A DNA stretch of 64,000 bases, from NCBI RefSeq assembly GCF_005222915.1, contig NZ_STFX01000026.1, positions 27,792-91,791 of the forward strand, in the 5' to 3' direction. How positions within the stretch are numbered: position 1 is the first letter of the stretch; each line of letters opens with the position of its first letter. The position numbers were made by a program, and so were the translations under genes. The notes below the pieces were generated by a model. That model made no database searches and was not told where the DNA came from. It was given only the letters and a program-made list of their open reading frames with translations. Shown in pieces: positions 1 to 64,000 of the stretch. The stretch comes from Rhizobium sp. FKL33. Lineage in GTDB: Bacteria > Pseudomonadota > Alphaproteobacteria > Rhizobiales > Rhizobiaceae.

Positions 1-84
1 TTGCGCGCGCGCGCCGACGCCCAGCGCCAAAAGGCTCACTCCGACCGCCAAGAACATCCTGCTCATATGGACCGGGAGCTGCAT
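1..84 (-). CDS. motC: MotC, periplasmic motility protein (N-terminal fragment)
   Basis: Only the first 28 codons lie in the window; the gene runs off the left edge. The visible peptide has a short N-region, a hydrophobic core (FLAVGVSLLALGVG) and an ARA cleavage-like end, that is, a secretion signal. In rhizobia motC directly follows motB and encodes a periplasmic protein that acts with MotB on the stator. Here it starts 3 bases after the motB stop. The ATG at base 84 has an AAGGG-like ribosome site inside the end of motB; the ATG at base 66 is in frame and is an alternative start. The identity rests mainly on gene order plus the signal peptide. Confidence 0.7.
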   Translation of the reverse strand, partial: MQLPVHMSRMFLAVGVSLLALGVGARAQ

Positions 85-87
85 CGA

Positions 88-1515
88 TCAGCCCTTCACC
101 GACTGAACGAGGATTTCGATCCGGCGGTTGCCCGCATCGAGCGGCTTGTCCGGATATCTCAGACGCTTGTCGGCAAACCCCGAAATCTGCGATACGCGCG
201 CCTCCGCGACCCCTGCCCGCTTGAGGATGAAGTAAGCACTCTGGGCGCGATCAGCCGACAGGCGCCAGTTGTCGTAGCCTACCGCCTTGAAAGGGCGCGC
301 GTCGGTATGACCGCGAATTGCGATCTGGCCAGGCCGCGCCTTCAGCAATTTGCCGATCTGGTCTATGGCGACGACGGTTTCTTTGGTGGGAATGGATGAT
401 CCGATCTGGAACATCGGCGTCTTGACCTGATCGCTGATGCTGATCAGCAGGCCGCCTTCGGCAGGGGTGACGATCAGGCCTTCGGCGAGATAGCCGACCT
501 TGCCCTTCAGTTCATCCTTGAGCTGCTTCTCCAGGTCTTCGGCCTGCTGCTCGGCAGAGGCGACCTTGGACTGATCGGTTTTGCCGTCCTTGTCCTTGTC
601 GGTCTTTCCAGCTTTCGCCTGATCGGACTGGCCCTGCTCCTTCTTGTCGGTCTTGCCGGTTTCGGACATGTCGGTCTTGCCCTTGCCGATCTTGTCGGTC
701 GAGCCATGCTTGTCCTTGTCCGACCCTTCTCCGGCAACATCCTTCATGCCGTCGTTTTCCGTAAGCCCCTCGCCGGCCTTGGCTTCACCGGTCGGCATTT
801 CGCCGCCCTTGCGATCGCCGCTCAACGCTTCGCCAGTTTTGGACGAATCGATGTTCTCGGCATTTTCCACCATGCCATCGCCCGGCAGGCCGGAAATCTC
901 GGCGGGCTGCTGGGACTGATCAACGCCGGATTGCTGGGACACTTCAACCTGCTGCGTCCAGAAATCGGGGTCAAACGGATCGCGGAACGCCTCGCCGCCA
1001 TCGGCGCCTGTCGCCGGACCGGCAGATTGCGCCCCACCGTCGCCCTTGGAGGAGACATTGGCCTTGTCGTCCGTCTCCTGTGCGATCTCGGTGATCACGG
1101 CATAGGGATTTTCGAAATAATCGGCTTCCGAATACTGGATCTGCTCGCCTGCAGTGGAGGTTTCGTCCGTCCCTTCGGATTCCGCCTGGCCGGCCGCCTT
1201 CTTCTCACCCTCGCTGTCGGACTTGTCCTGCGTATTTTCGCCCTGCGCCTGCTTGTTGGGCTTTTTCAGGCCTTTTTCGGCAGGGGTCGAATCCGTCAGC
1301 TTGATTGGATTGAAATAGCTCGCGACAGCGGCCTTCGTCTTCTCATTGGCGGCGTTGACCAGCCACATGATCAGGAAGAACGCCATCATCGCGGTCATGA
1401 AGTCGGCGTAAGCGATCTTCCAGGCGCCGCCATGGGCTCCATCATGGCCGCCGCCGTGCCTCTTGATGATGATGATCTCGTTTTTGCCGTGGTGGTGGCT
1501 TTCATTCTCGCTCAT
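88..1515 (-). CDS. motB: Flagellar stator protein MotB with enlarged periplasmic linker
   Basis: MotB pairs with MotA to form the proton-driven stator and anchors it to peptidoglycan. The N-terminus is His/Gly-rich (residues 7-30), followed by one membrane segment (about 32-54) that carries the conserved channel aspartate (D38 in YADFMTAMMAF). The C-terminal OmpA-like peptidoglycan-binding domain covers about 354-475. At 475 residues it is longer than I expect for rhizobial MotB (roughly 400). The extra length is a low-complexity, Lys/Asp/Gly/Ser-rich linker that contains four GKTD units between residues 278 and 314. The gene overlaps the FliH-like gene upstream by ATGA and is followed at once by motC. 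Confidence 0.95.
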   Translation of the reverse strand: MSENESHHHGKNEIIIIKRHGGGHDGAHGGAWKIAYADFMTAMMAFFLIMWLVNAANEKTKAAVASYFNPIKLTDSTPAEKGLKKPNKQAQGENTQDKSDSEGEKKAAGQAESEGTDETSTAGEQIQYSEADYFENPYAVITEIAQETDDKANVSSKGDGGAQSAGPATGADGGEAFRDPFDPDFWTQQVEVSQQSGVDQSQQPAEISGLPGDGMVENAENIDSSKTGEALSGDRKGGEMPTGEAKAGEGLTENDGMKDVAGEGSDKDKHGSTDKIGKGKTDMSETGKTDKKEQGQSDQAKAGKTDKDKDGKTDQSKVASAEQQAEDLEKQLKDELKGKVGYLAEGLIVTPAEGGLLISISDQVKTPMFQIGSSIPTKETVVAIDQIGKLLKARPGQIAIRGHTDARPFKAVGYDNWRLSADRAQSAYFILKRAGVAEARVSQISGFADKRLRYPDKPLDAGNRRIEILVQSVKG

Positions 1516-2162
1516 TCGGCAACCTCAGCCAGGGCTTGCGCCCAGGTTTCCAGACGCGTCACCAGAACCGCGTCTTCGATCTCGACCGTGATGTCGATCG
1601 TCTCGTTTTCGATATATTTGACCTCGACGGCGTCGGCTTCGAACAATGGCCTCAACCTTGCGATCAGGCGGGCATCGCCACGGACTGTCACCTGGGCGAC
1701 TTCGCGATCCCTAAGGGTCTGTTGGGCAAGTTCATGAAGGTCCCGAACGGCGCGTTCGGCCAATTGCGCGCCCAGCATCGGCAAAAGCATATGCATTGTG
1801 CGATCAGCCAGAGTGTGCGCGATTTCCCCCGTCATCTCCTGAAAACGCGTGTGGATCATCGCGACAGATTCCTGCTCGTGGCGGGCAACCAGGTCGGCGA
1901 TTTCGACCGCATGTTTCTGACGTTCTTCGGTGAGCGCGGCTTCGTGCGCCTGCTCGGCTGCCGCCAATGCCTCCGCGTACCCCTCGTCGAATGCGGTTTT
2001 TCGCTCAGCGTCGAGATCAACGACAGGTTCAGGCTCGAACGAGAACGCCCCGGAACTCTCACCGCTGTCCAGCGAAAACGGCGATGAAAACGGTAGATCC
2101 TCAACCGGCGGCGGCGGTGGGGCGCCGAAATCTTTGAGGTATTTGGTCAGGATTGCACTCAT
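1512..2162 (-). CDS. FliH-like flagellar protein (candidate)
   Basis: A 216-residue soluble protein starting MSAILTKYLKDFG. It has a proline stretch (PPPPP) near residue 15, an Ala/Glu/Gln-rich predicted coiled coil in the middle (about 70-125), and a C-terminal alpha/beta part (about 130-216). That arrangement of a helical middle and an end shaped like the FliH/HrpE/SctL C-terminal domain is how FliH-type ATPase partners look. No other fliH candidate lies beside fliI in this window. The stop overlaps the motB start (ATGA), so it is co-translated with the stator genes. The open frame extends further upstream to 2279, but that part crosses a perfect inverted repeat and is unlikely to be coding. 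The function is inferred from shape only. Confidence 0.6.
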   Translation of the reverse strand: MSAILTKYLKDFGAPPPPPVEDLPFSSPFSLDSGESSGAFSFEPEPVVDLDAERKTAFDEGYAEALAAAEQAHEAALTEERQKHAVEIADLVARHEQESVAMIHTRFQEMTGEIAHTLADRTMHMLLPMLGAQLAERAVRDLHELAQQTLRDREVAQVTVRGDARLIARLRPLFEADAVEVKYIENETIDITVEIEDAVLVTRLETWAQALAEVAE

Positions 2163-2472
2163 TGCAGACCGCCGTTTCTGGTGAAGTTTGGGCGCAGGCC
2201 CTCTATGGGAAAGCCTATCGGGACAAACTTGCGCGAAAATGAATGCGTTGGGCCGCGCCAGGGCAATAGCGCGGCCCAACTTGTCCTACCCCGACGATGA
2301 CCGACGTCGTGGCAGTATTGGAAAAATGGCAAAGACAGAAACGCCCTCGTGTCGGTAACGACACGGATTGCAGTCAGTTCGGGAGACGAACCGCGGATGA
2401 AGAATGATCCATACCCATCCGAGACCAGGAGGGCGCGGCCAGGCGTAGCGCCCAACCGCAGCCATCCTATTT
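2163..2472. other. Spacer between flagellin gene and FliH-like gene
   Basis: No convincing gene in 310 bases. It holds a perfect 12-bp inverted repeat (2247-2280) and a weaker GGGCGC/GCGCCC pair (2431-2453) just after the flagellin stop. Promoter elements for the FliH-like gene-motB-motC transcript should also lie here, but I cannot identify them. Confidence 0.5.
2247..2280 (-). terminator. Perfect 12-bp inverted repeat, possible terminator of the third flagellin gene
   Basis: GTTGGGCCGCGC at 2247-2258 pairs perfectly with 2269-2280 around a 10-base loop. On the minus strand it lies about 190 bases after the flagellin stop. It is followed only by a mixed sequence (GCATTCATTTTCG), not a clean U-tract. 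It could be an imperfect terminator or a stabilising or operator element. Confidence 0.4.
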
Positions 2473-3435
2473 TTACTTGAACAGCGACAAGATGTTTTCG
2501 GCGTTGGTGTTTGCGATCGACAGCGACTGGATGCCCAGCTGCTGCTGCGTCTGCAGCGCCTTGAGGCGGGTGGATTCTTCGTTCATGTCGGCGTCGACCA
2601 GACGGCCGATGCCCTTGTCGATCACGTCCATGAGGGTAGCGACGAAATCGTCCTGCATATCGATGCGCGAGGAGATAGACCCCAGGGTTGCGGCAGAGTC
2701 AGTTAGGTTGCTCAGCATCTTGTCGACCGCCGAGATCATGCCGTCGAGCTGGAAATTGGTCGTCGACGTCGAAAGGGTCACTTCCGTACCTGTCGCGGTC
2801 GTGGCCGCGCCGGTGTCGATCAAGAAGTAGCTCGCAGTGGTCGTCGTGGTGCCCGTCGCCACATTTGCAACAGTCGCCTTTGTGAGGATGCCATTGTTGG
2901 CGTCGGAGGCATCGATCAGCGTCGAGGTCGCCGTATCGAAATCAAGCGTTTCGATCGAAACGGTGCCGCTGGAGGCGCGGTTGAAGGACGAGACGAGTTC
3001 CACGGTCGTCGGCGCGACACCTGTGTCGTTATAGAGCCAGTTCTCACCAGAGAAGGATGCCGATTCGGCGATCGATTCGAGCTGGTTCTTCAGTTCGCGA
3101 AGCTCTTCGTTGATCTTGTTGCGGTCAACACCGGGTTCGCGCGCCGCCACCAGCTTGGCCTTGATCTCGGTCACGACATCAATCGCCGAGCTGAGCCCCG
3201 TATAGGCCGTGTCGGTTTTCGCGGCGCCGAGACCGAGTGCGTCCTGAACGGTCGACAGAGCCTTGTTGTCCGACCGCATCGTTGTGGCGATCGACCAGTA
3301 GGCGGCGTTGTCAGAAGCTGTCTCGACCCGATAGCCCGAGGAGATACGCTGCTGCGTCGTTTCCATATTGTTGTTGATATCGCGCAGGGTCTGGAGCGCC
3401 GCCATAGCGGCGGAATTGGTCATGATGCTCGTCAT
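2473..3435 (-). CDS. fla: Flagellin (third tandem copy)
   Basis: Filament subunit of 320 residues with the two conserved coiled ends and a short variable centre typical of rhizobial flagellins. The N-terminal D0/D1 region (about 1-135) has the SSGYRV and ASDNAAYWSIATTMRSD motifs. The C-terminal D1/D0 region (about 225-320) ends in SLSIANTNAENILSLFK. Only the Ser/Thr-rich centre (about 140-220) differs much from the two other copies. The ATG at 3435 lies 27 bases downstream of the leader element shared by all three genes. Flagellin letters differ between rhizobia, so I give only the generic symbol. Confidence 0.95.
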   Translation of the reverse strand: MTSIMTNSAAMAALQTLRDINNNMETTQQRISSGYRVETASDNAAYWSIATTMRSDNKALSTVQDALGLGAAKTDTAYTGLSSAIDVVTEIKAKLVAAREPGVDRNKINEELRELKNQLESIAESASFSGENWLYNDTGVAPTTVELVSSFNRASSGTVSIETLDFDTATSTLIDASDANNGILTKATVANVATGTTTTTASYFLIDTGAATTATGTEVTLSTSTTNFQLDGMISAVDKMLSNLTDSAATLGSISSRIDMQDDFVATLMDVIDKGIGRLVDADMNEESTRLKALQTQQQLGIQSLSIANTNAENILSLFK

Positions 3436-3461
3436 AGGATTGCCCTAGAATATTGTTTTCG

Positions 3462-3505
3462 GGGACATCCGGCACGCTACCGGCAATGACGGCGGAGCAT
3501 CATGC
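3462..3505 (-). promoter_or_regulatory. Conserved flagellin 5' leader element, copy 3
   Basis: Read on the plus strand it runs GGGACATCCGG, a short gap, ACCGGCAATGACG and then CATGC. The same order of blocks occurs just upstream of the other two flagellin genes (4796-4840 and 6010-6060). The two CCGG blocks can pair. It lies 27 bases before the start codon, so it is probably in the mRNA leader. FlbT is known in Caulobacter to act on a flagellin 5' leader; that it acts here is inference. Confidence 0.5.
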
Positions 3506-3730
3506 TTGCGACCACGTTTTGCCCTGGCGGTCGCTCCGTCAGTTGTGAACAATATGTAAACAGGGATGGTTAATCAAGCGTTAACAGGCGCAAGAGTTTT
3601 TTAACGGCTGTGAAGGAAAGCTTAAGGCAAGCCTGGCGCGAAGATGGTTTATTAATTATTACAATCAGGTAGTTAACTGGCGCGTGAGCGCGTGGTCTCG
3701 AAACACCGGGAAGTTAAAAAAACAAACTTC

Positions 3731-3766
3731 AAAACAAAAAACCGCGGCCGGGAGTCCCGGCCGCGG
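3731..3766 (-). terminator. Intrinsic terminator of the second flagellin gene
   Basis: A perfect 11-bp GC stem (3742-3752 with 3756-3766, 3-base loop) lies 26 bases after the flagellin stop. On the minus strand it is followed by a T-rich run, the complement of AAAACAAAAAA at 3731-3741. The rest of the 3436-3792 spacer holds the leader of the downstream gene and AT-rich promoter sequence, with no gene seen. Confidence 0.9.
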
Positions 3767-3792
3767 CAAGCTCGTGATGAGTCGCGTCAGTG

Positions 3793-4758
3793 TTAGTTAC
3801 GGAACAGCGACAGGATGTTTTCCGAGTTGGAGTTGGCGATCGACAGAGCCTGGATGCCAAGCTGCTGCTGGGTCTGCAACGCCTTGAGCTTGGTGGACTC
3901 TTCGTTCATGTCGGCGTCGACGAGACGTCCGACGCCCTTGTCGATCACGTCCATGAGATCGGCGACAAACTCGTTCTGCATGTCGATGCGCATATTGGTC
4001 GAGCCGATAACGGCTGCGGCTTCGGTCATCTGCGTCAGCATGTCGTCGACGACCGAGATCATGTTGTCGATCTGGTAATCGGCCGTGGTGTTGGTGAGTT
4101 CGATGATGTTGCCGTTCTGGGTGTTGCCGCTGTCGATGGCGATCAGGTAGTATGCGCCGGTCGTCGTGGTGGTGCCAGTCGTGTAAGACGCATAGTTTGC
4201 GGCTGTCAGGATGCCGAGGGTCGGATCGACATTGTCGATCAGGGTCGAATCCGCAGTGTCGAAGCTGATCAGTTCGACCGAAACGCCGCCGGCGCTGTCA
4301 CGAACGAAGGATCCGACCATGTCGACAGTCGAGTTCACGGTCGTGTCGTTGTTATAGAGCCAGTTCTGGCCCGAGAACGAAGCCGACTGAGAGATGGAAA
4401 GCAGCTGGTTCTTCAGCTCGGACAATTCGGAGTCGATCTTTTCCTTGTCAACGCCCGGTTCACGGGCGGCCACCAGCTTGGCCTTGATTTCGGTGACGAC
4501 GTCGATCGCGGAATTCAGACCGGTATAGGCGGTGTCGGACTTCGCCGCGGCGAAACCGAGTGCGTCCTGAACGGTGGACAGCGCCTTGTTGTCCGACTTC
4601 ATCGTGGTCGCGATCGACCAGTAAGCAGCATTATCCGACGCATCCTGGACGCGATAACCGGAAGACACCCTGCCCTGCGTTTCTTCCATGCCGGAGTTGA
4701 TCGACCGCAACGTGTCGAGAGCCGCCATAGCCTGGATGTTGGTGATGATGCTAGTCAT
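3793..4758 (-). CDS. fla: Flagellin (second tandem copy)
   Basis: A 321-residue filament subunit. The N-terminus carries the SSGYRVQDASDNAAYWS pattern, the C-terminus ends SIANSNSENILSLFRN, and the central region (about 140-225) is variable. I start at the ATG at 4758 (MTSIITNIQAMAALDTL), which aligns with the other two flagellins. The longer open frame to 4854 runs through the conserved leader and a 9-bp inverted repeat and is not supported. It has its own leader element and its own terminator, so it is probably a single-gene transcript. Confidence 0.95.
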   Translation of the reverse strand: MTSIITNIQAMAALDTLRSINSGMEETQGRVSSGYRVQDASDNAAYWSIATTMKSDNKALSTVQDALGFAAAKSDTAYTGLNSAIDVVTEIKAKLVAAREPGVDKEKIDSELSELKNQLLSISQSASFSGQNWLYNNDTTVNSTVDMVGSFVRDSAGGVSVELISFDTADSTLIDNVDPTLGILTAANYASYTTGTTTTTGAYYLIAIDSGNTQNGNIIELTNTTADYQIDNMISVVDDMLTQMTEAAAVIGSTNMRIDMQNEFVADLMDVIDKGVGRLVDADMNEESTKLKALQTQQQLGIQALSIANSNSENILSLFRN

Positions 4759-4795
4759 GGTTGTTTTGCCCCTCATACTACGGGAAAAATTTAAA

Positions 4796-4840
4796 GGGAC
4801 ATTCCGGGATTGCGTCCGGTAACGAAAGGCCGCTTCATGC
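4796..4840 (-). promoter_or_regulatory. Conserved flagellin 5' leader element, copy 2
   Basis: Plus-strand reading: GGGACATTCCGG, then TCCGGTAACG, then TTCATGC. It lies 38 bases upstream of the flagellin start and matches the blocks at 3462-3505 and 6010-6060. Confidence 0.5.
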
Positions 4841-4842
4841 GT

Positions 4843-4865
4843 GTTAACCCTCAATCAGGGTTAAC
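4843..4865. promoter_or_regulatory. Perfect 9-bp inverted repeat upstream of the second flagellin gene
   Basis: GTTAACCCT at 4843-4851 and AGGGTTAAC at 4857-4865 are separated by 5 bases. The repeat lies 85 bases upstream of the start codon, directly above the leader element. I see it only at this flagellin gene. It could be an operator for a dimeric regulator or an RNA hairpin. Confidence 0.4.
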
Positions 4866-4964
4866 CTGTCGTTTCGATGAGGGTAGATAAACACATGCAT
4901 GGTTAAAGAACCCTTTCTCGATCCCGGAATTAACCAAAAACCTTCACCAACAATTTCCGGACGC

Positions 4965-4990
4965 AAAAAAGCCGCCGGTCTCCCGGCGGC
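4965..4990 (-). terminator. Intrinsic terminator of the first flagellin gene
   Basis: An 8-bp perfect stem GCCGCCGG/CCGGCGGC with a 4-base loop (4971-4990) lies 26 bases after the stop. On the minus strand it is followed by six Ts (complement of 4965-4970). Confidence 0.9.
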
Positions 4991-5016
4991 TCTCGATATC
5001 AGATTGGGTTGTACTC

Positions 5017-5976
5017 TTAGCGGAACAGCTGGAGGATGCTTTCCGAATTGGAGTTGGCGATCGACAGAGCCTGGATGCCGAGCTGCTGCTGCGTCTGCAG
5101 CGCCTTCAGCTTGGTGGACTCTTCGTTCATGTCTGCGTCGACCAGCTTGCCCACGCCGGAGTCGATCGTGTCCATGAGGTCAGCCACGAATTCGTCCTGC
5201 ATGTCGATGCGGGCGTTGGTGGCGCCGAGCGTCGCGGCGGCGTCGGTCATCTGCGACAGCATGTCGTCGACAGCGGCGATCATACCGTCGATCTGATAGT
5301 CGGCGGTGGAGTCGGACAGGGTGATTTCCTGGCCGGTCTGTCCAGCGTCGTCGGTCGCGATCAGGAAGTAAGCGGCGGTCGTGGTGGTCGTGCCGGTCAC
5401 ATAGGTCGCGTCGTTGAGAGCGCTGAGAATGCCGTTGGCGGACGTGTTGTTGTCGATCAGGGTCGAGTCAGCGGTATCGTAGCTGATCAGGCCGACCGAA
5501 ACGGTGCCGCTGGCCGAACGGACGAACGAGCCGACCATGTCGACGGTCGAATTGGCCGTGCCGTCGTTGTTGTAGAGCCAGTTTTCGCCCGAGAACGATG
5601 CCGATTCGGAAATCGACGACAGCTGGCTCTTCAGCTCGGTCAGTTCGGAGTTGATCTTGTCCTTGTCAACGCCCGGCTCGCGCGCAGCGACCAGCTTGGC
5701 CTTGATTTCGTTGACCACTTCGATCGACGCGTTCAGACCGGTGTAAGCAGTGTCGGTCTTGGCGGCGGCGAGACCGAGAGCGTCCTGAACGGTGCTCATT
5801 GCGGTCTTGTCGGAACGCATGGTGGTCGCAATCGACCAATATGCGGCGTTGTCCTTGGCGGTGTCGACGCGGTAGCCGGAGGACACGTGGTTCTGTGTTT
5901 CTTCCATGCTGCTGTTGATGGAGCGCAGCGTGTTGAGTGCCGCCATAGCGGACGTGTTGGTGACGATAGAACTCAT
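5017..5976 (-). CDS. fla: Flagellin (first tandem copy, next to fliP)
   Basis: A 319-residue filament subunit with conserved N-terminal (about 1-135) and C-terminal (about 225-319, ending NSNSESILQLFR) coiled regions and a Ser/Thr-rich centre. The N-terminal motif SSGYRVDTAKDNAAYWS matches the other copies. The start at 5976 aligns with them and follows the shared leader. By position it corresponds to flaA of Sinorhizobium, the flagellin gene next to fliP, but the number and lettering of copies vary between species. Confidence 0.95.
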   Translation of the reverse strand: MSSIVTNTSAMAALNTLRSINSSMEETQNHVSSGYRVDTAKDNAAYWSIATTMRSDKTAMSTVQDALGLAAAKTDTAYTGLNASIEVVNEIKAKLVAAREPGVDKDKINSELTELKSQLSSISESASFSGENWLYNNDGTANSTVDMVGSFVRSASGTVSVGLISYDTADSTLIDNNTSANGILSALNDATYVTGTTTTTAAYFLIATDDAGQTGQEITLSDSTADYQIDGMIAAVDDMLSQMTDAAATLGATNARIDMQDEFVADLMDTIDSGVGKLVDADMNEESTKLKALQTQQQLGIQALSIANSNSESILQLFR

Positions 5977-6009
5977 CTGAGTGTCCCTTTTTAACGAGTT
6001 ACAGGATTA

Positions 6010-6060
6010 GGGACATGCCGGGCTCGATTTCCTTACCGGTCACGATGTTCGGCCTCATGC
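6010..6060 (-). promoter_or_regulatory. Conserved flagellin 5' leader element, copy 1
   Basis: Plus-strand reading: GGGACATGCCGG, then TTACCGGTCACG, then CCTCATGC. It lies 34 bases upstream of the flagellin start and has the same block order as the elements at 3462 and 4796. Confidence 0.5.
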
Positions 6061-6186
6061 CATTCGAAGCGTCTCCCTCAAGACCTTCGATCACCGTGTA
6101 TGAGTGGAGTATCGGGGCCCACTGCTTTCGAAAACCTTAAGCGGGACATTTCCGGTGAAGTCGGTGCGATATATGGTTAATGAACG

Positions 6187-6211
6187 GAAAACGGGGCGCT
6201 TCCGCGCCCCG
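6187..6211 (-). terminator. Intrinsic terminator of the flgB-to-fliP operon
   Basis: CGGGGCGC/GCGCCCCG, an 8-bp stem with a TTCC loop (6192-6211), lies 40 bases after the fliP stop. It is followed on the minus strand by TTTTC. The U-tract is short. Confidence 0.75.
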
Positions 6212-6250
6212 ATACCTTGTTTCCGAAAAGATGTTTTCGTTAGATTCTGG

Positions 6251-7009
6251 TCAGTTGAAAGAGCGAACCAGACTGCCCACGAGAAGGTTCCAGCCATCGA
6301 TAAGCACAAAGAAAAGAATCTTGAAAGGCAATGAGATAGAGGTTGGCGGGAGCATCATCATGCCCATCGCCATTGTAATCGTCGCCACGATCAGGTCGAT
6401 CACCAGGAAGGGCAGAACGATCAGAAAGCCGATCTCGAAGCCTCGACGAATTTCCGAAATCATGAAGGCCGGCACAAGCACCCGAAGATCCGGGGCTCCG
6501 GCAGTGGCTGCGGTCTGTCCCTTCTCGGTGGCGATGTCGGCAAAGAGTTTCAGATCCTTGTCGCGGGTGTTTGCCGCCATGAAGTCCCGAAACGGAACAG
6601 AGATGCGGCGAAGCGCTTCCGTCTCGTCAATCTGCTCGGCAAGAAGCGGCTGCACGCCGTCGCGCCAAGCGCGCTCGAGTGTCGGCGACATCACGAAAAA
6701 CGTCATGAACAGCGCGAGACTGGTGAGAATCATGTTCGACGGCGTCGTCGCCAGCCCCATTCCGGAGCGAAGAATCGAGAAAGCGATGATGAAGCGTGGA
6801 AAGCTCGTCACCATCACCAGAATGCCCGGCGCGATCGACAGAACCGTCAACAGCCCGAAGACCCGGATAATCCAGCTCGCCGCAGATCCGCTGATCGGCG
6901 TGTTGAAAATTTCCGGGGCGGCGGTCTGTGCCAGAGCCGCATTGCCGGCCGCGAGGAAGGCGGCCACGGCGCCGAGTGCGATCAGGAGGATTTTTCGAGA
7001 GCCGGTCAT
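6251..7009 (-). CDS. fliP: Flagellar export gate protein FliP
   Basis: A 252-residue core membrane subunit of the flagellar type III export gate. It starts with a cleavable-type signal peptide (residues 1-27, ending ALAQ), followed by hydrophobic segments at about 45-70, 85-105, 185-210 and 210-235. The family signatures are visible: FPRFIIAFSILRSGMG, and FMISEIRRGFEIGF ahead of the last segments. It is the last gene of the flgB operon, overlaps fliL by ATGA and is followed by a terminator. Its usual partners FliQ, FliR and FlhA are not in the window. Confidence 0.97.
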   Translation of the reverse strand: MTGSRKILLIALGAVAAFLAAGNAALAQTAAPEIFNTPISGSAASWIIRVFGLLTVLSIAPGILVMVTSFPRFIIAFSILRSGMGLATTPSNMILTSLALFMTFFVMSPTLERAWRDGVQPLLAEQIDETEALRRISVPFRDFMAANTRDKDLKLFADIATEKGQTAATAGAPDLRVLVPAFMISEIRRGFEIGFLIVLPFLVIDLIVATITMAMGMMMLPPTSISLPFKILFFVLIDGWNLLVGSLVRSFN

Positions 7010-7512
7010 TCGATTACAAAGGTCCTGAACATAATTTTCTCGACCTTACCCTCCGACAGGAGATCCGCCCGCTCCTCCAGATCCTCCTTCAAATACTGAA
7101 AGCCGCGCGGGCCTTCGATCTGTTGCAAGGTGACGGTGCGGAGATAGCGCGCGATATCCTGGTGAATGGTTTCGGCGATCTTGACGTCGGGCTTGTCCTT
7201 GAACAGCAGCGCGACTTCCAAGCGGACCCATTTATCGGCTGGAAAGGCTAGGTTCGTGGTAATCGCCTCAAGTTGTGCGACTCCATTTTCCTCGGTCGAG
7301 ATCGGCGGAAGGCCCTCGCCTTCCTTTTTCTCGCCTTCGGCTTTCTTTTCGGCCACTGCCGGCTTGGGGGCGTTCACGGTCGGGGCAAGCATGCCGCCGA
7401 GCACCCAGCCTCCAGCAGCTGCGACCACGGTGACGATCGCCACCGGCACGATGGTCATGACCAGGCCGGACTTTTTCTTTTCGACCGGTTGTTCTTCCGG
7501 AATGTCGACCAT
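7006..7512 (-). CDS. fliL: Flagellar basal body-associated protein FliL
   Basis: A 168-residue single-pass inner membrane protein that sits at the stator ring. It has a short cytoplasmic N-terminus with a KKK patch, a membrane segment at about 17-42, then a Lys/Glu-rich linker (52-68). The periplasmic FliL domain follows (about 75-168) and ends in the usual aromatic/acidic FRTFVIE. It lies 42 bases after flgH and overlaps fliP by 4 bases. Confidence 0.93.
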   Translation of the reverse strand: MVDIPEEQPVEKKKSGLVMTIVPVAIVTVVAAAGGWVLGGMLAPTVNAPKPAVAEKKAEGEKKEGEGLPPISTEENGVAQLEAITTNLAFPADKWVRLEVALLFKDKPDVKIAETIHQDIARYLRTVTLQQIEGPRGFQYLKEDLEERADLLSEGKVEKIMFRTFVIE

Positions 7513-7554
7513 ATCGTCTCCTCGGGCCCGACGCGCTGAACGGATCGCGATCCG

Positions 7555-8265
7555 TCAGAAAACGCCGAAGATATCGACCGCCTGCTGACCCACCGGCGGG
7601 TTCTGGATTTCGGACAGACGGCCGCGGCCGCCATAGGAGATGCGCGCCTCGGCAATCTTGTCGTAGGACAGCTTGTTGTCGGCGTCGACGTCCTGCGGGC
7701 GAACGATACCGGCGAGGTTGAGAACGCGGATTTCCTGGTTGACCCGCACTTCCTGCGAGCCGCTGATCAGAAGATTGCCGTTGTCGAGCACGCCGGTAAC
7801 GACCACGGCGAGCTGCAACGACAGTTTTTCCTTGCGCTCGATCGAGCCGTCGCCGGTCGATGACGAGGACGAACTGTTGCTCAAAGAGCCGTCCGCTTCG
7901 ATATCTTTGATAATGCCCGTGTTCGAGACCGAGTACCCCTTCTTCCAGGACGTGTCACGGCTGCGGTCCGTCTTGTTGTCGAACGTCGCCGAATCGTCGA
8001 TTTCGATCGTCACGGTCAGGATATCGCCGACCTTGAGGGCGCGGGCGTCCTTGAACAGAGCCGCCTTGGAGTCGCTCCACAGCGAGTACCCAGTGGCGAT
8101 TTGAGACGGCTGCTTGGGATATTGGCCCATCTCGTTGGTCTTGGTGAATTGCAGACCGGTGCCGATCGGGCTCATAGCCGGCGCTCGATTGAGCTCCTTG
8201 ACCGACTTGGCGTTGCATCCCGCGACGACAACAAAGCCCGCCATCAAAAAGAGTTTATAATTCAT
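7555..8265 (-). CDS. flgH: Flagellar L-ring lipoprotein FlgH
   Basis: Outer-membrane ring subunit of 236 residues. A lipoprotein signal ends in the lipobox VAGC with the acylated cysteine at position 17. The FlgH core follows, with SLWSDSKAALFKDARALKVGD and a C-terminal region that contains GIVRPQDVD. A serine run (SNSSSSSS) with TGDGS after it, near residue 130, is a low-complexity insertion in the usual position between beta strands. It overlaps motE by ATGA. Confidence 0.97.
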   Translation of the reverse strand: MNYKLFLMAGFVVVAGCNAKSVKELNRAPAMSPIGTGLQFTKTNEMGQYPKQPSQIATGYSLWSDSKAALFKDARALKVGDILTVTIEIDDSATFDNKTDRSRDTSWKKGYSVSNTGIIKDIEADGSLSNSSSSSSTGDGSIERKEKLSLQLAVVVTGVLDNGNLLISGSQEVRVNQEIRVLNLAGIVRPQDVDADNKLSYDKIAEARISYGGRGRLSEIQNPPVGQQAVDIFGVF

Positions 8266-8810
8266 GACGGGTCTCTCGATGTGCTGCGATTACCGGCCGC
8301 CGAGATGATCGAGGCGACCAATGCCGCCTTCTTGGCTTCCATTTCAGTCAGTATCAGGCTGGATTTGGCTGGGCTCAACTTCATCACGATCGCCGACGCC
8401 AGATTGGGATCGATGAGCTCCAATTGCTGCGCGGCTGCGTCCGGCGCCATCTTCTTGTAGATGTCTACGAGCCCGGCTTCCGCCTGCTTGGAGAAGGCGT
8501 CACGCTTCTTCATCCAGTCTTCGTATTCCGCCTTGCGCTTTTCGAGAACGGCGATGCGTTCGTCGACCTGCGTCTGCAGCTTTTCGAGTTCTGTCCTTTG
8601 AAGGGCATAGCGCTGATCGCGCGCGGCGTCGGCGATGTTGGCGCAAAAGGCGCGAATTTCCTCGCGCGCCGTCTTGACCGCCGGCTTTGGCGTGGACTTT
8701 TCCTGATTTTCTTCGGCAGACATGGCCGTCATCGGGCCAATGCCGAGGCATAACCCCATCACGAGCGCCATTCGAAGTCCGACCGTCAAGGTTTTCGACT
8801 TATTCGTCAT
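8262..8810 (-). CDS. motE: MotE, periplasmic chaperone of MotC
   Basis: A 182-residue secreted protein with a signal peptide (about 1-29), a long coiled coil (about 55-110, rich in Glu, Lys and Arg) and a C-terminal helical MgtE_N-like segment (about 115-165). MotE is described in Sinorhizobium meliloti as a chaperone of MotC, and its place between flgI and flgH is the conserved rhizobial one. It overlaps both neighbours by 4 bases. Cysteine 55, as in FCANIAD, could serve the disulfide-linked dimer described for the family, but this is inference. Confidence 0.88.
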   Translation of the reverse strand: MTNKSKTLTVGLRMALVMGLCLGIGPMTAMSAEENQEKSTPKPAVKTAREEIRAFCANIADAARDQRYALQRTELEKLQTQVDERIAVLEKRKAEYEDWMKKRDAFSKQAEAGLVDIYKKMAPDAAAQQLELIDPNLASAIVMKLSPAKSSLILTEMEAKKAALVASIISAAGNRSTSRDPS

Positions 8811-9922
8811 TGCAACACAAGCTCCGCCTGCAGCGCACCCGCCGACTTGATCCCCTGGAGAATGGCGATGATGCCGTCAGGCTTCACCCCGATCGAATTC
8901 AACCCGGACACGAGCGTCTTCAGGTTGGAGCCCTTGAGAATCGCCACCTTGCTGTTGGCCTGCTGGGCGATGATGTCCGTCTGCGGCTGCACGGCTGTCT
9001 CGCCGTTCGAGAAGGGCAGCGGCTGCACGACGGTCGGGTTTTCGCTGACCTGAACAGTCAAAGTGCCATAGCTGACGGCGACCTCGGAGATGCGGACATC
9101 CGCGCCGATCACGATCGTCCCCGTGCGTTCGTTGACAACCACCTTTGCCGGTGTGTCGGTATCAATGGGCAGGTTCTCGATTTCCGCCATCAACCGGGCG
9201 AGATCCGCGCGACGGGGCTTCTCGACGACGACTTCCTGCGAATCGTTCACGGAAGCGATCGGTCCGCCATAGGCTTGGCTCGAGAAAGCATTAATTGCGT
9301 CGGTCATGCGCACCGCCGTCGAAAAATCGGGATTGCGCAACTGCAGAACGAGATTGACCGAATCCTTGAAGCGCGACGGCAGGGGGCGTTCGATGATGGC
9401 GCCGTTCGGCACGCGGCCAGCAGTCGCCACGCCTTGCGTCAATTGCGTCGCGTCGCCCGATGCGGAGAAGCCGGAGACAATCAGGGGGCCCTGAGCGACG
9501 GCGTAGATCTGTCCGTCCGCGCCGGTGAGCGATGTCATCACCAGCGTGCCGCCGCGTAGCGACGTGGCGTCGCCGAGCGAACTGACCGCCACATCCATGC
9601 GGCTGCCAGGGCTGGCGAAAGGCGGAAGCGTCGCGGTGACCATGACGGCGGCGATATTCTTGGAGCGGTTTTCGCCGCCCTGCGTGGAAATGCCGAGATT
9701 CTGTAACATTGCGCGCAACGATTGTTCGGTAAAGGGCGAAGACCGCAGACTATCGCCGGAACCCTGCAAGCCGACGACAAGACCATAGCCGATCAGCTGG
9801 TTGTCGCGGCCGGCCTGCAAGGACGCCACATCCTTGATGCGCGCGGTCGCCGCCGCGTGCGAAGGCGAGGCGGCCGACAGCGTCATCAGGCTTGCCAGGA
9901 TCAGGGCGACGATTTTTCTCAT
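8807..9922 (-). CDS. flgI: Flagellar P-ring protein FlgI
   Basis: Peptidoglycan-layer ring subunit of 371 residues, the family's normal length. A signal peptide ends near residue 26 (SPSHAAA). The family signatures RIKDVASLQAGRDNQLIGYG and LVVGLQGSGDS near the mature start are present, as is the C-terminal SGLNSIGVKPDGIIAILQ-type end. It overlaps flgA upstream and motE downstream by ATGA. Confidence 0.97.
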   Translation of the reverse strand: MRKIVALILASLMTLSAASPSHAAATARIKDVASLQAGRDNQLIGYGLVVGLQGSGDSLRSSPFTEQSLRAMLQNLGISTQGGENRSKNIAAVMVTATLPPFASPGSRMDVAVSSLGDATSLRGGTLVMTSLTGADGQIYAVAQGPLIVSGFSASGDATQLTQGVATAGRVPNGAIIERPLPSRFKDSVNLVLQLRNPDFSTAVRMTDAINAFSSQAYGGPIASVNDSQEVVVEKPRRADLARLMAEIENLPIDTDTPAKVVVNERTGTIVIGADVRISEVAVSYGTLTVQVSENPTVVQPLPFSNGETAVQPQTDIIAQQANSKVAILKGSNLKTLVSGLNSIGVKPDGIIAILQGIKSAGALQAELVLQ

Positions 9923-10401
9923 TTCTGCACCACCAGGATCGAACTGTCCGGCCTGACCGTGCCGGATATGATGACGCCGGTATCGGTGTTGCGAACCTTG
10001 ATGAGGTCGCCGACCACGCCGTCATTGAGCGGCGTGCCCGCCGCCGTGATCTTGAGGCCGCCATTGTCATAGACGAGGATGACCTTGTCGCCACGGCGGA
10101 CAGCCCACGCTTCGCGCAACGCGGCGATCATGATCGTCCGATTGGGGAGAAGCGTCCGGGTTGTCACGAACCCCGTGACTTCCGACAATTTCTGCGCGTA
10201 GCCGGGCGCAATGTTGGGGTTGGTGACCGGCACCGTCTTCAACTGGCCTTCGGTGATTTCCTGGCCGGGATAGATGATTTGAGTGGGGACGACCGCCATG
10301 CCGAAATCAGCAGCCGTCGCCGAGCCCACCATCGCCAAAGACGCCATGGCCAACGCCAGCGCCCTCAGCCCATGTCTCTTATGCCGCATGCCTGTCATCA
10401 T
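9919..10401 (-). CDS. flgA: P-ring assembly chaperone FlgA
   Basis: A 160-residue periplasmic protein with a signal peptide (about 1-31) and a C-terminal SAF/beta-clip domain (about 35-160). The domain holds LLPNRTIMIAALREAW and RRGDKVILVYDNGGLKI, and the end SGTVRPDSSILVV is typical. It is shorter than enterobacterial FlgA because the N-terminal domain is missing, which is normal in rhizobia. It lies between flgG and flgI. Confidence 0.93.
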   Translation of the reverse strand: MMTGMRHKRHGLRALALAMASLAMVGSATAADFGMAVVPTQIIYPGQEITEGQLKTVPVTNPNIAPGYAQKLSEVTGFVTTRTLLPNRTIMIAALREAWAVRRGDKVILVYDNGGLKITAAGTPLNDGVVGDLIKVRNTDTGVIISGTVRPDSSILVVQK

Positions 10402-10417
10402 GGTGGTCCACTTTTCC

Positions 10418-11206
10418 TTACTTCATGCTCTGGCTCACCGTCTTGGACATTTCGTCCGCGGTGGTGATGACCTTCGAGTTCATTTCATAAGCGCGCTGGG
10501 CCGAGATCAGATCCGTGATTTCCTTGACCGAATCCACGTTCGAGCTTTCCAGATAGCCCTGCTTCACATAGCCGAAGCCCGTGTCGTCGCCGACGCCGAC
10601 AATCGCTGTGCCCGAGGCGGTGGTTTCCTGATAGAGGTTGCCGCCGAGTTCCTTGAGGCCCGCTTCGTTGACAAAATTGGCGAGCTGCAGCTGGCCAAGC
10701 TGCGTCTGGGTCGTATCCGTGCCGATCGTCGCGTAGACTTCGCCGGAGCGGTTGATGGTAATCTCGGTCGCATCGCTGGGAACAGTGATGGTGGGAATGA
10801 CGAGATAGCCGTCAGCCGTCACCAATTCGCCATTCTCGTTCTTGTTGAACGCGCCATCACGCGTGTAGAGGGTAGAGCCATCCGGAGCCTGGATCTGGAA
10901 GAACCCACGGCCAACGATGGCCATATCGAAGTTGTTGCTGGTTTCGCTGAGATCGCCCTGCTCGAACAGGTTGCGAACAGCCGAGGTCTTGACGCCGAGG
11001 CCGATATTGATGCCCTCGGGCACCGTGGCCTGGTTTGCTGTGTTGGCAACCCCCGCCGCGCGATCCGTCTGGTAGAGAAGATCAGTGAATTCGGCGCGCG
11101 CGCGCTTGTAACCCGTCGTATTGATGTTCGCGATGTTGTTCGCGATCACTTCGAGATTGGTCTGCTGTGCGTTCATGCCGGTGGCGGCGATCGATAGCGC
11201 TCTCAT
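10418..11206 (-). CDS. flgG: Flagellar distal rod protein FlgG
   Basis: A 262-residue rod subunit with the rod/hook family N-terminus ([20 protein letters not shown], then [13 protein letters not shown]). A central FlgE/F/G beta domain (about 85-190, containing [20 protein letters not shown]) follows, and the C-terminus ends [21 protein letters not shown] as in the family. Length and motifs are standard. It lies 9 bases downstream of fliE. Confidence 0.97.
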
Positions 11207-11215
11207 TCGTTACCC

Positions 11216-11536
11216 TCAGATGTTCATCTTCACGATGTCGAGATAGGCCGAGACAACCTTGTCGCGGAACGCCATCGCCGTTTGCAGTGTCTGGTCTGCG
11301 GTCATGACAGTCTCGACGACCTCGCGAACGCTGGCCTTGCCGAGCATGCCGTCCATGGATTTGGTCTCGGCCGCCTTGAGATTGTCGACGAAGGACGTGC
11401 CGATATTCGACATGAAATCCGCGAAGCTGGCGCTCGCGGCGCCGGCTTCCATGGAGGGCTGGATCTCGGCCATCTCGCCGATCTTCTTGGATTCAGAGGC
11501 CAGGGAGGCGCTCAATGCGCTGATGGATTCAATCAT
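11216..11536 (-). CDS. fliE: Flagellar MS-ring/rod junction protein FliE
   Basis: A 106-residue protein that joins the MS-ring to the rod. Two helices cover about 38-60 and 70-105. The C-terminal [20 protein letters not shown] is the family signature. It overlaps flgC by ATGA. Confidence 0.95.
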
Positions 11537-11952
11537 TGTGATGACCTCAGAAGATCGATGGTTGAGGAGATCAGATCGCGGGTCTGACGAATGGATTGCA
11601 GATTGGCCTCATAGGAACGGTTTGCTTCTCGCATATCGGCCATTTCGAGCAGCACGTTCACATTCGGATATTTCACGTTCCCGTTCGGATCGGCGGCGGG
11701 ATTGCCCGGCTCGTATTCGGTCACGAAATCTGACGTATCGACGCCGATCCGCTTCACCTGGACCTTCTCCACGCCCGAGGCGCGATCGAGTTCATCCGCA
11801 AAGCTGATGGTCTTGCGTCGATAGGGATCGGCGCCCGGCGTGTCGCCGGTGGAGCGCGCATTGGCGAGGTTTTCCGACACGACGCGGAGACGCGTCGACT
11901 GGGCGGAAAGGCCCGAAGCGGAGATGGCGAGGGAATCAGAAAGCGGATCCAT
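11533..11952 (-). CDS. flgC: Flagellar proximal rod protein FlgC
   Basis: A 139-residue rod subunit with the N-terminal rod motif ([26 protein letters not shown]) and the C-terminal [16 protein letters not shown], both diagnostic for FlgC. It starts 3 bases after flgB and overlaps fliE. Confidence 0.96.
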
Positions 11953-11955
11953 AGA

Positions 11956-12339
11956 TTACCCCTTCCTCACGGCCGTCAGCATCATCTTGTTGAAAGCTTT
12001 GACGATTGCGGTGTTGAGATCGTAGTCGCGACGAATCTGACCCTGCTTCATCAATTCTTCGGAGAGATCGACAGAGTTGCCGGAGAGCTTTGCGACCGCC
12101 TTCTTGTCCTCGTCAGACTGGACCACATAGGTCGAGGTCGGCGTATCGGAAAAATGGGCCGGATTGGTCGCGGCCATCGGCGTCGTCTGGTTCTGCAACA
12201 CGAATTCGAAAGGCGCGACGTCTTTGGCCCTGAAGGCCGGCGTGTTGGCGTTGGCGATATTACCGGATACGGCGCCTTGGCGAACCGAAAGCCACTCCGC
12301 CTGTCGCGACGCCAATTCAAATAGTTGAATCGGTTGCAT
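11956..12339 (-). CDS. flgB: Flagellar proximal rod protein FlgB
   Basis: A 127-residue rod subunit. The N-terminal half has GNIANANTPAFRAKDVAPFE; the C-terminal half has the helix MKQGQIRRDYDLNTAIVKAF that packs in the rod core. As the first gene of the flgB-flgC-fliE-flgG-flgA-flgI-motE-flgH-fliL-fliP operon it should have a promoter between 12340 and the terminator at 12459. I cannot pick out the promoter boxes. Confidence 0.95.
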   Translation of the reverse strand: MQPIQLFELASRQAEWLSVRQGAVSGNIANANTPAFRAKDVAPFEFVLQNQTTPMAATNPAHFSDTPTSTYVVQSDEDKKAVAKLSGNSVDLSEELMKQGQIRRDYDLNTAIVKAFNKMMLTAVRKG

Positions 12340-12458
12340 AGGTGTTCTCCGTCTTCATGACCGAACTTTTGTCTTCATGACACAATGGACCATAGAGACA
12401 GAATCTTGCGCGGGACTTGTCCCGGAAGCCGCAATTTTCAGGGTCTGGCCGCAAAACG

Positions 12459-12485
12459 CAAAAATGGGCGGCACAGGCCGCCCAT
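12459..12485 (-). terminator. Intrinsic terminator of the flgF-fliI operon
   Basis: ATGGGCGGC/GCCGCCCAT, a 9-bp stem with an ACAG loop (12464-12485), lies 27 bases after the stop of the 12513-13082 gene. It is followed on the minus strand by TTTTTGCGTTTTG. It separates the fliI transcript from the flgB operon. Confidence 0.85.
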
Positions 12486-12512
12486 AGCGTTTCACCACGT
12501 CCGCGAGCGCCG

Positions 12513-13082
12513 TTACTGTCCGACGCCGTAGACAGTTCCCTGGTCGGTCACGACAACCCATTTGCCGTCGCGCTGTTCGAGCGACGCCACTTTGGAGGCG
12601 TCCGGCAGGACCGAACCGGGCTGGACAAGATAGACGCCGCCCTTGTCCTCGATCATCGCCCGGCCGTTGGCGACGTGCAGAACCTTGAATTTCATGGCGT
12701 CGCCCGGAAAGGCCTGATCAAGGGGAGACACGCCGCTGTCCTCGCCAAAATCCTTGCCGATGTCGGGAACAGAGCCGGTAATGATCTTTTCGCCGCCAAG
12801 CGGATCGCCGCTCTTCTCGTCGCGGTCGACGATGGCCGCCGGCGACGGGTTAACGATTGCCCTGCCCGCCCATTCCGGAAGATCGCGCGACAATTCCCGA
12901 ACCGCGACATGGATGCCGAACTTGTCCTCATTGAAGAACACGTACCAGGGGAAGAAGGCCGCCGTCATCGCGAGCGCGGCCCCGGACCAGCCGATGATGC
13001 GGTCTACGGTCCAAAACGGCTTGCGCAGCGCTTTCTTGGGCGGAGCGACGGGTTCGTCTGCGTCAAAATCTGTCATTGTCAC
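12513..13082 (-). CDS. Conserved flagellar-cluster membrane protein of unknown function
   Basis: A 189-residue protein with a cytoplasmic N-terminus rich in Asp and Pro (1-25), one membrane segment (about 30-50, with FFPWYVFF at its end) and a periplasmic part (50-189). The last third looks like a small beta domain (LVQPGSVLPD, then GKWVVVTDQG). I do not recognise a named family. It overlaps fliI by ATGA and ends in front of a terminator, so it belongs to the flgF-fliI transcript. Its place between fliI and flgB recurs in rhizobial clusters as far as I know. A role near the basal body is inference from context. Confidence 0.8.
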   Translation of the reverse strand: MTMTDFDADEPVAPPKKALRKPFWTVDRIIGWSGAALAMTAAFFPWYVFFNEDKFGIHVAVRELSRDLPEWAGRAIVNPSPAAIVDRDEKSGDPLGGEKIITGSVPDIGKDFGEDSGVSPLDQAFPGDAMKFKVLHVANGRAMIEDKGGVYLVQPGSVLPDASKVASLEQRDGKWVVVTDQGTVYGVGQ

Positions 13083-14476
13083 CTCGGGCGCCCGTTGGCG
13101 CCGTTACCCGGCTGGTTGGCGCTCTTCAGCGCGGAGGCCAGATCGGCGAACGCGTCGCGGGCCGGCCTTTCTCCAGGACTTTGCTTCAGGATTTCGTAGA
13201 TCGGCGGCACCTGCTTGACCGCCATGTCGAGGTCCGGATCCGCGCCGGCGCGATAACCGCCGATCAATCGAAGGTCGCGCGTTTCCTCATATTTGTGGAT
13301 CAGCGTCTTCAGACGCGACACCAGCTTCTCTTCGTCCGGCGTCCATGCCTTGCGGGCAAGACGCGAAATCGAGGCCAGCGGATCGATAGGCGGATAGCGG
13401 CCTTCTTCAGCCAGCGCGCGGTCCAAGACGATATGACCGTCCAGAATGCCGCGGGCGGCGTCGGCGATCGGGTCGTTATGGTTGTCGCCATCGACCAGGA
13501 TCGAAATGATGGCGGTGATCGCTCCCGCGCCTTCCGGCCCCGGGCCGGCGCGTTCGAGCAGTTTCGGCAGTTCCGTGAACACCGATGCCGGATAACCGCG
13601 CGCCACCGGCGGCTCGCCGGACGCTGTCGCCACTTCTCGGATCGCATGGGCGAAACGGGTGACGCTGTCGACGATGAGCAGCACATTCTTGCCCTCGTCG
13701 CGGAAATGTTCGGCGATGGTCACCGCCGAAAGCGGCGCCATCTTGCGCAGCATCGGGCTCTCATCGGAGGTCGCGACCACAGCGACGGACTTCTTCAGAT
13801 GCGGTCCGAGCGTATCTTCAATGAATTCACGGACTTCACGACCGCGTTCGCCGACCAGCGCAATCACCACGCGATCAAAGGCGTCGGCGCGGGCGAGCAT
13901 AGACAACAGCGTCGACTTGCCTACACCCGATCCGGCGAAGACGCCGAGGCGTTGACCGTGGCAGAGAGGAGCGAAGATATCGATGGCGCGCACACCGGTG
14001 CGGAAGCCCTTCGACACCCGCTGTCGGGTCATCGACGGCGGCGCCGTGTTGGAAATAGACCGCGCAACGCGTCCCTGTGCGATCGGACCGAGTCCGTCGA
14101 TGGGCTCGCCGAGCGAGTTGACGGTGCGTCCGCACCAGCTATCGTCGGGATTGAGCCGGAAGGCGCCTCGCTTGAGGATAATGTCGTCTATGCCGATCGG
14201 ATCACCAGGCTCGATCGGGCAGACATAGACGAGATCCGGCTCCACGCGCACGACCTCGCCAAGGTGAATCCCGGAATCGCTGCGATGTGCGACGAATTCG
14301 CCGAGGCGAACATGCCGGGACAGGCCCGTAACCGTGTAGTGCCCAGCCGCGATTGTCTTGACCCGCCCCGCATGCGCGACAAGCGCGCCCGGTTGATTGA
14401 AACGCTGGAACAGGGCGCCGATCGCGGCCATCCTGTCGCCGGCGCTCCCTGTCTTCTCTTCCATCAACCTATCCAT
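13079..14476 (-). CDS. fliI: Flagellar export ATPase FliI
   Basis: A 465-residue cytoplasmic ATPase that energises flagellar protein export. The Walker A is FAGSGVGKSTLLSML (residues near 175), the Walker B region is NVLLIVDSVTRFAHAIREV, and the F1-beta-like GERGREVREF sits between them. The C-terminal export-ATPase domain contains RYPPIDPLASISRL. Its regulator FliH is not adjacent; the gene at 1512-2162 is the candidate. flgF lies 14 bases upstream and an unknown membrane gene overlaps downstream. Confidence 0.97.
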   Translation of the reverse strand: MDRLMEEKTGSAGDRMAAIGALFQRFNQPGALVAHAGRVKTIAAGHYTVTGLSRHVRLGEFVAHRSDSGIHLGEVVRVEPDLVYVCPIEPGDPIGIDDIILKRGAFRLNPDDSWCGRTVNSLGEPIDGLGPIAQGRVARSISNTAPPSMTRQRVSKGFRTGVRAIDIFAPLCHGQRLGVFAGSGVGKSTLLSMLARADAFDRVVIALVGERGREVREFIEDTLGPHLKKSVAVVATSDESPMLRKMAPLSAVTIAEHFRDEGKNVLLIVDSVTRFAHAIREVATASGEPPVARGYPASVFTELPKLLERAGPGPEGAGAITAIISILVDGDNHNDPIADAARGILDGHIVLDRALAEEGRYPPIDPLASISRLARKAWTPDEEKLVSRLKTLIHKYEETRDLRLIGGYRAGADPDLDMAVKQVPPIYEILKQSPGERPARDAFADLASALKSANQPGNGANGRPR

Positions 14477-14490
14477 TCAAATCCGCCCGA

Positions 14491-15216
14491 TCAGGACGCC
14501 CCGCCGAGAGTTTTGATCGCGCTGGTCAGCGAGCCTTCATTGTCGCGCATCAGTTGCGTGACATAGTCGAACGTCCGCTGCACGGTGATCATTTCGGTCA
14601 TTTGCTTGAGCGGATTGACATTGGCTTGCTCGACATAGCCCTGAAGCACGCCTGCGTCCGCCCGATCGACGACGGGCTGCGGCGCTTCGGTGGGGATGAC
14701 CGCCGAGTTGCCCGCGCGCGTGAAATTGGGGCCAATATTGGCCGACATCAGCCCGAGCGTCGCGACAGGTCTTCCATCCTGGTAGAGAATTCCGTCTGTA
14801 GACGCCGTGGGCGTGCCGCCCTGCGCGTTGAGCTGGATCGGCGCGCCGCCGGCGTCGAGAACCGGATATCCTTCGAGCGTCACGAGATCGCCGGTTTCCA
14901 GCATCGAAAAGCGCCCGTCGCGGGTCACTGCATTGCCGGCGGGAGACGCCACATAGAACCAGACATCGCCCTTGGTGGCGAAGTCCAACTGATTTCCGGT
15001 CTGGGTGATCGCGCCGTTGTCCGCCGAGAGATACTCTTCGCCAGGCGAGACGTAGCCGACGCGCGCGCCTTCAGCCTTGGTCATCACCTCGTCAAACTTC
15101 ACCTGGGTCGCCCGGAAGCCGACCGTGTTCATGTTGGCGAGATTGTCGGCGATTGTGTTGAGCCGCTTTTCAAGCGACAGCTGTGACGACAGCGCAACGT
15201 AAAGACTGGTTTCCAT
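14491..15216 (-). CDS. flgF: Flagellar proximal rod protein FlgF
   Basis: A 241-residue rod subunit with the rod N-terminus (RLNTIADNLANMNTVGFRAT), the central FlgE/F/G domain with VTRDGRFSMLETGDLVTLEG, and the C-terminus QMTEMITVQRTFDYVTQLM. I start at the ATG at 15216 (METSLYVALSSQ) because AGAGGG stands a few bases upstream. The open frame continues to 16032, but that part is antisense to motA and is not coding. It opens the flgF-fliI-unknown transcript. Confidence 0.94.
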   Translation of the reverse strand: METSLYVALSSQLSLEKRLNTIADNLANMNTVGFRATQVKFDEVMTKAEGARVGYVSPGEEYLSADNGAITQTGNQLDFATKGDVWFYVASPAGNAVTRDGRFSMLETGDLVTLEGYPVLDAGGAPIQLNAQGGTPTASTDGILYQDGRPVATLGLMSANIGPNFTRAGNSAVIPTEAPQPVVDRADAGVLQGYVEQANVNPLKQMTEMITVQRTFDYVTQLMRDNEGSLTSAIKTLGGAS

Positions 15217-15432
15217 GCTCGCCCTCTGACCGGGTCTCATACCCGGTGATACACTGCCTCGAGCGAAAGCCGCTGAGACCGCGACTCCCTGTTTGGGGGA
15301 AATATCGGCGACGTCGCTTGCGCGAAACTGTCCCCTCGACACCCCGAAGGAAGGGCCCGATCCAACAGCTTCACACAAGCAAGAAACCGTATCCAAAGCT
15401 GGATTTATTGTGAGATCAGCGCAGGCGGCGTC
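15217..15432. promoter_or_regulatory. Divergent promoter region between flgF and motA
   Basis: This 216-base spacer must carry the promoters of both the minus-strand flgF operon and the plus-strand motA operon, since both start here. I see no gene in it and cannot assign -35/-10 boxes with confidence. Confidence 0.5.
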
Positions 15433-16308
15433 ATGAACATCATTATCGGCTTGGTCATTGTTTTCGGCTGCATCATCGGCAGCTTCCTTGCGACGGGCGG
15501 CCATCTTGAAGTGCTTTGGCAGCCTTACGAATTCCTTGTCATCATCGGTTGCGGCCTCGGCGCCTTCATTGCCGGCACGCCGATGAAAGTCATCAAGGAT
15601 TCGGGCAAGGCAATCGGCGAGGCGTTCAAGAACGCCGTGCCGAAGGAGCGCAACTATCTGGATACGCTTGGATGTCTGTATGCGCTGATGCGCGACCTGC
15701 GCACCAAATCGCGCAACGAGATCGAAGCGCATATCGACAATCCCGATGAATCCACCATTTTCCAGAATTCTCCGTCGGTTCTCAAGAATACCGAACTCAG
15801 AGCTTTCATCTGCGACTATGTCCGTCTGATCATCATCGGCAATGCGCGCAGCCACGAAATCGAAGCGCTGATGGACGAAGAAATTCAGACCATCGACCAC
15901 GACAAGATGAAGGCTTTCACCCAGCTTCAGAACATGGGCGACTCCTTCCCGGCCATCGGTATCGTGGCCGCCGTTCTCGGCGTTATCCACGCCATGGGCG
16001 CCATTACGGAACCGCCTGAAGTTCTGGGCCATCTGATCGGCGCGGCACTTGTCGGAACGTTTACCGGGATTCTACTTTCCTACTGCATCATGAACCCGCT
16101 GATCTATATGATCAAAGCGGTTCGGAGTAAGCAGCTTCGTCTCTACGTGATCGTCAAGCAGACGCTGATCGCATACATGAACGGCTCCGTGCCCCAGGTC
16201 GCGCTCGAATATGGCCGCAAGACTATTTCCTCCTATGAGCGCCCGTCGATCGACGCGGTTGAGCAGGAAATGATGAATCCGGGCGGCGGCGGCGAAAAGG
16301 CGGCGTGA
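15433..16308 (+). CDS. motA: Flagellar stator protein MotA
   Basis: A 291-residue proton-channel subunit with four membrane segments: about 3-20, 33-50, and a pair at about 170-192 and 200-225. The large cytoplasmic loop between the second and third contacts FliG. The family pattern [19 protein letters not shown] precedes the third segment. The C-terminal tail is glycine-rich. It heads the plus-strand operon motA-fliM-fliN-fliG-flhB, and its stop overlaps the open frame of fliM. Confidence 0.97.
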
Positions 16309-16325
16309 TGACGGAGGGTGTGGCA

Positions 16326-17258
16326 ATGCGAACTCAAGCGCCGGCGATAGACCCGAAGGTCTACGCTCTGCTGACGGGAGAACTGGGCAGCAACCAGGCG
16401 ATCTCCAAAGTGTGTCTCGAACTGGGCCAGGTTCTCACCGCGTTTCTCCCCGACCTCGTGGAGATGGAAACGCAGCAGAAGATGAGCTTCTACTTCGAAC
16501 GCTGCGAAAGCGGCTACAAGAACGACATGATTTCCGACATGGCGCCCGGGACGGTGCTGATGGACGGATCGCTCAAGAACTGGTGCCCGGACTTCACAAT
16601 CGCCTGCTCCTCATCCGCGATTATCGCGATGGTCGAGGCCTTGATGGGCGGCGATCCCGCTTCACTCGGTAAAGTCGAGGCGCGTCCGGCGTCGTCGATC
16701 GAACTCGAAATGGCGCCGCTGATCATGGAAAAGATCGCCCAGGTGATCAAATCCGCCGTTGACGCCCCGGGCAATTATGAGCCGATCCTCACCCGACCCT
16801 ATAACATCAAGAACCGGCCAAAACCTGCAGAAGACTATGTCGACATGTTTGCGGCGCTGATCCGGATGAAGATAGAGTTCGGTGACCTGACCTCGCATTT
16901 CGAAATCGTCATCCCGCAGAAAACGCTGCTCAAGACCAAGGTCCGCCCGCCGGTGGCGAGCGCGGCCGCCAAAGCGGTCAACGACTGGGCCGAGATTCTG
17001 GAAGACCAGGTGCGCCGCTCGGACGTCAAGGTCGAGGCGCGGATCCATCTGACGCCCCTGACTCTCGGCGTCATCGCCAAGCTGCAGCCGGGCGACGTTA
17101 TTCCCTTCCTCGACACGGACGATGTTCGCGCCCAGGTCAGCGCCAATGGGCGGGATCTCTACAGCTGCGAATTCGGCCGGGCCGGCAATAATTACACCGT
17201 TCGCGTGAAGGAATCTTCTGGTTCCGACCAGGACCTTCTCAGAGACCTGCTCTCCTGA
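16326..17258 (+). CDS. fliM: Flagellar motor switch protein FliM
   Basis: A 310-residue C-ring subunit that links CheY input to rotation. The middle domain (about 40-230) is divergent, as in other rhizobial FliM. The C-terminal SPOA domain (about 230-295) contains VKVEARIHLTPLTLGVIAKL. The E. coli-type N-terminal CheY-binding peptide (LSQ-E-I-D-LL) is not obvious. The open frame begins at 16305, overlapping motA by ATGA, but GGAGGG at 16313-16318 fits the ATG at 16326 best. Both starts are possible. Confidence 0.93.
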   Translation: MRTQAPAIDPKVYALLTGELGSNQAISKVCLELGQVLTAFLPDLVEMETQQKMSFYFERCESGYKNDMISDMAPGTVLMDGSLKNWCPDFTIACSSSAIIAMVEALMGGDPASLGKVEARPASSIELEMAPLIMEKIAQVIKSAVDAPGNYEPILTRPYNIKNRPKPAEDYVDMFAALIRMKIEFGDLTSHFEIVIPQKTLLKTKVRPPVASAAAKAVNDWAEILEDQVRRSDVKVEARIHLTPLTLGVIAKLQPGDVIPFLDTDDVRAQVSANGRDLYSCEFGRAGNNYTVRVKESSGSDQDLLRDLLS

Positions 17259-17306
17259 TCAGGTCTAGAAAAGCCTTGCGCAAGTTTTAACTGGAATGAT
17301 GATCGT

Positions 17307-17897
17307 ATGGCACCGAAGAAAGCAAAAATCGAAGAAGAAGCAATCGGAACCGGCGACGCAAACGCCGAGCTCGATCAGGCGATCGACGACCTTCGCGGCG
17401 TTCTGAAAGCCGATGAAGACGGCCTCTCCGATTTCGGGGGGGATTTTGGCGCAGAATTCGGCGGCGGCGACGCCGGCGGCGATTTTTCAACATCGGAAAC
17501 GCCGATGGAAACCGACTTCGGCGGCGGCTCCGATTTCGGCGGCGGCAGCTTCGGCGGGGACTTCGGTGATTCGGGCTTCGGAGGCGACGACTTCGGGAGC
17601 AGCGCATCCATGGGCGCCGTCGCCGAGCCCGGCAGCGCGCTGCATGCGAACCTGGATCTGATCAAGGACATCCCAATTGATGTTCAAATCATTCTAGGAA
17701 CTAGCAAAATGCAGGTTTCCGGCTTGATGAATCTGACCGAAGGGGCCATTATTGCATTGGATCGGAAAATTGGCGAACCGGTCGATCTGATCGTAAATGG
17801 AAGGCTCATCGGGCGTGGTGAAATCACCGTTATGGAGAATGATGAAACCCGCTTCGGCATCAAGCTGTTGGAAGTTAAGCCGAGCGGCAAGCCTTAG
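17307..17897 (+). CDS. fliN: Flagellar motor switch protein FliN with a Gly/Phe/Asp-rich N-terminus
   Basis: A 196-residue C-ring protein. The C-terminal SPOA domain (about 118-192) is canonical, with [20 protein letters not shown] and the [18 protein letters not shown] pattern. The segment from residue 41 to 99 is low-complexity, built from FGG, GGD and DFG units, and carries a strong negative charge. This is much longer than the N-terminus of enterobacterial FliN (137 residues in all). It follows fliM by 48 bases. Confidence 0.95.
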
Positions 17898-17941
17898 AGT
17901 ATCAGAGTTACAAACCGGAATGATTCCGGGGGAGCGTCGAT

Positions 17942-18976
17942 ATGTTCGACTTCGACAGTTTTGAGACCACGTCTGCGAGCACGCTGACGCCGCCTGAAAA
18001 GGCTGCTGCAGTGTTGCTCGCCATGGGCAGACAGGTCGCCGGAAAATTACTTAAATACTTTACCCAAGCCGAACTGCAGGTCATCATTCATTCCGCGCAG
18101 CGCCTGCGGCAGATCCCACCGAACGAGTTGATTGATCTCGTCAACGAATTCGAGGACCTGTTCACCGAAGGCACGGGTCTGATGGACAACGCCAAGGCGA
18201 TCGAGGGCATTCTCGAGGAAGGCCTGACGCCGGACGAAGTCGATGGCCTGCTCGGACGACGCGCTGCATTCCAAGCTTTCGAAACCACGATCTGGGAACA
18301 GCTGGAAAGCGCCGAACCTGCCTTCGTTGCGAAGTATCTGATCAACGAGCATCCGCAGACCATCGCCTACATCATGTCGATGATGCCGTCTTCGGCAGGC
18401 GCAAAGGTGCTTCTGGAAATGCCGGAAGGGCGCCGCGCCGACATTCTCAACCGCACGGTCAACCTCAAGGACGTGAACCCGAAGGCGGTTCAGGTCATCG
18501 AGAACCGCGTCCACGAAATCCTCCGCGACCTCAACGCCGAACGCAATGCGCCTGGTACGATGAAGGTGGCTGAACTGATGAACGAACTCGAGAAGAACCA
18601 GGTCGAAAACCTGCTCGATTCGCTCGAAGCCATCAGCCAGGAAGCCGCCAAGAAGGTGCGCCCGAAGATCTTCCTGTTCGAAGACCTTCTTGCCATGCCG
18701 CAGCGCAGCAGGGTCCTGCTGTTCAACGATATCGCCGGCGACGTCATCACCATGGCGCTTCGGGGCGCGTCGATGGACATCCGCGAAGCCGTCCTGTCTT
18801 CAATCGGCGCGCGTCAGCGCCGCATGATCGAATCGGATCTTGGAGCGCCGGACAACACCGCCAACCCGCGCAATATTGCGATCGCGCGGCGCTCGATCGC
18901 CCAGGAAGCGATTCGCCTGGCCGCCGGCGGCCAGATCCAGCTGAAGGAATCCGGAGGCTCGGTCGAAGCGGCCTGA
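17942..18976 (+). CDS. fliG: Flagellar motor switch protein FliG
   Basis: A 344-residue rotor protein that couples the C-ring to the MS-ring and to MotA. N-terminal FliF-binding domain (PPEKAAAVLLAMGRQVAGKL), middle domain with EHPQTIAYIMSMM (the EHPQ motif), and a C-terminal torque domain with the charged ridge KIFLFEDLLAMPQRSRVLLF. A strong ribosome site (GGGGGAGC) precedes the ATG at 17942. Confidence 0.97.
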   Translation: MFDFDSFETTSASTLTPPEKAAAVLLAMGRQVAGKLLKYFTQAELQVIIHSAQRLRQIPPNELIDLVNEFEDLFTEGTGLMDNAKAIEGILEEGLTPDEVDGLLGRRAAFQAFETTIWEQLESAEPAFVAKYLINEHPQTIAYIMSMMPSSAGAKVLLEMPEGRRADILNRTVNLKDVNPKAVQVIENRVHEILRDLNAERNAPGTMKVAELMNELEKNQVENLLDSLEAISQEAAKKVRPKIFLFEDLLAMPQRSRVLLFNDIAGDVITMALRGASMDIREAVLSSIGARQRRMIESDLGAPDNTANPRNIAIARRSIAQEAIRLAAGGQIQLKESGGSVEAA

Positions 18977-18991
18977 CTGGAGTAGACGGGC

Positions 18992-20074
18992 ATGGCCGAG
19001 AGCGCCGACAAGGACAGCAAAACCGAAGCGCCAACCCAGAAGCGTTATACGGAAGCCGCCGAGAAGGGCAATGTGCCCTTTTCTCGAGAAATTACCGTCT
19101 TCGCCTCCACGCTCGGCATCTACGTCTACTTCGTCTTCTTCCTGCCAAACGGCGTAGCAAAGCTTTGGGACACGCTGAGGGGCGTGTTTGAAAAGCCCGA
19201 GCAATGGCGATTCGAAACCGGCACCGACATCGTGGCTCTGTTTGGCCGCATTTTCTGGGAATCGGCCGCAATCGTGACCCCCGCCTTCATTCTCATGGCG
19301 GCTTTTGGCATCGCGGCCTCTATCCTGCAGAATCTTCCGACGCCCGTTCTTGAGCGAATCGCGCCGAAATTTTCCCGCCTCGATCCGGTCAGCGGCTTCG
19401 GCCGCATGTTCGGCATGCCGGGCATGGTGGAGTTCGGCAAGTCGCTGATCAAAATTCTGGTCGTGGGCGTGGTTGTCGGCTTGAGCCTTCGGTCGGAATA
19501 TTTCGAATCCCTCGACGCGATGTATGCGGATCCAGATTTTCTGTTAAAGCGGCTCTCGTCGGACGTCCGGACGATTCTCGTCATTATCCTCTTCGCTGCA
19601 GCGATCATCGCCATAGCCGACTATTTCTGGACTCATCATCATTGGTATGAAGAGCTCAAGATGACGAAGGAAGAGGTGAAGGAAGAACGCAAGCAGACGG
19701 ACGGCGATCCGATGATCAAGCAGCGTCAGCGTTCTTTCGCTCGCGATCTCGCCCGAAAACGCATGATAAATTCTGTGCCGCGCGCCACGCTCGTCATCGC
19801 AAACCCGACTCACTATGCGGTCGCTTTGCGATACGTACGAAATGAAGACCCTGCTCCAGTGGTGGTGGCCAAGGGAACAGACCTCATCGCTCTCAAAATT
19901 CGCCAGGTGGCGGAGGAAAATGGCGTTCCCGTGTTCGAGGATCCGCCTCTAGCGCGCTCCATGTTTGCGCAAGTCTCGGTGGATAGTGTCATTCCGCCGG
20001 TCTTCTACAAGGCCGTCGCCGAACTGATACAACGCATTTATGCGTCCAAGAATAAAGCCAGACGGGTTCACTGA
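18992..20074 (+). CDS. flhB: Flagellar export switch protein FlhB
   Basis: A 360-residue export-gate protein that controls the change of substrate from rod/hook to filament. N-terminal basic region ([18 protein letters not shown]), four membrane segments (about 35-55, 90-110, 145-165, 190-210), a charged linker and the cytoplasmic domain. The autocleavage site NPTH is intact ([14 protein letters not shown]). It lies 15 bases after fliG. Confidence 0.97.
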
Positions 20075-20079
20075 AAACG

Positions 20080-20541
20080 ATGAAAAAAAGCCCTTTCTCC
20101 ATCGAACACGAGAAAATCGTGGCCGAGGCGTTGCGCCCCGTTGCGACAGAACTCAGGCTGATCGACGCTGCGGACCTTGTGTCGCTGCTGCGTTACGAGC
20201 GCTGGGGCAATATTGCGGATCTCGTGAATTCTGCAGCGGAACTCTATTTCCTGCCGGGCACGATCCGTTTTGGCATTGGCGGCAATTATGAAATGGACTG
20301 GAACAAGCTGCCGCAAATTTCACTCGATCTCGAGATCATGGCCGATGCGGTGACCGTGTATGCGCAGTTGTCGCTGACCGACGAGTTGGCAGGCATCGAA
20401 ATCAACCACATCGCATTTCACGAGCCGAACGACGATCCGAACCAGGACACGGCGCTTCTCGCCGAAAGTCTGGCGCGTGCGCGCTTCATCACGCCTAAGA
20501 TGCAAGGCAACCCGGCGCATGGCGCCAGCGCGCTCCAATAA
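20080..20541 (+). CDS. Conserved unknown protein of the rhizobial flagellar cluster
   Basis: A 153-residue soluble protein without signal peptide or membrane segment. It starts MKKSPFSIEHEKIVAEALRP and has a helical N-terminal half (1-55) and a more beta-like centre (about 60-125, with IRFGIGGNYEMDW). I do not recognise a family. It begins 5 bases after flhB, so it is co-translated with the switch/export genes. It converges on visR with a 16-base gap. Context suggests a motility role, but nothing in the sequence shows the mechanism. Confidence 0.8.
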   Translation: MKKSPFSIEHEKIVAEALRPVATELRLIDAADLVSLLRYERWGNIADLVNSAAELYFLPGTIRFGIGGNYEMDWNKLPQISLDLEIMADAVTVYAQLSLTDELAGIEINHIAFHEPNDDPNQDTALLAESLARARFITPKMQGNPAHGASALQ

Positions 20542-20557
20542 AACATGCCACAGAGAT

Positions 20558-21289
20558 TCAGGCGATATAGCCGAGCCGGATGGCCTTGGCGATCGCCTGG
20601 ATTCGGTTGACGGAATCCAGCTTCACTGTCGCCGATGACAGATAGGCGTTCACCGTATGCACCGAAAGACCGAGTTGAACGGCAATTTCCTCGCTGACCA
20701 AACCGTCACCGGCCAATTGTAGACAGGCAATCTCCCGACTTGACAGGACTTCGTCCGGCGCCGACCGGCGTTCATCGAGCGTCAACAGATCCATCATCAA
20801 TTGATGCGATTTCCCATGCAGGTCGAGAATGGTTTCCCAGGCAAGGTCGAGATAGTTCGCTGAAAACACGATATACCCATTGCCCATCGATCCCAGACGA
20901 ACCGGAAATGCGATGCCGCAGACGGGAAGGCTTCGCTGCTTGATGCGGCTTACGAAGCCCGTGAAGTCGGGCGTTTCTGCGGTTTGCGCCTCCCCTACTC
21001 CGTTCCATAACAGGGGCAGCGACGATGTCTCGAGATGGTCGAGAAAAATCTGGCTGTAATGCTCAAGGATGGCGGACGCGGCGATCTGGTTGTCTGACTG
21101 AAAATTGTCGAGAATGCAGGCAAGCTTGCGCTTGCTAGGAAGACCAGAATTATTCGTCTTGAACACGGCGAAATTTCGAGCGTGAGCCGTTCGCTGCATG
21201 GACACCAGCCTCGGAAAAAAATCCGAACGGCTAAGCGAGCGAATGTTCCGCTTGGCGCCGCCCTCCATGCCTGTTTTGCCATCCTTCAA
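20558..21289 (-). CDS. visR: LuxR-type motility master regulator VisR
   Basis: A 243-residue transcription factor with an N-terminal sensor-like domain (about 35-165) and a C-terminal LuxR helix-turn-helix (about 175-240, GDGLVSEEIAVQLGLSVHTVNAYLS). VisN and VisR act as a pair at the top of the flagellar and chemotaxis cascade in Sinorhizobium and Agrobacterium. The gene lies 12 bases after visN and converges on the flhB operon. The first residues up to about 30 are weakly supported; an internal start at a later Met is possible. Confidence 0.93.
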   Translation of the reverse strand: MKDGKTGMEGGAKRNIRSLSRSDFFPRLVSMQRTAHARNFAVFKTNNSGLPSKRKLACILDNFQSDNQIAASAILEHYSQIFLDHLETSSLPLLWNGVGEAQTAETPDFTGFVSRIKQRSLPVCGIAFPVRLGSMGNGYIVFSANYLDLAWETILDLHGKSHQLMMDLLTLDERRSAPDEVLSSREIACLQLAGDGLVSEEIAVQLGLSVHTVNAYLSSATVKLDSVNRIQAIAKAIRLGYIA

Positions 21290-21301
21290 GGGAGATGCTC
21301 C

Positions 21302-22042
21302 TCAAACCAGATTGTGTCGGACCGCATAGGCGATCGCCTCCGATCTCGTGCGAGTGGCGGTCTTGCGCATGACGCTGGTGATGTAATTGTTGATCGTGTT
21401 CTTCGAGATTCCGATGATGGTGGCGATTTCGTCGCTGGTCTTGCCCTCGGCAATCCAGTAGAGGCATTCCAGTTCGCGATCAGTCAGATCCATATCTCGG
21501 GCGCTGCGGACAGTATCGCGGAACAGAAGACTTGCAAGATATCCAGCCAGGAGACCGGTCTCGCGTAGTCGTTGCTGCGACAGAATTACATCCTGCGGAC
21601 AAATGAACATCAGGCAGTAACGCGTCCGGCCGGCATTGAAGATGATTGTACAATATTCCCGGCCCGCCTGGTCGGCAGACATATGATCGTCAGCGAGCAG
21701 TGAGAAGGCGGGATTGAGAACGGACAGGCATTTTTCAAGCTCGGTGCTGCGCGACAGCCTGCCCAACAGTTCGCGCCCTCTGTTGCGGACAAGATCGAAA
21801 GGCCAGTTGGACGAGATGATGTTGTCGAGTCCAGCTTCGCTGTTCAATTCATGTCGCGCGAGAAGAAATCCCTCTGCCCCGACATAGTCGCACAGCGCCA
21901 TGGCCGCCGACGCAACATCCTGAGCGGAGACACTCTTGTTCAATCGGTCCAGCATCTGGTCCGCGCTGATTGTCCCGTGCACATGGGCTCTTTGCGAACC
22001 CGATGCTTCCGTCAACGATCCGCTGTCGCTCTTAGCGGTCAC
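21302..22042 (-). CDS. visN: LuxR-type motility master regulator VisN
   Basis: A 246-residue partner of VisR: N-terminal ligand/autoinducer-type domain (about 30-165) and C-terminal LuxR DNA-binding domain (about 180-245, LTDRELECLYWIAEGKTSDEIA, then GISKNTINNYI). As the first gene of visNR it should have its promoter between 22043 and the fliF terminator at 22217. Confidence 0.93.
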   Translation of the reverse strand: MTAKSDSGSLTEASGSQRAHVHGTISADQMLDRLNKSVSAQDVASAAMALCDYVGAEGFLLARHELNSEAGLDNIISSNWPFDLVRNRGRELLGRLSRSTELEKCLSVLNPAFSLLADDHMSADQAGREYCTIIFNAGRTRYCLMFICPQDVILSQQRLRETGLLAGYLASLLFRDTVRSARDMDLTDRELECLYWIAEGKTSDEIATIIGISKNTINNYITSVMRKTATRTRSEAIAYAVRHNLV

Positions 22043-22216
22043 TTCACCACCCGGTCGGTTGCCGTGGGTTCACGCATCTTCGCGTCCCCAATCTAATTCC
22101 GTCATCACGATAGATCCGAACGCCTTTATGGTGAAACTGATTCGATCTCGAATACAATTTTTTAATCCTTTAACTCAAGTAGCCCCCCAGTTTTCGGACG
22201 CTCTGGGTCTGTTTGC

Positions 22217-22248
22217 AAACAAAAAAACGCCGGCGCGGGGCCGGCGTT
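22217..22248 (-). terminator. Intrinsic terminator after fliF
   Basis: AACGCCGGC/GCCGGCGTT, a 9-bp stem with a 5-base loop (22226-22248), is followed on the minus strand by an eleven-base run of Ts broken by one G. It lies 22 bases after the fliF stop and separates it from visNR. Confidence 0.93.
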
Positions 22249-22270
22249 GTTGTGGTTTTGTGATTTTGGA

Positions 22271-23980
22271 TCAGGCGGCTTGTTCCGGGATCGCCCATTT
22301 GCGGAGGATCTTGGCGGCTCTTTCTTCGCTGATCTCCACCATTCGGCTGAGGCGGCGCTCCGGACCTTCCTTGACCCGCTTGGCGAGGCCGGAACCGTCG
22401 TCTTCGCTCGGGTTGAGAATATCGTCCGTCGAGTCGAAGCCGAAGTCCGAACCGAAACCGTCCATAAGCGTGGCCCCGGGGCCGCCAACCGTCGGCGGTG
22501 AGAAGTCTGGCAATTCGAGTCCTGCGCTTTCGCCGAGCGGCACCGAGCCGGGGGCGCCAAGGGCTGCCGCGCCAAGTTCCGGACCACCGATCGCCTTGAT
22601 GAGCGGACGGAAGCCGAGCCAAACGATCAGGAAGGCGACTGCGACGAAAGCCAGCGCGTTGATCATCGTGCCCATATTGCGCATGAAGATGTCCGCGAAG
22701 GATTCCGACGTCGCCGCTTCATCCAACAGCTGGTTGTCGAGGAAGTCGATCGCCGAGACATTGATGACGTCGCCACGCTGGGCGTCGATGCCGGCGGCCG
22801 AGGTGACGATCTTCTGCATTTCCGCGACGATCTTGTCGAATTTCGCCTGATCGAAAGGTTCGCCGGCGAGCTTGGCGATGCGACCGCGATTGACCACGAC
22901 GGCGACCGACAGCTTGTCGATCGTGTAGCCGTTGCGCACGGTCGCGACCGTCTTCTGATTGATCTCGTAGTTGGTCTGTTCTTCTTTCTTGTTCGCCTGG
23001 TCCGACGACTTCGGGCCCGCACCGGCGCTCTCGTTGCCCTGGGGAACATTCTGTTCCACCGTGGTCGCCTGTTCCTGCGATACCTGTTCGGACTTCTGGT
23101 CCTCTTTGGTCACGCGAACCGAGCGCTCGACCTTTGATTCGGGATCGAAAATCGTTTCCTGTATCTGCTGGGCGTCAGTGTTGAGTTTCGCGGTCACCGA
23201 TGCGCGGAAATTGTCCATGCCAAGGAATGGCGCAAGAGCGTTGTCGATCTTGCTTTCGATCTCCTGCTGGACGTTCTGGACGATGCCGAGCGAACGATTG
23301 AGAGAACTGCTCGAAGGATCGTCGCCAGAGGCGAGCAACTGGCCGGCCGAATCGAGGATGGTGACGTCATCCACATTCAGACCAGGCACTGCGGAGGCGA
23401 CCAGATGGCGAATGGAAGCAGCGGCCTGACGGCCGACCTGTTCGGAAGCGCGAATCATCACGGAAGCCGTTGGTTTTTGTTCCGCCTGACGGAAAGAGCC
23501 TCGATCCGCCATAACGATATGAACGCGCGCCGCGTTGATGCCGTTGATTGTCTGGATGGTGCGGCCGATTTCGCCTTCAAGCGCCCTCACCCGGGTGACT
23601 TCCTGCATAAAGGAGGTGAGACCGAGCGAACCGACACTGTCGAACAATTCGTAGCCCGCATTGGCGGAATTCGGGAGGCCGCGTTCAGCGAGGAAGAGTC
23701 TCGCTTTTCCGGTCTGGCCGACAGGCACGGCGATAGAGCCGCCATCGGTTCCGACCTGATAGTCGAGCCCGCCTTCGGCGAGCGCGATTCCTACCTGATT
23801 GAGGTCGGACGCTTCGAGGCCAACATACAGGGTCTCATACCCCGGTTTGTTGACATAGTAGCTGCCGACGAGGATCGCCAGGAGGGTCAATCCGAAGATC
23901 GCGCCCAGGGCCACGAGCTTGGTCATGCCCAGCGACGTCAGGTTCTTGAGTATAGCCGTAAGCTGATTCAACAGATTCAT
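22271..23980 (-). CDS. fliF: Flagellar MS-ring protein FliF
   Basis: A 569-residue ring protein with two membrane segments (about 20-42 and 435-455). The large periplasmic region between them holds the ring-building motifs (YETLYVGLEASDLNQVGIAL near the start). The acidic C-terminal tail, with KILRKWAIPE near the end, is the FliG-binding peptide. It lies 161 bases downstream of cheT and ends at a strong terminator. Confidence 0.97.
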   Translation of the reverse strand: MNLLNQLTAILKNLTSLGMTKLVALGAIFGLTLLAILVGSYYVNKPGYETLYVGLEASDLNQVGIALAEGGLDYQVGTDGGSIAVPVGQTGKARLFLAERGLPNSANAGYELFDSVGSLGLTSFMQEVTRVRALEGEIGRTIQTINGINAARVHIVMADRGSFRQAEQKPTASVMIRASEQVGRQAAASIRHLVASAVPGLNVDDVTILDSAGQLLASGDDPSSSSLNRSLGIVQNVQQEIESKIDNALAPFLGMDNFRASVTAKLNTDAQQIQETIFDPESKVERSVRVTKEDQKSEQVSQEQATTVEQNVPQGNESAGAGPKSSDQANKKEEQTNYEINQKTVATVRNGYTIDKLSVAVVVNRGRIAKLAGEPFDQAKFDKIVAEMQKIVTSAAGIDAQRGDVINVSAIDFLDNQLLDEAATSESFADIFMRNMGTMINALAFVAVAFLIVWLGFRPLIKAIGGPELGAAALGAPGSVPLGESAGLELPDFSPPTVGGPGATLMDGFGSDFGFDSTDDILNPSEDDGSGLAKRVKEGPERRLSRMVEISEERAAKILRKWAIPEQAA

Positions 23981-24141
23981 TCTGTTCCCGCGAAGTTAAG
24001 CGCCACGAGGTCAAGGTATCATTCCTTGCCTACACTCTACGGCTTCAAACTTGCGCGAGGGTGTTGTCCGCCCGGCGGCGACTTCGCCTCCAACTCCTCG
24101 GTTTATCGGCGGTCGCCCTATCGGCCGTGGCTCAGGCGACG

Positions 24142-24531
24142 TTAGAACAGGTCACAGTCCCCGGCGGTCTTGATGATCGGCTGCGAATGACCGCGGCGGG
24201 TGCCTCCGGATAGGGCGCGCTGCATGTCGGCAAGCTTGACCAGGTTCAGCGCCGTGGTGATGTCGATCAGTGTTTCCTCGGGAATGGAGGCCGTCACGGT
24301 ATCGATGAACTCTGCGAGGCCCCTGGTTTTCTGAACCGCGAGATCGATGCCTTGCAAAACCATCATGCGGTCGGCTGCGTCCATGAAGTCCACGCCATTT
24401 GCATTGGTGAGAAAGGGTTCTATCCGCTCGATCAGATAGGCGACGTCGTGAAGTTCGGAAACAACCCGCATCAGGATTTCCGGAAGCGACTCTTCGATCT
24501 GGACCGTATGCGTTACTACACTCGAATGCAT
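24142..24531 (-). CDS. cheT: CheT, chemotaxis protein with CheZ-like features
   Basis: A 129-residue, mostly helical soluble protein, last gene of the che operon, in the place where Sinorhizobium has cheT (orf10). Two details stand out. A D-x-x-x-Q pattern (D63, Q67 in GIDLAVQKTRGL) lies in a long helix, as in the active site of the CheY phosphatase CheZ. The extreme C-terminus is short, acidic and aromatic (GDCDLF), like the CheY-binding tail of CheZ. This suggests a divergent CheZ-type phosphatase of CheY. Family and position are well supported; the activity is inference. Confidence 0.82.
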   Translation of the reverse strand: MHSSVVTHTVQIEESLPEILMRVVSELHDVAYLIERIEPFLTNANGVDFMDAADRMMVLQGIDLAVQKTRGLAEFIDTVTASIPEETLIDITTALNLVKLADMQRALSGGTRRGHSQPIIKTAGDCDLF

Positions 24532-24548
24532 GGCGTGATCCTTCCAGA

Positions 24549-25097
24549 TCAGAAAAACTCGATCGACGATTCGGCGGGCTTGGGCGCGGGCACGGGGCGT
24601 GTTTCGAGCTGCACGGTGCGCTGCGTTTCGGCGCCGGTGAGCGCATATTGACGGGCCCGGCCGGAAACCGGCCAGAATTCGAGCTTGCGACCTGCGTCGC
24701 CTCCGGTCGAGGAACCGGCGATCTTGATGCCTTCGTCCTTCAGGAAGCGCATCGCGAATTCCGCGTTCTGCTGCCCGACATTCGAAAAGGACGCAATGGT
24801 CTTGGCGCCGCCGAAGATCTTGGCTTCGAGCCGGTCGCGACGCGCGCCCTGCTTCAGCAAACCGTTGATCAGAAGCTCCATCAGATGCACGCCGTAGCGC
24901 GACACGTCGCCGCCCTGCGCCATTGCTTCAGCGGAGCCGGGGAGGAGAAAGTGGTTCATGCCGCCGACGCCGGCGACGGGGTCGCGCAGACAGGCGGCGA
25001 CACAGGAGCCGAGCACCGTGGAGAGAACCACGTCGGGATCTCGCGAGACTTTCCACTCGCCTTGGATTACATGGACACGCTTGAAGCCATCGCTCAT
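24549..25097 (-). CDS. cheD: Chemoreceptor glutamine deamidase CheD
   Basis: A 182-residue cytoplasmic enzyme that deamidates receptor glutamines. The catalytic cysteine lies in [15 protein letters not shown] (near residue 33) and the histidine in [11 protein letters not shown] (near 50). The motif [22 protein letters not shown] is typical. It overlaps cheY2 by ATGA and precedes cheT by 17 bases. Confidence 0.96.
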
Positions 25098-25483
25098 TTC
25101 AGGGATCCGAACACGGCTTCAATCGCCGCTTTCATCTTTTCTATGGTGAAGGGCTTAGCCAAGACGTTGTTCGCCCCCATCTGCGCCGCCTTCTGGACGA
25201 GCGCGCGGTCGCCCTGAGCGGTCAGGATGATGAAGGCGGCCTTCTTCGTGGCCGGGTTCGAGCGGACAGCCTGCAGAAGTCCCAGGCCATCCATTTTCGG
25301 CATGTTGAAGTCCGAGATGACCAGGTGGTGAGGCTGTTGGGCCATGATCTGTGCGCCCTGTTGCCCGTCGCCGGCTGCTGTAATTTGCTTGAACCCGAGC
25401 TGGGTCAAAGCGTCACTAAGAAGCAAGCGGCTCGTTACCTGATCATCGACAATAAGGACTTTGATTTTTTCAGCGATAGACAT
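25094..25483 (-). CDS. cheY2: Chemotaxis response regulator CheY2
   Basis: A 129-residue single receiver domain. Acidic pocket D13-D14, phospho-acceptor D58 (ISDFNMP), switch T88 in ILTAQG and K110 in AKPFT. In Sinorhizobium CheY2 is the main motor-binding regulator and CheY1 acts as a phosphate sink. The position between cheB and cheD is that of cheY2, and it overlaps both. Confidence 0.95.
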
Positions 25484-26541
25484 CAGTCGCTCCCTTCTTT
25501 TCGGGCGGCAGTAAGTTTCAATATTTCTTCCCCGATGGCTGTCAGCGGAAGTTGCGTTTCCACAGCTCCTAGCTCGAAGGCCACGCGGGGCATTCCATAG
25601 ACCACACAGGTCTTTTCATTCTGACCGACGGTGCGCGCTCCGGCATGACGCATCTTCAACAGTCCCGATGCGCCGTCGCGGCCCATGCCGGTCAGAATGA
25701 CTCCCACGGCGTTGCGTCCCGCAAGTTCGGCCACGGAGTCGAACAAGACGTCGACCGAAGGTCGATGTCCGTTGACCGGCGGCTTGTCGAGCAGACGGCA
25801 CACGGGCGCGTGAGCGTTTACGATTGTCATATGACGCTCGCCGCCTGGCGCGAGGTAGACGCGGCCGATCTCGAGACGGGCTCCATCGGTCGCTTCCTGC
25901 ACCTGCGGCGCGCACAAGCGGTTCAACCGTTCCGCAAAACTCTTCGTAAAGGTTGACGGCATGTGCTGAGTTATGACAGTCGGCGGGCAATTAACCGGAA
26001 ATTTCTTAAGAACTTCTATCAACGCCTCGACGCCGCCTGTGGACGAGCCGATCGCCACCACTTTGCGTCCGACACGGTAATCTGCAGGGGCCGCATTGAC
26101 ATTGGCGGCCGGAGCCGGATGCGCCGGCTGGCGCATATACTGATAACGATAGCTCGACTTCGCCGCAGCCTTGACCTTGTCGATCAGTTCGTGGAACGGG
26201 CGCGTGTCACCCGGCGCCGGCTTGCCGATGCAATCGAACGCGCCGATTTCCAGCGCGGCGATCGTGGCTTCCGCGCCGCGATGGGTGAGCGACGAGACCA
26301 TGATGACCGGCATGGGCCGGAGCTTCATGATCTTTTCCAGAAAATCGAGCCCGTTCATGTCGGGCATTTCGATGTCGAGGGTCACGACATCGGGATTGAG
26401 TTCCTTGATGGCGGCGCGCGCCTCCATGGCGTCACGCGCCTGGCCGATCACGTTGACGTCCGGATCTGAATTCAGGACCGCCGAGATCAGGCCCCGCATC
26501 GTGGGGGAGTCGTCGACAACAAGTACACGCGCTGGGGACAT
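25483..26541 (-). CDS. cheB: Chemotaxis methylesterase CheB
   Basis: A 352-residue protein: receiver domain (1-120, phospho-acceptor D56), linker rich in Ala/Pro (about 135-155) and methylesterase domain (about 160-345). Catalytic serine in [12 protein letters not shown], histidine in ITQHMPSTF, and aspartate in [12 protein letters not shown] are all present. It removes methyl groups from chemoreceptors. The start codon overlaps the end of cheR. Confidence 0.97.
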
Positions 26542-27449
26542 CAGGTCTTCCTCCCGCCTGACTTGCCGATGAACTTGTAGGTCGTGATGCCGGTGTTGTC
26601 GAAATAGGCCTTCGCCTCGCCCGACACGCGCTCGGAATGGCCGATGTAGAGGTGGCCGCCGTCGGTCAACAGGTCGGAGAAGCGGTTCCAGATGCGAACC
26701 TGGGTGGGCTCGTCGAAATAGATCACCACGTTGCGGCAGAAGATCACGTCGAACTTGCCCTTGAACGGCCAGTTGGCCATCAGGTTGAGCTCGTTATAGG
26801 TGATCAGGCGCTTGACCTGATCGCTGACCTGCCACTTTTGCTTGCCGTCGAAGTTGACCTCGGAGAAATACTGCTTGCGCATCTGCGGGCTGACGGTCTC
26901 GAGCGAGTTGGCGTCATAGGCCCCGAGGCGGGCGGCGGCGAGAATTTTCGGATCGATGTCGGTGGCGAGGATCTTGAAATCGTAATCGGCGATGTTCGGC
27001 ATCACCGACAGCGCCGTCAGCGCGATCGAATAGGGCTCCTGGCCGTCCGAGGACGCGGCGGACCAGATGCGGGCGCGGCCGCCGGATTTCAGTCGGCTGA
27101 TCATGCCCGGCAACACCTCGGTGCGCAGGTGATCGAAATGGTGGTTTTCACGGAAGAAGCGGGTGAAGTTCGTCGTCAGAAAAGACAGCATTTCCCGGCG
27201 TTCGGCCGCGCCGTTCGGCGAGGACACGAGCTCGCAATAGGTCCTGAAGTCGCGCAGCCCCAGTTGCCGGATATGCTTGGAGAGCCGTGAATAGACGAGC
27301 GAAGCCTTGGTCTCGTTGAGATAGATGCCCGCGTCCGAATAGATCATCGCGGCGATCTCGGAGAGATCGCGGCGGGTCAGCGGAAACTCACCTCCTGCGA
27401 GGATCTCTTCCTGGTTACGGCGCGGGTCAACAGCTAAACTCATGGTCAC
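26541..27449 (-). CDS. cheR: Chemotaxis methyltransferase CheR
   Basis: A 302-residue S-adenosylmethionine-dependent enzyme that methylates receptor glutamates. N-terminal helical domain (about 20-90) and C-terminal methyltransferase domain (about 100-290) with [17 protein letters not shown] (cofactor site) and [15 protein letters not shown]. The beta-subdomain that binds tethered pentapeptides is present. It overlaps cheW by ATGA. Confidence 0.97.
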
Positions 27450-27913
27450 GCAGCTTCGCTTTCACTCTCGTGGAACAGGGCTTCCAGTTCCATCAGACAG
27501 ATCATTCTCCCTTCGATCGCGATGATTCCGCGAGCAAAGGATCTTTCGAGATCGGACGCGATCTCCGGCGTGGGCTGGATCAGGTCGTCCGTCACCGTAA
27601 GGATGTCGGACACCGCGTCCACCAGAAGACCGACGATCTTGTCCCTGACCTGGGCCACGATGATGACGTGGCGGGCGGTGGGCTCGGCCGGCTTCATACC
27701 CAGCCGGGCCGAGAGATCGATGATCGGCAGGACTGCCCCGCGCAGGTTGATCACTCCGCGCATGTAAGAAGGCGTGTGCGGCATCGGGGTCGCAGGCGTC
27801 CATCCACGGATTTCCCGGACAGACATGATGTTCACCGTAAACTCCTGATCGCCGATCCGGAAAGCGATGAGTTCGCGACCCTGATGGGATATGGCTTTTG
27901 CTGTGTACGACAT
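27446..27913 (-). CDS. cheW: Chemotaxis scaffold protein CheW
   Basis: A 155-residue scaffold that links CheA to receptors. One CheW domain covers about 12-145: [22 protein letters not shown] at the start, [20 protein letters not shown] in the middle. It follows cheA by 30 bases. Confidence 0.96.
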
Positions 27914-27943
27914 TCCGACTAACCCAAACTCCTCACATCATAC

Positions 27944-30259
27944 TCAACCCGTCGCGGCGAGCGCGCTCTCCGATCTCAAGGACTGACCTCGGGAAGCTGC
28001 GACCACGGCGTCCACGTCCAGGATCAGCGCCACCCGGCCGTCGCCGAGAATGGTGGCTGCCGCAATGCCCGGCACATGCGTGTAATTGGCCTCGAGAGAC
28101 TTGATGACGACCTGGCGCTGGCCCTGGATCGCATCGACCATCAGCGCGCGCTGTCCACCGCCTTCCGATTCCACAAGAAGCGCAACGCCGTCGACCGGAT
28201 TGGCCGAGTTGCTGCGATAGTTGAGGATCCGGCCGACATCGACGAGCGGGCAGAACGAGTTGCGGATCGCGATGAGCTTCTGATGCGCGCCGAAGGAGTG
28301 GATGGCGCTCGCTTCGGGCTGCAGCGTTTCGACGATCGCGGTGAGCGGAACCACCAGCGTCTGGTTGGCGACCGTCACCACCATGCCGTCCAGGACGGCG
28401 AGGGTGAGCGGCAGGCTCATGATGAAGGTCGAACCCTGACCGGGACGCGACTGGATCGAGATACGTCCGCCGAGGGCCTGGATCGATCGCTTGACGACGT
28501 CCATGCCGACGCCGCGGCCGGAGACGTCCGTGATCTTGTCGGCGGTGGAGAAGCCCGGCATGAAGATCAGGTTGTCGATTTCTTCGTCCGACAGATTGGC
28601 GTCGGCGGGAATGAGATCGTTGTCGATGGCCTTCTGCTTGACCTTTTCGCGGTTGATGCCCGCGCCGTCGTCAGACAGTTCGATCAGGATGCGGCCCGAA
28701 CGATGCTTCGCGGTCAAGCGAACGGTGCCTTCCGCAGGCTTGCCGATCGCGGCGCGCTTTTCCGGGCTCTCGATGCCATGGTCGACCGAGTTGCGGATCA
28801 TATGCGTCAGCGGCTCGGCGAGCTTGTCGATGACGGTCTTGTCGACTTCGGTGTTTTCCCCTTCGGTGACCAGACGGACGGACTTGCCCACCATGTCGGC
28901 GACTTCGCGAACGATGCGCGACATGCGCTGGAACACGGGCTTGACCGGCTGGGCGCGGATGGCCATGACCGAGTCCTGGATCTCGCGGGTGAGTTGCTGC
29001 AGCTCGTCGAGGCCCATATTGATGCCCTGCGTGCCGGTCGAGTCGTTTTCGATGACGCTCTGGGCCAGCATGGCCTGATTGATGACGAGTTCGCCCACGA
29101 GGTTGATCAGGCGGTCGACGCGGTCGAGGTCGACACGGATCGTCTGGTTGGCGCCGGCGGCCGAATTCGCGTCGGCGGCCTTGGCCGCAGCGGCGGCGGC
29201 CGGTTCGCGCTTTTCAGCGGCGGGTGCGGCGGCGCGCTCGACCTTCGCCACGACTTCCGAGGCGGCGGCGGCTGTCTGCTTGGCGACAGCGGCAGCGGAC
29301 GCGACCTCTTCCTCTGCATGAAGATCGTCGGACATCACTGCCGGCTCATCATCTTCGAGGATGCTGAGATCGAACGGGATCGGGATCATCGGAAGCTCTT
29401 CGGCTTCCTCCTTGCCGATTCCTTCGCCGTCGGCCAACTGCTTGATATCGAGCTCGCAGTCCCATTCGGCAAATTCGAAGACCTGACGGATGGCGTCTTC
29501 GCCCTTGTCGGTCTTGATCCAGATCTTCCAGGAGAAGTAAGCGTTTTCCGGCTCCAGATTGTCGAAACCCGGAAGCGTGGTCATATCGCAATGCAGGCTC
29601 ATGTCGCCGAGGCGACGGAGATCGCGGAGCAGGAGCGCCGCATCGTTGCCCTTGGTGTAGAGCTCGGTGCGCGGCTTGAAGTTGATTTCGAAGGTCGGCG
29701 CGGCAGCCGGATCGCTCTCATCGCCGAAATCGTCGAAGGAGAACGGGATGGGCTGGAAACCGCTTTCATCGGTTGGCGCGGGCGCAGCTGCCGCCGGCTT
29801 CGGCGCGGGGGCCGCAGCTTTGGGCGCGGGCGCGGCCTTGGGAGCAGGCTCAGCCCCGCCGGCGCTCGGCAAGGGTTCGCCATGAGCGAGCGCCTCGAGG
29901 TCCTTGACCAAACCCGACGTCCGGCTCGGATCGACCGAACTGCCGTCGCGGGCGGCGTTGGTCAAGTCAGCGAGCGCGTCCGCCGACTTGAGCATGACCT
30001 TCATGACGTCGGGACCGGGATCCAGCTTGTTGGAACGAACGCAATCCAGAGTCGTCTCGAACACGTGGGCGAACGCCACGAGGTCGTCAAGACCGAAGGC
30101 GCCAGCGCCGCCCTTGATGGAGTGAACGGCTCGAAAAACGGCGTTGACCGTTTCGGGATCCGTGTCTCCATCATTCATCTTGAGCAGACCCGATTCCAGT
30201 TCAGCGAGCTGTTCCTCGCATTCCTGGAAAAAGATCTCTTTGATTTCGTTCATATCCAT
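27944..30259 (-). CDS. cheA: Chemotaxis sensor kinase CheA
   Basis: A 771-residue histidine kinase of the chemotaxis array. Domains in order: Hpt (1-110, phosphorylated H46 in AVHSIKGGAGAF), Ala/Pro-rich linker (135-165), response-regulator-binding P2-like region (about 170-300), a second Ala-rich linker (320-375), dimerisation helices (about 380-440), ATPase (about 440-620, with TADKITDVSGRGVGMDVV) and a CheW-like regulatory domain (about 625-760). It lies between cheY1 and cheW. Confidence 0.97.
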   Translation of the reverse strand: MDMNEIKEIFFQECEEQLAELESGLLKMNDGDTDPETVNAVFRAVHSIKGGAGAFGLDDLVAFAHVFETTLDCVRSNKLDPGPDVMKVMLKSADALADLTNAARDGSSVDPSRTSGLVKDLEALAHGEPLPSAGGAEPAPKAAPAPKAAAPAPKPAAAAPAPTDESGFQPIPFSFDDFGDESDPAAAPTFEINFKPRTELYTKGNDAALLLRDLRRLGDMSLHCDMTTLPGFDNLEPENAYFSWKIWIKTDKGEDAIRQVFEFAEWDCELDIKQLADGEGIGKEEAEELPMIPIPFDLSILEDDEPAVMSDDLHAEEEVASAAAVAKQTAAAASEVVAKVERAAAPAAEKREPAAAAAAKAADANSAAGANQTIRVDLDRVDRLINLVGELVINQAMLAQSVIENDSTGTQGINMGLDELQQLTREIQDSVMAIRAQPVKPVFQRMSRIVREVADMVGKSVRLVTEGENTEVDKTVIDKLAEPLTHMIRNSVDHGIESPEKRAAIGKPAEGTVRLTAKHRSGRILIELSDDGAGINREKVKQKAIDNDLIPADANLSDEEIDNLIFMPGFSTADKITDVSGRGVGMDVVKRSIQALGGRISIQSRPGQGSTFIMSLPLTLAVLDGMVVTVANQTLVVPLTAIVETLQPEASAIHSFGAHQKLIAIRNSFCPLVDVGRILNYRSNSANPVDGVALLVESEGGGQRALMVDAIQGQRQVVIKSLEANYTHVPGIAAATILGDGRVALILDVDAVVAASRGQSLRSESALAATG

Positions 30260-30272
30260 AGGATTGTTCCCG

Positions 30273-30638
30273 TTAAGCGGTTACGCGCTCGATGGCATCG
30301 ATCAGTTTCGTCGGGTCGAACGGTTTCACGATCCAGCCCGTCGCGCCGGCCTGGCGGGCGCGGTTCTTCTTCTCCGCGTCGCTTTCCGTGGTCAGGACCA
30401 GGATCGGGATTGCGCGGTATTTGTCGTTCTTGCGCACGCCTTCGATAAAGCCGAAGCCATCGAGACGGGGCATGTTGATATCCGTGACGATCACGTCGGG
30501 ATTGCAGGTTTCGAGAACTTCGAGCCCTTCAACGCCGTCTTCGGCCTGGATGGTTTCGAAGCCGGCATTGTTGAGAGTGACCAGAAGCATGTTTCGGATG
30601 GTTCTGGAGTCGTCCACCGTGAGAACGCGTTTCTTCAT
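30273..30638 (-). CDS. cheY1: Chemotaxis response regulator CheY1
   Basis: A 121-residue receiver: D9-D10, phospho-acceptor D53 (VTDINMPRLDG), T83 (LVLTTES) and K105 (VKPFDPTK). I start at the ATG at 30638, which overlaps the cheS stop (TAATG). The longer open frame to 30797 lies inside cheS in another frame and is rejected. In Sinorhizobium CheY1 drains phosphoryl groups from CheA, helped by CheS. Confidence 0.95.
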   Translation of the reverse strand: MKKRVLTVDDSRTIRNMLLVTLNNAGFETIQAEDGVEGLEVLETCNPDVIVTDINMPRLDGFGFIEGVRKNDKYRAIPILVLTTESDAEKKNRARQAGATGWIVKPFDPTKLIDAIERVTA

Positions 30639-30928
30639 TACTTGCTCTCCTTTGCGAGCATCATTTCGTGATTGACGCCGATGAGCTGCATCGTCTTGGC
30701 GAGCGCATCGGATATTTTCGAGAACTTGAACGAGAGCTTTTCCTGTTCCCAGGTTTTGGATGCCGACATCAGCACCTGGATGCAGAGGGCGCCGCAACGC
30801 TCCACCGCAGATCCATCAATCGCGAGGTCGCTGCCGCGCATCGACATCAGCTTGCCGTGCAGGGCGGAGGCCTCGTTCAGATCGAGGATCTTCTCCAGAC
30901 TGAGTTTCTTCATTGCTTTGCCACTCAT
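30638..30928 (-). CDS. cheS: STAS-domain chemotaxis protein CheS
   Basis: A 96-residue protein with a STAS-like fold over most of its length (LNEASALHGKLMSMRGSDLA, then the Leu/Ser helix ALCIQVLMSASKTW). In Sinorhizobium meliloti CheS binds CheA and helps CheY1 act as a phosphate sink. Its place as second gene of the che operon between icpA and cheY1 is the same. The serine that is phosphorylated in SpoIIAA-type STAS proteins is not conserved (VERCGAL). An internal start at Met6 (30913) is possible. Confidence 0.85.
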   Translation of the reverse strand: MSGKAMKKLSLEKILDLNEASALHGKLMSMRGSDLAIDGSAVERCGALCIQVLMSASKTWEQEKLSFKFSKISDALAKTMQLIGVNHEMMLAKESK

Positions 30929-30971
30929 TGGGTCTTTCCCGTCGCTTTGATTTCAGGTCCCCGTTCATGCG

Positions 30972-32573
30972 TCATGACGCCACCCTTTCGTCCAGCAATG
31001 TAAATGCCGTTGGTCCGGTGTCCGTCACGGGCGAAACGATCTGATCGCTACCTGTCCGTCGGGAAGGTCCCGCGGCGCGGCCATTGTCGAATTGGCCGAG
31101 CCTGAACGCCCTGATCGTGTCGCCAAGCTCTACTATTACCGCCTTAAGGTTATCGGAGTGTTCACACGCGCCCGTCGCAGCAAGAGAAGTTTCATTGAGC
31201 ATCCGGCCAATCGAATTGGCCGCTTCTGCAAGGCTCGATACTTCGGAGGCGCATTCGCCCGTGTCGCGCGCCAGCTGGGATATCGTCGTGTTGATTTCAG
31301 TGACCTGTGTGGCGATTTCGCCGATCGCGCCTTGCGTGCGGTTGACCATGGCCACGCCGCTGTCGACCTGCGCCTTGGTGCCGGTGACGAGATCCTTGAT
31401 CTCGCGGGCGGCGTCCGCCGATCTCTGCGCGAGGCCCCGGACTTCCTGGGCGACGACTGCAAAACCGCGTCCGCTGTCGCCCGCCCGCGCGGCTTCGATG
31501 CCGGCGTTTAGGGCAAGAAGATTGGTCTGGAAGGCGATGTCGTCGATGACGCCGATGATCTGGCCGATCTTTTCGGCGGAACTTTCGATATCCGCCATGG
31601 CGTCGATCGCCTGGCCGACGATCTTGCCGCTTTCTATCACCGCGTCGCGCGCCTTGCCGGAGGCCCCTTCGGCAAGACCCGCGCGGTTCGCCGCGGCGGA
31701 CACCTTCGTTGCGAGGGTGGCGACGTCGGAGGCGACCTCGCCCAGACGATTGGCCGCCTGATCGCTTCCCGTCGCCAGGGAGGAGGCGGACAGCGCGATG
31801 CGGCTTGCACCGTCTCGCGCCCGTTCCGCCGTTTCGGAGGACTGACGCAACTCGTCGCTGATGACCTTGAGCGCGCCGTTCAGGCTTTCGACAAGGTCCC
31901 GATAGTCCTCGGGAGCTTCCGCGCCGACCGGTTGGGAAAAGTCCTTGGCTGTGAGCCGCTCGGCGATCTCGCCGATCATGGCCCGCGCTTCGCCGCGTCG
32001 GGCGGCATCCTTGACCGCGAGTTCCTTCTGATGGCTCAGCCGGGTCTCGTTGAAACGCAAAGACGTCGAAATTTCGAGATCGACCATGACGGCGCGGATA
32101 AGCGCGGAAATCAGCCGCAGCGTTTCCTCACGTTTCCGGGCGCCGCCGAACCAGCTTTTCGGCCAGCTTTCGCGCAAGACTCCGGCGACCAGATGCTCGA
32201 GAACCACCGCCTGGCCAGCGATGCGCCAGCGAGGATCGAGCCCGCCCCGGGTCTCGGTGTCCGACAGGACTTTCACACGCTCGGCGTAAAGACTGTCGAA
32301 ACGCGCGTCGGTCAACACATCCCAATGCGACTGGCAGAGATCGTGGAGACGATCAATCTGTCCTTCGCTCTGGAACTGACGCGCAGCATCCGGGAACGTC
32401 TGATAGCGCTGGAAGAGGTCGCGCAGACCATTTTTAACATGGGGAAGCAGGTCATTGCGGCGCTCGCGCAGAAGTGCGGCCTCTTCGGCGGCAAGCCCTG
32501 CGAAACGCAGGCGACCGCCAAGGCTTCCGCCCTCGCGTCTTTCCCGATCCGCTGTTGCAGCCCCGTCCACCAC
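30972..32573 (-). CDS. icpA: Cytoplasmic globin-coupled-type chemoreceptor (IcpA-like)
   Basis: A 533-residue soluble methyl-accepting chemotaxis protein without membrane segments. The N-terminal domain (about 15-175) has the protoglobin pattern of globin-coupled sensors (HWDVLTDARFDSLYAERVKV, then GGLDPRW). A linker (about 185-250) leads to the signalling domain (about 270-500) with the conserved hairpin tip IIGVIDDIAFQTNLLALNAG and EAARAGDSGRGFAVVAQEV. The proximal heme histidine expected before GGLDPRW appears to be a glutamate (E107). I start at GTG 32573 after a GGGG ribosome-like site; the open frame to 32717 adds an implausible N-terminus. It is the first gene of the che operon. Confidence 0.88.
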   Translation of the reverse strand: MVDGAATADRERREGGSLGGRLRFAGLAAEEAALLRERRNDLLPHVKNGLRDLFQRYQTFPDAARQFQSEGQIDRLHDLCQSHWDVLTDARFDSLYAERVKVLSDTETRGGLDPRWRIAGQAVVLEHLVAGVLRESWPKSWFGGARKREETLRLISALIRAVMVDLEISTSLRFNETRLSHQKELAVKDAARRGEARAMIGEIAERLTAKDFSQPVGAEAPEDYRDLVESLNGALKVISDELRQSSETAERARDGASRIALSASSLATGSDQAANRLGEVASDVATLATKVSAAANRAGLAEGASGKARDAVIESGKIVGQAIDAMADIESSAEKIGQIIGVIDDIAFQTNLLALNAGIEAARAGDSGRGFAVVAQEVRGLAQRSADAAREIKDLVTGTKAQVDSGVAMVNRTQGAIGEIATQVTEINTTISQLARDTGECASEVSSLAEAANSIGRMLNETSLAATGACEHSDNLKAVIVELGDTIRAFRLGQFDNGRAAGPSRRTGSDQIVSPVTDTGPTAFTLLDERVAS

Positions 32574-33056
32574 TTCTAGTCCCCGTCCAAACGCGCGACG
32601 CCAGCCGACGGGCTGACACGGCCTGTTTCGCGCGACGCCGGATAAGGATCCGCCCCTCGCCGCGCACAGCACGATCTGAAAAAATGAATTCGTTAGATCC
32701 GGGCTTGATACCGGCACGGCGAAGCGGCTTCATGCCTATTGGACCGCGCAGCGATCCCATTCCGGCGTAAGTGAAATGTTTATGGTTAATTCCTTGCCTG
32801 AAGGTTAACGCCGCAAACGAACACGCATTTTTCCTAAAATAGGAGCTCGGCGAATTACGATCTTTATCCGAACAAGCCGGCAAATCATCGCTGACAAACA
32901 AAGATTCTCGCGTGGACCGGATGGACCTGAGACCAGTGGTTGCTTGCACGACCTCGGCGGTAATGGCTGTTAACTTTCTTGGAGACGCGAAACGGGCTTG
33001 CCAGCCGCAGCCACGCTTCTATGATTGTTCGAAGCATTCATCTCCCTGGACAGCGC
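32574..33056. other. Divergent spacer between the che operon and the ybaK-type gene
   Basis: About 480 bases with no gene I can support. It must hold the che operon promoter (minus strand). It contains GTTAAT and GTTAAC words at about 32784-32811 and an AT-rich stretch near 32830-32845. No GGAAC-N16-CGTT site is present. Confidence 0.5.
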
Positions 33057-33515
33057 ATGAGCCTCGACAGCGTCAAACAGTTCTTCCGCGACAATGCGCC
33101 TGACATCGACGTCATCGAACTCTCCGTCAGCACTGCGACCGTCGATCTCGCCGCCGCGGCGCATGGGGTCGAGCCTGGACAGATCGCCAAGACGCTGGCG
33201 ATCAAGATCGGCGAGGAGACCATCCTGCTGGTCGCAAAGGGCACGGCGCGGCTCGACAACAAGAAGTTCAAGGCGCAGTTCGCGACCAAGCCGCGCATGC
33301 TCGGCCTCGACGAGGTGGAGACTGAGACGAGCCATCCGGTGGGCGGGGTCTGCCCATTCGGCCTGCCGAGGCCGATCCGCGTGTTCTGCGACGTGTCGCT
33401 GCGCGATTATCCCGAGGTCGTTCCGGCTGCAGGAGACATTCACGCCGCCGTCAGGATCGCGCCCGAACGCATGGCGGATCTGGTCGGGGCGGAATGGGTG
33501 GACGTCTGCCAGTGA
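33057..33515 (+). CDS. YbaK/EbsC-type aminoacyl-tRNA deacylase
   Basis: A 152-residue single-domain protein of the YbaK/ProX family, which hydrolyses mischarged tRNA (for example Cys- or Ala-tRNA-Pro). Family motifs: KTLAIKIGEETILLVAKGTA with the catalytic lysine region, and TSHPVGGVCPFGLP. I start at MSLDSVKQFF (33057); Met at 33021 and 32979 are in frame but add residues with no family match. It stands alone between the che operon and the stress region. Exact tRNA specificity cannot be told from sequence. Confidence 0.88.
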   Translation: MSLDSVKQFFRDNAPDIDVIELSVSTATVDLAAAAHGVEPGQIAKTLAIKIGEETILLVAKGTARLDNKKFKAQFATKPRMLGLDEVETETSHPVGGVCPFGLPRPIRVFCDVSLRDYPEVVPAAGDIHAAVRIAPERMADLVGAEWVDVCQ

Positions 33516-33527
33516 CGCCGGAAGGCT

Positions 33528-33884
33528 TCAGCTTTTGCCGGCGAGCGCCAGGCCTCTCAGGACGGCGTCGAGCAACTGCCCTTCGATGAAGGGTTTCACC
33601 AGCACCGGCCACTCCTGAAAGCCGGGCACGCCGTCAGCGAAATCCACATGGCCGGTCAGGAACACCAGCGCCGATCCCGAAGCGAGCACCGCCGAGGCGT
33701 TGCGTCGATCCGTCTCCGGCGTGTCGCCGGTGTCGAGAAGCACGAGATCCCACGATTGCCCCCGCAGTTGCGCGCCCAAATCGATCAGCGAGGCCGTTTC
33801 GACATATCCCGGCAACAGACCCGAAAGCGCCTCCTTCACGTCGAGAGCGATCAGATATTCCTTTTGCACAACGAGAATACGCAC
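33528..33884 (-). CDS. Receiver-like protein with degenerate acidic pocket
   Basis: A 118-residue stand-alone receiver-like domain. The phospho-acceptor aspartate (D51 in LVLLDTGD), a switch threonine (FLTGHVD) and the lysine (K97 in LVKPF) are in place. But the acidic pair that binds magnesium near the N-terminus is Q7-K8-E9 instead of E/D-D-E. No output domain. It may work without normal phosphorylation or as a binding partner. It converges on the ybaK-type gene (12-base gap) and is divergent from the Crp/Fnr gene. Confidence 0.75.
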   Translation of the reverse strand: MRILVVQKEYLIALDVKEALSGLLPGYVETASLIDLGAQLRGQSWDLVLLDTGDTPETDRRNASAVLASGSALVFLTGHVDFADGVPGFQEWPVLVKPFIEGQLLDAVLRGLALAGKS

Positions 33885-33962
33885 ATCACTCTCCGAACCC
33901 GGTTTCCTTGCCGCGCAATCAACTGATTTGGGGTGCAGGCGTCATTTAACTTTGACATGTCC

Positions 33963-33987
33963 GGAACATTTACGGCCCCTCCGCATT
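33963..33987 (+). promoter_or_regulatory. Possible EcfG-type promoter upstream of the Crp/Fnr gene
   Basis: GGAAC (33963-33967), a 16-base spacer, then CATT (33984-33987). It ends 29 bases before the GTG start I prefer for the Crp/Fnr gene. It lacks the extra C after GGAAC seen in the other six sites, so it is the weakest of the set. Confidence 0.35.
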
Positions 33988-34016
33988 GTCATGCTGCGTT
34001 CTACGGAGAAGACCGG

Positions 34017-34769
34017 GTGGAGTCATCATCTCGCCGCGCAGTGCGGCATGACTGCGAAAACTGCTGGATCAGGAATCTTGAGACGTTCCGGGAGTTTTCG
34101 CCCCCCGAACTCGAATTCGTGTCGGAATTCAAAAGCGGGCAGATGTCGATCGAACCCGGAGCCACAGTCCTCAGCGAAGGCTCGCACAGCCCTCACCTCT
34201 ACACGGTGCTGTCGGGATGGGGTTTCCGATACAAAATCCTGGAGGACGGCCGCCGACAGGTGCTGAACTATGTCTCGACCGGCGACCTGCTCGGCCTTCA
34301 GGGCACCCTGATGGGAGAAATGCAGCACTCTGTGGAAGCTCTGTCGCCTCTGGAACTCTGCGTCTTCGAACGGGAGCGGTTGGGGACGCTGTTTCGCGAC
34401 CATCCCGGACTGGCGTTCGACCTGACCTGGATCGCGGCGCGCGAAGAGCGGATTCTCGACGAACATCTCCTCAGCATTGGCCGGCGCAGCGCCATCGAAC
34501 GCGCCGCCTATCTCCTCGCCTTCCTTGCGCACAAAGCGCGTGAATCGGGTCTCGCCGACACCAGGCTTATCAATCTCCCGGTCACCCAGCAGCATGTCGC
34601 CGACACGCTGGGCCTATCGATCGTGCACACCAACAAGACGCTGCGCAAACTGGCCGAACGCGGCGTGATCCGCTGGCTGGAGCGTGGTTGCGAGGTGCTG
34701 AACGAAGCCGATCTGGCCAGGATCGCGGACTGGAGTCCTCCCGTTCCTCGGCGCCGCCCCTTCATCTGA
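34017..34769 (+). CDS. Crp/Fnr family transcriptional regulator
   Basis: A 250-residue regulator with a cyclic-nucleotide-binding-like beta barrel (about 30-145) and a C-terminal helix-turn-helix (about 170-230, LPVTQQHVADTLGLSIVHTN). A CxxC pair (HDCENC, residues 12-15) lies at the N-terminus, but the full cysteine set of oxygen-sensing FNR is absent, so an iron-sulfur cluster is not supported. I start at GTG 34017 because GGAGAAG stands 5-8 bases upstream. The open frame extends to a GTG at 33933 without a ribosome site and across a promoter-like element. The target genes are unknown. Confidence 0.85.
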   Translation: MESSSRRAVRHDCENCWIRNLETFREFSPPELEFVSEFKSGQMSIEPGATVLSEGSHSPHLYTVLSGWGFRYKILEDGRRQVLNYVSTGDLLGLQGTLMGEMQHSVEALSPLELCVFERERLGTLFRDHPGLAFDLTWIAAREERILDEHLLSIGRRSAIERAAYLLAFLAHKARESGLADTRLINLPVTQQHVADTLGLSIVHTNKTLRKLAERGVIRWLERGCEVLNEADLARIADWSPPVPRRRPFI

Positions 34770-34798
34770 GGCACCGACCGGGTTCAATAGATGGACCT

Positions 34799-35812
34799 TC
34801 AAGCGGCCTTGCGCGCGTCCGCCGGAAAGACGAGGCCATAGCGCACCTCGCTTTGCGAGACGCTATATTCCGCCCTGCCGTTGACGGAAGCGGGAACCAC
34901 ACGCTCCAATATCGCCGTTCCTAGACGCCGAACCGGTATGCCGGCGTCCTGGCCGGCCCTGCGGTGAGCCGGATCCAGCGGTTCGCGCCAGGATACGCTG
35001 ACGAAGTCGCGTCCGTCGCGCTCCTGCATGGCGATGGTCACGACGATCGTCTGACCGGCCGGCAGGAAACTGCCGAAATTGATGGCGTTGATCAGCAACT
35101 CATGGAAGGCGAGGCCGAGATGCATGGTCACATTCGGCGACAGAAGCAGGTTTTCCCCTTCGAAGACAATCAGTTGCTGGCCATTGGGAATATAGGCCGA
35201 GACCTGCTGCTCGAGCAGTTCATGGGCAAAGGCGCCGCGCCATCCTGAGTCCGTGACAAGATCCTGCGACCGGGACAGAGAAAAAATCCGCCCTCTCAGC
35301 TTCTGCACATAGGCTTCGATGGAATCGGTATATTGCGAGGTCTGCGTAACGATGCTCTGGATGATCGCCAGGAGGTTTTTGGACCGGTGGCTCACGTCCC
35401 GCAGCAGCGATTGCAGAACCTTTTCGCGACGCCGATCCTCGCCGCGATCGATGATCGTGGTGATGAACTGAATCTGCCCGCCATGGCCGCTGAACGCCAG
35501 GACGCGAAACTCGAAAACGCCGCCGTTTTCCAGCGTCACTTCGAGAATTTCCGTTTGACGGGTCTCGAGCGCGCGCGACTTGGCGTCCGTCAAGCGACCG
35601 CCGATCTCGGCCCCGAACACAGAGCGATCATCGGGCGCATCGGACTGTTTCAGGCCCCAGTTGTCGGGAAGACCCGTGACGCAGAGATAATTGAAATCGC
35701 GGTCCTGCAGGATAAGGCTGGCGTTCATGTCGAGCAAGGCCGTAATGAAGAACGGGCCAAGCTCTCCATCGTTGAGATCCTTGGCATGCCAAAGGAATCG
35801 CCGCACCTTCAC
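34799..35812 (-). CDS. Cytoplasmic HWE/HisKA_2-type sensor histidine kinase next to phyR
   Basis: A 337-residue soluble kinase. N-terminal PAS-like sensor (about 15-130), then the phosphorylation helix with the HWE/HisKA_2 signature (DVSHRSKNLLAIIQSIV; H about 139), and the ATPase domain with the N-box FHELLINAINFGSF. No membrane segment, so it reads an internal signal. It lies 85 bases downstream of phyR on the same strand. Kinases of this family are the known activators of PhyR, so a PhyK role is likely but inferred. Confidence 0.88.
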   Translation of the reverse strand: MKVRRFLWHAKDLNDGELGPFFITALLDMNASLILQDRDFNYLCVTGLPDNWGLKQSDAPDDRSVFGAEIGGRLTDAKSRALETRQTEILEVTLENGGVFEFRVLAFSGHGGQIQFITTIIDRGEDRRREKVLQSLLRDVSHRSKNLLAIIQSIVTQTSQYTDSIEAYVQKLRGRIFSLSRSQDLVTDSGWRGAFAHELLEQQVSAYIPNGQQLIVFEGENLLLSPNVTMHLGLAFHELLINAINFGSFLPAGQTIVVTIAMQERDGRDFVSVSWREPLDPAHRRAGQDAGIPVRRLGTAILERVVPASVNGRAEYSVSQSEVRYGLVFPADARKAA

Positions 35813-35897
35813 ACCTCGAAATTACGCGCCGGCGGCGAAAAGACAGATTACGTCTATTCGCGCGCCGCGCTATGCCTGCTACAGCTGTTGAGACCTA

Positions 35898-36704
35898 TCA
35901 GGCAGACATCGCCTGATACGCCTTTTCGCCTTCATTGAAGAAAAGCGCCTGGCTGATCAATGCCTTCAACATGTCCGGATTGTAAGGCTTGGTGACAAGG
36001 AACGTAGGCTCGGCCCGTTCGCCCGTCAGAAGCCGCTCCGGGAACGCCGTGATGAAAATCACCGGCACGCTGGCGACCTTGAGAATGTCGTTGATCGCGT
36101 CGATGCCAGAGCTGCCATCGGCGAGATGAATGTCAGCGAGAATCATGCCCGGATTGCTGCGGCGATAGAGATCCAGCGCCTCGGAATGGGTGCGTGCGAT
36201 GCCGCTGACGCTGTGACCGAGATCGAGAACGATATGCTCGATATCGAGCGCGATCAAAGGCTCGTCCTCGATGATCATGATTTCCGTGGTGATCTGACGC
36301 GAGATTTCCTGGGTCGCCTCATCGATCAGGCGCTTCACGTCCTCGATGCCGACAGCGAGAATTTCGGCGGCTTCGGAGAAGGAAAAGCCTTCCACGGACA
36401 CCAGCAGGAACGCGTGCCGGGCCTGCGTCGGCACGGCGGAGAGATTGGCGACCGCCTTCTTCTCCCAGGCGAAGGGCGAAACGGCCAGCGGCACGTCGAC
36501 CTGGGCCGATTTCAGAATCCGAACGAAGAGCTTGTACAGCGCCACGCGGTCGGAGGACGCTTCCGGGAATATGCTGAGATCAGCGATCAGCGCCTCGAGC
36601 GTCGCGACGACGAAAGCGTCGCCAGAGGTCTGGGACCCCGTGATCGCGCGCGAGTAACGGCGCAGGAACGGCAAATGGGCGGCCACGCGCTCGGTCAAGG
36701 TCAT
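35898..36704 (-). CDS. phyR: PhyR, general stress response anti-anti-sigma regulator
   Basis: A 268-residue two-domain protein. The sigma-factor-like N-terminal part (about 1-135) includes the decoy region-4 helices (SFSEAAEILAVGIEDVKRLI). A receiver domain follows (about 140-258) with E146-D147-E148, phospho-acceptor D191 (ILADIHLADG) and the K in TKPYNP. When phosphorylated, PhyR binds NepR and frees EcfG. The operon start has a GGAAC-N16-CATT site 43 bases upstream. The kinase gene follows downstream and nepR-ecfG lie 2.5 kb away. Confidence 0.96.
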   Translation of the reverse strand: MTLTERVAAHLPFLRRYSRAITGSQTSGDAFVVATLEALIADLSIFPEASSDRVALYKLFVRILKSAQVDVPLAVSPFAWEKKAVANLSAVPTQARHAFLLVSVEGFSFSEAAEILAVGIEDVKRLIDEATQEISRQITTEIMIIEDEPLIALDIEHIVLDLGHSVSGIARTHSEALDLYRRSNPGMILADIHLADGSSGIDAINDILKVASVPVIFITAFPERLLTGERAEPTFLVTKPYNPDMLKALISQALFFNEGEKAYQAMSA

Positions 36705-36746
36705 TCAGATATTCTCCCCTTCTTGGATTCTGCTGACGCGCTGGTA

Positions 36747-36771
36747 AATGCGAAGATAAGCGAAAGGTTCC
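36747..36771 (-). promoter_or_regulatory. EcfG-type promoter of phyR
   Basis: On the minus strand: GGAAC, 16 bases beginning CTTTC, then CATT. One base differs from the published EcfG -10 box CGTT. It ends 43 bases before the phyR start and fits auto-activation of the pathway. Confidence 0.6.
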
Positions 36772-36810
36772 ACGACTTTTAGCCGTCGCAGATATTTTTA
36801 TATATCGGTT

Positions 36811-37230
36811 TTAGCGCCGGTCCGCCGGCCGTTTGGAGCCATGCACGCTGCGCGCCGCGAAAAATGCGCCTGCGGCGCACACCGCGAGCACAGCCCATGG
36901 GCTTGTACGCATGAGGCCGGGCATCAGACCAAGGGCGAGGTCCACCTCCGAAACGGGACGCACCGGCGCCCGCCGGACCACGACCCGCCGACGGCGAACC
37001 GTGATCGCCAGCAAGCCGATGACGGAGACCGCGATCAGCACCGATCCCGCGAACAGCCAGCCGATTACCACGCCGTATAGGTCGGCAATGGCGATAGAGG
37101 CCGCGACGAGCAGAAAGGACAGACCTGCGGCCAGGATGATCGTGAACGCCAGATAGAGCCCGACGCGCGCGGCGGCCCGGCTTGCGCCATCCGCCAGATT
37201 GCGTCCCGCCAGCGTGATGAATTGCTGCAT
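36811..37230 (-). CDS. Small membrane protein, putative holin-superfamily-like
   Basis: A 139-residue protein with three hydrophobic stretches (about 22-50, 53-75 and 112-128) and a very basic loop after the second (VRRRRVVVRRAPVRP). It looks like the membrane proteins of the phage-holin/Actinobacterial-holin-X type that often accompany DUF883 proteins. It begins 2 bases after the DUF883 gene and so belongs to the same transcript. No enzymatic motif. A role in envelope stress is only inferred from context. Confidence 0.75.
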   Translation of the reverse strand: MQQFITLAGRNLADGASRAAARVGLYLAFTIILAAGLSFLLVAASIAIADLYGVVIGWLFAGSVLIAVSVIGLLAITVRRRRVVVRRAPVRPVSEVDLALGLMPGLMRTSPWAVLAVCAAGAFFAARSVHGSKRPADRR

Positions 37231-37232
37231 GC

Positions 37233-37559
37233 TCAGCCCCTGCGGGTTATCAGAGCCGCGAGATAACCGAGACCCAGCGCCAGGCCCACCGCTTGAAAAG
37301 GGCGGGCGCGTATTTCATCCTCCACATCGCGGCCGAAGGAATAGGCTTCTTCGCGGGCGTCATTGAAGGCGCGACGCGATGCGGCCGCAGCGTCGGCGGC
37401 GATCCGCTCGGCGCCGTCACGGTAGGTTTCCGCCTTGGCGGCTCCGAAAGCGGCGAGGCTTTTGGTCAGTTCGGCGATGTCGCGCTTGAGATCGCCGATC
37501 TGCGCTTCGAGATCTTCGACGGTCGGCGCATTTTTCTCATTCGCATCGGAAAAAGCCAT
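37233..37559 (-). CDS. DUF883/ElaB-YqjD-like membrane-anchored protein
   Basis: A 108-residue protein: N-terminal coiled coil (about 12-80, rich in Ala, Glu and Lys) and one C-terminal membrane segment with the family pattern RPFQAVGLALGLGYLAALI. ElaB/YqjD proteins in E. coli are stationary-phase membrane proteins that bind ribosomes. A GGAAC-N16-CATT site ends 58 bases upstream, which fits stress control. AAGGGATG before the ATG serves as ribosome site. Confidence 0.85.
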   Translation of the reverse strand: MAFSDANEKNAPTVEDLEAQIGDLKRDIAELTKSLAAFGAAKAETYRDGAERIAADAAAASRRAFNDAREEAYSFGRDVEDEIRARPFQAVGLALGLGYLAALITRRG

Positions 37560-37616
37560 GTTGTCATCCCTTCACTTCTCAAGAACCGCGCGGCCTTGGC
37601 CGCTCCTGCTCCGGAA

Positions 37617-37641
37617 AATGCACGGAGGCGAGAAAGGTTCC
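37617..37641 (-). promoter_or_regulatory. EcfG-type promoter of the DUF883 operon
   Basis: On the minus strand GGAAC, 16 bases beginning CTTTC, then CATT followed by TT. It is nearly the same arrangement as the phyR site. It lies directly after the terminator-like end of the candidate small RNA. Confidence 0.6.
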
Positions 37642-37642
37642 G

Positions 37643-37692
37643 CAAAATAAGAAGGAGAGAACCATTCCGGCGGGAGGAAGGGTTCTCTCCTT
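37643..37692 (-). terminator. Terminator-like hairpin ending the candidate small RNA
   Basis: A perfect 12-bp stem, AAGGAGAGAACC with GGTTCTCTCCTT (37652-37663 and 37681-37692), has a 17-base loop and is followed on the minus strand by CTTATTTTG. The U-tract is interrupted, so efficiency is uncertain. Confidence 0.6.
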
Positions 37693-37777
37693 TACGCGTC
37701 TGGCGCCTTCGGGGGGATGAAGGGGCGGATCCGGCGCCAGCTTCCGAATGAGGAGGAGGGGGCTCCGCATTCGACAC
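37643..37777 (-). ncRNA. Candidate EcfG-controlled small RNA with three C-rich hairpin loops
   Basis: A perfect GGAAC-N16-CGTT site (37784-37808) points into about 135 bases without a credible gene. Three stem-loops follow on the minus strand. The first is 37745-37773, a 6-bp stem with a loop holding CCCCCTCCTCC. The second is 37700-37740, an 8-bp stem CTGGCGCC/GGCGCCAG with CCCC and CCCCCC in the loop. The third is 37652-37692, a 12-bp stem whose loop holds CTTCCTCCCG. A T-rich tail (CTTATTTTG) comes right after the third. Exposed CCTCC loops are complementary to Shine-Dalgarno sequences. GsrN of Caulobacter is a sigma-T-dependent RNA with a C-rich loop, and rhizobial/Rhodobacter families with CCUCCUCCC loops are known. 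Homology to any of these is unproven. The ends are estimated from the promoter and terminator. Confidence 0.6.
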
Positions 37778-37783
37778 CGGCAT

Positions 37784-37808
37784 AACGCTGGGTGTAGGAT
37801 TTGGTTCC
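37784..37808 (-). promoter_or_regulatory. EcfG-type promoter of the candidate small RNA
   Basis: On the minus strand GGAAC, 16 bases, CGTT: an exact match to the EcfG consensus. No protein gene starts within 220 bases downstream; the predicted start point is near 37777. Confidence 0.65.
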
Positions 37809-38003
37809 GGCAACATGGCCGAACTCTCGATTCTTTCAGTTTTTGCTGGTCGAACACAGCAAGCATCGTCCCCTTGCGCAATCAACCGAGGGTTCACTTC
37901 ACCTCGGCTGCCGGCCTCCCCATATGCAGCTACGCTCATGGTGTTTCCGCCGGTCGTCCCGGCGCGGCCAACGAACGTAAGAGATGTGAAAGAGGAGATG
38001 ACG

Positions 38004-39137
38004 ATGCTTGCCATGACAAAGCTGTTCGCCGGCGCCACTGCCGTCCTCATGTCCGCGGCAACTGCGATTGCCTCGGAAAATGCCGGCGAGAACAACGCCT
38101 CGGGCGCCCTGCCCTTCTCCGCCTGGGACATCGCCGTCTTCGATACGCCGTGGGCGCTGGCCTTTCTCGACGACGATGAAATGCTGGTGACGGAGAAAGG
38201 CGGCCGGATCTGGCTCGTCAGCACCAAGGGCGACAAACAACCCGTCGAAGGCGCGCCTGATGTTGTCTATGGCGGGCAGCTCGGCCTGCTCGACATCGCG
38301 CCCGCCCCCGACTTCAAAGCCTCTGGCCTGGTCTACCTGACCTATGTCGAGCCAAATTCGGAAAGCGGGGCGCTGGCGTTGGCGCGGGCGACCCTTACCC
38401 GCAGTGAGAGCAAAGCGTCGCTTACAGACCTGAAGGTCATCTGGCGGGATGAGGCGATCGAAGGCGGCGGACAGCCGGGCGGCGTGATCGCCTTTGCCCC
38501 CGACGGCCGACATATCTTCCTGACGGTCGGCGACCGCATGCGACCGAAACGCGCGCAGGATCTCTCAACCCCTCAGGGAAGCATCATCAGGCTGACCCTC
38601 GATGGCGCGCCTGCGCCTGGCAATCCCTTCGAGACCCGCAAACAGGCGCGACCCGAGATCTGGAGCTATGGCCACCGCAACCCCTACGGTCTGGCTTTTG
38701 CCCCCGATGGAGAGCTTTGGGCGCATGAAATGGGCCCGCGCGGCGGCGACGAACTCAACCACATCAAGCCGGGCTTGAATTACGGCTGGCCGCTGGTGTC
38801 GAACGGCGACCAGTATAGCGGGGCGGGGATACCCCGACATTCGACACGACCCGACCTCGCCGCCCCTGCGGTCTACTGGACCCCGGTCATCGCGCCCGCC
38901 GGGCTCACCTTCTACACTGGCGGGCGTTTTTCCGACTGGAAGGGTTCCGCGCTGATCGGCGGGCTTGCCGGGATGAGCCTCAGCCGGATAACCTTCGGCG
39001 ACGGCGGCGCGGCGCATGAAGCGGATCGATGGGACATGGAAGCGCGCATACGCGATGTCGCGGTCGATCCGGACGGATATGTGTGGGTCATAGAAGACGA
39101 TACCGAAGGACGCCTCAGGCGTCTGGAGCCCAAATGA
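38004..39137 (+). CDS. PQQ-type aldose sugar dehydrogenase (YliI-like), secreted
   Basis: A 377-residue six-bladed beta-propeller of the soluble glucose/sorbosone dehydrogenase family (GSDH), which oxidises aldoses with PQQ in the periplasm. Signal peptide at about 1-22 (ending AIAS). Family motifs: DTPWALAFLDDDEMLVTEK near the start, YGHRNPYGLAFAPDGELWAH, then MGPRGGDELNHI. I start at 38004 because AGGAG lies 6 bases upstream; the ATG at 37998 is too close to it. It shares its upstream region with the divergent small-RNA candidate. PQQ genes are not in the window. Confidence 0.9.
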   Translation: MLAMTKLFAGATAVLMSAATAIASENAGENNASGALPFSAWDIAVFDTPWALAFLDDDEMLVTEKGGRIWLVSTKGDKQPVEGAPDVVYGGQLGLLDIAPAPDFKASGLVYLTYVEPNSESGALALARATLTRSESKASLTDLKVIWRDEAIEGGGQPGGVIAFAPDGRHIFLTVGDRMRPKRAQDLSTPQGSIIRLTLDGAPAPGNPFETRKQARPEIWSYGHRNPYGLAFAPDGELWAHEMGPRGGDELNHIKPGLNYGWPLVSNGDQYSGAGIPRHSTRPDLAAPAVYWTPVIAPAGLTFYTGGRFSDWKGSALIGGLAGMSLSRITFGDGGAAHEADRWDMEARIRDVAVDPDGYVWVIEDDTEGRLRRLEPK

Positions 39138-39167
39138 AGCGACAGCATATAAAATTTCCAGCCCTAT

Positions 39168-39192
39168 GGAACCAACTCAAACGCCGAACGTT
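39168..39192 (+). promoter_or_regulatory. EcfG-type promoter of nepR-ecfG
   Basis: GGAAC (39168-39172), 16 bases, CGTT (39189-39192): an exact consensus match, 41 bases before the nepR start. It implies that EcfG drives its own operon. Confidence 0.8.
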
Positions 39193-39232
39193 CCCGCGAA
39201 GATCTTCAGCGCAACAATGCGAGCCCGCACAA

Positions 39233-39442
39233 ATGAATAATGATGAAACGAACAGAATCGGGGATCCCGGCGTGCCGGGCCCGTTCGGGGAGATTCCGAA
39301 GAAACTCAAGGAATATTACGACTCCCTGCAAGATGAAGCCATTCCGCCCCGTTTTCTCGATCTGCTGGAGCAGTTGGATCAGGCCGAGCGCCTGCACGCC
39401 GGCAAGAAGCAGTCCATCCTGACCGAGGAAAGCGGAACATGA
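39233..39442 (+). CDS. nepR: NepR, anti-sigma factor of EcfG
   Basis: A 69-residue protein. The NepR helical core covers about 20-60 (EIPKKLKEYYDSLQDEAIPP, then RFLDLLEQLDQAE). NepR holds EcfG inactive until phosphorylated PhyR removes it. The start at 39233 gives the usual short N-terminal tail; the open frame extends further upstream through the promoter and is rejected there. Its stop overlaps the ecfG start (ATGA), the classical anti-sigma/sigma pairing. Confidence 0.93.
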   Translation: MNNDETNRIGDPGVPGPFGEIPKKLKEYYDSLQDEAIPPRFLDLLEQLDQAERLHAGKKQSILTEESGT

Positions 39443-40005
39443 CGCAAGACGAAGACAGCATCGAGAGAGATTTCAAGCGTACGATGCTCGCCTGCCTCGG
39501 CAGCTTGCGTGCATTCGGCGTTTCTCTCACCGGTCGCCACGATCGCGCCGACGACCTCGTTCAGGACACGATCATGAAGGCCTGGGCGAAGAAGAGCTCT
39601 TTCGAACCCGGCACCAATATGAAGGCCTGGCTTTTCACCATCCTTCGCAACGAGTTCTACAGCCAGATCCGCAAGAGCGGCCGCGAGATCCAGGATTCCG
39701 ACGGCTTCTACACCGAGCAACTGTCGACCCATCCCGGTCAGTATGGCGCTCTCGACCTGCAGGACTTCAAGGCTGCGCTGGAAAAACTGCCCGACGACCA
39801 GCGCGAAGCGATCATCCTGATCGGCGCTTCCGGTTTCTCCTATGAAGAAGCCGCTGAAATCTGCCAGTGCGCGATCGGCACCATCAAGAGTCGCGTCAAC
39901 CGCGCCCGGAACCGACTGGCCGAATTGCTTGCGGTCGAAGGTGACCGTGAATATGGACCGGATTCCAGAGCGCTCGCCGTGACAGGCCGCACTTTCGTCG
40001 GCTGA
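39439..40005 (+). CDS. ecfG: General stress response sigma factor EcfG
   Basis: A 188-residue ECF sigma factor. Region 2 (about 10-80) contains RADDLVQDTIMKAWAKKSSF and the -10-reading WLFTILRNEFYSQIRK. Region 4 (about 105-160) contains LPDDQREAIILIGASGFSYE, then EAAEICQCAIGTIKSRVNRA. Placement after nepR and near phyR fixes it as EcfG (RpoE2/SigT type). It is followed by a strong terminator. Confidence 0.95.
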   Translation: MTQDEDSIERDFKRTMLACLGSLRAFGVSLTGRHDRADDLVQDTIMKAWAKKSSFEPGTNMKAWLFTILRNEFYSQIRKSGREIQDSDGFYTEQLSTHPGQYGALDLQDFKAALEKLPDDQREAIILIGASGFSYEEAAEICQCAIGTIKSRVNRARNRLAELLAVEGDREYGPDSRALAVTGRTFVG

Positions 40006-40031
40006 ACTGTCCGCGACAAACTAAGAATTGC

Positions 40032-40060
40032 GCCGCCAGCCTTTCGGCTGGCGGCTTTTT
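40032..40060 (+). terminator. Intrinsic terminator of nepR-ecfG
   Basis: GCCGCCAGCC/GGCTGGCGGC, a 10-bp stem with a TTTC loop (40032-40055), is followed by five Ts. It lies 27 bases after the ecfG stop. Confidence 0.95.
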
Positions 40061-40088
40061 CATGCCCGGCGATGGTGGAGAGGGTCAG

Positions 40089-41120
40089 TCAGGAAATCGT
40101 GAGATTGACTTCGGCCCGAGTGCCCCGTTCACGCGGCACATAGCGGATGCCGCCGCCGACGGCGCGAGCCATGGAAGCGACGATCCGGGAGCCGAGGCCG
40201 GTGCCCTGGGCGGGCTGCGAGACTTCGATGCCGCGTCCGTCGTCTTCCACGACCAGAAGCGCTTCGCTGTCGTTGAGCTTCGTGAGTTCGACGCGGATCT
40301 CACCGTCCTCGTCGTCCGGATAAGCATATTTGATCGCGTTGGTCAGGAGTTCGGTGACGATCATGCCTGTCGACACCGCGCGGTCGGAGGGGAATATGAT
40401 GCTCTCGAAATGCGAACGGATATTCGACTTGCGCCGATCCTTGGCCATGGTCTCCGCGAGTTCGGAAATCAGGGTGGAGAGGTAACGGCTCATTTCGACT
40501 TCGCGGACATCGTCTGACGTATAGAGGCTTCGATGCATTCCGGCGATGGCGGAAATCCGCGCCTGTGTTTCGGACAGCGCATGTCGGACTTCGTCACTTT
40601 CGCTGGCGGACACCTGGAGGCGGATGAGCGCGGCGACGAGCGCCAAACTGTTGGCGACACGGTGATTGACTTCGGCGAGCAGGATCTCCGCCCGTTCCTT
40701 GCCGTGCCGGATCTCCTGTTCAGCCTGTTCGCGGGCGGCCCGAAGCTCGGCATTCTCGATCGCCTGTTGCAGCGCATTGCCGAGCAGCGGCCAGAAATCC
40801 TCGCCGACCGTCTTGATGACATAATCGGCGGCGCCGGCTTTCAGCGCGTCGACGGCGATCGTGGCGTCGCTCGATCCCGTGACATAGACGACCGGGAGCG
40901 CCACGCCCTGCTCGTCGAGACGACGCATGAGGTCGAGACCCGTCGATCCCTGCAGATAGTGATCGAGAACGATCGCGTCGAATCCGCCCTGCGCCAGGCG
41001 CTCGAGGCCCTCCCCCGCATCCTGAGCGTGCTCGGCTTCGTATCCCAGGCGGCCGAGCGACTTCTGGGCGAGGCGGAAAAGAGCATAGTCGTCGTCGATA
41101 TAGAGAATCTTTTTCGCCAT
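40089..41120 (-). CDS. Receiver-histidine kinase hybrid (HisKA_2 family)
   Basis: A 343-residue soluble protein: N-terminal receiver (1-120; phospho-acceptor in FDAIVLDHYLQG), short coiled coil (about 120-150), HisKA_2 helix (LLAEVNHRVANSLALVAALI; H about 153) and ATPase domain (N-box VTELLTNAIKYAYP, G-box QGTGLGSRIVASM). It is the last gene of a CHASE3-kinase / regulator / hybrid operon and converges on ecfG. This family includes PhyR kinases, so it may feed a second signal into the stress pathway. Confidence 0.92.
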   Translation of the reverse strand: MAKKILYIDDDYALFRLAQKSLGRLGYEAEHAQDAGEGLERLAQGGFDAIVLDHYLQGSTGLDLMRRLDEQGVALPVVYVTGSSDATIAVDALKAGAADYVIKTVGEDFWPLLGNALQQAIENAELRAAREQAEQEIRHGKERAEILLAEVNHRVANSLALVAALIRLQVSASESDEVRHALSETQARISAIAGMHRSLYTSDDVREVEMSRYLSTLISELAETMAKDRRKSNIRSHFESIIFPSDRAVSTGMIVTELLTNAIKYAYPDDEDGEIRVELTKLNDSEALLVVEDDGRGIEVSQPAQGTGLGSRIVASMARAVGGGIRYVPRERGTRAEVNLTIS

Positions 41121-41133
41121 CGCCGCGTCGCTT

Positions 41134-41571
41134 TCAGGGAATTTGCATCACGGAGAAGAACAGCCCCAATTGCCGGATGGCATGGGCGAAGCTGTCGTAA
41201 TCCACCGGCTTGGTGATATAGACATTGGCGCCGAGATCATAGCAACGCTGAATTTCCCGCTCGTCATCCGTGGTGGTGAGGATGATCACCGGCAGACGCT
41301 TGGTGTGCGCATTGGCCTTCACCTTTTCGAGAATATCGATTCCCGACATATCCGGCAGATTGAGGTCCAGTAAAATCAGCAGGTAGCGACCTTCGCTCAC
41401 CAGGCCCGAACGATCTTCGCCGAGAATGAAATCAAGCGCTGAATTGCCGTTCGCAAAGGGCACGATCTGATTGTTGACGCCGGCGCGGCGAACATTCTTC
41501 TCGATGAGGCGCGCATGGCCCTCATCATCTTCGACCATGACGATCGTCACTTCTTTGCCTGCCGCCATCAT
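41134..41571 (-). CDS. Single-domain response regulator
   Basis: A 145-residue receiver of the Rcp1/CheY type: acidic E14-D15-D16, phospho-acceptor in YLLILLDLNLPDMSG, T in ILTTTDD and K in ITKPVDYD. It overlaps the CHASE3 kinase by ATGA, so it is its likely partner. The hybrid kinase follows 13 bases later. This can form a kinase-regulator-hybrid relay. Confidence 0.92.
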   Translation of the reverse strand: MMAAGKEVTIVMVEDDEGHARLIEKNVRRAGVNNQIVPFANGNSALDFILGEDRSGLVSEGRYLLILLDLNLPDMSGIDILEKVKANAHTKRLPVIILTTTDDEREIQRCYDLGANVYITKPVDYDSFAHAIRQLGLFFSVMQIP

Positions 41572-43067
41572 TCGCTGCTACTCCCTACAAAACGACTGAG
41601 ATCCGAAGGCATCCGGATCATGAATGTCGAGCCCTTGCCCCGTTCCGATTTCAACTGGATGTCGCCGCCCATATTGCGTACGAGCGAGCGGACATGCGCA
41701 AGGCCGATCCCCTCGCCCGGCTTGTCCTGAACGCCCGAGCGGCGAAACAATTCGAAGACGCGTTCGTGATCCTCAGGCGCAATGCCGCGGCCATTGTCGG
41801 TCACACCGATGCCGACGGTGAAGGCGTTGACGCGAAAAGCGCGCACAGACAGCCGCAGCGGCCGCTCCGGCTCCCTGTATTTCACCGCGTTGTCGAGAAG
41901 ATTGCCGAGCGCCTGTTCGAGCGAAAAGCGGTCGGTGATGATCGTCTTCACATCGACCTTGATCGTGACCTCGCCATTGGCTTCGAGCACCTGATGCTGA
42001 ATGGCGTCGGTGTTGTGCTGGATCAGTTCGGCGAGGTCGATCCGCTCCGGCTTCAATTGCCGGCGTCCGTCGCGTGAGATCTTCAGGATGGCGTTGATCA
42101 GCTCGTCCATCTTGCGGGTCGAGGACCTGATGAAGCCGATCGCCTCGGGCAGATCTTCCTCGACCGCCAAGACGGTCTCGGTGCGAACAGCCTCGGCGCC
42201 GGCGGCGCCTGTCTCGCTCTTGAAATAGGCTTGAATGGTCTTCAGCGCATTATCGAGTTCGCTGGTGAAGCCCATGATGTTCACCAGAGGGGCGCGGAGA
42301 TCATGGGTGACGATATAGGCGAACCGCTGGATCTCCTGGTTCGCCTGGATCAAATCCTCTGTCCGTTCGCGCACGCGCTGTTCGAGTCCGGCGTTCAGGC
42401 CCTCCAGTTCACGCCGCGCTGCAAGGATTTCGTGGACGTAGCGGCGAATGATCAGGAAGACGATGACGAAAACTGCAAGGACCGCGATCGCGCCTGCGAT
42501 CGTCACCATCCGAAGGCCCGCGGCCAGGCTGAGATGGCTCTGCAACTGACCTGCGATCTGGCGGTCTGCTTCGGCGATGACGCCCGAAAGCGTGCCGCGG
42601 ATGTCGTTCATCAGGGCCAGCCCGACCTGGTTCTTCACGATCTCCATTGCCTGATCGCGCCGGTCGGACTGGGCGAGCGACAACGTCGTCTTCAGTTCGG
42701 TGATCTTTCGCGCGATAACCTGGCGAAGCGGCTCCACTTCGATCTCGGAAAAGCGGCTGCCGGCGATCGCGGTCTCCAGAGCATCTTCCCGGCGAGAGAT
42801 TTCGTCGATGGAGTCGCGATACGGCTTGAGGAAGGTCGGCTCCATGGTCAACAGGAAGCCGCGCTGGCCGCTTTCGGAATCCTGCAGAACGAGAAGAAGG
42901 TCCGCCGCAGCGCTGCGCACGCGGCGCGCCTCGGCCGCGCCGGCGACGTAATCCTGCGTCTTATAGACGAGATAAATGATCCCTGAGACGATGCCGACCA
43001 AGATCAGGGCGCTTACGACCAGCGCGACGAAAGTCGATCTGATCAGCGACTGCTGTTGGTCGGACAT
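41568..43067 (-). CDS. CHASE3-domain membrane sensor histidine kinase
   Basis: A 499-residue kinase with two membrane segments (about 13-34 and 180-205) around a periplasmic CHASE3 domain (about 40-175; motif DSESGQRGFLLTMEPTFLKP). A coiled coil (215-245) leads to HisKA with IVTHDLRAPLVNIMGFTSEL and the ATPase (NLLDNAVKYR, DNGRGIAPEDHERVFELFRR, GEGIGLAHVRSLV). It starts 122 bases downstream of an exact GGAAC-N16-CGTT site, so the operon is probably part of the stress regulon. Confidence 0.93.
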   Translation of the reverse strand: MSDQQQSLIRSTFVALVVSALILVGIVSGIIYLVYKTQDYVAGAAEARRVRSAAADLLLVLQDSESGQRGFLLTMEPTFLKPYRDSIDEISRREDALETAIAGSRFSEIEVEPLRQVIARKITELKTTLSLAQSDRRDQAMEIVKNQVGLALMNDIRGTLSGVIAEADRQIAGQLQSHLSLAAGLRMVTIAGAIAVLAVFVIVFLIIRRYVHEILAARRELEGLNAGLEQRVRERTEDLIQANQEIQRFAYIVTHDLRAPLVNIMGFTSELDNALKTIQAYFKSETGAAGAEAVRTETVLAVEEDLPEAIGFIRSSTRKMDELINAILKISRDGRRQLKPERIDLAELIQHNTDAIQHQVLEANGEVTIKVDVKTIITDRFSLEQALGNLLDNAVKYREPERPLRLSVRAFRVNAFTVGIGVTDNGRGIAPEDHERVFELFRRSGVQDKPGEGIGLAHVRSLVRNMGGDIQLKSERGKGSTFMIRMPSDLSRFVGSSSE

Positions 43068-43188
43068 TCAGACGCCGCTCCCGCGCAGCACTAACGCCAA
43101 CCTGTTCGCCAGCACCCCATGGGCGACTGCCGCAGCCTTTGCCAAAACCATATGTCCCTCTCGCGCCTTGCCCGTGTCGACCGCAATC

Positions 43189-43213
43189 AACGCGCGCGCG
43201 ACCGGAAGGTTCC
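43189..43213 (-). promoter_or_regulatory. EcfG-type promoter of the CHASE3-kinase operon
   Basis: On the minus strand GGAAC, 16 bases beginning CTTCC, CGTT: an exact consensus match in the spacer between the kinase gene and the GGDEF-EAL gene. Confidence 0.7.
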
Positions 43214-43230
43214 GAGGATCGGCGAAAAAA

Positions 43231-45927
43231 TCAGCCGACATTGTCGAGGCGCGGCTGAGGCATCCAGCTCCGCGCCTTGAGGAAGGGGAGAAGATCGGCA
43301 GGGCTCATCGGACGCGCCAGCGCATAGCCTTGAAGGTAGTGGCAACCGAGGTCACGGAGGATTTCGGCGTGCTGCATGGTTTCGACGCCTTCGGCGACAA
43401 TTTCGATGCCACGCGAACGGCCGATATCGATGATCGACCGCACCAATTGCTGCTGCGCCTTGGATTCCACGATGGGCTGGATGAGCTGCCGGTCGATCTT
43501 GAGCCGGCGCGGCGTCAACTTGAGGAGCGTGACGATGGAGGCATAGCCGGTGCCGAAATCGTCGATCTCGATGTCGATACCCAATGCGCGGATCTTTTCG
43601 ATCTGCGGCACCAGTTCGCCGTCATGGCCGTCGAAAGAGGTGGATTCCAGCAATTCGAAGGACAGCGTTCCCGGCAGGATCGGCAGCGCCTCCAACCGTT
43701 CGATAAGGCCTTCCTCGCGCAGACGCTGGGCGGAGATGTTGACCGAGACTTTCTGAACCGGCATCCCCGCCAGTTTCAGCCGGTTGAGCTGCATCAGAGC
43801 CTGGTTGAGAATGATCTCGTCGATGGCGGCGAGAACCTTGAGATTTTCGGCGATCTTCAGGAAGGTGTCTGCGCCGAGCAGGCCCTTGACCGGATGATCC
43901 CAGCGCGCCAGCGCCTCGAGCCCCACCACTTCCAGCGTCGCGGCGTCGAACTGCGGCTGGAAGAAGGACACGAACTCGTTCTGCTCCAGCCCGCGGAGAA
44001 TATCGTCGGCGGTCTTCTTGGTGTTGACGGCGTTGAGACGCAACGTCTCATTGAAGCGTTCGACGCGATTGCGGCCGCGCCGCTTGGCCTCATACAGCGC
44101 GATATCGGCGTCGACGAGCAGTTGCTCGACGGGCTCGGAGGCGTCGGTGCGCGAGGCGATACCGATGCTTGCGCCGACACGACATTCGTGCCCCTCGTAA
44201 TCGACCGACTTGCTTAGCGCTTCGACCAGCCGGCTCGCCATGTCGGAATGCTCCTCGACGGAGCCCGGCATCCGCGACACCACGACAAATTCATCGCCGC
44301 CGATGCGGGCGACGAAATCGCTGCCGCGCACGTTGAGCTTGAGCGCCTGGGCGGCGTGCTTGAGGATGACGTCGCCAGCGGCGTGGCCGAGCGTGTCGTT
44401 GATATCCTTGAAGCGGTCGAGATCGATATGGAGGACGGTGACATCCGCTTCGCCCGGAGCGGCTTCGATATCGGCGAGAAGCTGGTCGAGATAGCGCCGG
44501 TTCGGCAGACCGGTCAACGCATCGTGCAACGCCGCATTCTCCATCCGGAGATGGGCTCTTTCCAATTCGCGGTGCTGGTCTTCCGCCTGGCGCTTGGCGC
44601 GGCGGAGGTCCGCCTGAAGCCGGATATCCTCGGTGACGTCCCAGTTGACGCCAACGATTTTCTTTCGCCCCTTGCCATCGACATAGGCGTTGCCGATGGC
44701 GCGGATGAAGCGGATCGAACCGTCTTTGCCGACGACGCGGAATTCGCTGCGATATTCGCCGCCATTGGTGGCGGCTTCAGTGAATTCCCGCTGCGCCTGC
44801 GCGAAATCCGCCGGATGCAGGGCGTCTTTCCAATCTTGATAGGATGCCGTGCGGGCTTCGGGCGGCAGGCCATAAAGGACCTTCATGCGCTCGTCCCACA
44901 CCAGAAGATTGGCGGTCGGATCATATTCCCAGACGCCGATCTGCGATGTTTCCAAGGCCACCTGTAGGCGATGGGAGAGAAGGCGCATCGCCTCTTCCCG
45001 CTCCTGTATTACGCCCAGATTTGTCTGGCGCTCCTGCATCAGACGACCGGCCCACAGCATCGGCAAAACCACGATCGCCTCGGCGATCAGCAATTGCAGC
45101 CGGAATATCCAGATGTCGGCGAATGACAGGCCGAAGCTGGATTTGGGCGCGGCCGAAATCTTCCATGTTTCGCGCCCGACATCCAGCGACACCGAGACAG
45201 TGTCGCCAGCCGTCAGCGCCTTGTCACCGAAAAAGTGCTCCGGCGGCAGGCCGTTCTTGGCGTCCGAACTGATGGAGACGCGGTCGTTCCTTTCAAACTC
45301 GATGAGCCCACTGCGTTTGTAAAGCGCCTCGAGGCTGATGACGGAGGAGAGAACACCCCAAAATTCACGCTTGCCATTTTCCCGCGGAACAAAAACCGGG
45401 AGTCTGATGATCAGGCCCTCGCCGCCCTGAACGAGCTTGACCGGCCCGGTGATCACGGGTTCTCCGCTGTCGCGGGCCATCAGCACGGCCTCGCGCTGGG
45501 CGCGGGCTTTCATATAATCCAGTCCGAGAACGGTGGTGTTCGGCGCATAGGGATGCACCATGCGGACCACCAGGCCGGGGGCGGCGGCGACGTTGAGGAT
45601 TTGAGACTGGTCCTTGATCACCCGATCGGCGATTTGGGAAAAGTGCGCCTGTTGCATATCCGGCAGCGCTTCGATGGTGGCGACGAAACCACGCATCAGA
45701 TGCAGATTGCCCTGGATGTCGCTTTCGAGCTTGGCGGCGATCTGGTTCAAGCGTTCCAGAGAGGCGAGCCGTTTTTCCTGATAGGCTGCGGACTGATGCT
45801 GCCAATCAGCGTAAACCAGAATGCCCACCATCGCAACGATGGCCACGAGCGCCGGCACGTAGTGAAGAGATATGAACCCGAGAAGCCTTCTTCGCCCCCG
45901 AGTGGAATCCGCCGCCCCATCAGACAT
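43231..45927 (-). CDS. CHASE-PAS-GGDEF-EAL cyclic-di-GMP protein
   Basis: An 898-residue membrane protein: membrane segment (about 15-35), periplasmic CHASE-type sensor (about 60-265), second membrane segment (about 275-295), PAS/PAC (about 315-440), GGDEF (about 470-630) and EAL (about 640-885). The cyclase motif GGDEF is intact (ARIGGDEFVVV). The phosphodiesterase motifs EAL (GLEALARWDHP) and DDFGTGYAS are intact too, so both activities are possible. No gene follows closely in the same direction; an EcfG site lies just after its stop but serves the next gene. Confidence 0.95.
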   Translation of the reverse strand: MSDGAADSTRGRRRLLGFISLHYVPALVAIVAMVGILVYADWQHQSAAYQEKRLASLERLNQIAAKLESDIQGNLHLMRGFVATIEALPDMQQAHFSQIADRVIKDQSQILNVAAAPGLVVRMVHPYAPNTTVLGLDYMKARAQREAVLMARDSGEPVITGPVKLVQGGEGLIIRLPVFVPRENGKREFWGVLSSVISLEALYKRSGLIEFERNDRVSISSDAKNGLPPEHFFGDKALTAGDTVSVSLDVGRETWKISAAPKSSFGLSFADIWIFRLQLLIAEAIVVLPMLWAGRLMQERQTNLGVIQEREEAMRLLSHRLQVALETSQIGVWEYDPTANLLVWDERMKVLYGLPPEARTASYQDWKDALHPADFAQAQREFTEAATNGGEYRSEFRVVGKDGSIRFIRAIGNAYVDGKGRKKIVGVNWDVTEDIRLQADLRRAKRQAEDQHRELERAHLRMENAALHDALTGLPNRRYLDQLLADIEAAPGEADVTVLHIDLDRFKDINDTLGHAAGDVILKHAAQALKLNVRGSDFVARIGGDEFVVVSRMPGSVEEHSDMASRLVEALSKSVDYEGHECRVGASIGIASRTDASEPVEQLLVDADIALYEAKRRGRNRVERFNETLRLNAVNTKKTADDILRGLEQNEFVSFFQPQFDAATLEVVGLEALARWDHPVKGLLGADTFLKIAENLKVLAAIDEIILNQALMQLNRLKLAGMPVQKVSVNISAQRLREEGLIERLEALPILPGTLSFELLESTSFDGHDGELVPQIEKIRALGIDIEIDDFGTGYASIVTLLKLTPRRLKIDRQLIQPIVESKAQQQLVRSIIDIGRSRGIEIVAEGVETMQHAEILRDLGCHYLQGYALARPMSPADLLPFLKARSWMPQPRLDNVG

Positions 45928-46100
45928 TCCCCGTTACGCCCTTACAAATGTTCAGTTATTTTGCCCCATTTGAACACAGGTGTATCTTTGGCGGCTTAAC
46001 AAGGGATTTCGACGGCCTCCTACATTTTCACTGACGCGGAATGAGGTCAAACAAGGTTAAGTTTTACCGCACGCATCGGACGAAACATCGCTCGACGGGA

Positions 46101-46412
46101 TCAGAGGACCAGTCGATAGTCATGGGTCGACCGATCGAGAACAGGGGCGCGGGTTTGGTCTGGCCAGTTCATCGTATCCGACGGCACCCAGCCGCGCTGA
46201 CCATCGGCGATGACTTCGCACCAGCCGGTGTCGCGTTCACAGCCGATGACTTTCAGTCCCTGCCCCCAGGCGATCAACCCGATGCTGGGAAAATCCATCG
46301 AAGGACCGCCATAGAGGCGCATGGAATTCTTGGCAAGAGCGATGTCTTCGGCGAATGCCGCCGACGGAGCGGCTATAGCGGCGGCAAGCAGGATCGCGGA
46401 CAGGATCTTCAT
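46101..46412 (-). CDS. Secreted SH3-like domain protein
   Basis: A 103-residue protein with a signal peptide (about 1-21, ending SAAFA) and a bacterial SH3 domain (about 25-85; LAKNSMRLYGGPSMDFPSIG, then GWCEVIADGQRGWVPSD). Such domains often bind peptidoglycan. Two cysteines (CERDTGWC) may form a disulfide. A GGAAC-N16-CATT site ends 61 bases upstream, so it is a likely stress gene. No other partner is evident. Confidence 0.85.
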   Translation of the reverse strand: MKILSAILLAAAIAAPSAAFAEDIALAKNSMRLYGGPSMDFPSIGLIAWGQGLKVIGCERDTGWCEVIADGQRGWVPSDTMNWPDQTRAPVLDRSTHDYRLVL

Positions 46413-46472
46413 TTTTCCTATCTCCAGAAGCCCGAGTTTTTCAGGCGGTTGAGCTGAATTCTTCGCTGAGGA

Positions 46473-46497
46473 AATGCGGCGACGGCAGGAAGGTTCC
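46473..46497 (-). promoter_or_regulatory. EcfG-type promoter of the SH3-protein gene
   Basis: On the minus strand GGAAC, 16 bases beginning CTTCC, CATT followed by TC. Same form as the phyR and DUF883 sites. Confidence 0.55.
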
Positions 46498-46604
46498 GCG
46501 ATTTTACCGGCTCACGATGACGTGATCCCGAGAACACTGGCTCCGATCGGGAACTCTTGCGCGGAGTGAGCTTTTGTCTGACACTGCCACCAAGGGAGCC
46601 CGAT

Positions 46605-47270
46605 ATGACGACAGACGATCACGACACCGCCGACAGCAAGCTGACGCGCTCCAAGCGTCGCTGGGCCGAGGAAGGCAAGTTTTTGACAGGACGGATCTCG
46701 CGACCCGACGCCGAACGCCTGCCGCCAGGCCAGCATCTCGTCAAGAACTGGCCGGTGCTCGATCTCGGCCAACAGCCGGAAATCCGCCCAGACAATTGGC
46801 GGCTGGATATTCGCGGTCTGGTCGAAAGCCCGGTCACACTGTCTTGGAAGAGCTTTCTTGCGCTCGACCAGTCTGAAAGCCGCAGCGACATTCACTGTGT
46901 GACGACCTGGTCGCGCTACGACAACGACTGGCGCGGCGTGCTCACCCAAGATCTCCTCGACGCAGCCTCTCCCAAGCCCGAAGCAACGCATGTGATGCTG
47001 ACGAGCTATGACGGCTACACGACAAATCTGCCCCTGGAGGATTTCGCGGCCGAGGACGCGATCCTCGCCACGCATTGGCAAGGCGAACCGATCACCGTAG
47101 AACATGGCGGGCCGATGCGGCTGGTCGTGCCGCATCTCTACTTCTGGAAAAGCGCGAAGTGGCTGAACCGCATTGAGCTCATCGCCGGCGACAAAGCAGG
47201 ATTCTGGGAGCGCAACGGCTATCACATGCGCGGCGACCCCTGGCGTGAAGAGCGCTATTCCGACGATTGA
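46605..47270 (+). CDS. Sulfite-oxidase-like molybdopterin oxidoreductase
   Basis: A 221-residue protein of the oxidoreductase molybdopterin-binding family (SUOX/YedY fold). The molybdenum-ligand cysteine is in IHCVTTWSRYDNDW; the fold's MRLVVPHLYFWKSAKWL is also present. No signal peptide or twin-arginine motif is visible, so it is probably cytoplasmic. AAGGGAG before the ATG at 46605 decides the start. It converges on the small membrane gene (2-base gap). The substrate is unknown. Confidence 0.88.
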   Translation: MTTDDHDTADSKLTRSKRRWAEEGKFLTGRISRPDAERLPPGQHLVKNWPVLDLGQQPEIRPDNWRLDIRGLVESPVTLSWKSFLALDQSESRSDIHCVTTWSRYDNDWRGVLTQDLLDAASPKPEATHVMLTSYDGYTTNLPLEDFAAEDAILATHWQGEPITVEHGGPMRLVVPHLYFWKSAKWLNRIELIAGDKAGFWERNGYHMRGDPWREERYSDD

Positions 47271-47272
47271 AA

Positions 47273-47464
47273 TCAGACGCGTCTGGCGGCGGCGAACAGA
47301 CCGAGGCCGGCGAAGATCATGCCGCCGCCCCACCAGATCCAGCTGCGGTCATTCACCATGAAACTCTGCTCGGGATAGGGGAAAACACCACTCCCCTGCC
47401 CCATCCAGATCAGCCCCATCAGGGCAATCAGCAGGCCTGCGCCCATCAAAATCTTGCGCGTCAT
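47273..47464 (-). CDS. Small two-segment membrane protein
   Basis: A 63-residue peptide with two hydrophobic helices (about 4-22 and 42-60) joined by a short loop (YPEQSFMVNDRSW). I do not recognise a family. The start at 47464 is the only reasonable one. It ends 2 bases from the stop of the convergent oxidoreductase gene, and the yhhJ-type gene ends 74 bases upstream. Confidence 0.65.
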   Translation of the reverse strand: MTRKILMGAGLLIALMGLIWMGQGSGVFPYPEQSFMVNDRSWIWWGGGMIFAGLGLFAAARRV

Positions 47465-47538
47465 CGGACACCTCCACTTTCACCATCTTACGCGTTTCCC
47501 GAGACGCCGGCTCACCCGATCGGCGACGCCGGCGCCGT

Positions 47539-48651
47539 TCAGCGCAGGAAGGCACGGAAGCGGCGCAAAGATATGGCGAACAACACGCCGCCGATTGCGA
47601 TCAACGCCAGAAATTGCGGCCACACCACCGAAAAACCGGCGCCCCGGAACAGGATCGCCTGCCCCAGCATCACGAAATGGGTGTTCGGAGCAGCCAGCAT
47701 GATGTCCTGAATGATTACCGGCATGCTTTCGCGCGGCGTCACACCGCCCGAGAGAACCTGGAGCGGGATCATCACCAGCATCAGCAGCATGCCGAATTGC
47801 GGCATCGACCCGGCGGTGGTGGCGAGAAAGATGCCGAGCGAGGTGGTGGCGAACAGATGCAGCGCAGCGCCAGCGAGAAACAGCGCCAGCGATCCCTGGA
47901 TCGGGACGTTGAGCAGCCCGTTGATGACGACCGTGATCGAAAAGGCCGAGGCGACGAGAACGACGAGCCCCATCGACCAGATCTTGCTGAGCATGATCTC
48001 GGTGCTGGTCACCGGCATGACCAGGAGATGCTCGACCGTGCCATGCTCCCGTTCCCGGATCAGCGCCGCGCCTGTCAGCACGATGGCGAGCATGGTGATC
48101 GAGGTGATCAGATTGACGATGGAGCCGAACCAAAGGCTGTTTCGCTGCGGATTGAAGCGATTGCGCATCACCAGATCCGCGCCGACGCTTGCCGAACCGC
48201 GATAGCGCTTGACGAATTCGTTGATTTCCGAGGTCACGATCGACTGGATGTAACCATTGCCGCTGAAGGCCTGGGTCATGCGGGTGGCGTCGACATTCAA
48301 CTGCAGGGTCGGCTGTCGTCCCGCCAGGAGATCCCGCTGGAAGTCGGTGGGAATGTCGAGCGCGAAGGTGTCGAGACCGGCGTCCATGCGCCTGTCCATT
48401 TCGGAGATGTCGATCAGCTTCGGCGTGGTGAAATAGGGTGGATAGAAGGCCGTCTCGATGCGAGCCGACAAAGGCGACCGATCCTCGTCCACCACCGCGA
48501 TGGCCGCATGGTTGAGCGTCTCCGGCATGGCGCGGGAGGCGGTGTAGACCGAGATGGTGAAGGAATAGACGATCAGGATCATCAGCATGGTGTCCCTCAG
48601 GAGACCGCGGATTTCCTTGACGCCGAGATTGTAGATGTTCGCGAGCCGCAT
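47539..48651 (-). CDS. yhhJ: ABC-2 type permease (YhhJ family)
   Basis: A 370-residue membrane protein: N-terminal segment (about 22-42), large extracytoplasmic domain (about 45-170) and five C-terminal segments (about 175-365). The signature REREHGTVEHLLVMPVTSTE is typical of ABC-2 permeases. It is the third gene of yhiI-rbbA-yhhJ, beginning 3 bases after rbbA. The system is thought to export or to act in resistance; the substrate is not known. Confidence 0.9.
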   Translation of the reverse strand: MRLANIYNLGVKEIRGLLRDTMLMILIVYSFTISVYTASRAMPETLNHAAIAVVDEDRSPLSARIETAFYPPYFTTPKLIDISEMDRRMDAGLDTFALDIPTDFQRDLLAGRQPTLQLNVDATRMTQAFSGNGYIQSIVTSEINEFVKRYRGSASVGADLVMRNRFNPQRNSLWFGSIVNLITSITMLAIVLTGAALIREREHGTVEHLLVMPVTSTEIMLSKIWSMGLVVLVASAFSITVVINGLLNVPIQGSLALFLAGAALHLFATTSLGIFLATTAGSMPQFGMLLMLVMIPLQVLSGGVTPRESMPVIIQDIMLAAPNTHFVMLGQAILFRGAGFSVVWPQFLALIAIGGVLFAISLRRFRAFLR

Positions 48652-48654
48652 GGA

Positions 48655-51390
48655 TCATCTCGCCTGTTTCTTGAGGAGGCTGACGCTGAGCGCCATGAGA
48701 ACCGGGATCGACAACAGGATCGGCCCGAAGGCGCCGGAGAGACCTTGAAAATCGAGCCCCTTGGAGAAGGCGCCGCGCGCGATGTTCATGAAATAGGTGG
48801 CGGGATAGATCTCGCCGATGATGCGCCCCCCGCCCTGAAGCGACGAGACCGGGTCGATCATGCCGGAAAACTGGATGGCCGGAACCAGCGTCAACAAGGC
48901 TGTCGCGAACACCGCAGCGATCTGGCTCGACATGAAGGTGGAGATGAGCAGCCCCATCGCCGTGGTGGCGCAGACATAGATAAAGCCGCCCAGCACGAAG
49001 CCGAGAAAACTGCCCTTGAAGGGCACGCCGAACAGGAAGACGGCGACGAAGCACATCAGGAGGCAGTTGAACATGCCGATGGCGATATAGGGCGCCTGCT
49101 TGCCGAGCAGGAACTCCAGCCGCGTCGCCGGCGTGACATAGAGATTGACGATCGAGCCCAGTTCCTTTTCCCGCACCACCGACAGCGCGGTCAGCATCGC
49201 CGGAATAAGGATCAGCAACAGCGCGATCACGGCGGGGACCATGGCGACCAGGCTCTTGATGTCGGGATTATAGCGGTAGCGCGTCTCGATCGTGAAGGAG
49301 CCGGCAGTGGCGGCATCGCCATAGATCAGGCGTGATTTGGCTGTCAGCCATGCATTGTGGATGCCTTGGACATAACCAGCCATGGTCTCGGCGCGCGACG
49401 GCATGGAGGCGTCGAGCCATGCGGCCACCGAAACGGTGTCGCCGCGCAGAACATCGCGCCCGAAGCCGGGCGGGATTTCGATCGCCAGGCTGATGTCGCC
49501 GCTCTTCATGCGGCGATCGAGATCGGCGTAATCGCGGATCGGCTCCTTCTCGACGAAATAGCGCGAGCCGCTGATATCGAGCGTATAATCGCGGCTGATC
49601 GAGGTGTCGTCGCGATCGAGAACCGCGAAAGTGAGGTTTTCGACGTCGAGATTGATGCCGTAGCCCATCACGAACATCAGGATGATGCTGCCGAGAACCG
49701 CAAGCGTGGCGCGGATCGGATCGCGCATCAGCTCCATGGCTTCGCGCTGGCTGTAGCTCAGCAGGCGGCGGACATCGAAAGCGCGTCGTTTCTGCGGCTG
49801 GAACGCCGCTCCCGGCCCTTCTTGAGACGCGGCGATATCGGCCTTCGGCGCGTCGCCCGACGCATCTTCCAAATAGGCGATGAAGGCGGTCTCCAGATCG
49901 CCTGCGCCGCGACTTTGCATGATCGCGGCGGGCGTATCGCTGACCAGCACCTTGCCGGCATGCATGAGCGAGATCCGGTCGCAGCGGGCCGCCTCGTTCA
50001 TGAAATGGGTGGAGATGAAGATGGTGACGTTGTCGCGGCGCGACAGATCGGCCAGCACCCGCCAGAAATCGTCGCGCGCCACCGGATCGACCCCGGAGGT
50101 GGGTTCGTCGAGGATCAGGATCTCCGGCCGATGGATCAGCGCGACGGCGAGCGAGAGACGCTGGCGCACGCCGAGCGGCAGGGCCTCCGGCAATTCATCC
50201 ATGATGGCGTCGAGACCGAAACGATCGGCCAATTCGGTTATGCGCGGCTGAATGTCGCCGGCCGGCATCTGAAACAGTCGAGCATGAAGTTCGAGATTCT
50301 GCCGGACGGTCAGTTCCGTATAGAGCGAGAAGGCCTGCGACATGTAGCCGACGCGACGGCGCGCCTCCATATCGCCCGCGTCGATCTCCCGGCCGAACAG
50401 GCGCGCCCTGCCCTCGCTAGCCGGCAACAGGCCGGTCAGCATCTTCATGGTCGTGCTCTTGCCGCAACCATTGGAGCCGAGAAAGCCGAAAATCTCGCCG
50501 CGCGGAATGGCGAAACTGACATCGCTGACGGCGATGAAATCGCCGAAGCGCATGGTGAGATGCTCGGCCTCGATGGCGAGATCGCCGGCGACTTCAGCGC
50601 GCGGAGGAATGACGACGGGCTGATGACCGCGGCTTACCTCTTCCGGCAAAAGCGCGATGAAGGCCTCATCGAGATCGGCAGTGTTCGTGCGCGCCAGGAA
50701 ATCGGCGGGCGCGCCTTCAGCCAGAACCCGGCCATCGTTCATCGCCACCAGCCAGTCGAAACCGGCAGCCTCTTCCATATAGGCCGTGGCCACCAGCACG
50801 CTCATCGAAGGCCTGCCGGCGCGGATCGCATCGATCATTTCCCAGAACTGCCGGCGCGACAGCGGGTCGACGCCTGTGGTCGGCTCGTCGAGGATCAGGA
50901 GATCGGGGTCATGCACGAGCGCGCAGCAGAGGCCGAGCTTCTGCTTCATGCCGCCCGACAGTTTTTCGGCTGGACGATCGACGAAGGGGTGAAGGCCGGT
51001 GCGCGCAACGAGATCGGCGATGCGGGCCTTGCGTTCGGCCTTGTCCTGGCCGAACAACCGGCCGAAGAAATCGATGTTTTCGTAGACGGACAGGGTCGGA
51101 TAGAGATTCTTGCCCAGACCCTGCGGCATATAGGCGATGCGCGGGCAGAGATCAGCCCGCACCGAGGGCTTGCCGATATCGCCGCCGAGCACGCTGACCG
51201 CGCCCGACTGAATGGCGCGGGCGCCCGAAATCAGCGACATCAGGCTGGACTTGCCGACCCCGTCGGGGCCGATTAGGCCCACCATGCGACCGGCGGGAAT
51301 ATCCAGCGTGATGTCATTGAGCGCTTGGGTCTTGCCATAAGCGAGACTGACGCCTGACAGACGGACGACAGGCTCCGTCGCCGCCGTCAT
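48655..51390 (-). CDS. rbbA: Double-ATPase/permease fusion RbbA
   Basis: A 911-residue fusion of two ABC ATPase domains and an ABC-2 membrane domain. First ATPase about 5-240: Walker [14 protein letters not shown], signature [15 protein letters not shown], Walker [14 protein letters not shown]. Second ATPase about 270-500: Walker [15 protein letters not shown]. Its signature is degenerate ([12 protein letters not shown]), as in known RbbA. Membrane part about 560-911. In E. coli RbbA was described as a ribosome-associated ATPase. Here it lies between an HlyD-type adaptor and a permease, so transport is the more likely role. It overlaps yhiI by ATGA. Confidence 0.93.
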
Positions 51391-52460
51391 TTCACCAAGC
51401 CCTTGTCGAGATCAGCAGGCCAGGCGACGTTCTTGTCGATGCGAACATAAGCCATGCCGGGCAAGCCGGTCTTCACATAGGAAATGTATTTGCGCAGCAG
51501 ATCGGGAGAGATATGGGCGCGGACGCGGAACATCAGCTTCTGCCGCTCTTCCTCGGTCTCCACGGTCTTTGGCGTGAACTGCGCGACATCGGACACGAAA
51601 GTCACGGTGGCGGGAATGACATATTGCGGGGCCGCATCGAGAACCAGTCTCGCCTCGGCGCCGAGCGCCAGCTTACCGGCGAGTTCCGACGGCAGGAAGA
51701 AGGTCATGTAGACATCGGTCAGATCGACCATATTGACGACGCGACCGCCGCTCGAAACGACCTCGCCGGGTTCGGCGACAATGTATTGGACGCGGCCATC
51801 GCGGGGGGCCTTCAACACGCCGTCACGGATCTGCGTGTCGACGGAATCGATCGCGGCGCGGGCGGCGTCCACGGCGGCTTCGGCATCGACCACCTGGGCG
51901 CGGGCCGCGCCGATGGCGGCGTCGGCCGCCGCAACGGAGGCTTCGGCCGCAGCGAGGGCGGCGCGGGCGCCCGCATCCGTCGCGCGGTCGTCATCGAGCA
52001 CCTGCAGCGCCACGGTGTTGGTCTGCGTCAATTTTTCAGACCGCGCGAGGCGCTTGGACGCGGCGTCGAGTTGCGCTTGGCGCTGGGCGACAGTGGCTTG
52101 ATCAGCCCTTTTTTCAGCCAGACGCTGCTCGACCTGGCTGCGGGCGGTATCGACGCCGATGACGGCGCGGCGGAGATCGGCTTCCGCCTGGCGCTTCTGA
52201 GCCTCGAGCTGTTCGGTGTCGATCCGCGCCAGCACCTGATCGACATGGACGAAATCGCCTTCCTTCACCTCGAGGCGCGCGACCCGTCCGGCGCTCTTGG
52301 CCGCGACATCGATTTCGACCGCCTCAATGCGGCCATTGCCGGAAGCGATGCCCACAGGAAGCCCGTCTCCCTGATACGTCTTGTATCCGTAATAGCCGAA
52401 ACCGGCGGCCAGCGCCGCTGCGATCGCCAATGGCGCCCATCTGGAAGACGTCATGATCAT
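51387..52460 (-). CDS. yhiI: HlyD-family membrane fusion protein (YhiI family)
   Basis: A 357-residue adaptor: N-terminal membrane anchor (about 8-28), barrel-sandwich hybrid halves (about 42-75 and 215-245; [20 protein letters not shown]), long alpha-helical hairpin (about 80-210, Ala-rich coiled coil) and beta domain. It spans the periplasm and links the RbbA/YhhJ exporter to an outer-membrane channel, which is not encoded here. First gene of the operon. Confidence 0.93.
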
Positions 52461-52790
52461 GCCTCCCCTTTGGCCATGCCGGTCGGCGTGCGCGATGATG
52501 CGCTGAGAAATTCGTGATTGCGCATGCCGACATACTCCTCTGATTCAAAAAAAGCCTGCTGGCGCGGCGTTCAATCCGTGCGCGGCCAGACGAGAGGAGA
52601 GTAGGCCGCAGGGCCGCGCCAACCATGACATAAATCAAGTCGCAGCCGGCTGGATTTAGGCGTTCTTGATCAAGTTCCCGACAAACCGCGTTTGTTCAGG
52701 TGAATGGCGGGTGAACGGCCAGTTCAGACCCGGTTCGGACGCCCTGTGCTTCTATGCGGTCAAGATCGGGGCGTTTTTGGGAGCCGGGCC
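52461..52790. other. Divergent spacer between yhiI and the DUF6894 gene
   Basis: About 330 bases without a gene. It holds promoters for both directions, a possible FNR/FixK-type box (52625-52638) and a short palindrome CTTGATCAAG (52664-52673). Confidence 0.5.
52625..52638. promoter_or_regulatory. Possible FNR/FixK-type box
   Basis: ATGAC-N4-ATCAA, one base away from the FixK/FNR form TTGAC-N4-ATCAA. It is 165 bases from yhiI and 153 from the DUF6894 gene. A single near-match in 64 kb could be chance. Confidence 0.25.
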
Positions 52791-53087
52791 ATGCAGACCT
52801 ATTTCTTCGACATCCATTGGAATGGCGAACTGCTTCAGGACGAAGACGGCGCTCCGCATTACGACGAAGGCTCCGCGCTCTACTACGCCCGCGTGATCGC
52901 CAACCGGCTGGCGCGGGGCTCGGACGAGGCGGCGATCCGCATCCATGTGCGATCAGGCGACGGCCGCCCCTTCGCGATCGTGTCTCCGACGCCAAGAGGC
53001 CCCCGTGCGGTCAACGAAGTCCGGGTCCGCGCCATCGTCGAACGCGACCTCAGCCGTCAGCGGAGCGAGGATGTGGCTGTTGTGTGA
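52791..53087 (+). CDS. DUF6894 family small protein
   Basis: A 98-residue protein starting MQTYFFDIHWNGELLQDEDG, the typical opening of this small rhizobial family (a beta strand, then an EG-x-ALYYARVIAN-type helix). No signal peptide, metal site or known activity. The ATG at 52791 is preferred over the in-frame codons from 52704 because the family starts there. It is a single gene; tRNA-Phe lies convergently downstream. Confidence 0.8.
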   Translation: MQTYFFDIHWNGELLQDEDGAPHYDEGSALYYARVIANRLARGSDEAAIRIHVRSGDGRPFAIVSPTPRGPRAVNEVRVRAIVERDLSRQRSEDVAVV

Positions 53088-53134
53088 ACCACCTTTTTCA
53101 AGTGGCGCCGAAAATCTATCTTTACTGAGAATAG

Positions 53135-53210
53135 TGGTGCCCGGGACCGGAATCGAACCAGTGACACGCGGATTTTCAATCCGCTGCTCTACCAACTGAG
53201 CTACCCGGGC
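53135..53210 (-). tRNA. tRNA-Phe (anticodon GAA)
   Basis: A 76-base cloverleaf with encoded CCA (53135-53137). The acceptor GCCCGGG pairs with CCCGGGC, the anticodon loop reads TTGAAAA (GAA), and the T-loop reads GGTTCGATTCC. It lies downstream of yacG on the same strand. Confidence 0.98.
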
Positions 53211-53353
53211 AAGTGATGTTCGGAGGCTTTCGTCTCCGCCGGAGTTTGGTTTTCTCCGGAAGCGAGCGGGGTTATAACACCTAATTTTTTGGGCGCAACC
53301 CCTGTGACAGATTTTTTTCAGTTTTTCGTAAGTGCTTTGAAAAACTAAGGATT

Positions 53354-53584
53354 TCAGCCTTCGTCGCTGCGCGGGCGGCGGTAGTCGTCCTCAGCCTTGG
53401 ATTCGTCTTCGGCGACCGGAATCGCATAGGAGCCGGAGAGCCAGCGGGAGAGATCCAGGTTGCGGCAGCGCTCGGAGCAGAACGGATAGGATTCGCGCGT
53501 CGACGGCCTGTTGCATTCCGGGCAAGGGCGCGCCTTGCGCAGCGGCGCGATGTTGGATGCGGTCACGGCGCGCCCTCGCGCCAT
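53354..53584 (-). CDS. yacG: DNA gyrase inhibitor YacG, zinc protein
   Basis: A 76-residue protein with the four-cysteine zinc site (CPEC and CSERC) followed by [16 protein letters not shown], the family signature. The acidic C-terminal tail is typical. YacG binds GyrB in E. coli. Two starts are possible: ATG 53584 (AGGA just upstream, 22-base overlap with maf) or GTG 53566 (GAGGG upstream, GTGA overlap with the maf stop). It is the last gene of the infA-maf-yacG run. Confidence 0.92.
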
Positions 53585-54186
53585 TTTTCCTGGAATTCGT
53601 AGCCCTCACCGATCAGCAACTGCGCGGTCTCGTAAAGCGGCAGGCCGACCACGCCGGTATAGGAGCCGGCGATTTTCTGGACGAAGCTGCCGGCGAAGCC
53701 CTGGATGGCGTAGCCGCCCGCCTTGCCGCGCCATTCGCCCGAGTCGATATAGGCCATGATTTCATGCGAGGTCAGTCGCTTGAAGCGCACCTTGGTCTCG
53801 ACCACCTTGATGCGCGCCTGGCCGGCCGGCGTGATCAGACAAAGGCCGGTGTAAACCCAGTGGCTGCGCCCGGACAGGAGATGGAGCGACGCGGAGGCCT
53901 CTTCAACATAGTCCGGCTTGCCGAGAATGCGGCGGCCGACGGCCACCACGGTGTCGGCGGCGAGGATATAGCTGCCGGCCCAGGCCGGGTCGGTGCGGAC
54001 GGCCTGAAAGGCGGCTTCCGCCTTTTCATGGGCGAGCCGACGCGCCAGCGAACGCGGATGTTCCGCGCGCTTGGGGGTTTCGTCGAGATCCATGGGAAGC
54101 AAGCGATCGGGCGTGATGCCCGCCTGCGCCAGAAGATCGAGGCGACGCGGCGAGCCGGACGCCAGTATCAGCCGCTGATTGAGCAT
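53563..54186 (-). CDS. maf: Maf-family nucleotide pyrophosphatase
   Basis: A 207-residue house-cleaning enzyme that hydrolyses non-canonical nucleoside triphosphates. N-terminal signature [19 protein letters not shown], then [26 protein letters not shown] with the catalytic aspartate, and [20 protein letters not shown]. It follows infA by 26 bases, the usual order in rhizobia. Confidence 0.95.
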
Positions 54187-54212
54187 GACAGGCGTCTCCC
54201 TCGCGGCCCGGC

Positions 54213-54431
54213 TTACTTGAAGCGGTAGGTGATGCGGCCTTTGGTCAGGTCGTAAGGCGTCATTTCCACCAGGACCTTGTCGCCGGCCAGAACGCGGATA
54301 CGGTTCTTGCGCATGCGGCCCGCGGTGTGGGCGATGATCTCATGCTCGTTTTCCAGCTTCACGCGGAAGGTGGCGTTGGGGAGCAATTCGGTCACGACGC
54401 CCGGAAATTCCAGTACTTCTTCTTTCGCCAT
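54213..54431 (-). CDS. infA: Translation initiation factor IF-1
   Basis: A 72-residue S1-fold protein ([20 protein letters not shown], then [20 protein letters not shown]). Length and sequence are those of alphaproteobacterial IF-1. It binds the A site of the 30S subunit during initiation. It lies between the phosphatase-like gene and maf. Confidence 0.98.
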
Positions 54432-54585
54432 ATTTGGGTGTGTTCCTAGAGTGGTTTGGCGGGCGGCAGAGAGCTCGCCCCCTTTGAATTGGCGCGGAAC
54501 CTACACAAAAGCTTGGGCTTTGTGAACAGTCCGGGCGGCGGTTTTTAGGCTTAAAACGCCTGTGAAGCAAGACGGCGCGAGGGTT

Positions 54586-55056
54586 TTAGCCCGGGCCCGA
54601 GTTTTTGGCGGCGAGCCTGTCGCGGATCAGCCGAGTGAGATGATCCCGCACGTCGCGATAGGCGGCGAGGATCTGTTCGCGCGAACCCGTGGTCGCGGTC
54701 GGATCGGGCGTCGGCCAATAGATCACGTCGGCGGCCCAGGAACGGGTGAAGTCGAGCGCGGCGTGATGGGCTTCGGGGGCGAGCGTCACGATCAGGTCGA
54801 AATAATCGTCCTCGAGATCGTCGAGCACATGCGGCTGATGCTTGCCGATCGACAAGCCGATCTCGTCCAGGACGATGTCCACGAACGGGTCGCGGTCGCC
54901 GCGGCGAACGCCGGCGGAGGCGACATAGATCTGCGGCAGATAGTGACGCGCGATCGCCTCGGCCATCGGCGAGCGGATCGAGTTCATGCCGCACATGAAC
55001 AGCACGGCGCCCGGCTGTCTCGATGGCGCGGCGGCGTCGCTCTCCATCCGGATCAA
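54586..55056 (-). CDS. Low-molecular-weight phosphatase-like protein
   Basis: A 156-residue protein of the LMW-PTP/arsenate-reductase fold. The phosphate-binding loop is CGMNSIRSP (C22 to R28), with the family's [11 protein letters not shown] after it. DPTATTG near residue 115 would be the general-acid loop. No arsenic resistance genes are nearby. It overlaps the UPF0262 gene by ATGA and precedes infA. Substrate unknown. Confidence 0.87.
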
Positions 55057-55529
55057 CCCCGCCAGTAGAGGACGCAGACCAGCGTGAACAGGCGGCGCGC
55101 CGTATCGAAATCGATCACGACCTTGCCCTTCAGCCGATCTTCCAGTGTTTGCGAGCCCTCGTTGTGGATGCCGCGCCGCCCCATGTCGATCGCCTCGATC
55201 TGGCTGGGCGAGGCCGAGCGGATCGCCTGGTAATAGCTCTCGCAGATCATGAAATAGTCCTTGATGATCCGCTTGAACGGCGTCAGCGAGAGGATGTGGG
55301 TCGCCACCGCCTCGCCGCTTTCCGTCGTGATCGCCAGAACCAGTTTGTGATCGATGAGCGACAGCTTCAGGCGATAGGGGCCGCCCGCATGGCCTTCCGG
55401 GCGGAAGCTGTTTTCTTCCAGCAGGTCGAAGATGGCGACGGCGCGTTCATGTTCGACATCGGGCGTGGAGCGCCCGATCGATTCATCGAGCGTCACATCC
55501 GATAGCCGAAACGCCCCCGCCCCCTCCAT
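55053..55529 (-). CDS. UPF0262 family protein
   Basis: A 158-residue conserved protein of unknown function. Family patterns: [20 protein letters not shown] at the start, [20 protein letters not shown] in the middle, and [16 protein letters not shown] at the end. It lies 2 bases after hisD and overlaps the phosphatase-like gene. This linkage is conserved in rhizobia. Confidence 0.92.
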
Positions 55530-55531
55530 TG

Positions 55532-56830
55532 TCAGGCCTCGGGATTGAGACGGATGGCGACAGAGCGGGCATGGGCGTCGAGCCCTTCACATTCGGCGAG
55601 CGCGATGGCCGCCGGTCCGAGCGCCCGAAGCGGATCGGCCGTGAGTTTGAGGATCGAGGAGCGCTTCATATAGTCGAGCACCGATAGACCCGAGGAGAAG
55701 CGCGCCGAGCGCGCCGTCGGCAGCACATGGTTGGAGCCGCCGACATAATCGCCGATCACCTCGGGCGTATGACGACCGAGGAAGAAGGCGCCGGCGTTGC
55801 GGATGCGGTTCATCAGCGCTTCGGGATCGGCAGTGGCGATTTCCAGATGTTCGGCGGCGATGCGATCGGCGATCTTCACCGAGGCGTCGAGATGCGGCAC
55901 CAGGATCACGGCGCCGAAATCGCGCCAGGAGGCTTCCGCCGTCTCCGCGCGGCTAAGCCGCTTCAACTGACGCTCGACCGCCGCCACCACGGCGCGGCCG
56001 AACTCGGCGTCGTCGGTCACCAGAATGGATTGCGCGCCGGTGTCGTGTTCCGCCTGGGCGAGAAGATCGGCGGCGATCCAGTCGGGATCATTATCCTTGT
56101 CGGCGATAACAAGCACTTCCGAGGGACCGGCGATCATATCGATGCCGATCGTTCCGAAGACCTGGCGCTTGGCGGCCGCGACATAGGCGTTGCCGGGGCC
56201 GGTGACCTTGGCCACGGGCGCGATGGTGGCGGTGCCGTAAGCGAGCGCCGCGATCGCCTGAGCGCCGCCGATGCGATAGATTTCGTCGACGCCGGCGATC
56301 TTGGCGGCGGCCAGCACGGCCGGATTGATCTCGCCACGCATGGCGGGCACGACCATCACGAGGCGCGGCACGCCGGCGACCTTGGCCGGAATGGCGTTCA
56401 TCAACACCGAACTCGGATAGCTGGCGCTTCCGCCCGGCACATAAAGGCCGACCGCTTCGATGGCCGTCCAGCGCGAGCCGAGCGTCACGCCGAGCGCGTC
56501 CTCATAGACGTCGTCCTTCGGCAATTGGCGACGATGATGCTTTTCGATGCGTTCTGCGGCAAGATGCAGGGCGTCGCGCACCTTGGAGTCGATGGCCGCA
56601 TAGGCGGCGTCGAGCTCGCTCGCGTCGACGCGCATGGAGACCTGGGCGAAGTCGAGTTGGTCGAAACGGTGCGAATATTCAGCAAGGGCTGCATCCCCGC
56701 GGGCGACCACATCGGCGATGATCGCCTTGACGGTCGCGTTCACGTCCTCGGAGACTTCGCGTTTCGTGGTCAGGAAGGCGGCGAACCGCGTTTCGAAATC
56801 CTGATCGCTGCTGTCCAGCCAAATCGCCAA
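55532..56830 (-). CDS. hisD: Histidinol dehydrogenase
   Basis: A 432-residue zinc enzyme for the last two steps of histidine synthesis. Motifs: [40 protein letters not shown], and [18 protein letters not shown]. The rest of the his pathway is not in the window, as is usual for rhizobia, where hisD is separate and joined to UPF0262. Confidence 0.97.
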
Positions 56831-56875
56831 TGCAATCCCCTCTTCACACAGCGCCGCAACCGGCGCCCATACGCC

Positions 56876-57313
56876 TCACGCCGCCCCGGGATGCCGGGGC
56901 TTCATGGCGGTTTCCCATGCCCCGCCGGTATCCGCAAGCTGCGCTTCGATACAGTCCACATGTAGCAGGATCGAGCCGCCGCCGGAAAGCACCAGTTCGA
57001 CGGATCCATCCGGCCCCTCCCCTTCCTTGTCGAAAAGAATGGCGAGCAAGGACAGCACGGTGTCGGAGGCCTTGCGGTCGAAACCGATCGAACGGACCGA
57101 CTTGACCTGCTTGAAACAGAGCGCGGCGCGGCGGCGCTCGAAGCCCTTCTCGCCGCGGTCGCTGGCTTCCCAGGCAAACCGGTTGGCCGAGAGCATGAAA
57201 TGGCCGGCGCGCGGCTTGTAGTCGATGTCGCCGACCTTGAAGACGGCGTCCTGCATCTGCGCCGAAACAACGGTCAGATCTTCTTCATCGAGAGCGAGCA
57301 GTTTCAGTGTCAT
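56876..57313 (-). CDS. DUF2948 family protein
   Basis: A 145-residue protein starting MTLKLLALDEEDLTVVSAQM, with WEASDRGEKGFERRRAALCF and an end rich in beta strands (SILLHVDCIEAQLAD). No known activity. The start at 57313 matches the family; the frame to 57346 adds a cysteine-rich stretch with no match. It lies between murA and hisD, a conserved neighbourhood. Confidence 0.85.
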   Translation of the reverse strand: MTLKLLALDEEDLTVVSAQMQDAVFKVGDIDYKPRAGHFMLSANRFAWEASDRGEKGFERRRAALCFKQVKSVRSIGFDRKASDTVLSLLAILFDKEGEGPDGSVELVLSGGGSILLHVDCIEAQLADTGGAWETAMKPRHPGAA

Positions 57314-57403
57314 GATGTCTGTCCAGCATTGCGGCCCGCATCCCATGGCGGGCCAATCTTAATGCTTCAGATAAGAGCGCCCCGCCCGCTCCGCAACCGC
57401 GGA

Positions 57404-58696
57404 TCAATCGCTGATGCGTTCGACCAGCGCGCCGCAGCGGGTGAGCTTCTCTTCGAGCCGCTCGAAGCCGCGATCCAGATGATAGACGCGCGACACCATG
57501 GTTTCGCCCTCTGCGGCGAGACCGGCGATGACGAGCGACACGGAGGCGCGAAGATCGGTCGCCATCACAGGCGCGCCCTTGAGACGCTCGACGCCCTCGA
57601 TGCGGGCCGTCTGGCCGTTGAGCGTGATCTTGGCCCCGAGTCGGGCCAGTTCCTGCACATGCATGAAGCGATTTTCGAAGATCGTCTCGGTGATGTGCGC
57701 CGCGCCGTTGGCGCGCGTCATCAGCCCCATGAACTGCGCCTGCAAATCGGTGGGGAAACCCGGATAGGGGTCGGTGACGATATCGACGGGCTTGATGGCC
57801 CCGCCATGGCCCACGACGCGGATGCCGCGCTCGGTGGCGGTGATCTCGGCGCCGGCGCGGCGGATGGCTTCGAGCGCGGTTTCGAGATAAGCAGGATTGG
57901 TGTCGACGATTTCGACGTCGCCGCCGGTCATCGCAACGGCCATGGCGTAGGTTCCGGTTTCGATGCGATCGGGCATGACGCGATGGCGCGCGCCCGACAG
58001 AGCGGACACGCCCTCGATGGTGATCGTGGAGGTGCCGGCGCCGGAGATCTTGGCCCCCATGGCGTTCAGGCAGTTGGCGAGGTCGACGATTTCGGGCTCG
58101 CGGGCGGCATTGCCGATCACGGTCACGCCGCGCGCCAGGCTGGCGGCCATCAGCATCACATGCGTGGCGCCGACGGACACTTTCGGGAAGGTGTAGCGTG
58201 CGCCGATGAGGCCGCCCTTCGGAGCCGTGGCGTTGACATAACCGCTGTCGATCTCGATTTCGGCGCCGAGCGCCCGCAGGCCCTCGATGAAGAGATCGAC
58301 CGGTCGCGTGCCGATGGCGCAGCCGCCGGGCAGCGAGACCCGGGCCTTGCCTTCGCGCGCCAGAAGCGGACCGATCACCCAGAAGCTCGCGCGCATCTTG
58401 GAGACGAGCTCATAGGGCGCGATGACGTCAGCGACGGTACGGCAGGTAAAGTGAACGGTGCGGGCATAGGAGCCGTCCTGATGCTCGCGACGACCGTTGA
58501 CGGAGATGTCGACGCCGTGATTGCCGAGAATGCGGATCAGTTGCTCGACATCGGCCAGATGCGGCACATTCTCCAATGTCAGCGTGTCGCTGGTCATCAG
58601 AGATGCGATCATCAGCGGCAGAGCCGCATTCTTCGCCCCCGAAATCGGAATGACGCCATTGAGCGGCCTGCCGCCTACGATCCTGATGCGATCCAT
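57404..58696 (-). CDS. murA: UDP-N-acetylglucosamine 1-carboxyvinyltransferase MurA
   Basis: A 430-residue enzyme for the first committed step of peptidoglycan synthesis, joining phosphoenolpyruvate to UDP-GlcNAc. N-terminal [20 protein letters not shown] with the catalytic lysine. The cysteine that fosfomycin alkylates is present in [14 protein letters not shown]. Length is normal. Confidence 0.98.
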
Positions 58697-58860
58697 GAAA
58701 TCCTATCCCCTGCGGCGCCGCGCCTGCTGCGCGCCCGCGAAAAAACCTAGGCCCCTTTAGCGGATTGATCCGAGACATTCAAGGAACGCCGCCAAGGGCG
58801 GTTAAACGCGGAAATGGGGGAAAAGTGAGGCGTACCCTGCTGGGGCCGGCCGTCGCTCGG

Positions 58861-59055
58861 TCAATCCGGATCCACCTGATCCGTCGATATCAATGCGCCC
58901 GGGCGAGCGTCTTCCGCGCCTTGTCTTCGCGCACGCGCCTGTTGCTTGCGCTTTGCGAGATTGGCGCGCAACTCTGCCTTCAACCTGTCCTCACGCGCCT
59001 GTCGCGGAGCGACCGCCTGACGACGTTGGCTCTGTGGATCGTCCTCTTTCTGCAT
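58861..59055 (-). CDS. Small basic protein of unknown function
   Basis: A 64-residue, very basic protein; the middle (about 15-45) is a charged helix RQAREDRLKAELRANLAKRK. Similar short proteins occur near murA in rhizobia as far as I recall. I start at the ATG at 59055 (MQKEDDPQ); the open frame begins at 59112. Function unknown. Confidence 0.6.
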   Translation of the reverse strand: MQKEDDPQSQRRQAVAPRQAREDRLKAELRANLAKRKQQARARRQGAEDARPGALISTDQVDPD

Positions 59056-59238
59056 GGCGGAGATGTAGCGTGGAACGGCCCGTTCGCCAAGGTTTAGGGA
59101 GCAGGCTGCCAAAAAACTTTCGCAAAATGGAAATCGGCGCTTGCATGCCCCCCGAGTCTATGGCAATAGCGCGCCTACCGGACGGCTGATGCGCCGCACC
59201 GGTTCGGACGCTGAAACATCAAGCGTTTTCATGGTCAT

Positions 59239-59313
59239 GCTGCCGTAGCTCAGTGGTAGAGCACACCCTTGGTAAGGGTGAGGTCGGTGGTTCAATCCCA
59301 CTCGGCAGCACCA
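59239..59313 (+). tRNA. tRNA-Thr (anticodon GGT)
   Basis: A 75-base cloverleaf with encoded CCA at the end. Acceptor GCTGCCG pairs with CGGCAGC, anticodon loop TTGGTAA (GGT), T-loop GGTTCAATCCC. About 30 bases after it there is a perfect 7-bp hairpin GTCTCCC/GGGAGAC (59341-59357) without a T-run. No gene is seen up to the porin terminator at 59526. Confidence 0.98.
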
Positions 59314-59525
59314 TTTTCTCAGACTACAGGCAGAGCAATCGTCTCCCTTGGGGAGACTACGGCTCGCAGATGCAACTCTTCGAGGCGATCATCGCCTGCC
59401 GAGCCGGCAACTCGCACATCGCGACCAGCCGCATAATTGTTTGCGGCAAAACTCAGAACGACAGCGGTCGGCTACACTGGCTTATCGAGAAGAGGCCACA
59501 TCCCCGGAAACGCCGCGGTCAACCC

Positions 59526-59549
59526 AAAAAGGGGGCCGAAGCCCCCTTT
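59526..59549 (-). terminator. Intrinsic terminator of porin gene 1
   Basis: AAAGGGGGC/GCCCCCTTT with a CGAA loop (TTCG on the transcribed strand), at 59528-59549, followed by Ts on the minus strand. The UUCG tetraloop makes it very stable. Confidence 0.93.
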
Positions 59550-59567
59550 CCGCAATTCCAGAATGAA

Positions 59568-60641
59568 TTAGAACGTGCGCTCGAAGCGGAGCATACCGTT
59601 CCACTGGTCGTTGTCGACCACCTTGTTGTCCCACTTCGTGTAGGTGACTTCCGGCATGATGAGAAGACCAGAAACCGGGTTCCACTTGAGGTTGGCGGCA
59701 GCAGCGAACGTGTCGTTGTCGGTGCCGGCGACCTGCAGGTTTGCAGCGAGGTTGTCGGCGGCCTTGTAGCCAACGCCAGCCCATGCAGCCCAGTCGCCCC
59801 AACCCACATAGCCGTCGCCCGGAGCGTAGGCGTTGACTCCGCCCGAGTTCCAGGCGCCCATCACGAAGGCCGACACGGTGCCGAAATTGCCGTCCAAGCG
59901 AGCCTTGATCGCGCCGTCTTCAGCGCGTTCATCGTAACCGCCGACCACGGTTACACCGAAAGCGCCGACCGAATAGCCAACGCCGGCGACGACGTTCGGG
60001 ACGTAGTCCTTGCCGTTGACGACCACGTCATATGTCGTACCGTCTGCGCGGCGGCGGGTCACTTCAGTGTCGTCAGCCTCAACCGCGACTACAGCTTTGA
60101 AACCGGCGCCGTTGTCATAGCTGTAGTTGATCTGGTTGATTTCGGAACCACCGTAGTCAACCACGTCGTCGTTGATGATGTCGCCAGCATAGTTGGTGAA
60201 CGAGCTGTAGACCGAGTCAGCAAGACCGACCTGGAAGCCAGCGAGCGAAATGTTCGCGGCGATCAGCTCAGTCGTGGTGTGCGTTCCATCATTGGCGGTG
60301 CCGTCGAAGTCGAAGCGACCGACGAACTGGGTCTTAAGAGCGCCATATTCGGTGTCAGCCGCGGAATCCATGTAGATTTCGCCGCGCGACTTGGTGTTGT
60401 ATCCTTCCTGACCCTTTGGCGAGTAGGAGTCAGCAGCCTGAACGTCGAAGCGCACGCGACCACCGACCTTGAGGCAGGTCTCGGTGCCCGGGATGTAGAA
60501 ATAGCCGGTGCCGAAAGCGTCGCAAACCTTGACATATTCCATGGGTTCCGGCTCAGCGGCAACCACGGCGTCGGCAGCCTGAGTGCCGGAAACAACTGCC
60601 AGAGCAGCTGCGGAGCCGAGAAGAAGGCTCTTGATGTTCAT
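59568..60641 (-). CDS. Outer-membrane porin, copy 1 (Omp2b/RopA-like)
   Basis: A 357-residue trimeric-type porin: signal peptide (about 1-22, ending TQA), N-terminal motif VKVCDAFGTGYFYIPGTETC with two cysteines, beta-barrel strands and C-terminal aromatic FERTF. It is almost the same as copy 2. The last 84 residues, from APGDGYVGWGDW on, are identical, and differences cluster in surface-loop segments. It provides passive diffusion of small solutes. Confidence 0.96.
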   Translation of the reverse strand: MNIKSLLLGSAAALAVVSGTQAADAVVAAEPEPMEYVKVCDAFGTGYFYIPGTETCLKVGGRVRFDVQAADSYSPKGQEGYNTKSRGEIYMDSAADTEYGALKTQFVGRFDFDGTANDGTHTTTELIAANISLAGFQVGLADSVYSSFTNYAGDIINDDVVDYGGSEINQINYSYDNGAGFKAVVAVEADDTEVTRRRADGTTYDVVVNGKDYVPNVVAGVGYSVGAFGVTVVGGYDERAEDGAIKARLDGNFGTVSAFVMGAWNSGGVNAYAPGDGYVGWGDWAAWAGVGYKAADNLAANLQVAGTDNDTFAAAANLKWNPVSGLLIMPEVTYTKWDNKVVDNDQWNGMLRFERTF

Positions 60642-60925
60642 GGTGAAAACTCCAGTTCGTTGTTATCTCTAGGTCAGGGCCACTATCGTGGAAAACCCAC
60701 GCCCGCCCGCTTCTTTTCCGAAGAAGCGATGTGTCTTGTCCCTTCGAAACAGACCTTACGCCGGGGCCCCGGCGGTCAAAATATGAAACCGGACAAATGA
60801 TATGCTAGCTAAGTTTATGCGGCAAGGTCCGTGGCAGAAGCGCCACTTCTTTAATCGGAGGGGATCAATCGGGTTGATCAGGCTTGATCGGAAAATACAA
60901 AGAAGAGTTCTACCGCTTAAAAACG
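60642..60925 (-). promoter_or_regulatory. Long upstream region of porin gene 1, duplicated at porin 2
   Basis: No gene. About 250 bases are close to identical with 62043-62330 upstream of porin 2: shared CTCCAGTTCGTTGTTATCT near the start codon, GAAGAAGCGATGTGTCTTG, AAGCGCCACTTCTTTAATCG and an inverted repeat. This probably contains a long mRNA leader plus the promoter. Confidence 0.6.
60863..60879. promoter_or_regulatory. Inverted repeat GATCAA-N5-TTGATC upstream of porin 1
   Basis: A perfect 6-bp inverted repeat with a 5-base spacer. It is kept at the same relative place upstream of porin 2 (62264-62280), while the spacer bases differ. This pattern would suit an operator. Confidence 0.45.
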
Positions 60926-60951
60926 CAAAAAAGGGGGCCGAAGCCCCCTTT
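60926..60951 (-). terminator. Intrinsic terminator of porin gene 2
   Basis: The same AAAGGGGGC/GCCCCCTTT stem with CGAA loop (60930-60951) as at porin 1, with T-rich sequence after it on the minus strand. Confidence 0.93.
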
Positions 60952-60968
60952 CCACAATCCTGATTGGA

Positions 60969-62042
60969 TTAGAACGTGCGCTCGAAGCGGAGCATGCCGT
61001 TCCACTGGTCGTTGTCGACCACCTTGTTGTCCCACTTCGTGTAGGTCACTTCCGGCATGATCAGGAGACCAGAAACCGGGTTCCACTTGAGGTTGGCGGC
61101 AGCAGCGAACGTGTCGTTGTCGGTGCCTGCGACCTGCAGGTTGGCGGCGAGGTTGTCGGCGGCCTTGTAGCCAACGCCAGCCCAAGCAGCCCAGTCGCCC
61201 CAACCAACGTAGCCGTCGCCCGGAGCGTAGGCATGAACGCCGCCGGAGTTCCAGGCGCCCATCACGAAGGCCGAAACGGCGCCGAAGTTGCCATCTACGC
61301 GGGCCTTGACAGCGCCTTCTTCAACGCGCTCGTCATAACCGCCGACGACGGTCACGCCGAACGAGCCCATGGTGTAGCCAGCGCCGGCGACGACGTTCGG
61401 GACGTAGTCCTTGCCGTTGACGACCACATCATATTCCGTCCCATCAGCGCGGCGACGCGTCACTTCCGTGTCGTCAGCTTCAACAGCCACCACAGCCTTG
61501 AAACCGGTGCCGGAATCGTAGGTGTAGTTGATCTGATTGACTTCGAAACCACCATAGGAGATCACGTCGTCGTTGATGATGTCGCCAGCATAGTTGGTGA
61601 ACGAGCTGTAGACCGAGTCAGCAAGACCGACCTGGAAACCAGCGAGTGAAATATTCGCAGCGATCAGCTTTGTGGTGGTGTGCGTGCCGTCATTGTAGGT
61701 GCCGTCGAAGTCGAAACGGCCGACGAACTGGGTCTTCAGAGCGCCGTATTCGGAATCGGACGCGGAATCCATGTAGATTTCGCCGCGCGAACGGGTGTTG
61801 TAGCCTTCCTGGCCCTTGGGCGAGTAGGAGTCAGCAGCCTGGACGTCGAAACGAACGCGACCACCGACCTTGAGGCAGGTCTCGGTGCCCGGGATGTAGA
61901 AATAGCCGGTGCCGAAAGCGTCGCAAACCTTGACATATTCCATGGGTTCCGGCTCAGCGGCAACCACGGCGTCGGCAGCCTGAGCGCCGGAAACAACCGC
62001 CAGAGCAGCTGCGGAGCCGAGAAGAAGGCTCTTGATGTTCAT
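60969..62042 (-). CDS. Outer-membrane porin, copy 2 (Omp2b/RopA-like)
   Basis: A 357-residue porin, the tandem twin of copy 1 with the same signal peptide apart from one residue (GAQA versus GTQA), the same cysteine pair and the same C-terminal 84 residues. Variation lies mainly in loops (for example KDYVPNVVAGAGYTMGSFG here versus VGYSVGAFG in copy 1). Its leader and terminator are duplicated as well, so each copy forms its own transcript. Confidence 0.96.
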   Translation of the reverse strand: MNIKSLLLGSAAALAVVSGAQAADAVVAAEPEPMEYVKVCDAFGTGYFYIPGTETCLKVGGRVRFDVQAADSYSPKGQEGYNTRSRGEIYMDSASDSEYGALKTQFVGRFDFDGTYNDGTHTTTKLIAANISLAGFQVGLADSVYSSFTNYAGDIINDDVISYGGFEVNQINYTYDSGTGFKAVVAVEADDTEVTRRRADGTEYDVVVNGKDYVPNVVAGAGYTMGSFGVTVVGGYDERVEEGAVKARVDGNFGAVSAFVMGAWNSGGVHAYAPGDGYVGWGDWAAWAGVGYKAADNLAANLQVAGTDNDTFAAAANLKWNPVSGLLIMPEVTYTKWDNKVVDNDQWNGMLRFERTF

Positions 62043-62322
62043 GGTGAAAACTCCAGTTCGTTGTTATCTTTAGGTCAGGGCCACTATCGCGGAAAACCCA
62101 CGCCCAACCGCCCCTTTTCCGAAGAAGCGATGTGTCTTGCCCCTTCGAGACAAACCTTACGCCGGGGCTCCGGCGGACAAAATATGAAAGTGGGAAATTG
62201 CTGGGCTAGCTAAGCTTCTGGCGTCAAAGCCGTGGCGGAAGCGCCACTTCTTTAATCGGAACAGATCAAACAGGTTGATCGCAATTGATCGAAACATACA
62301 AGAAAGGACAATTACAACGCAA
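62043..62322 (-). promoter_or_regulatory. Long upstream region of porin gene 2, duplicated at porin 1
   Basis: No gene. Shares its block order with 60642-60925, including the GTGGCGGAAGCGCCAC hairpin-forming word and the GATCAA-N5-TTGATC repeat. Confidence 0.6.
62264..62280. promoter_or_regulatory. Inverted repeat GATCAA-N5-TTGATC upstream of porin 2
   Basis: The same perfect 6-bp inverted repeat as at 60863-60879 with a different spacer (ACAGG versus TCGGG). Confidence 0.45.
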
Positions 62323-62354
62323 AATACAATGAAGGGGGCCTTCTGGCCCCCTTC
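62323..62354 (-). terminator. Intrinsic terminator of porin gene 3
   Basis: GAAGGGGGCC/GGCCCCCTTC, a 10-bp stem with a TTCT loop (62331-62354), lies 17 bases after the stop. It is followed on the minus strand by ATTGTATTTTG. Confidence 0.88.
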
Positions 62355-62371
62355 GAATCTCCACGTGGAGA

Positions 62372-63454
62372 TTAGAACGTGCGCTGGAAGCGGATCATGC
62401 CGTTCCACTGGTCGCCGTCGGCCTTATCGTTGTCGAACGAGGTGTAGGTGACTTCCGGCTGGATCAGCAGACCAGAAACCGGGTTCCACTTGACGTTGGC
62501 GGCGACAGCGAGGGTGTCGTTGTCCGTGCCGGCGATCTGAGCGTTGACCTTGACGTCGTCGGAGACCTTGTAGCCAACGCCAGCCCAGGCAGCCCAATCA
62601 CCCCAAGCGGCGCCCGAACCATCGCCAGGAGCGTAGTTGTTCACTTCCTTGCCGGAAGAAGACCAAGCGCCCATCACGAAGGCGGAGAAGGCGCCGAAGT
62701 TGCCATCGACGCGACCCTTGACAGCGCCTTCGTCACGACGCTCGTCGTAACCGCCAACGATAGACACGCCGAATGCATCGGCGCTGTAGGCGAGACCAGC
62801 AACCACGTTAGGGACATAGTCCTGACCGTTGACGACTTCGTCGTACTCATTGCCCTGGGCATCGATCTTGGTGACTTCGATGTCATCGGCCTCAACGCCA
62901 ATGGCGGCCTTGAAGCCGGCGCCGGAGTCGTAGACGTAGTTGATCTGGTTGACTTCGAACTGGCCGTAGGAAACGACGTCGTCGTTGATGATGTCGCCGG
63001 CGTAACCGGTGAACGAGCTGAACAGCGTGTCGGCGAGACCGACCTGGAAGCCGGCGAGCGAGATGTTCGCCTGGATCAGCTTGGTGGTGGTGTGCGTGCC
63101 GTCGTTATAGGTGTTGTCGAAGTCGAAACGGCCGACGAACTTGGTCTTCAGAGCGCCGTATTCGGTGTCGGAAGCCGAGTCCATGTAGATTTCGCCGCGC
63201 GAACGCGAGTTCCAGCCGTTGTCGCTGTCGAGCTTGTAGGAATTGGCGGCCTTCAGATCGAAGCGGACGCGACCGCCGACCTTGAGGCAGGTCTCGGTGC
63301 CGGGGATGTAGAAGTAGCCGGTGCCGTAAGCGTCGCAGACCTTGACATATTCCATGGGTTCCGGCTCAGCGGCGACGACAGCGTCGGCGGCCTGAGCGCC
63401 AGAAACGACCGCGAGAGCGGCGGCGGAGCCGAGGAGAAGGCTCTTGATAGACAT
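62372..63454 (-). CDS. Outer-membrane porin, copy 3 (Omp2b/RopA-like)
   Basis: A 360-residue porin, more distant from copies 1 and 2 but with the same signal peptide, the same N-terminal VKVCDAYGTGYFYIPGTETC block and the C-terminal FQRTF. Differences include SNSYKLDSDN-type loop changes near residue 75 and a KEVNNYAPGDGSGAA loop near 265. Its upstream region is not related to that of copies 1 and 2, so it may respond to other signals. Confidence 0.96.
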   Translation of the reverse strand: MSIKSLLLGSAAALAVVSGAQAADAVVAAEPEPMEYVKVCDAYGTGYFYIPGTETCLKVGGRVRFDLKAANSYKLDSDNGWNSRSRGEIYMDSASDTEYGALKTKFVGRFDFDNTYNDGTHTTTKLIQANISLAGFQVGLADTLFSSFTGYAGDIINDDVVSYGQFEVNQINYVYDSGAGFKAAIGVEADDIEVTKIDAQGNEYDEVVNGQDYVPNVVAGLAYSADAFGVSIVGGYDERRDEGAVKGRVDGNFGAFSAFVMGAWSSSGKEVNNYAPGDGSGAAWGDWAAWAGVGYKVSDDVKVNAQIAGTDNDTLAVAANVKWNPVSGLLIQPEVTYTSFDNDKADGDQWNGMIRFQRTF

Positions 63455-63810
63455 GTTGACCTCCAGTCAAACTTTTAAATTCTGGCCAGGCCGCCTGAAA
63501 AATATCCCCTGGGACCTGACCACCCCGATAAAAAGAGAGCGATTTCCCGTTCTCTGGAAAAAGGTCTTAGCGGGCTTTCGCTACGGCAAAATATCACAAG
63601 TCGTCGCTTCGGCTTTTGTGACAAGACGTGACGACGCAGTTGTGGCAAAGTTACCACTCTTTGTGGCGAGGCCATGAAATTTTCCGAGTAAAATGAAGGA
63701 TTTATGACACTTCCATGACAGGCTTCCGCAGCTACAGGTCATATGATCCGGCTCCGCTCAGCCATGGGTTTCGGATTCGATGAATGTTTAGATGTTGCGA
63801 TTACACGCAT
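63455..63810 (-). other. Upstream region of porin gene 3
   Basis: About 355 bases with no gene I can support. It must contain the porin 3 promoter and leader. AT-rich stretches lie at about 63466-63480 and 63672-63715. No copy of the inverted repeat seen at the other porins. Confidence 0.5.
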
Positions 63811-63841
63811 AAAAGAAGAAGGGGGCCCTGCAGCCCCCTTC
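63811..63841 (-). terminator. Intrinsic terminator of the dgoD-like gene
   Basis: GAAGGGGGC/GCCCCCTTC, a 9-bp stem with a 6-base loop (63818-63841), lies 4 bases after the stop on the minus strand and is followed by TTCTTTTATGC. Confidence 0.85.
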
Positions 63842-63845
63842 AATC

Positions 63846-64000
63846 TCACCACTCGGCGACCGATCCGTCTACATGCCGCCATACGGGATTGCGCCAACGA
63901 TGGCCCTCCTTGGCCCGCTCGATCACATAGGCTTCGTCCACCTCAACGCCGAGCCCGGGGCCCTGCGGGATCGACACGAAGCCGTCCTCGTAGTGGAACA
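63846..64000 (-). CDS. dgoD: D-galactonate dehydratase-like enolase-superfamily enzyme (C-terminal fragment)
   Basis: The last 50 residues of a gene that continues beyond the right edge. The end ([18 protein letters not shown], then [18 protein letters not shown]) has the C-terminal pattern of galactonate/mannonate-type dehydratases; [10 protein letters not shown] with an EW end is what I know from DgoD. It is read directly from bases 63846-64000 and was not extended further. The exact sugar acid cannot be fixed from this fragment. Confidence 0.72.

What the first reader, a model, noticed from the sequence alone, without database searches (positions are those of the whole stretch)
37643..37808. 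Candidate EcfG-dependent small RNA with C-rich, anti-Shine-Dalgarno-like loops
An exact GGAAC-N16-CGTT promoter faces a gene-free stretch that can fold into three consecutive hairpins (37745-37773, 37700-37740, 37652-37692). All three loops are C-rich (CCCCCTCCTCC, CCCCTTC plus CCCCCC, CTTCCTCCC). The last stem is 12 bp, perfect, and is followed by a T-rich tail. The next gene (DUF883) has its own promoter right after that. This is what a stress-induced trans-acting RNA that blocks ribosome sites would look like. GsrN of Caulobacter is a known sigma-T-dependent RNA with a C-rich loop, but this one lies inside the phyR/nepR/ecfG locus itself and may be a different RNA.
Basis: partly seen in the sequence, partly recalled or inferred. 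Interest (0 to 1): 0.82.

Follow-up and report, generated by a model that had tools for sequence, protein, structure and literature searches.

The report
Conserved small RNA in stress locus
Between the genes that switch on the general stress response of a Rhizobium-like bacterium lies a strongly conserved stretch that is predicted to be made into a small RNA under stress, likely a relocated relative of a known rhizobial stress RNA, which would tune other genes by pairing its C-rich loops with their messages.

Summary
A GGAAC-N16-CGTT site (37808-37784, minus) faces three hairpins with C-rich loops and a 12-bp terminator. Among the three closest genomes the RNA is 94-96% identical, against 59-68% at fourfold codon sites of neighbouring genes. 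Over seven genomes of the genus 15 of 36 pairs carry changes on both sides. Promoter plus three hairpins is clear in 8 of 9 genomes of the genus, between ecfG and phyR; the ninth is doubtful. There is no conserved reading frame and no Rfam family at its cut-off.

A new kind of RNA is not supported. Rhizobium etli ReC64 is a proven EcfG-dependent RNA beside phyR-tcrY (PMC3892343), and GsrN-like RNAs were predicted at this locus in Rhizobiaceae (PMC5869019). A covariance model trained only on the window's genus matched 9 of 394 family genomes: six of the genus and three of one other genus, where the RNA sits at the ReC64 position. So this is likely a relocated ReC64/GsrN-like RNA. It is not one of the multicopy CCUCCUCCC (ar14-like) RNAs. 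Transcription, EcfG dependence and targets are untested.

The parts
37784..37808 (-). EcfG-type promoter GGAAC-N16-CGTT of the RNA
   Evidence: exact match; a site of this type lies at the same place in the genus: exact CGTT form in 5 of 9 genomes, CATT or TGTT in 3, an AGAAC variant in 1
37643..37778 (-). predicted non-coding RNA, about 130 nt
   Evidence: 94-96% identity among three genomes; covariation; start inferred from promoter spacing, end from the terminator; no transcript data
37745..37773 (-). hairpin 1, loop CCCCCUC
   Evidence: fold; 9 of 11 pairs with changes on both sides
37700..37740 (-). hairpin 2, loop with CCCCUUC and CCCCCC
   Evidence: fold; 41 of 41 bases identical in three genomes; 4 of 8 pairs with changes on both sides over seven genomes
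37652..37692 (-). hairpin 3, intrinsic terminator with 12-bp stem
   Evidence: fold; pattern unique in the genome; 13 of 17 pairs never vary in seven genomes
37616..37641 (-). second EcfG-like site, for the next gene
   Evidence: a separate site follows the terminator in 8 of 9 genus genomes
   Evidence: open frame; no Pfam match; conserved in L008 and L009
35898..36704 (-). phyR
   Evidence: PhyR_sigma2, PhyR_sigma-like, Response_reg
34799..35812 (-). HWE histidine kinase behind phyR
   Evidence: HWE_HK
39233..39442 (+). nepR
   Evidence: NepR PF18557
39439..40005 (+). ecfG
   Evidence: Sigma70_r2 and r4; named by its place beside nepR and phyR

Best explanation
The stretch 37778-37643 on the minus strand is likely transcribed under stress from the EcfG-type promoter at 37808-37784 as a non-coding RNA of about 130 nt, is likely a relocated ortholog of the ReC64/GsrN-like RNA of Rhizobiaceae, and would act in trans by pairing its exposed C-rich loops with G-rich leaders and ribosome sites of messenger RNAs. 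Shown here: the promoter match, the three hairpins, the conservation, the compensatory changes, the place between ecfG and phyR, and the structural match to RNAs at the ReC64 position in another genus. Inferred: transcription, EcfG dependence, help from an RNA chaperone such as Hfq, and pairing with targets. Open: whether pairing represses (as an anti-Shine-Dalgarno) or activates (as GsrN does on katG).
For: Exact promoter and specific filter. RNA more conserved than fourfold codon sites (94-96% against 59-68%). Compensatory changes: 15 of 36 pairs, covariation 0.380 against 0.118, 0 of 500 shuffles. Clear in 8 of 9 genus genomes, between ecfG and phyR. Model R3, trained on seven genus RNAs, matched 9 of 394 family genomes at E 0.01; the three outside the genus (38-46 bits) all lie downstream of phyR and kinase on the other strand, with an EcfG-type site at their start. 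ReC64 at that place is EcfG1-dependent (PMC3892343 section 21). GsrN-like RNAs with a C-rich 5' loop were predicted at this locus in Rhizobiaceae (PMC5869019 section 14).
Against: No expression data. The alignment for one search was fitted to a model built from four of its seven rows. Direct links to the RNAs at the ReC64 position in Rhizobium and Sinorhizobium are weak: R2 (Neorhizobium type) meets the window only out of register at E 0.013 and none of those RNAs at E 1; R1 meets the N. galegae RNA at 26 bits but R3 only at 16 bits. R1 and R3 also score RNAs with repeated CUCCUCCC loops at 21-33 bits, so low scores are not specific. In the g83 genome G337 the promoter overlaps the first bases of the match. 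No conserved target: katG leaders of 8 genomes give no shared site.
Confidence: 0.7

Rival explanations
1. The hairpins are a 5' leader with a conditional terminator (attenuator) of the gene behind it, not a free-standing RNA.
For: The RNA and the next gene have the same direction, and the terminator could be read through.
Against: A separate EcfG-like site follows the terminator in 8 of 9 genus genomes, G007 being the exception. The next reading frame differs in G006 and G001 from that in the window. In the three g83 genomes the RNA lies convergent to the kinase gene instead.
Confidence: 0.1
2. It is an EcfG-driven RNA of this locus that arose independently of ReC64/GsrN and only converged on C-rich loops.
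For: Weak or absent direct model matches to the RNAs at the ReC64 position in Rhizobium and Sinorhizobium; different place and direction.
Against: R3 matches in three genomes of genus g83 at the ReC64 position. The filter finds the RNA in one place or the other, never both, in 18 loci, plus one Breoghania locus with a third place.
Confidence: 0.2
3. It is a member of the multicopy anti-Shine-Dalgarno RNAs with CCUCCUCCC loops (ar14, SmelA075, cuckoo).
For: Three hairpins with loops that complement Shine-Dalgarno sequences; R1 and R3 score such RNAs at 21-33 bits.
Against: ar14 score 15.7 bits against a cut-off of 58.8; none of the three loops holds CCUCCUCCC; R3 finds one copy in the genome, apart from its antisense echo; the genome has five separate clusters of repeated CUCCUCCC motifs elsewhere.
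Confidence: 0.04
4. The stretch encodes a small protein.
For: An ATG-led frame of 63, 68 and 127 codons is open in G000, G002 and G003.
Against: Only 8 bases of predicted transcript precede the ATG; the C-termini differ; the other six genomes have no ATG-led frame there, only unlike GTG- or TTG-led ones; stems covary.
Confidence: 0.02

Closest known systems
ReC64 of Rhizobium etli (EcfG1-dependent ncRNA, 88 nt; PMC3892343 section 21, PMC2881028 passages)
   Same: Single RNA at the phyR locus behind an EcfG promoter. RNAs at the matching place in Neorhizobium, Sinorhizobium and other Rhizobium loci also show three hairpins and C-rich loops.
   Different: ReC64 lies downstream of phyR-tcrY; this RNA lies between ecfG and phyR in the direction of phyR. 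The ReC64 sequence itself was in no call.
GsrN of Caulobacter crescentus (PMC5869019)
   Same: Promoter of the same sigma-factor type and an exposed C-rich loop; most gsrN homologs of Caulobacteraceae lie near the same locus (section 14).
   Different: About 100 nt with one C-rich 5' loop; acts on katG, for which no conserved site was found here. Sequence comparison with GsrN was not made.
ar14 / SmelA075-SmelA099 RNAs (Rfam RF02344; PMC3927594 section 21)
   Same: Several hairpins with loops complementary to Shine-Dalgarno sequences, linked to stress.
   Different: CCUCCUCCC in each loop and several copies per genome; this RNA has neither and is far below the ar14 cut-off. That ar14 and SmelA075 are one group is recalled, and rests on the shared loop motif.

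Membership tests
ReC64/GsrN-like RNA of the Rhizobiaceae stress locus | near-consensus EcfG site directly upstream | tested here: met
   exact GGAAC-N16-CGTT, 30 bases before the predicted start
ReC64/GsrN-like RNA of the Rhizobiaceae stress locus | close to ecfG, nepR and phyR | tested here: met
   between ecfG and phyR in the window and in the other eight genus genomes
ReC64/GsrN-like RNA of the Rhizobiaceae stress locus | exposed C-rich loop in the 5' part | tested here: met
   hairpin 1 loop CCCCCUC
ReC64/GsrN-like RNA of the Rhizobiaceae stress locus | homology in sequence and structure | tested here: inconclusive
   R3 joins it to the RNAs at the ReC64 position in genus g83; direct match to Rhizobium and Sinorhizobium RNAs weak or absent
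ReC64/GsrN-like RNA of the Rhizobiaceae stress locus | stress-dependent transcript lost without EcfG | not testable with these tools
   no expression data for this organism
GsrN (Caulobacteraceae) | BLASTn similarity to GsrN | not tested
   GsrN sequence not in hand; the paper reports BLASTn hits in Caulobacteraceae only
GsrN (Caulobacteraceae) | pairing of the C-rich loop with the katG leader | tested here: not met
   no shared complementary site in katG leaders of 8 genus genomes; the ninth, G008, has a split gene and was not examined
ar14 / SmelA075 RNAs | CCUCCUCCC in each loop | tested here: not met
   0 of 3 loops (sequence, folds); ar14 score 15.7 against 58.8
ar14 / SmelA075 RNAs | several copies per genome | tested here: not met
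   one copy of this RNA in G000, apart from its antisense echo, at E 0.01

The most novel reading that the evidence does not exclude
The RNA closes a post-transcriptional feedback loop on its own master switch: its C-rich loops pair with the G-rich ribosome site of phyR, whose product frees EcfG, so that the stress response limits itself. The RNA complements the phyR ribosome site by 6-8 nt in 8 of 9 genus genomes, from hairpin 2 in the window's group and mostly from hairpin 1 in the others. phyR ranks high among leaders: 16 of 117 other leaders pair at least as well, and it is the best in 4 of 9 genomes; against it, in G008 5 of 7 other leaders are as good.
Probability: 0.15. Interest if true: 0.65.

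Novelty: new member of a known kind. Interest (0 to 1): 0.42.

Why it matters
An EcfG-driven RNA of the stress locus is proven in R. etli and predicted in other Rhizobiaceae (PMC3892343, PMC5869019), but the papers seen here give a function only for Caulobacter GsrN, and Rfam has no family that matches at its cut-off. The window adds a genus-wide set with compensatory changes, a covariance model and a link between two places in the locus, so that a family can be defined and shared targets sought.

Tried and rejected
Coding reading: rejected, no conserved frame. Leader or attenuator: disfavoured. ar14/cuckoo membership: rejected. katG as conserved target: no support. cheB as target: loop 3 matches the cheB ribosome site over 12 nt in G000, but 8 nt or less in the other genomes; only a lead. 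Reciprocal model R2 (six RNAs of Neorhizobium, Pseudorhizobium and Rhizobium sp. FY34): an out-of-register hit only. Plasmid collection, distant mode: no match. MAFFT with RNAalifold on 13 RNAs at the ReC64 position: badly aligned, 10 pairs, not used for the covariation claim. The same on four genus RNAs misplaced the L010 terminator by one column; the count replaced it.

Papers: PMC5869019 section 14 and passages; PMC3892343 section 21 and passages; PMC3927594 section 21 and passages; PMC7143759, PMC3616915 and PMC2881028 passages only. The cuckoo paper PMC4615179 is not held; what I say of that name is recalled. Other papers were seen only in search listings.

Full report
What is there. On the minus strand, GGAACCAAATCCTACACCCAGCGTT at 37808-37784 is an exact GGAAC-N16-CGTT site. 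The sequence behind it folds alone into three hairpins (z -4.46, 0 of 200 shuffles as stable; z -4.17). The third hairpin is a terminator with a perfect 12-bp stem, four inner pairs and the tail CUUAUUUU. A second EcfG-like site at 37641-37616 precedes the next gene. The surroundings are the general stress response locus: phyR 35898-36704, a HWE kinase 34799-35812, nepR 39233-39442 and ecfG 39439-40005.

Is it more than chance. The exact motif occurs 60 times in the genome against 52 for its reversed control, so the motif alone is weak. The combination is specific: the filter 'EcfG-like site, then terminator, with at least two C-rich hairpin loops' passes only this site of 31 in the window, 0 of 74 in 28 other stretches of the same genome, 15 of 707 in 80 phyR loci of relatives, and 1 of 1513 decoys, which is the same RNA again. 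On 85 loci (window, 80 named loci, 4 genus stretches) 19 pass: seven upstream of phyR on its strand, eleven downstream of phyR on the other strand, and one (Breoghania) 3 kb downstream on the strand of phyR; 66 loci, many of them Devosia, show none. Three more RNAs (L014, L038, L138) were seen by eye or fold but missed by this filter.

Conservation. Among the window, Rhizobium sp. G21 (L008) and Rhizobium sp. SG_E_25_P2 (L009) the RNA is 94-96% identical, and hairpin 2 is 41 of 41 in each pair. Fourfold codon positions of phyR and the next gene are 59-68% identical, the leader of the divergent gene 44-52%, the promoter stretch 68-84%, and the leader of the next gene 78-82%. In the nine genomes of the genus, blastn finds the stretch in four and model R1, built from those four, finds three more at E 2e-5 or better. 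G007 has an exact promoter and three hairpins (fold z -6.72), though R1 and R3 score it poorly (15 and 17 bits). G001 has an AGAAC variant of the promoter and no significant fold (z -0.15), with 23-26 bits.

Covariation. On seven genus RNAs, 96.3% of 241 cells pair, 15 of 36 pairs have changes on both sides, and the covariation score is 0.380 against 0.118 in shuffles (0 of 500). Sliding the partners drops pairing to 49-53%. The alignment was fitted to R1, built from four of the seven rows, which favours it. But each of these RNAs folded alone also gives three hairpins, with unlike stems in hairpin 1 and C-rich loops. Hairpin 1 carries most changes (9 of 11 pairs), hairpin 2 four of 8, the terminator two of 17.

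Family. Rfam has no match at its cut-offs for the RNA of the window or for the RNAs in six relatives' loci (L015, L023, L035, L198, L045, L137). R3, trained on the seven genus RNAs, matched 9 of 394 family genomes at E 0.01: six of the genus and three of one other genus, g83; G001 and G007 were searched and did not match. In all three g83 genomes the RNA lies downstream of phyR and kinase on the opposite strand, with an EcfG-type site at its start; in G090 1.4 kb separate it from the kinase, and in G337 the promoter overlaps the first bases of the match. That is the place described for ReC64, 'downstream of the phyRtcrY locus' (PMC3892343 section 21). In the window only 29 bases lie between the kinase and the next gene. 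In six loci mapped for comparison (L012, L015, L023, L025, L035, L038) the RNA is at the ReC64 place, and ecfG and phyR are divergent with overlapping promoters. One RNA per locus in one of two places fits a relocation. Against it: direct matches to the Rhizobium and Sinorhizobium RNAs are weak or absent, and R1 and R3 also score RNAs with repeated CUCCUCCC loops at 21-33 bits, of which L100 is an ar14 by Rfam.

Mechanism. ReC64 starts at an EcfG promoter by 5' RACE, and its reporter needs EcfG1. GsrN of Caulobacter pairs its C-rich loop with the katG leader, raises katG translation, and is not seen at full length without Hfq (PMC5869019 passages). By analogy the window RNA would be made when PhyR frees EcfG, and would pair by its C-rich loops with G-rich leaders. 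The loops complement Shine-Dalgarno sequences in general: in the window, leaders pair somewhat better than coding interiors (mean -9.1 against -7.7 kcal/mol, n 50 and 150). No single target stands out. phyR ranks high (16 of 117 other leaders as good or better over nine genomes, but 5 of 7 in G008); cheB has a 12-nt match in G000 only; katG has no shared site.

Known or new. The kind is known: an EcfG-driven RNA of the stress locus (ReC64; GsrN-like predictions in PMC5869019 section 14). The genus-wide set, its covariation and its second place were not met in the searches made, which cover open-access papers only.

Noticed in passing
window 37692-37652; L137, L138, L139, L010, L031, L045, L054: The terminator arms AAGGAGAGA / UCUCUCCUU barely change over seven genus genomes while hairpins 1 and 2 covary, and recur in the RNAs of Breoghania and Ahrensia; the pattern is unique in G000. 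The 3' arm complements a Shine-Dalgarno sequence. Reason unknown.
   Followed up: partly
G000 contigs C15, C38 (two clusters), C52, C55: Five clusters of repeated CUCCUCCC motifs that look like ar14/SmelA075-type RNAs; not checked against Rfam.
   Followed up: no
window 26558-26547, minus: The ribosome site of cheB holds a 12-nt perfect complement to loop 3 of the RNA (GGCGGGAGGAAG); 8 nt or less in the other genus genomes.
   Followed up: partly
window 36771, 37641, 37808 (minus), 39168 (plus), 43213 (minus): Five EcfG-like sites within 7 kb, before phyR, the next gene, the RNA, nepR-ecfG and a CHASE3 histidine kinase: the locus seems to feed itself throughout.
   Followed up: no
L045 10042-10146, L054 10091-10198, L031 8108-8211: Likely related RNAs behind exact or near-exact EcfG-type sites 3-5 kb downstream of phyR in Ahrensia kielensis, Ahrensia marina and Breoghania (41.5, 28.8 and 28.8 bits).
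   Followed up: partly
G005:C23:67451-68255 (in L138): phyR of G005 matches in two pieces in different frames; the genome is 84% complete, so a sequencing error is possible.
   Followed up: no
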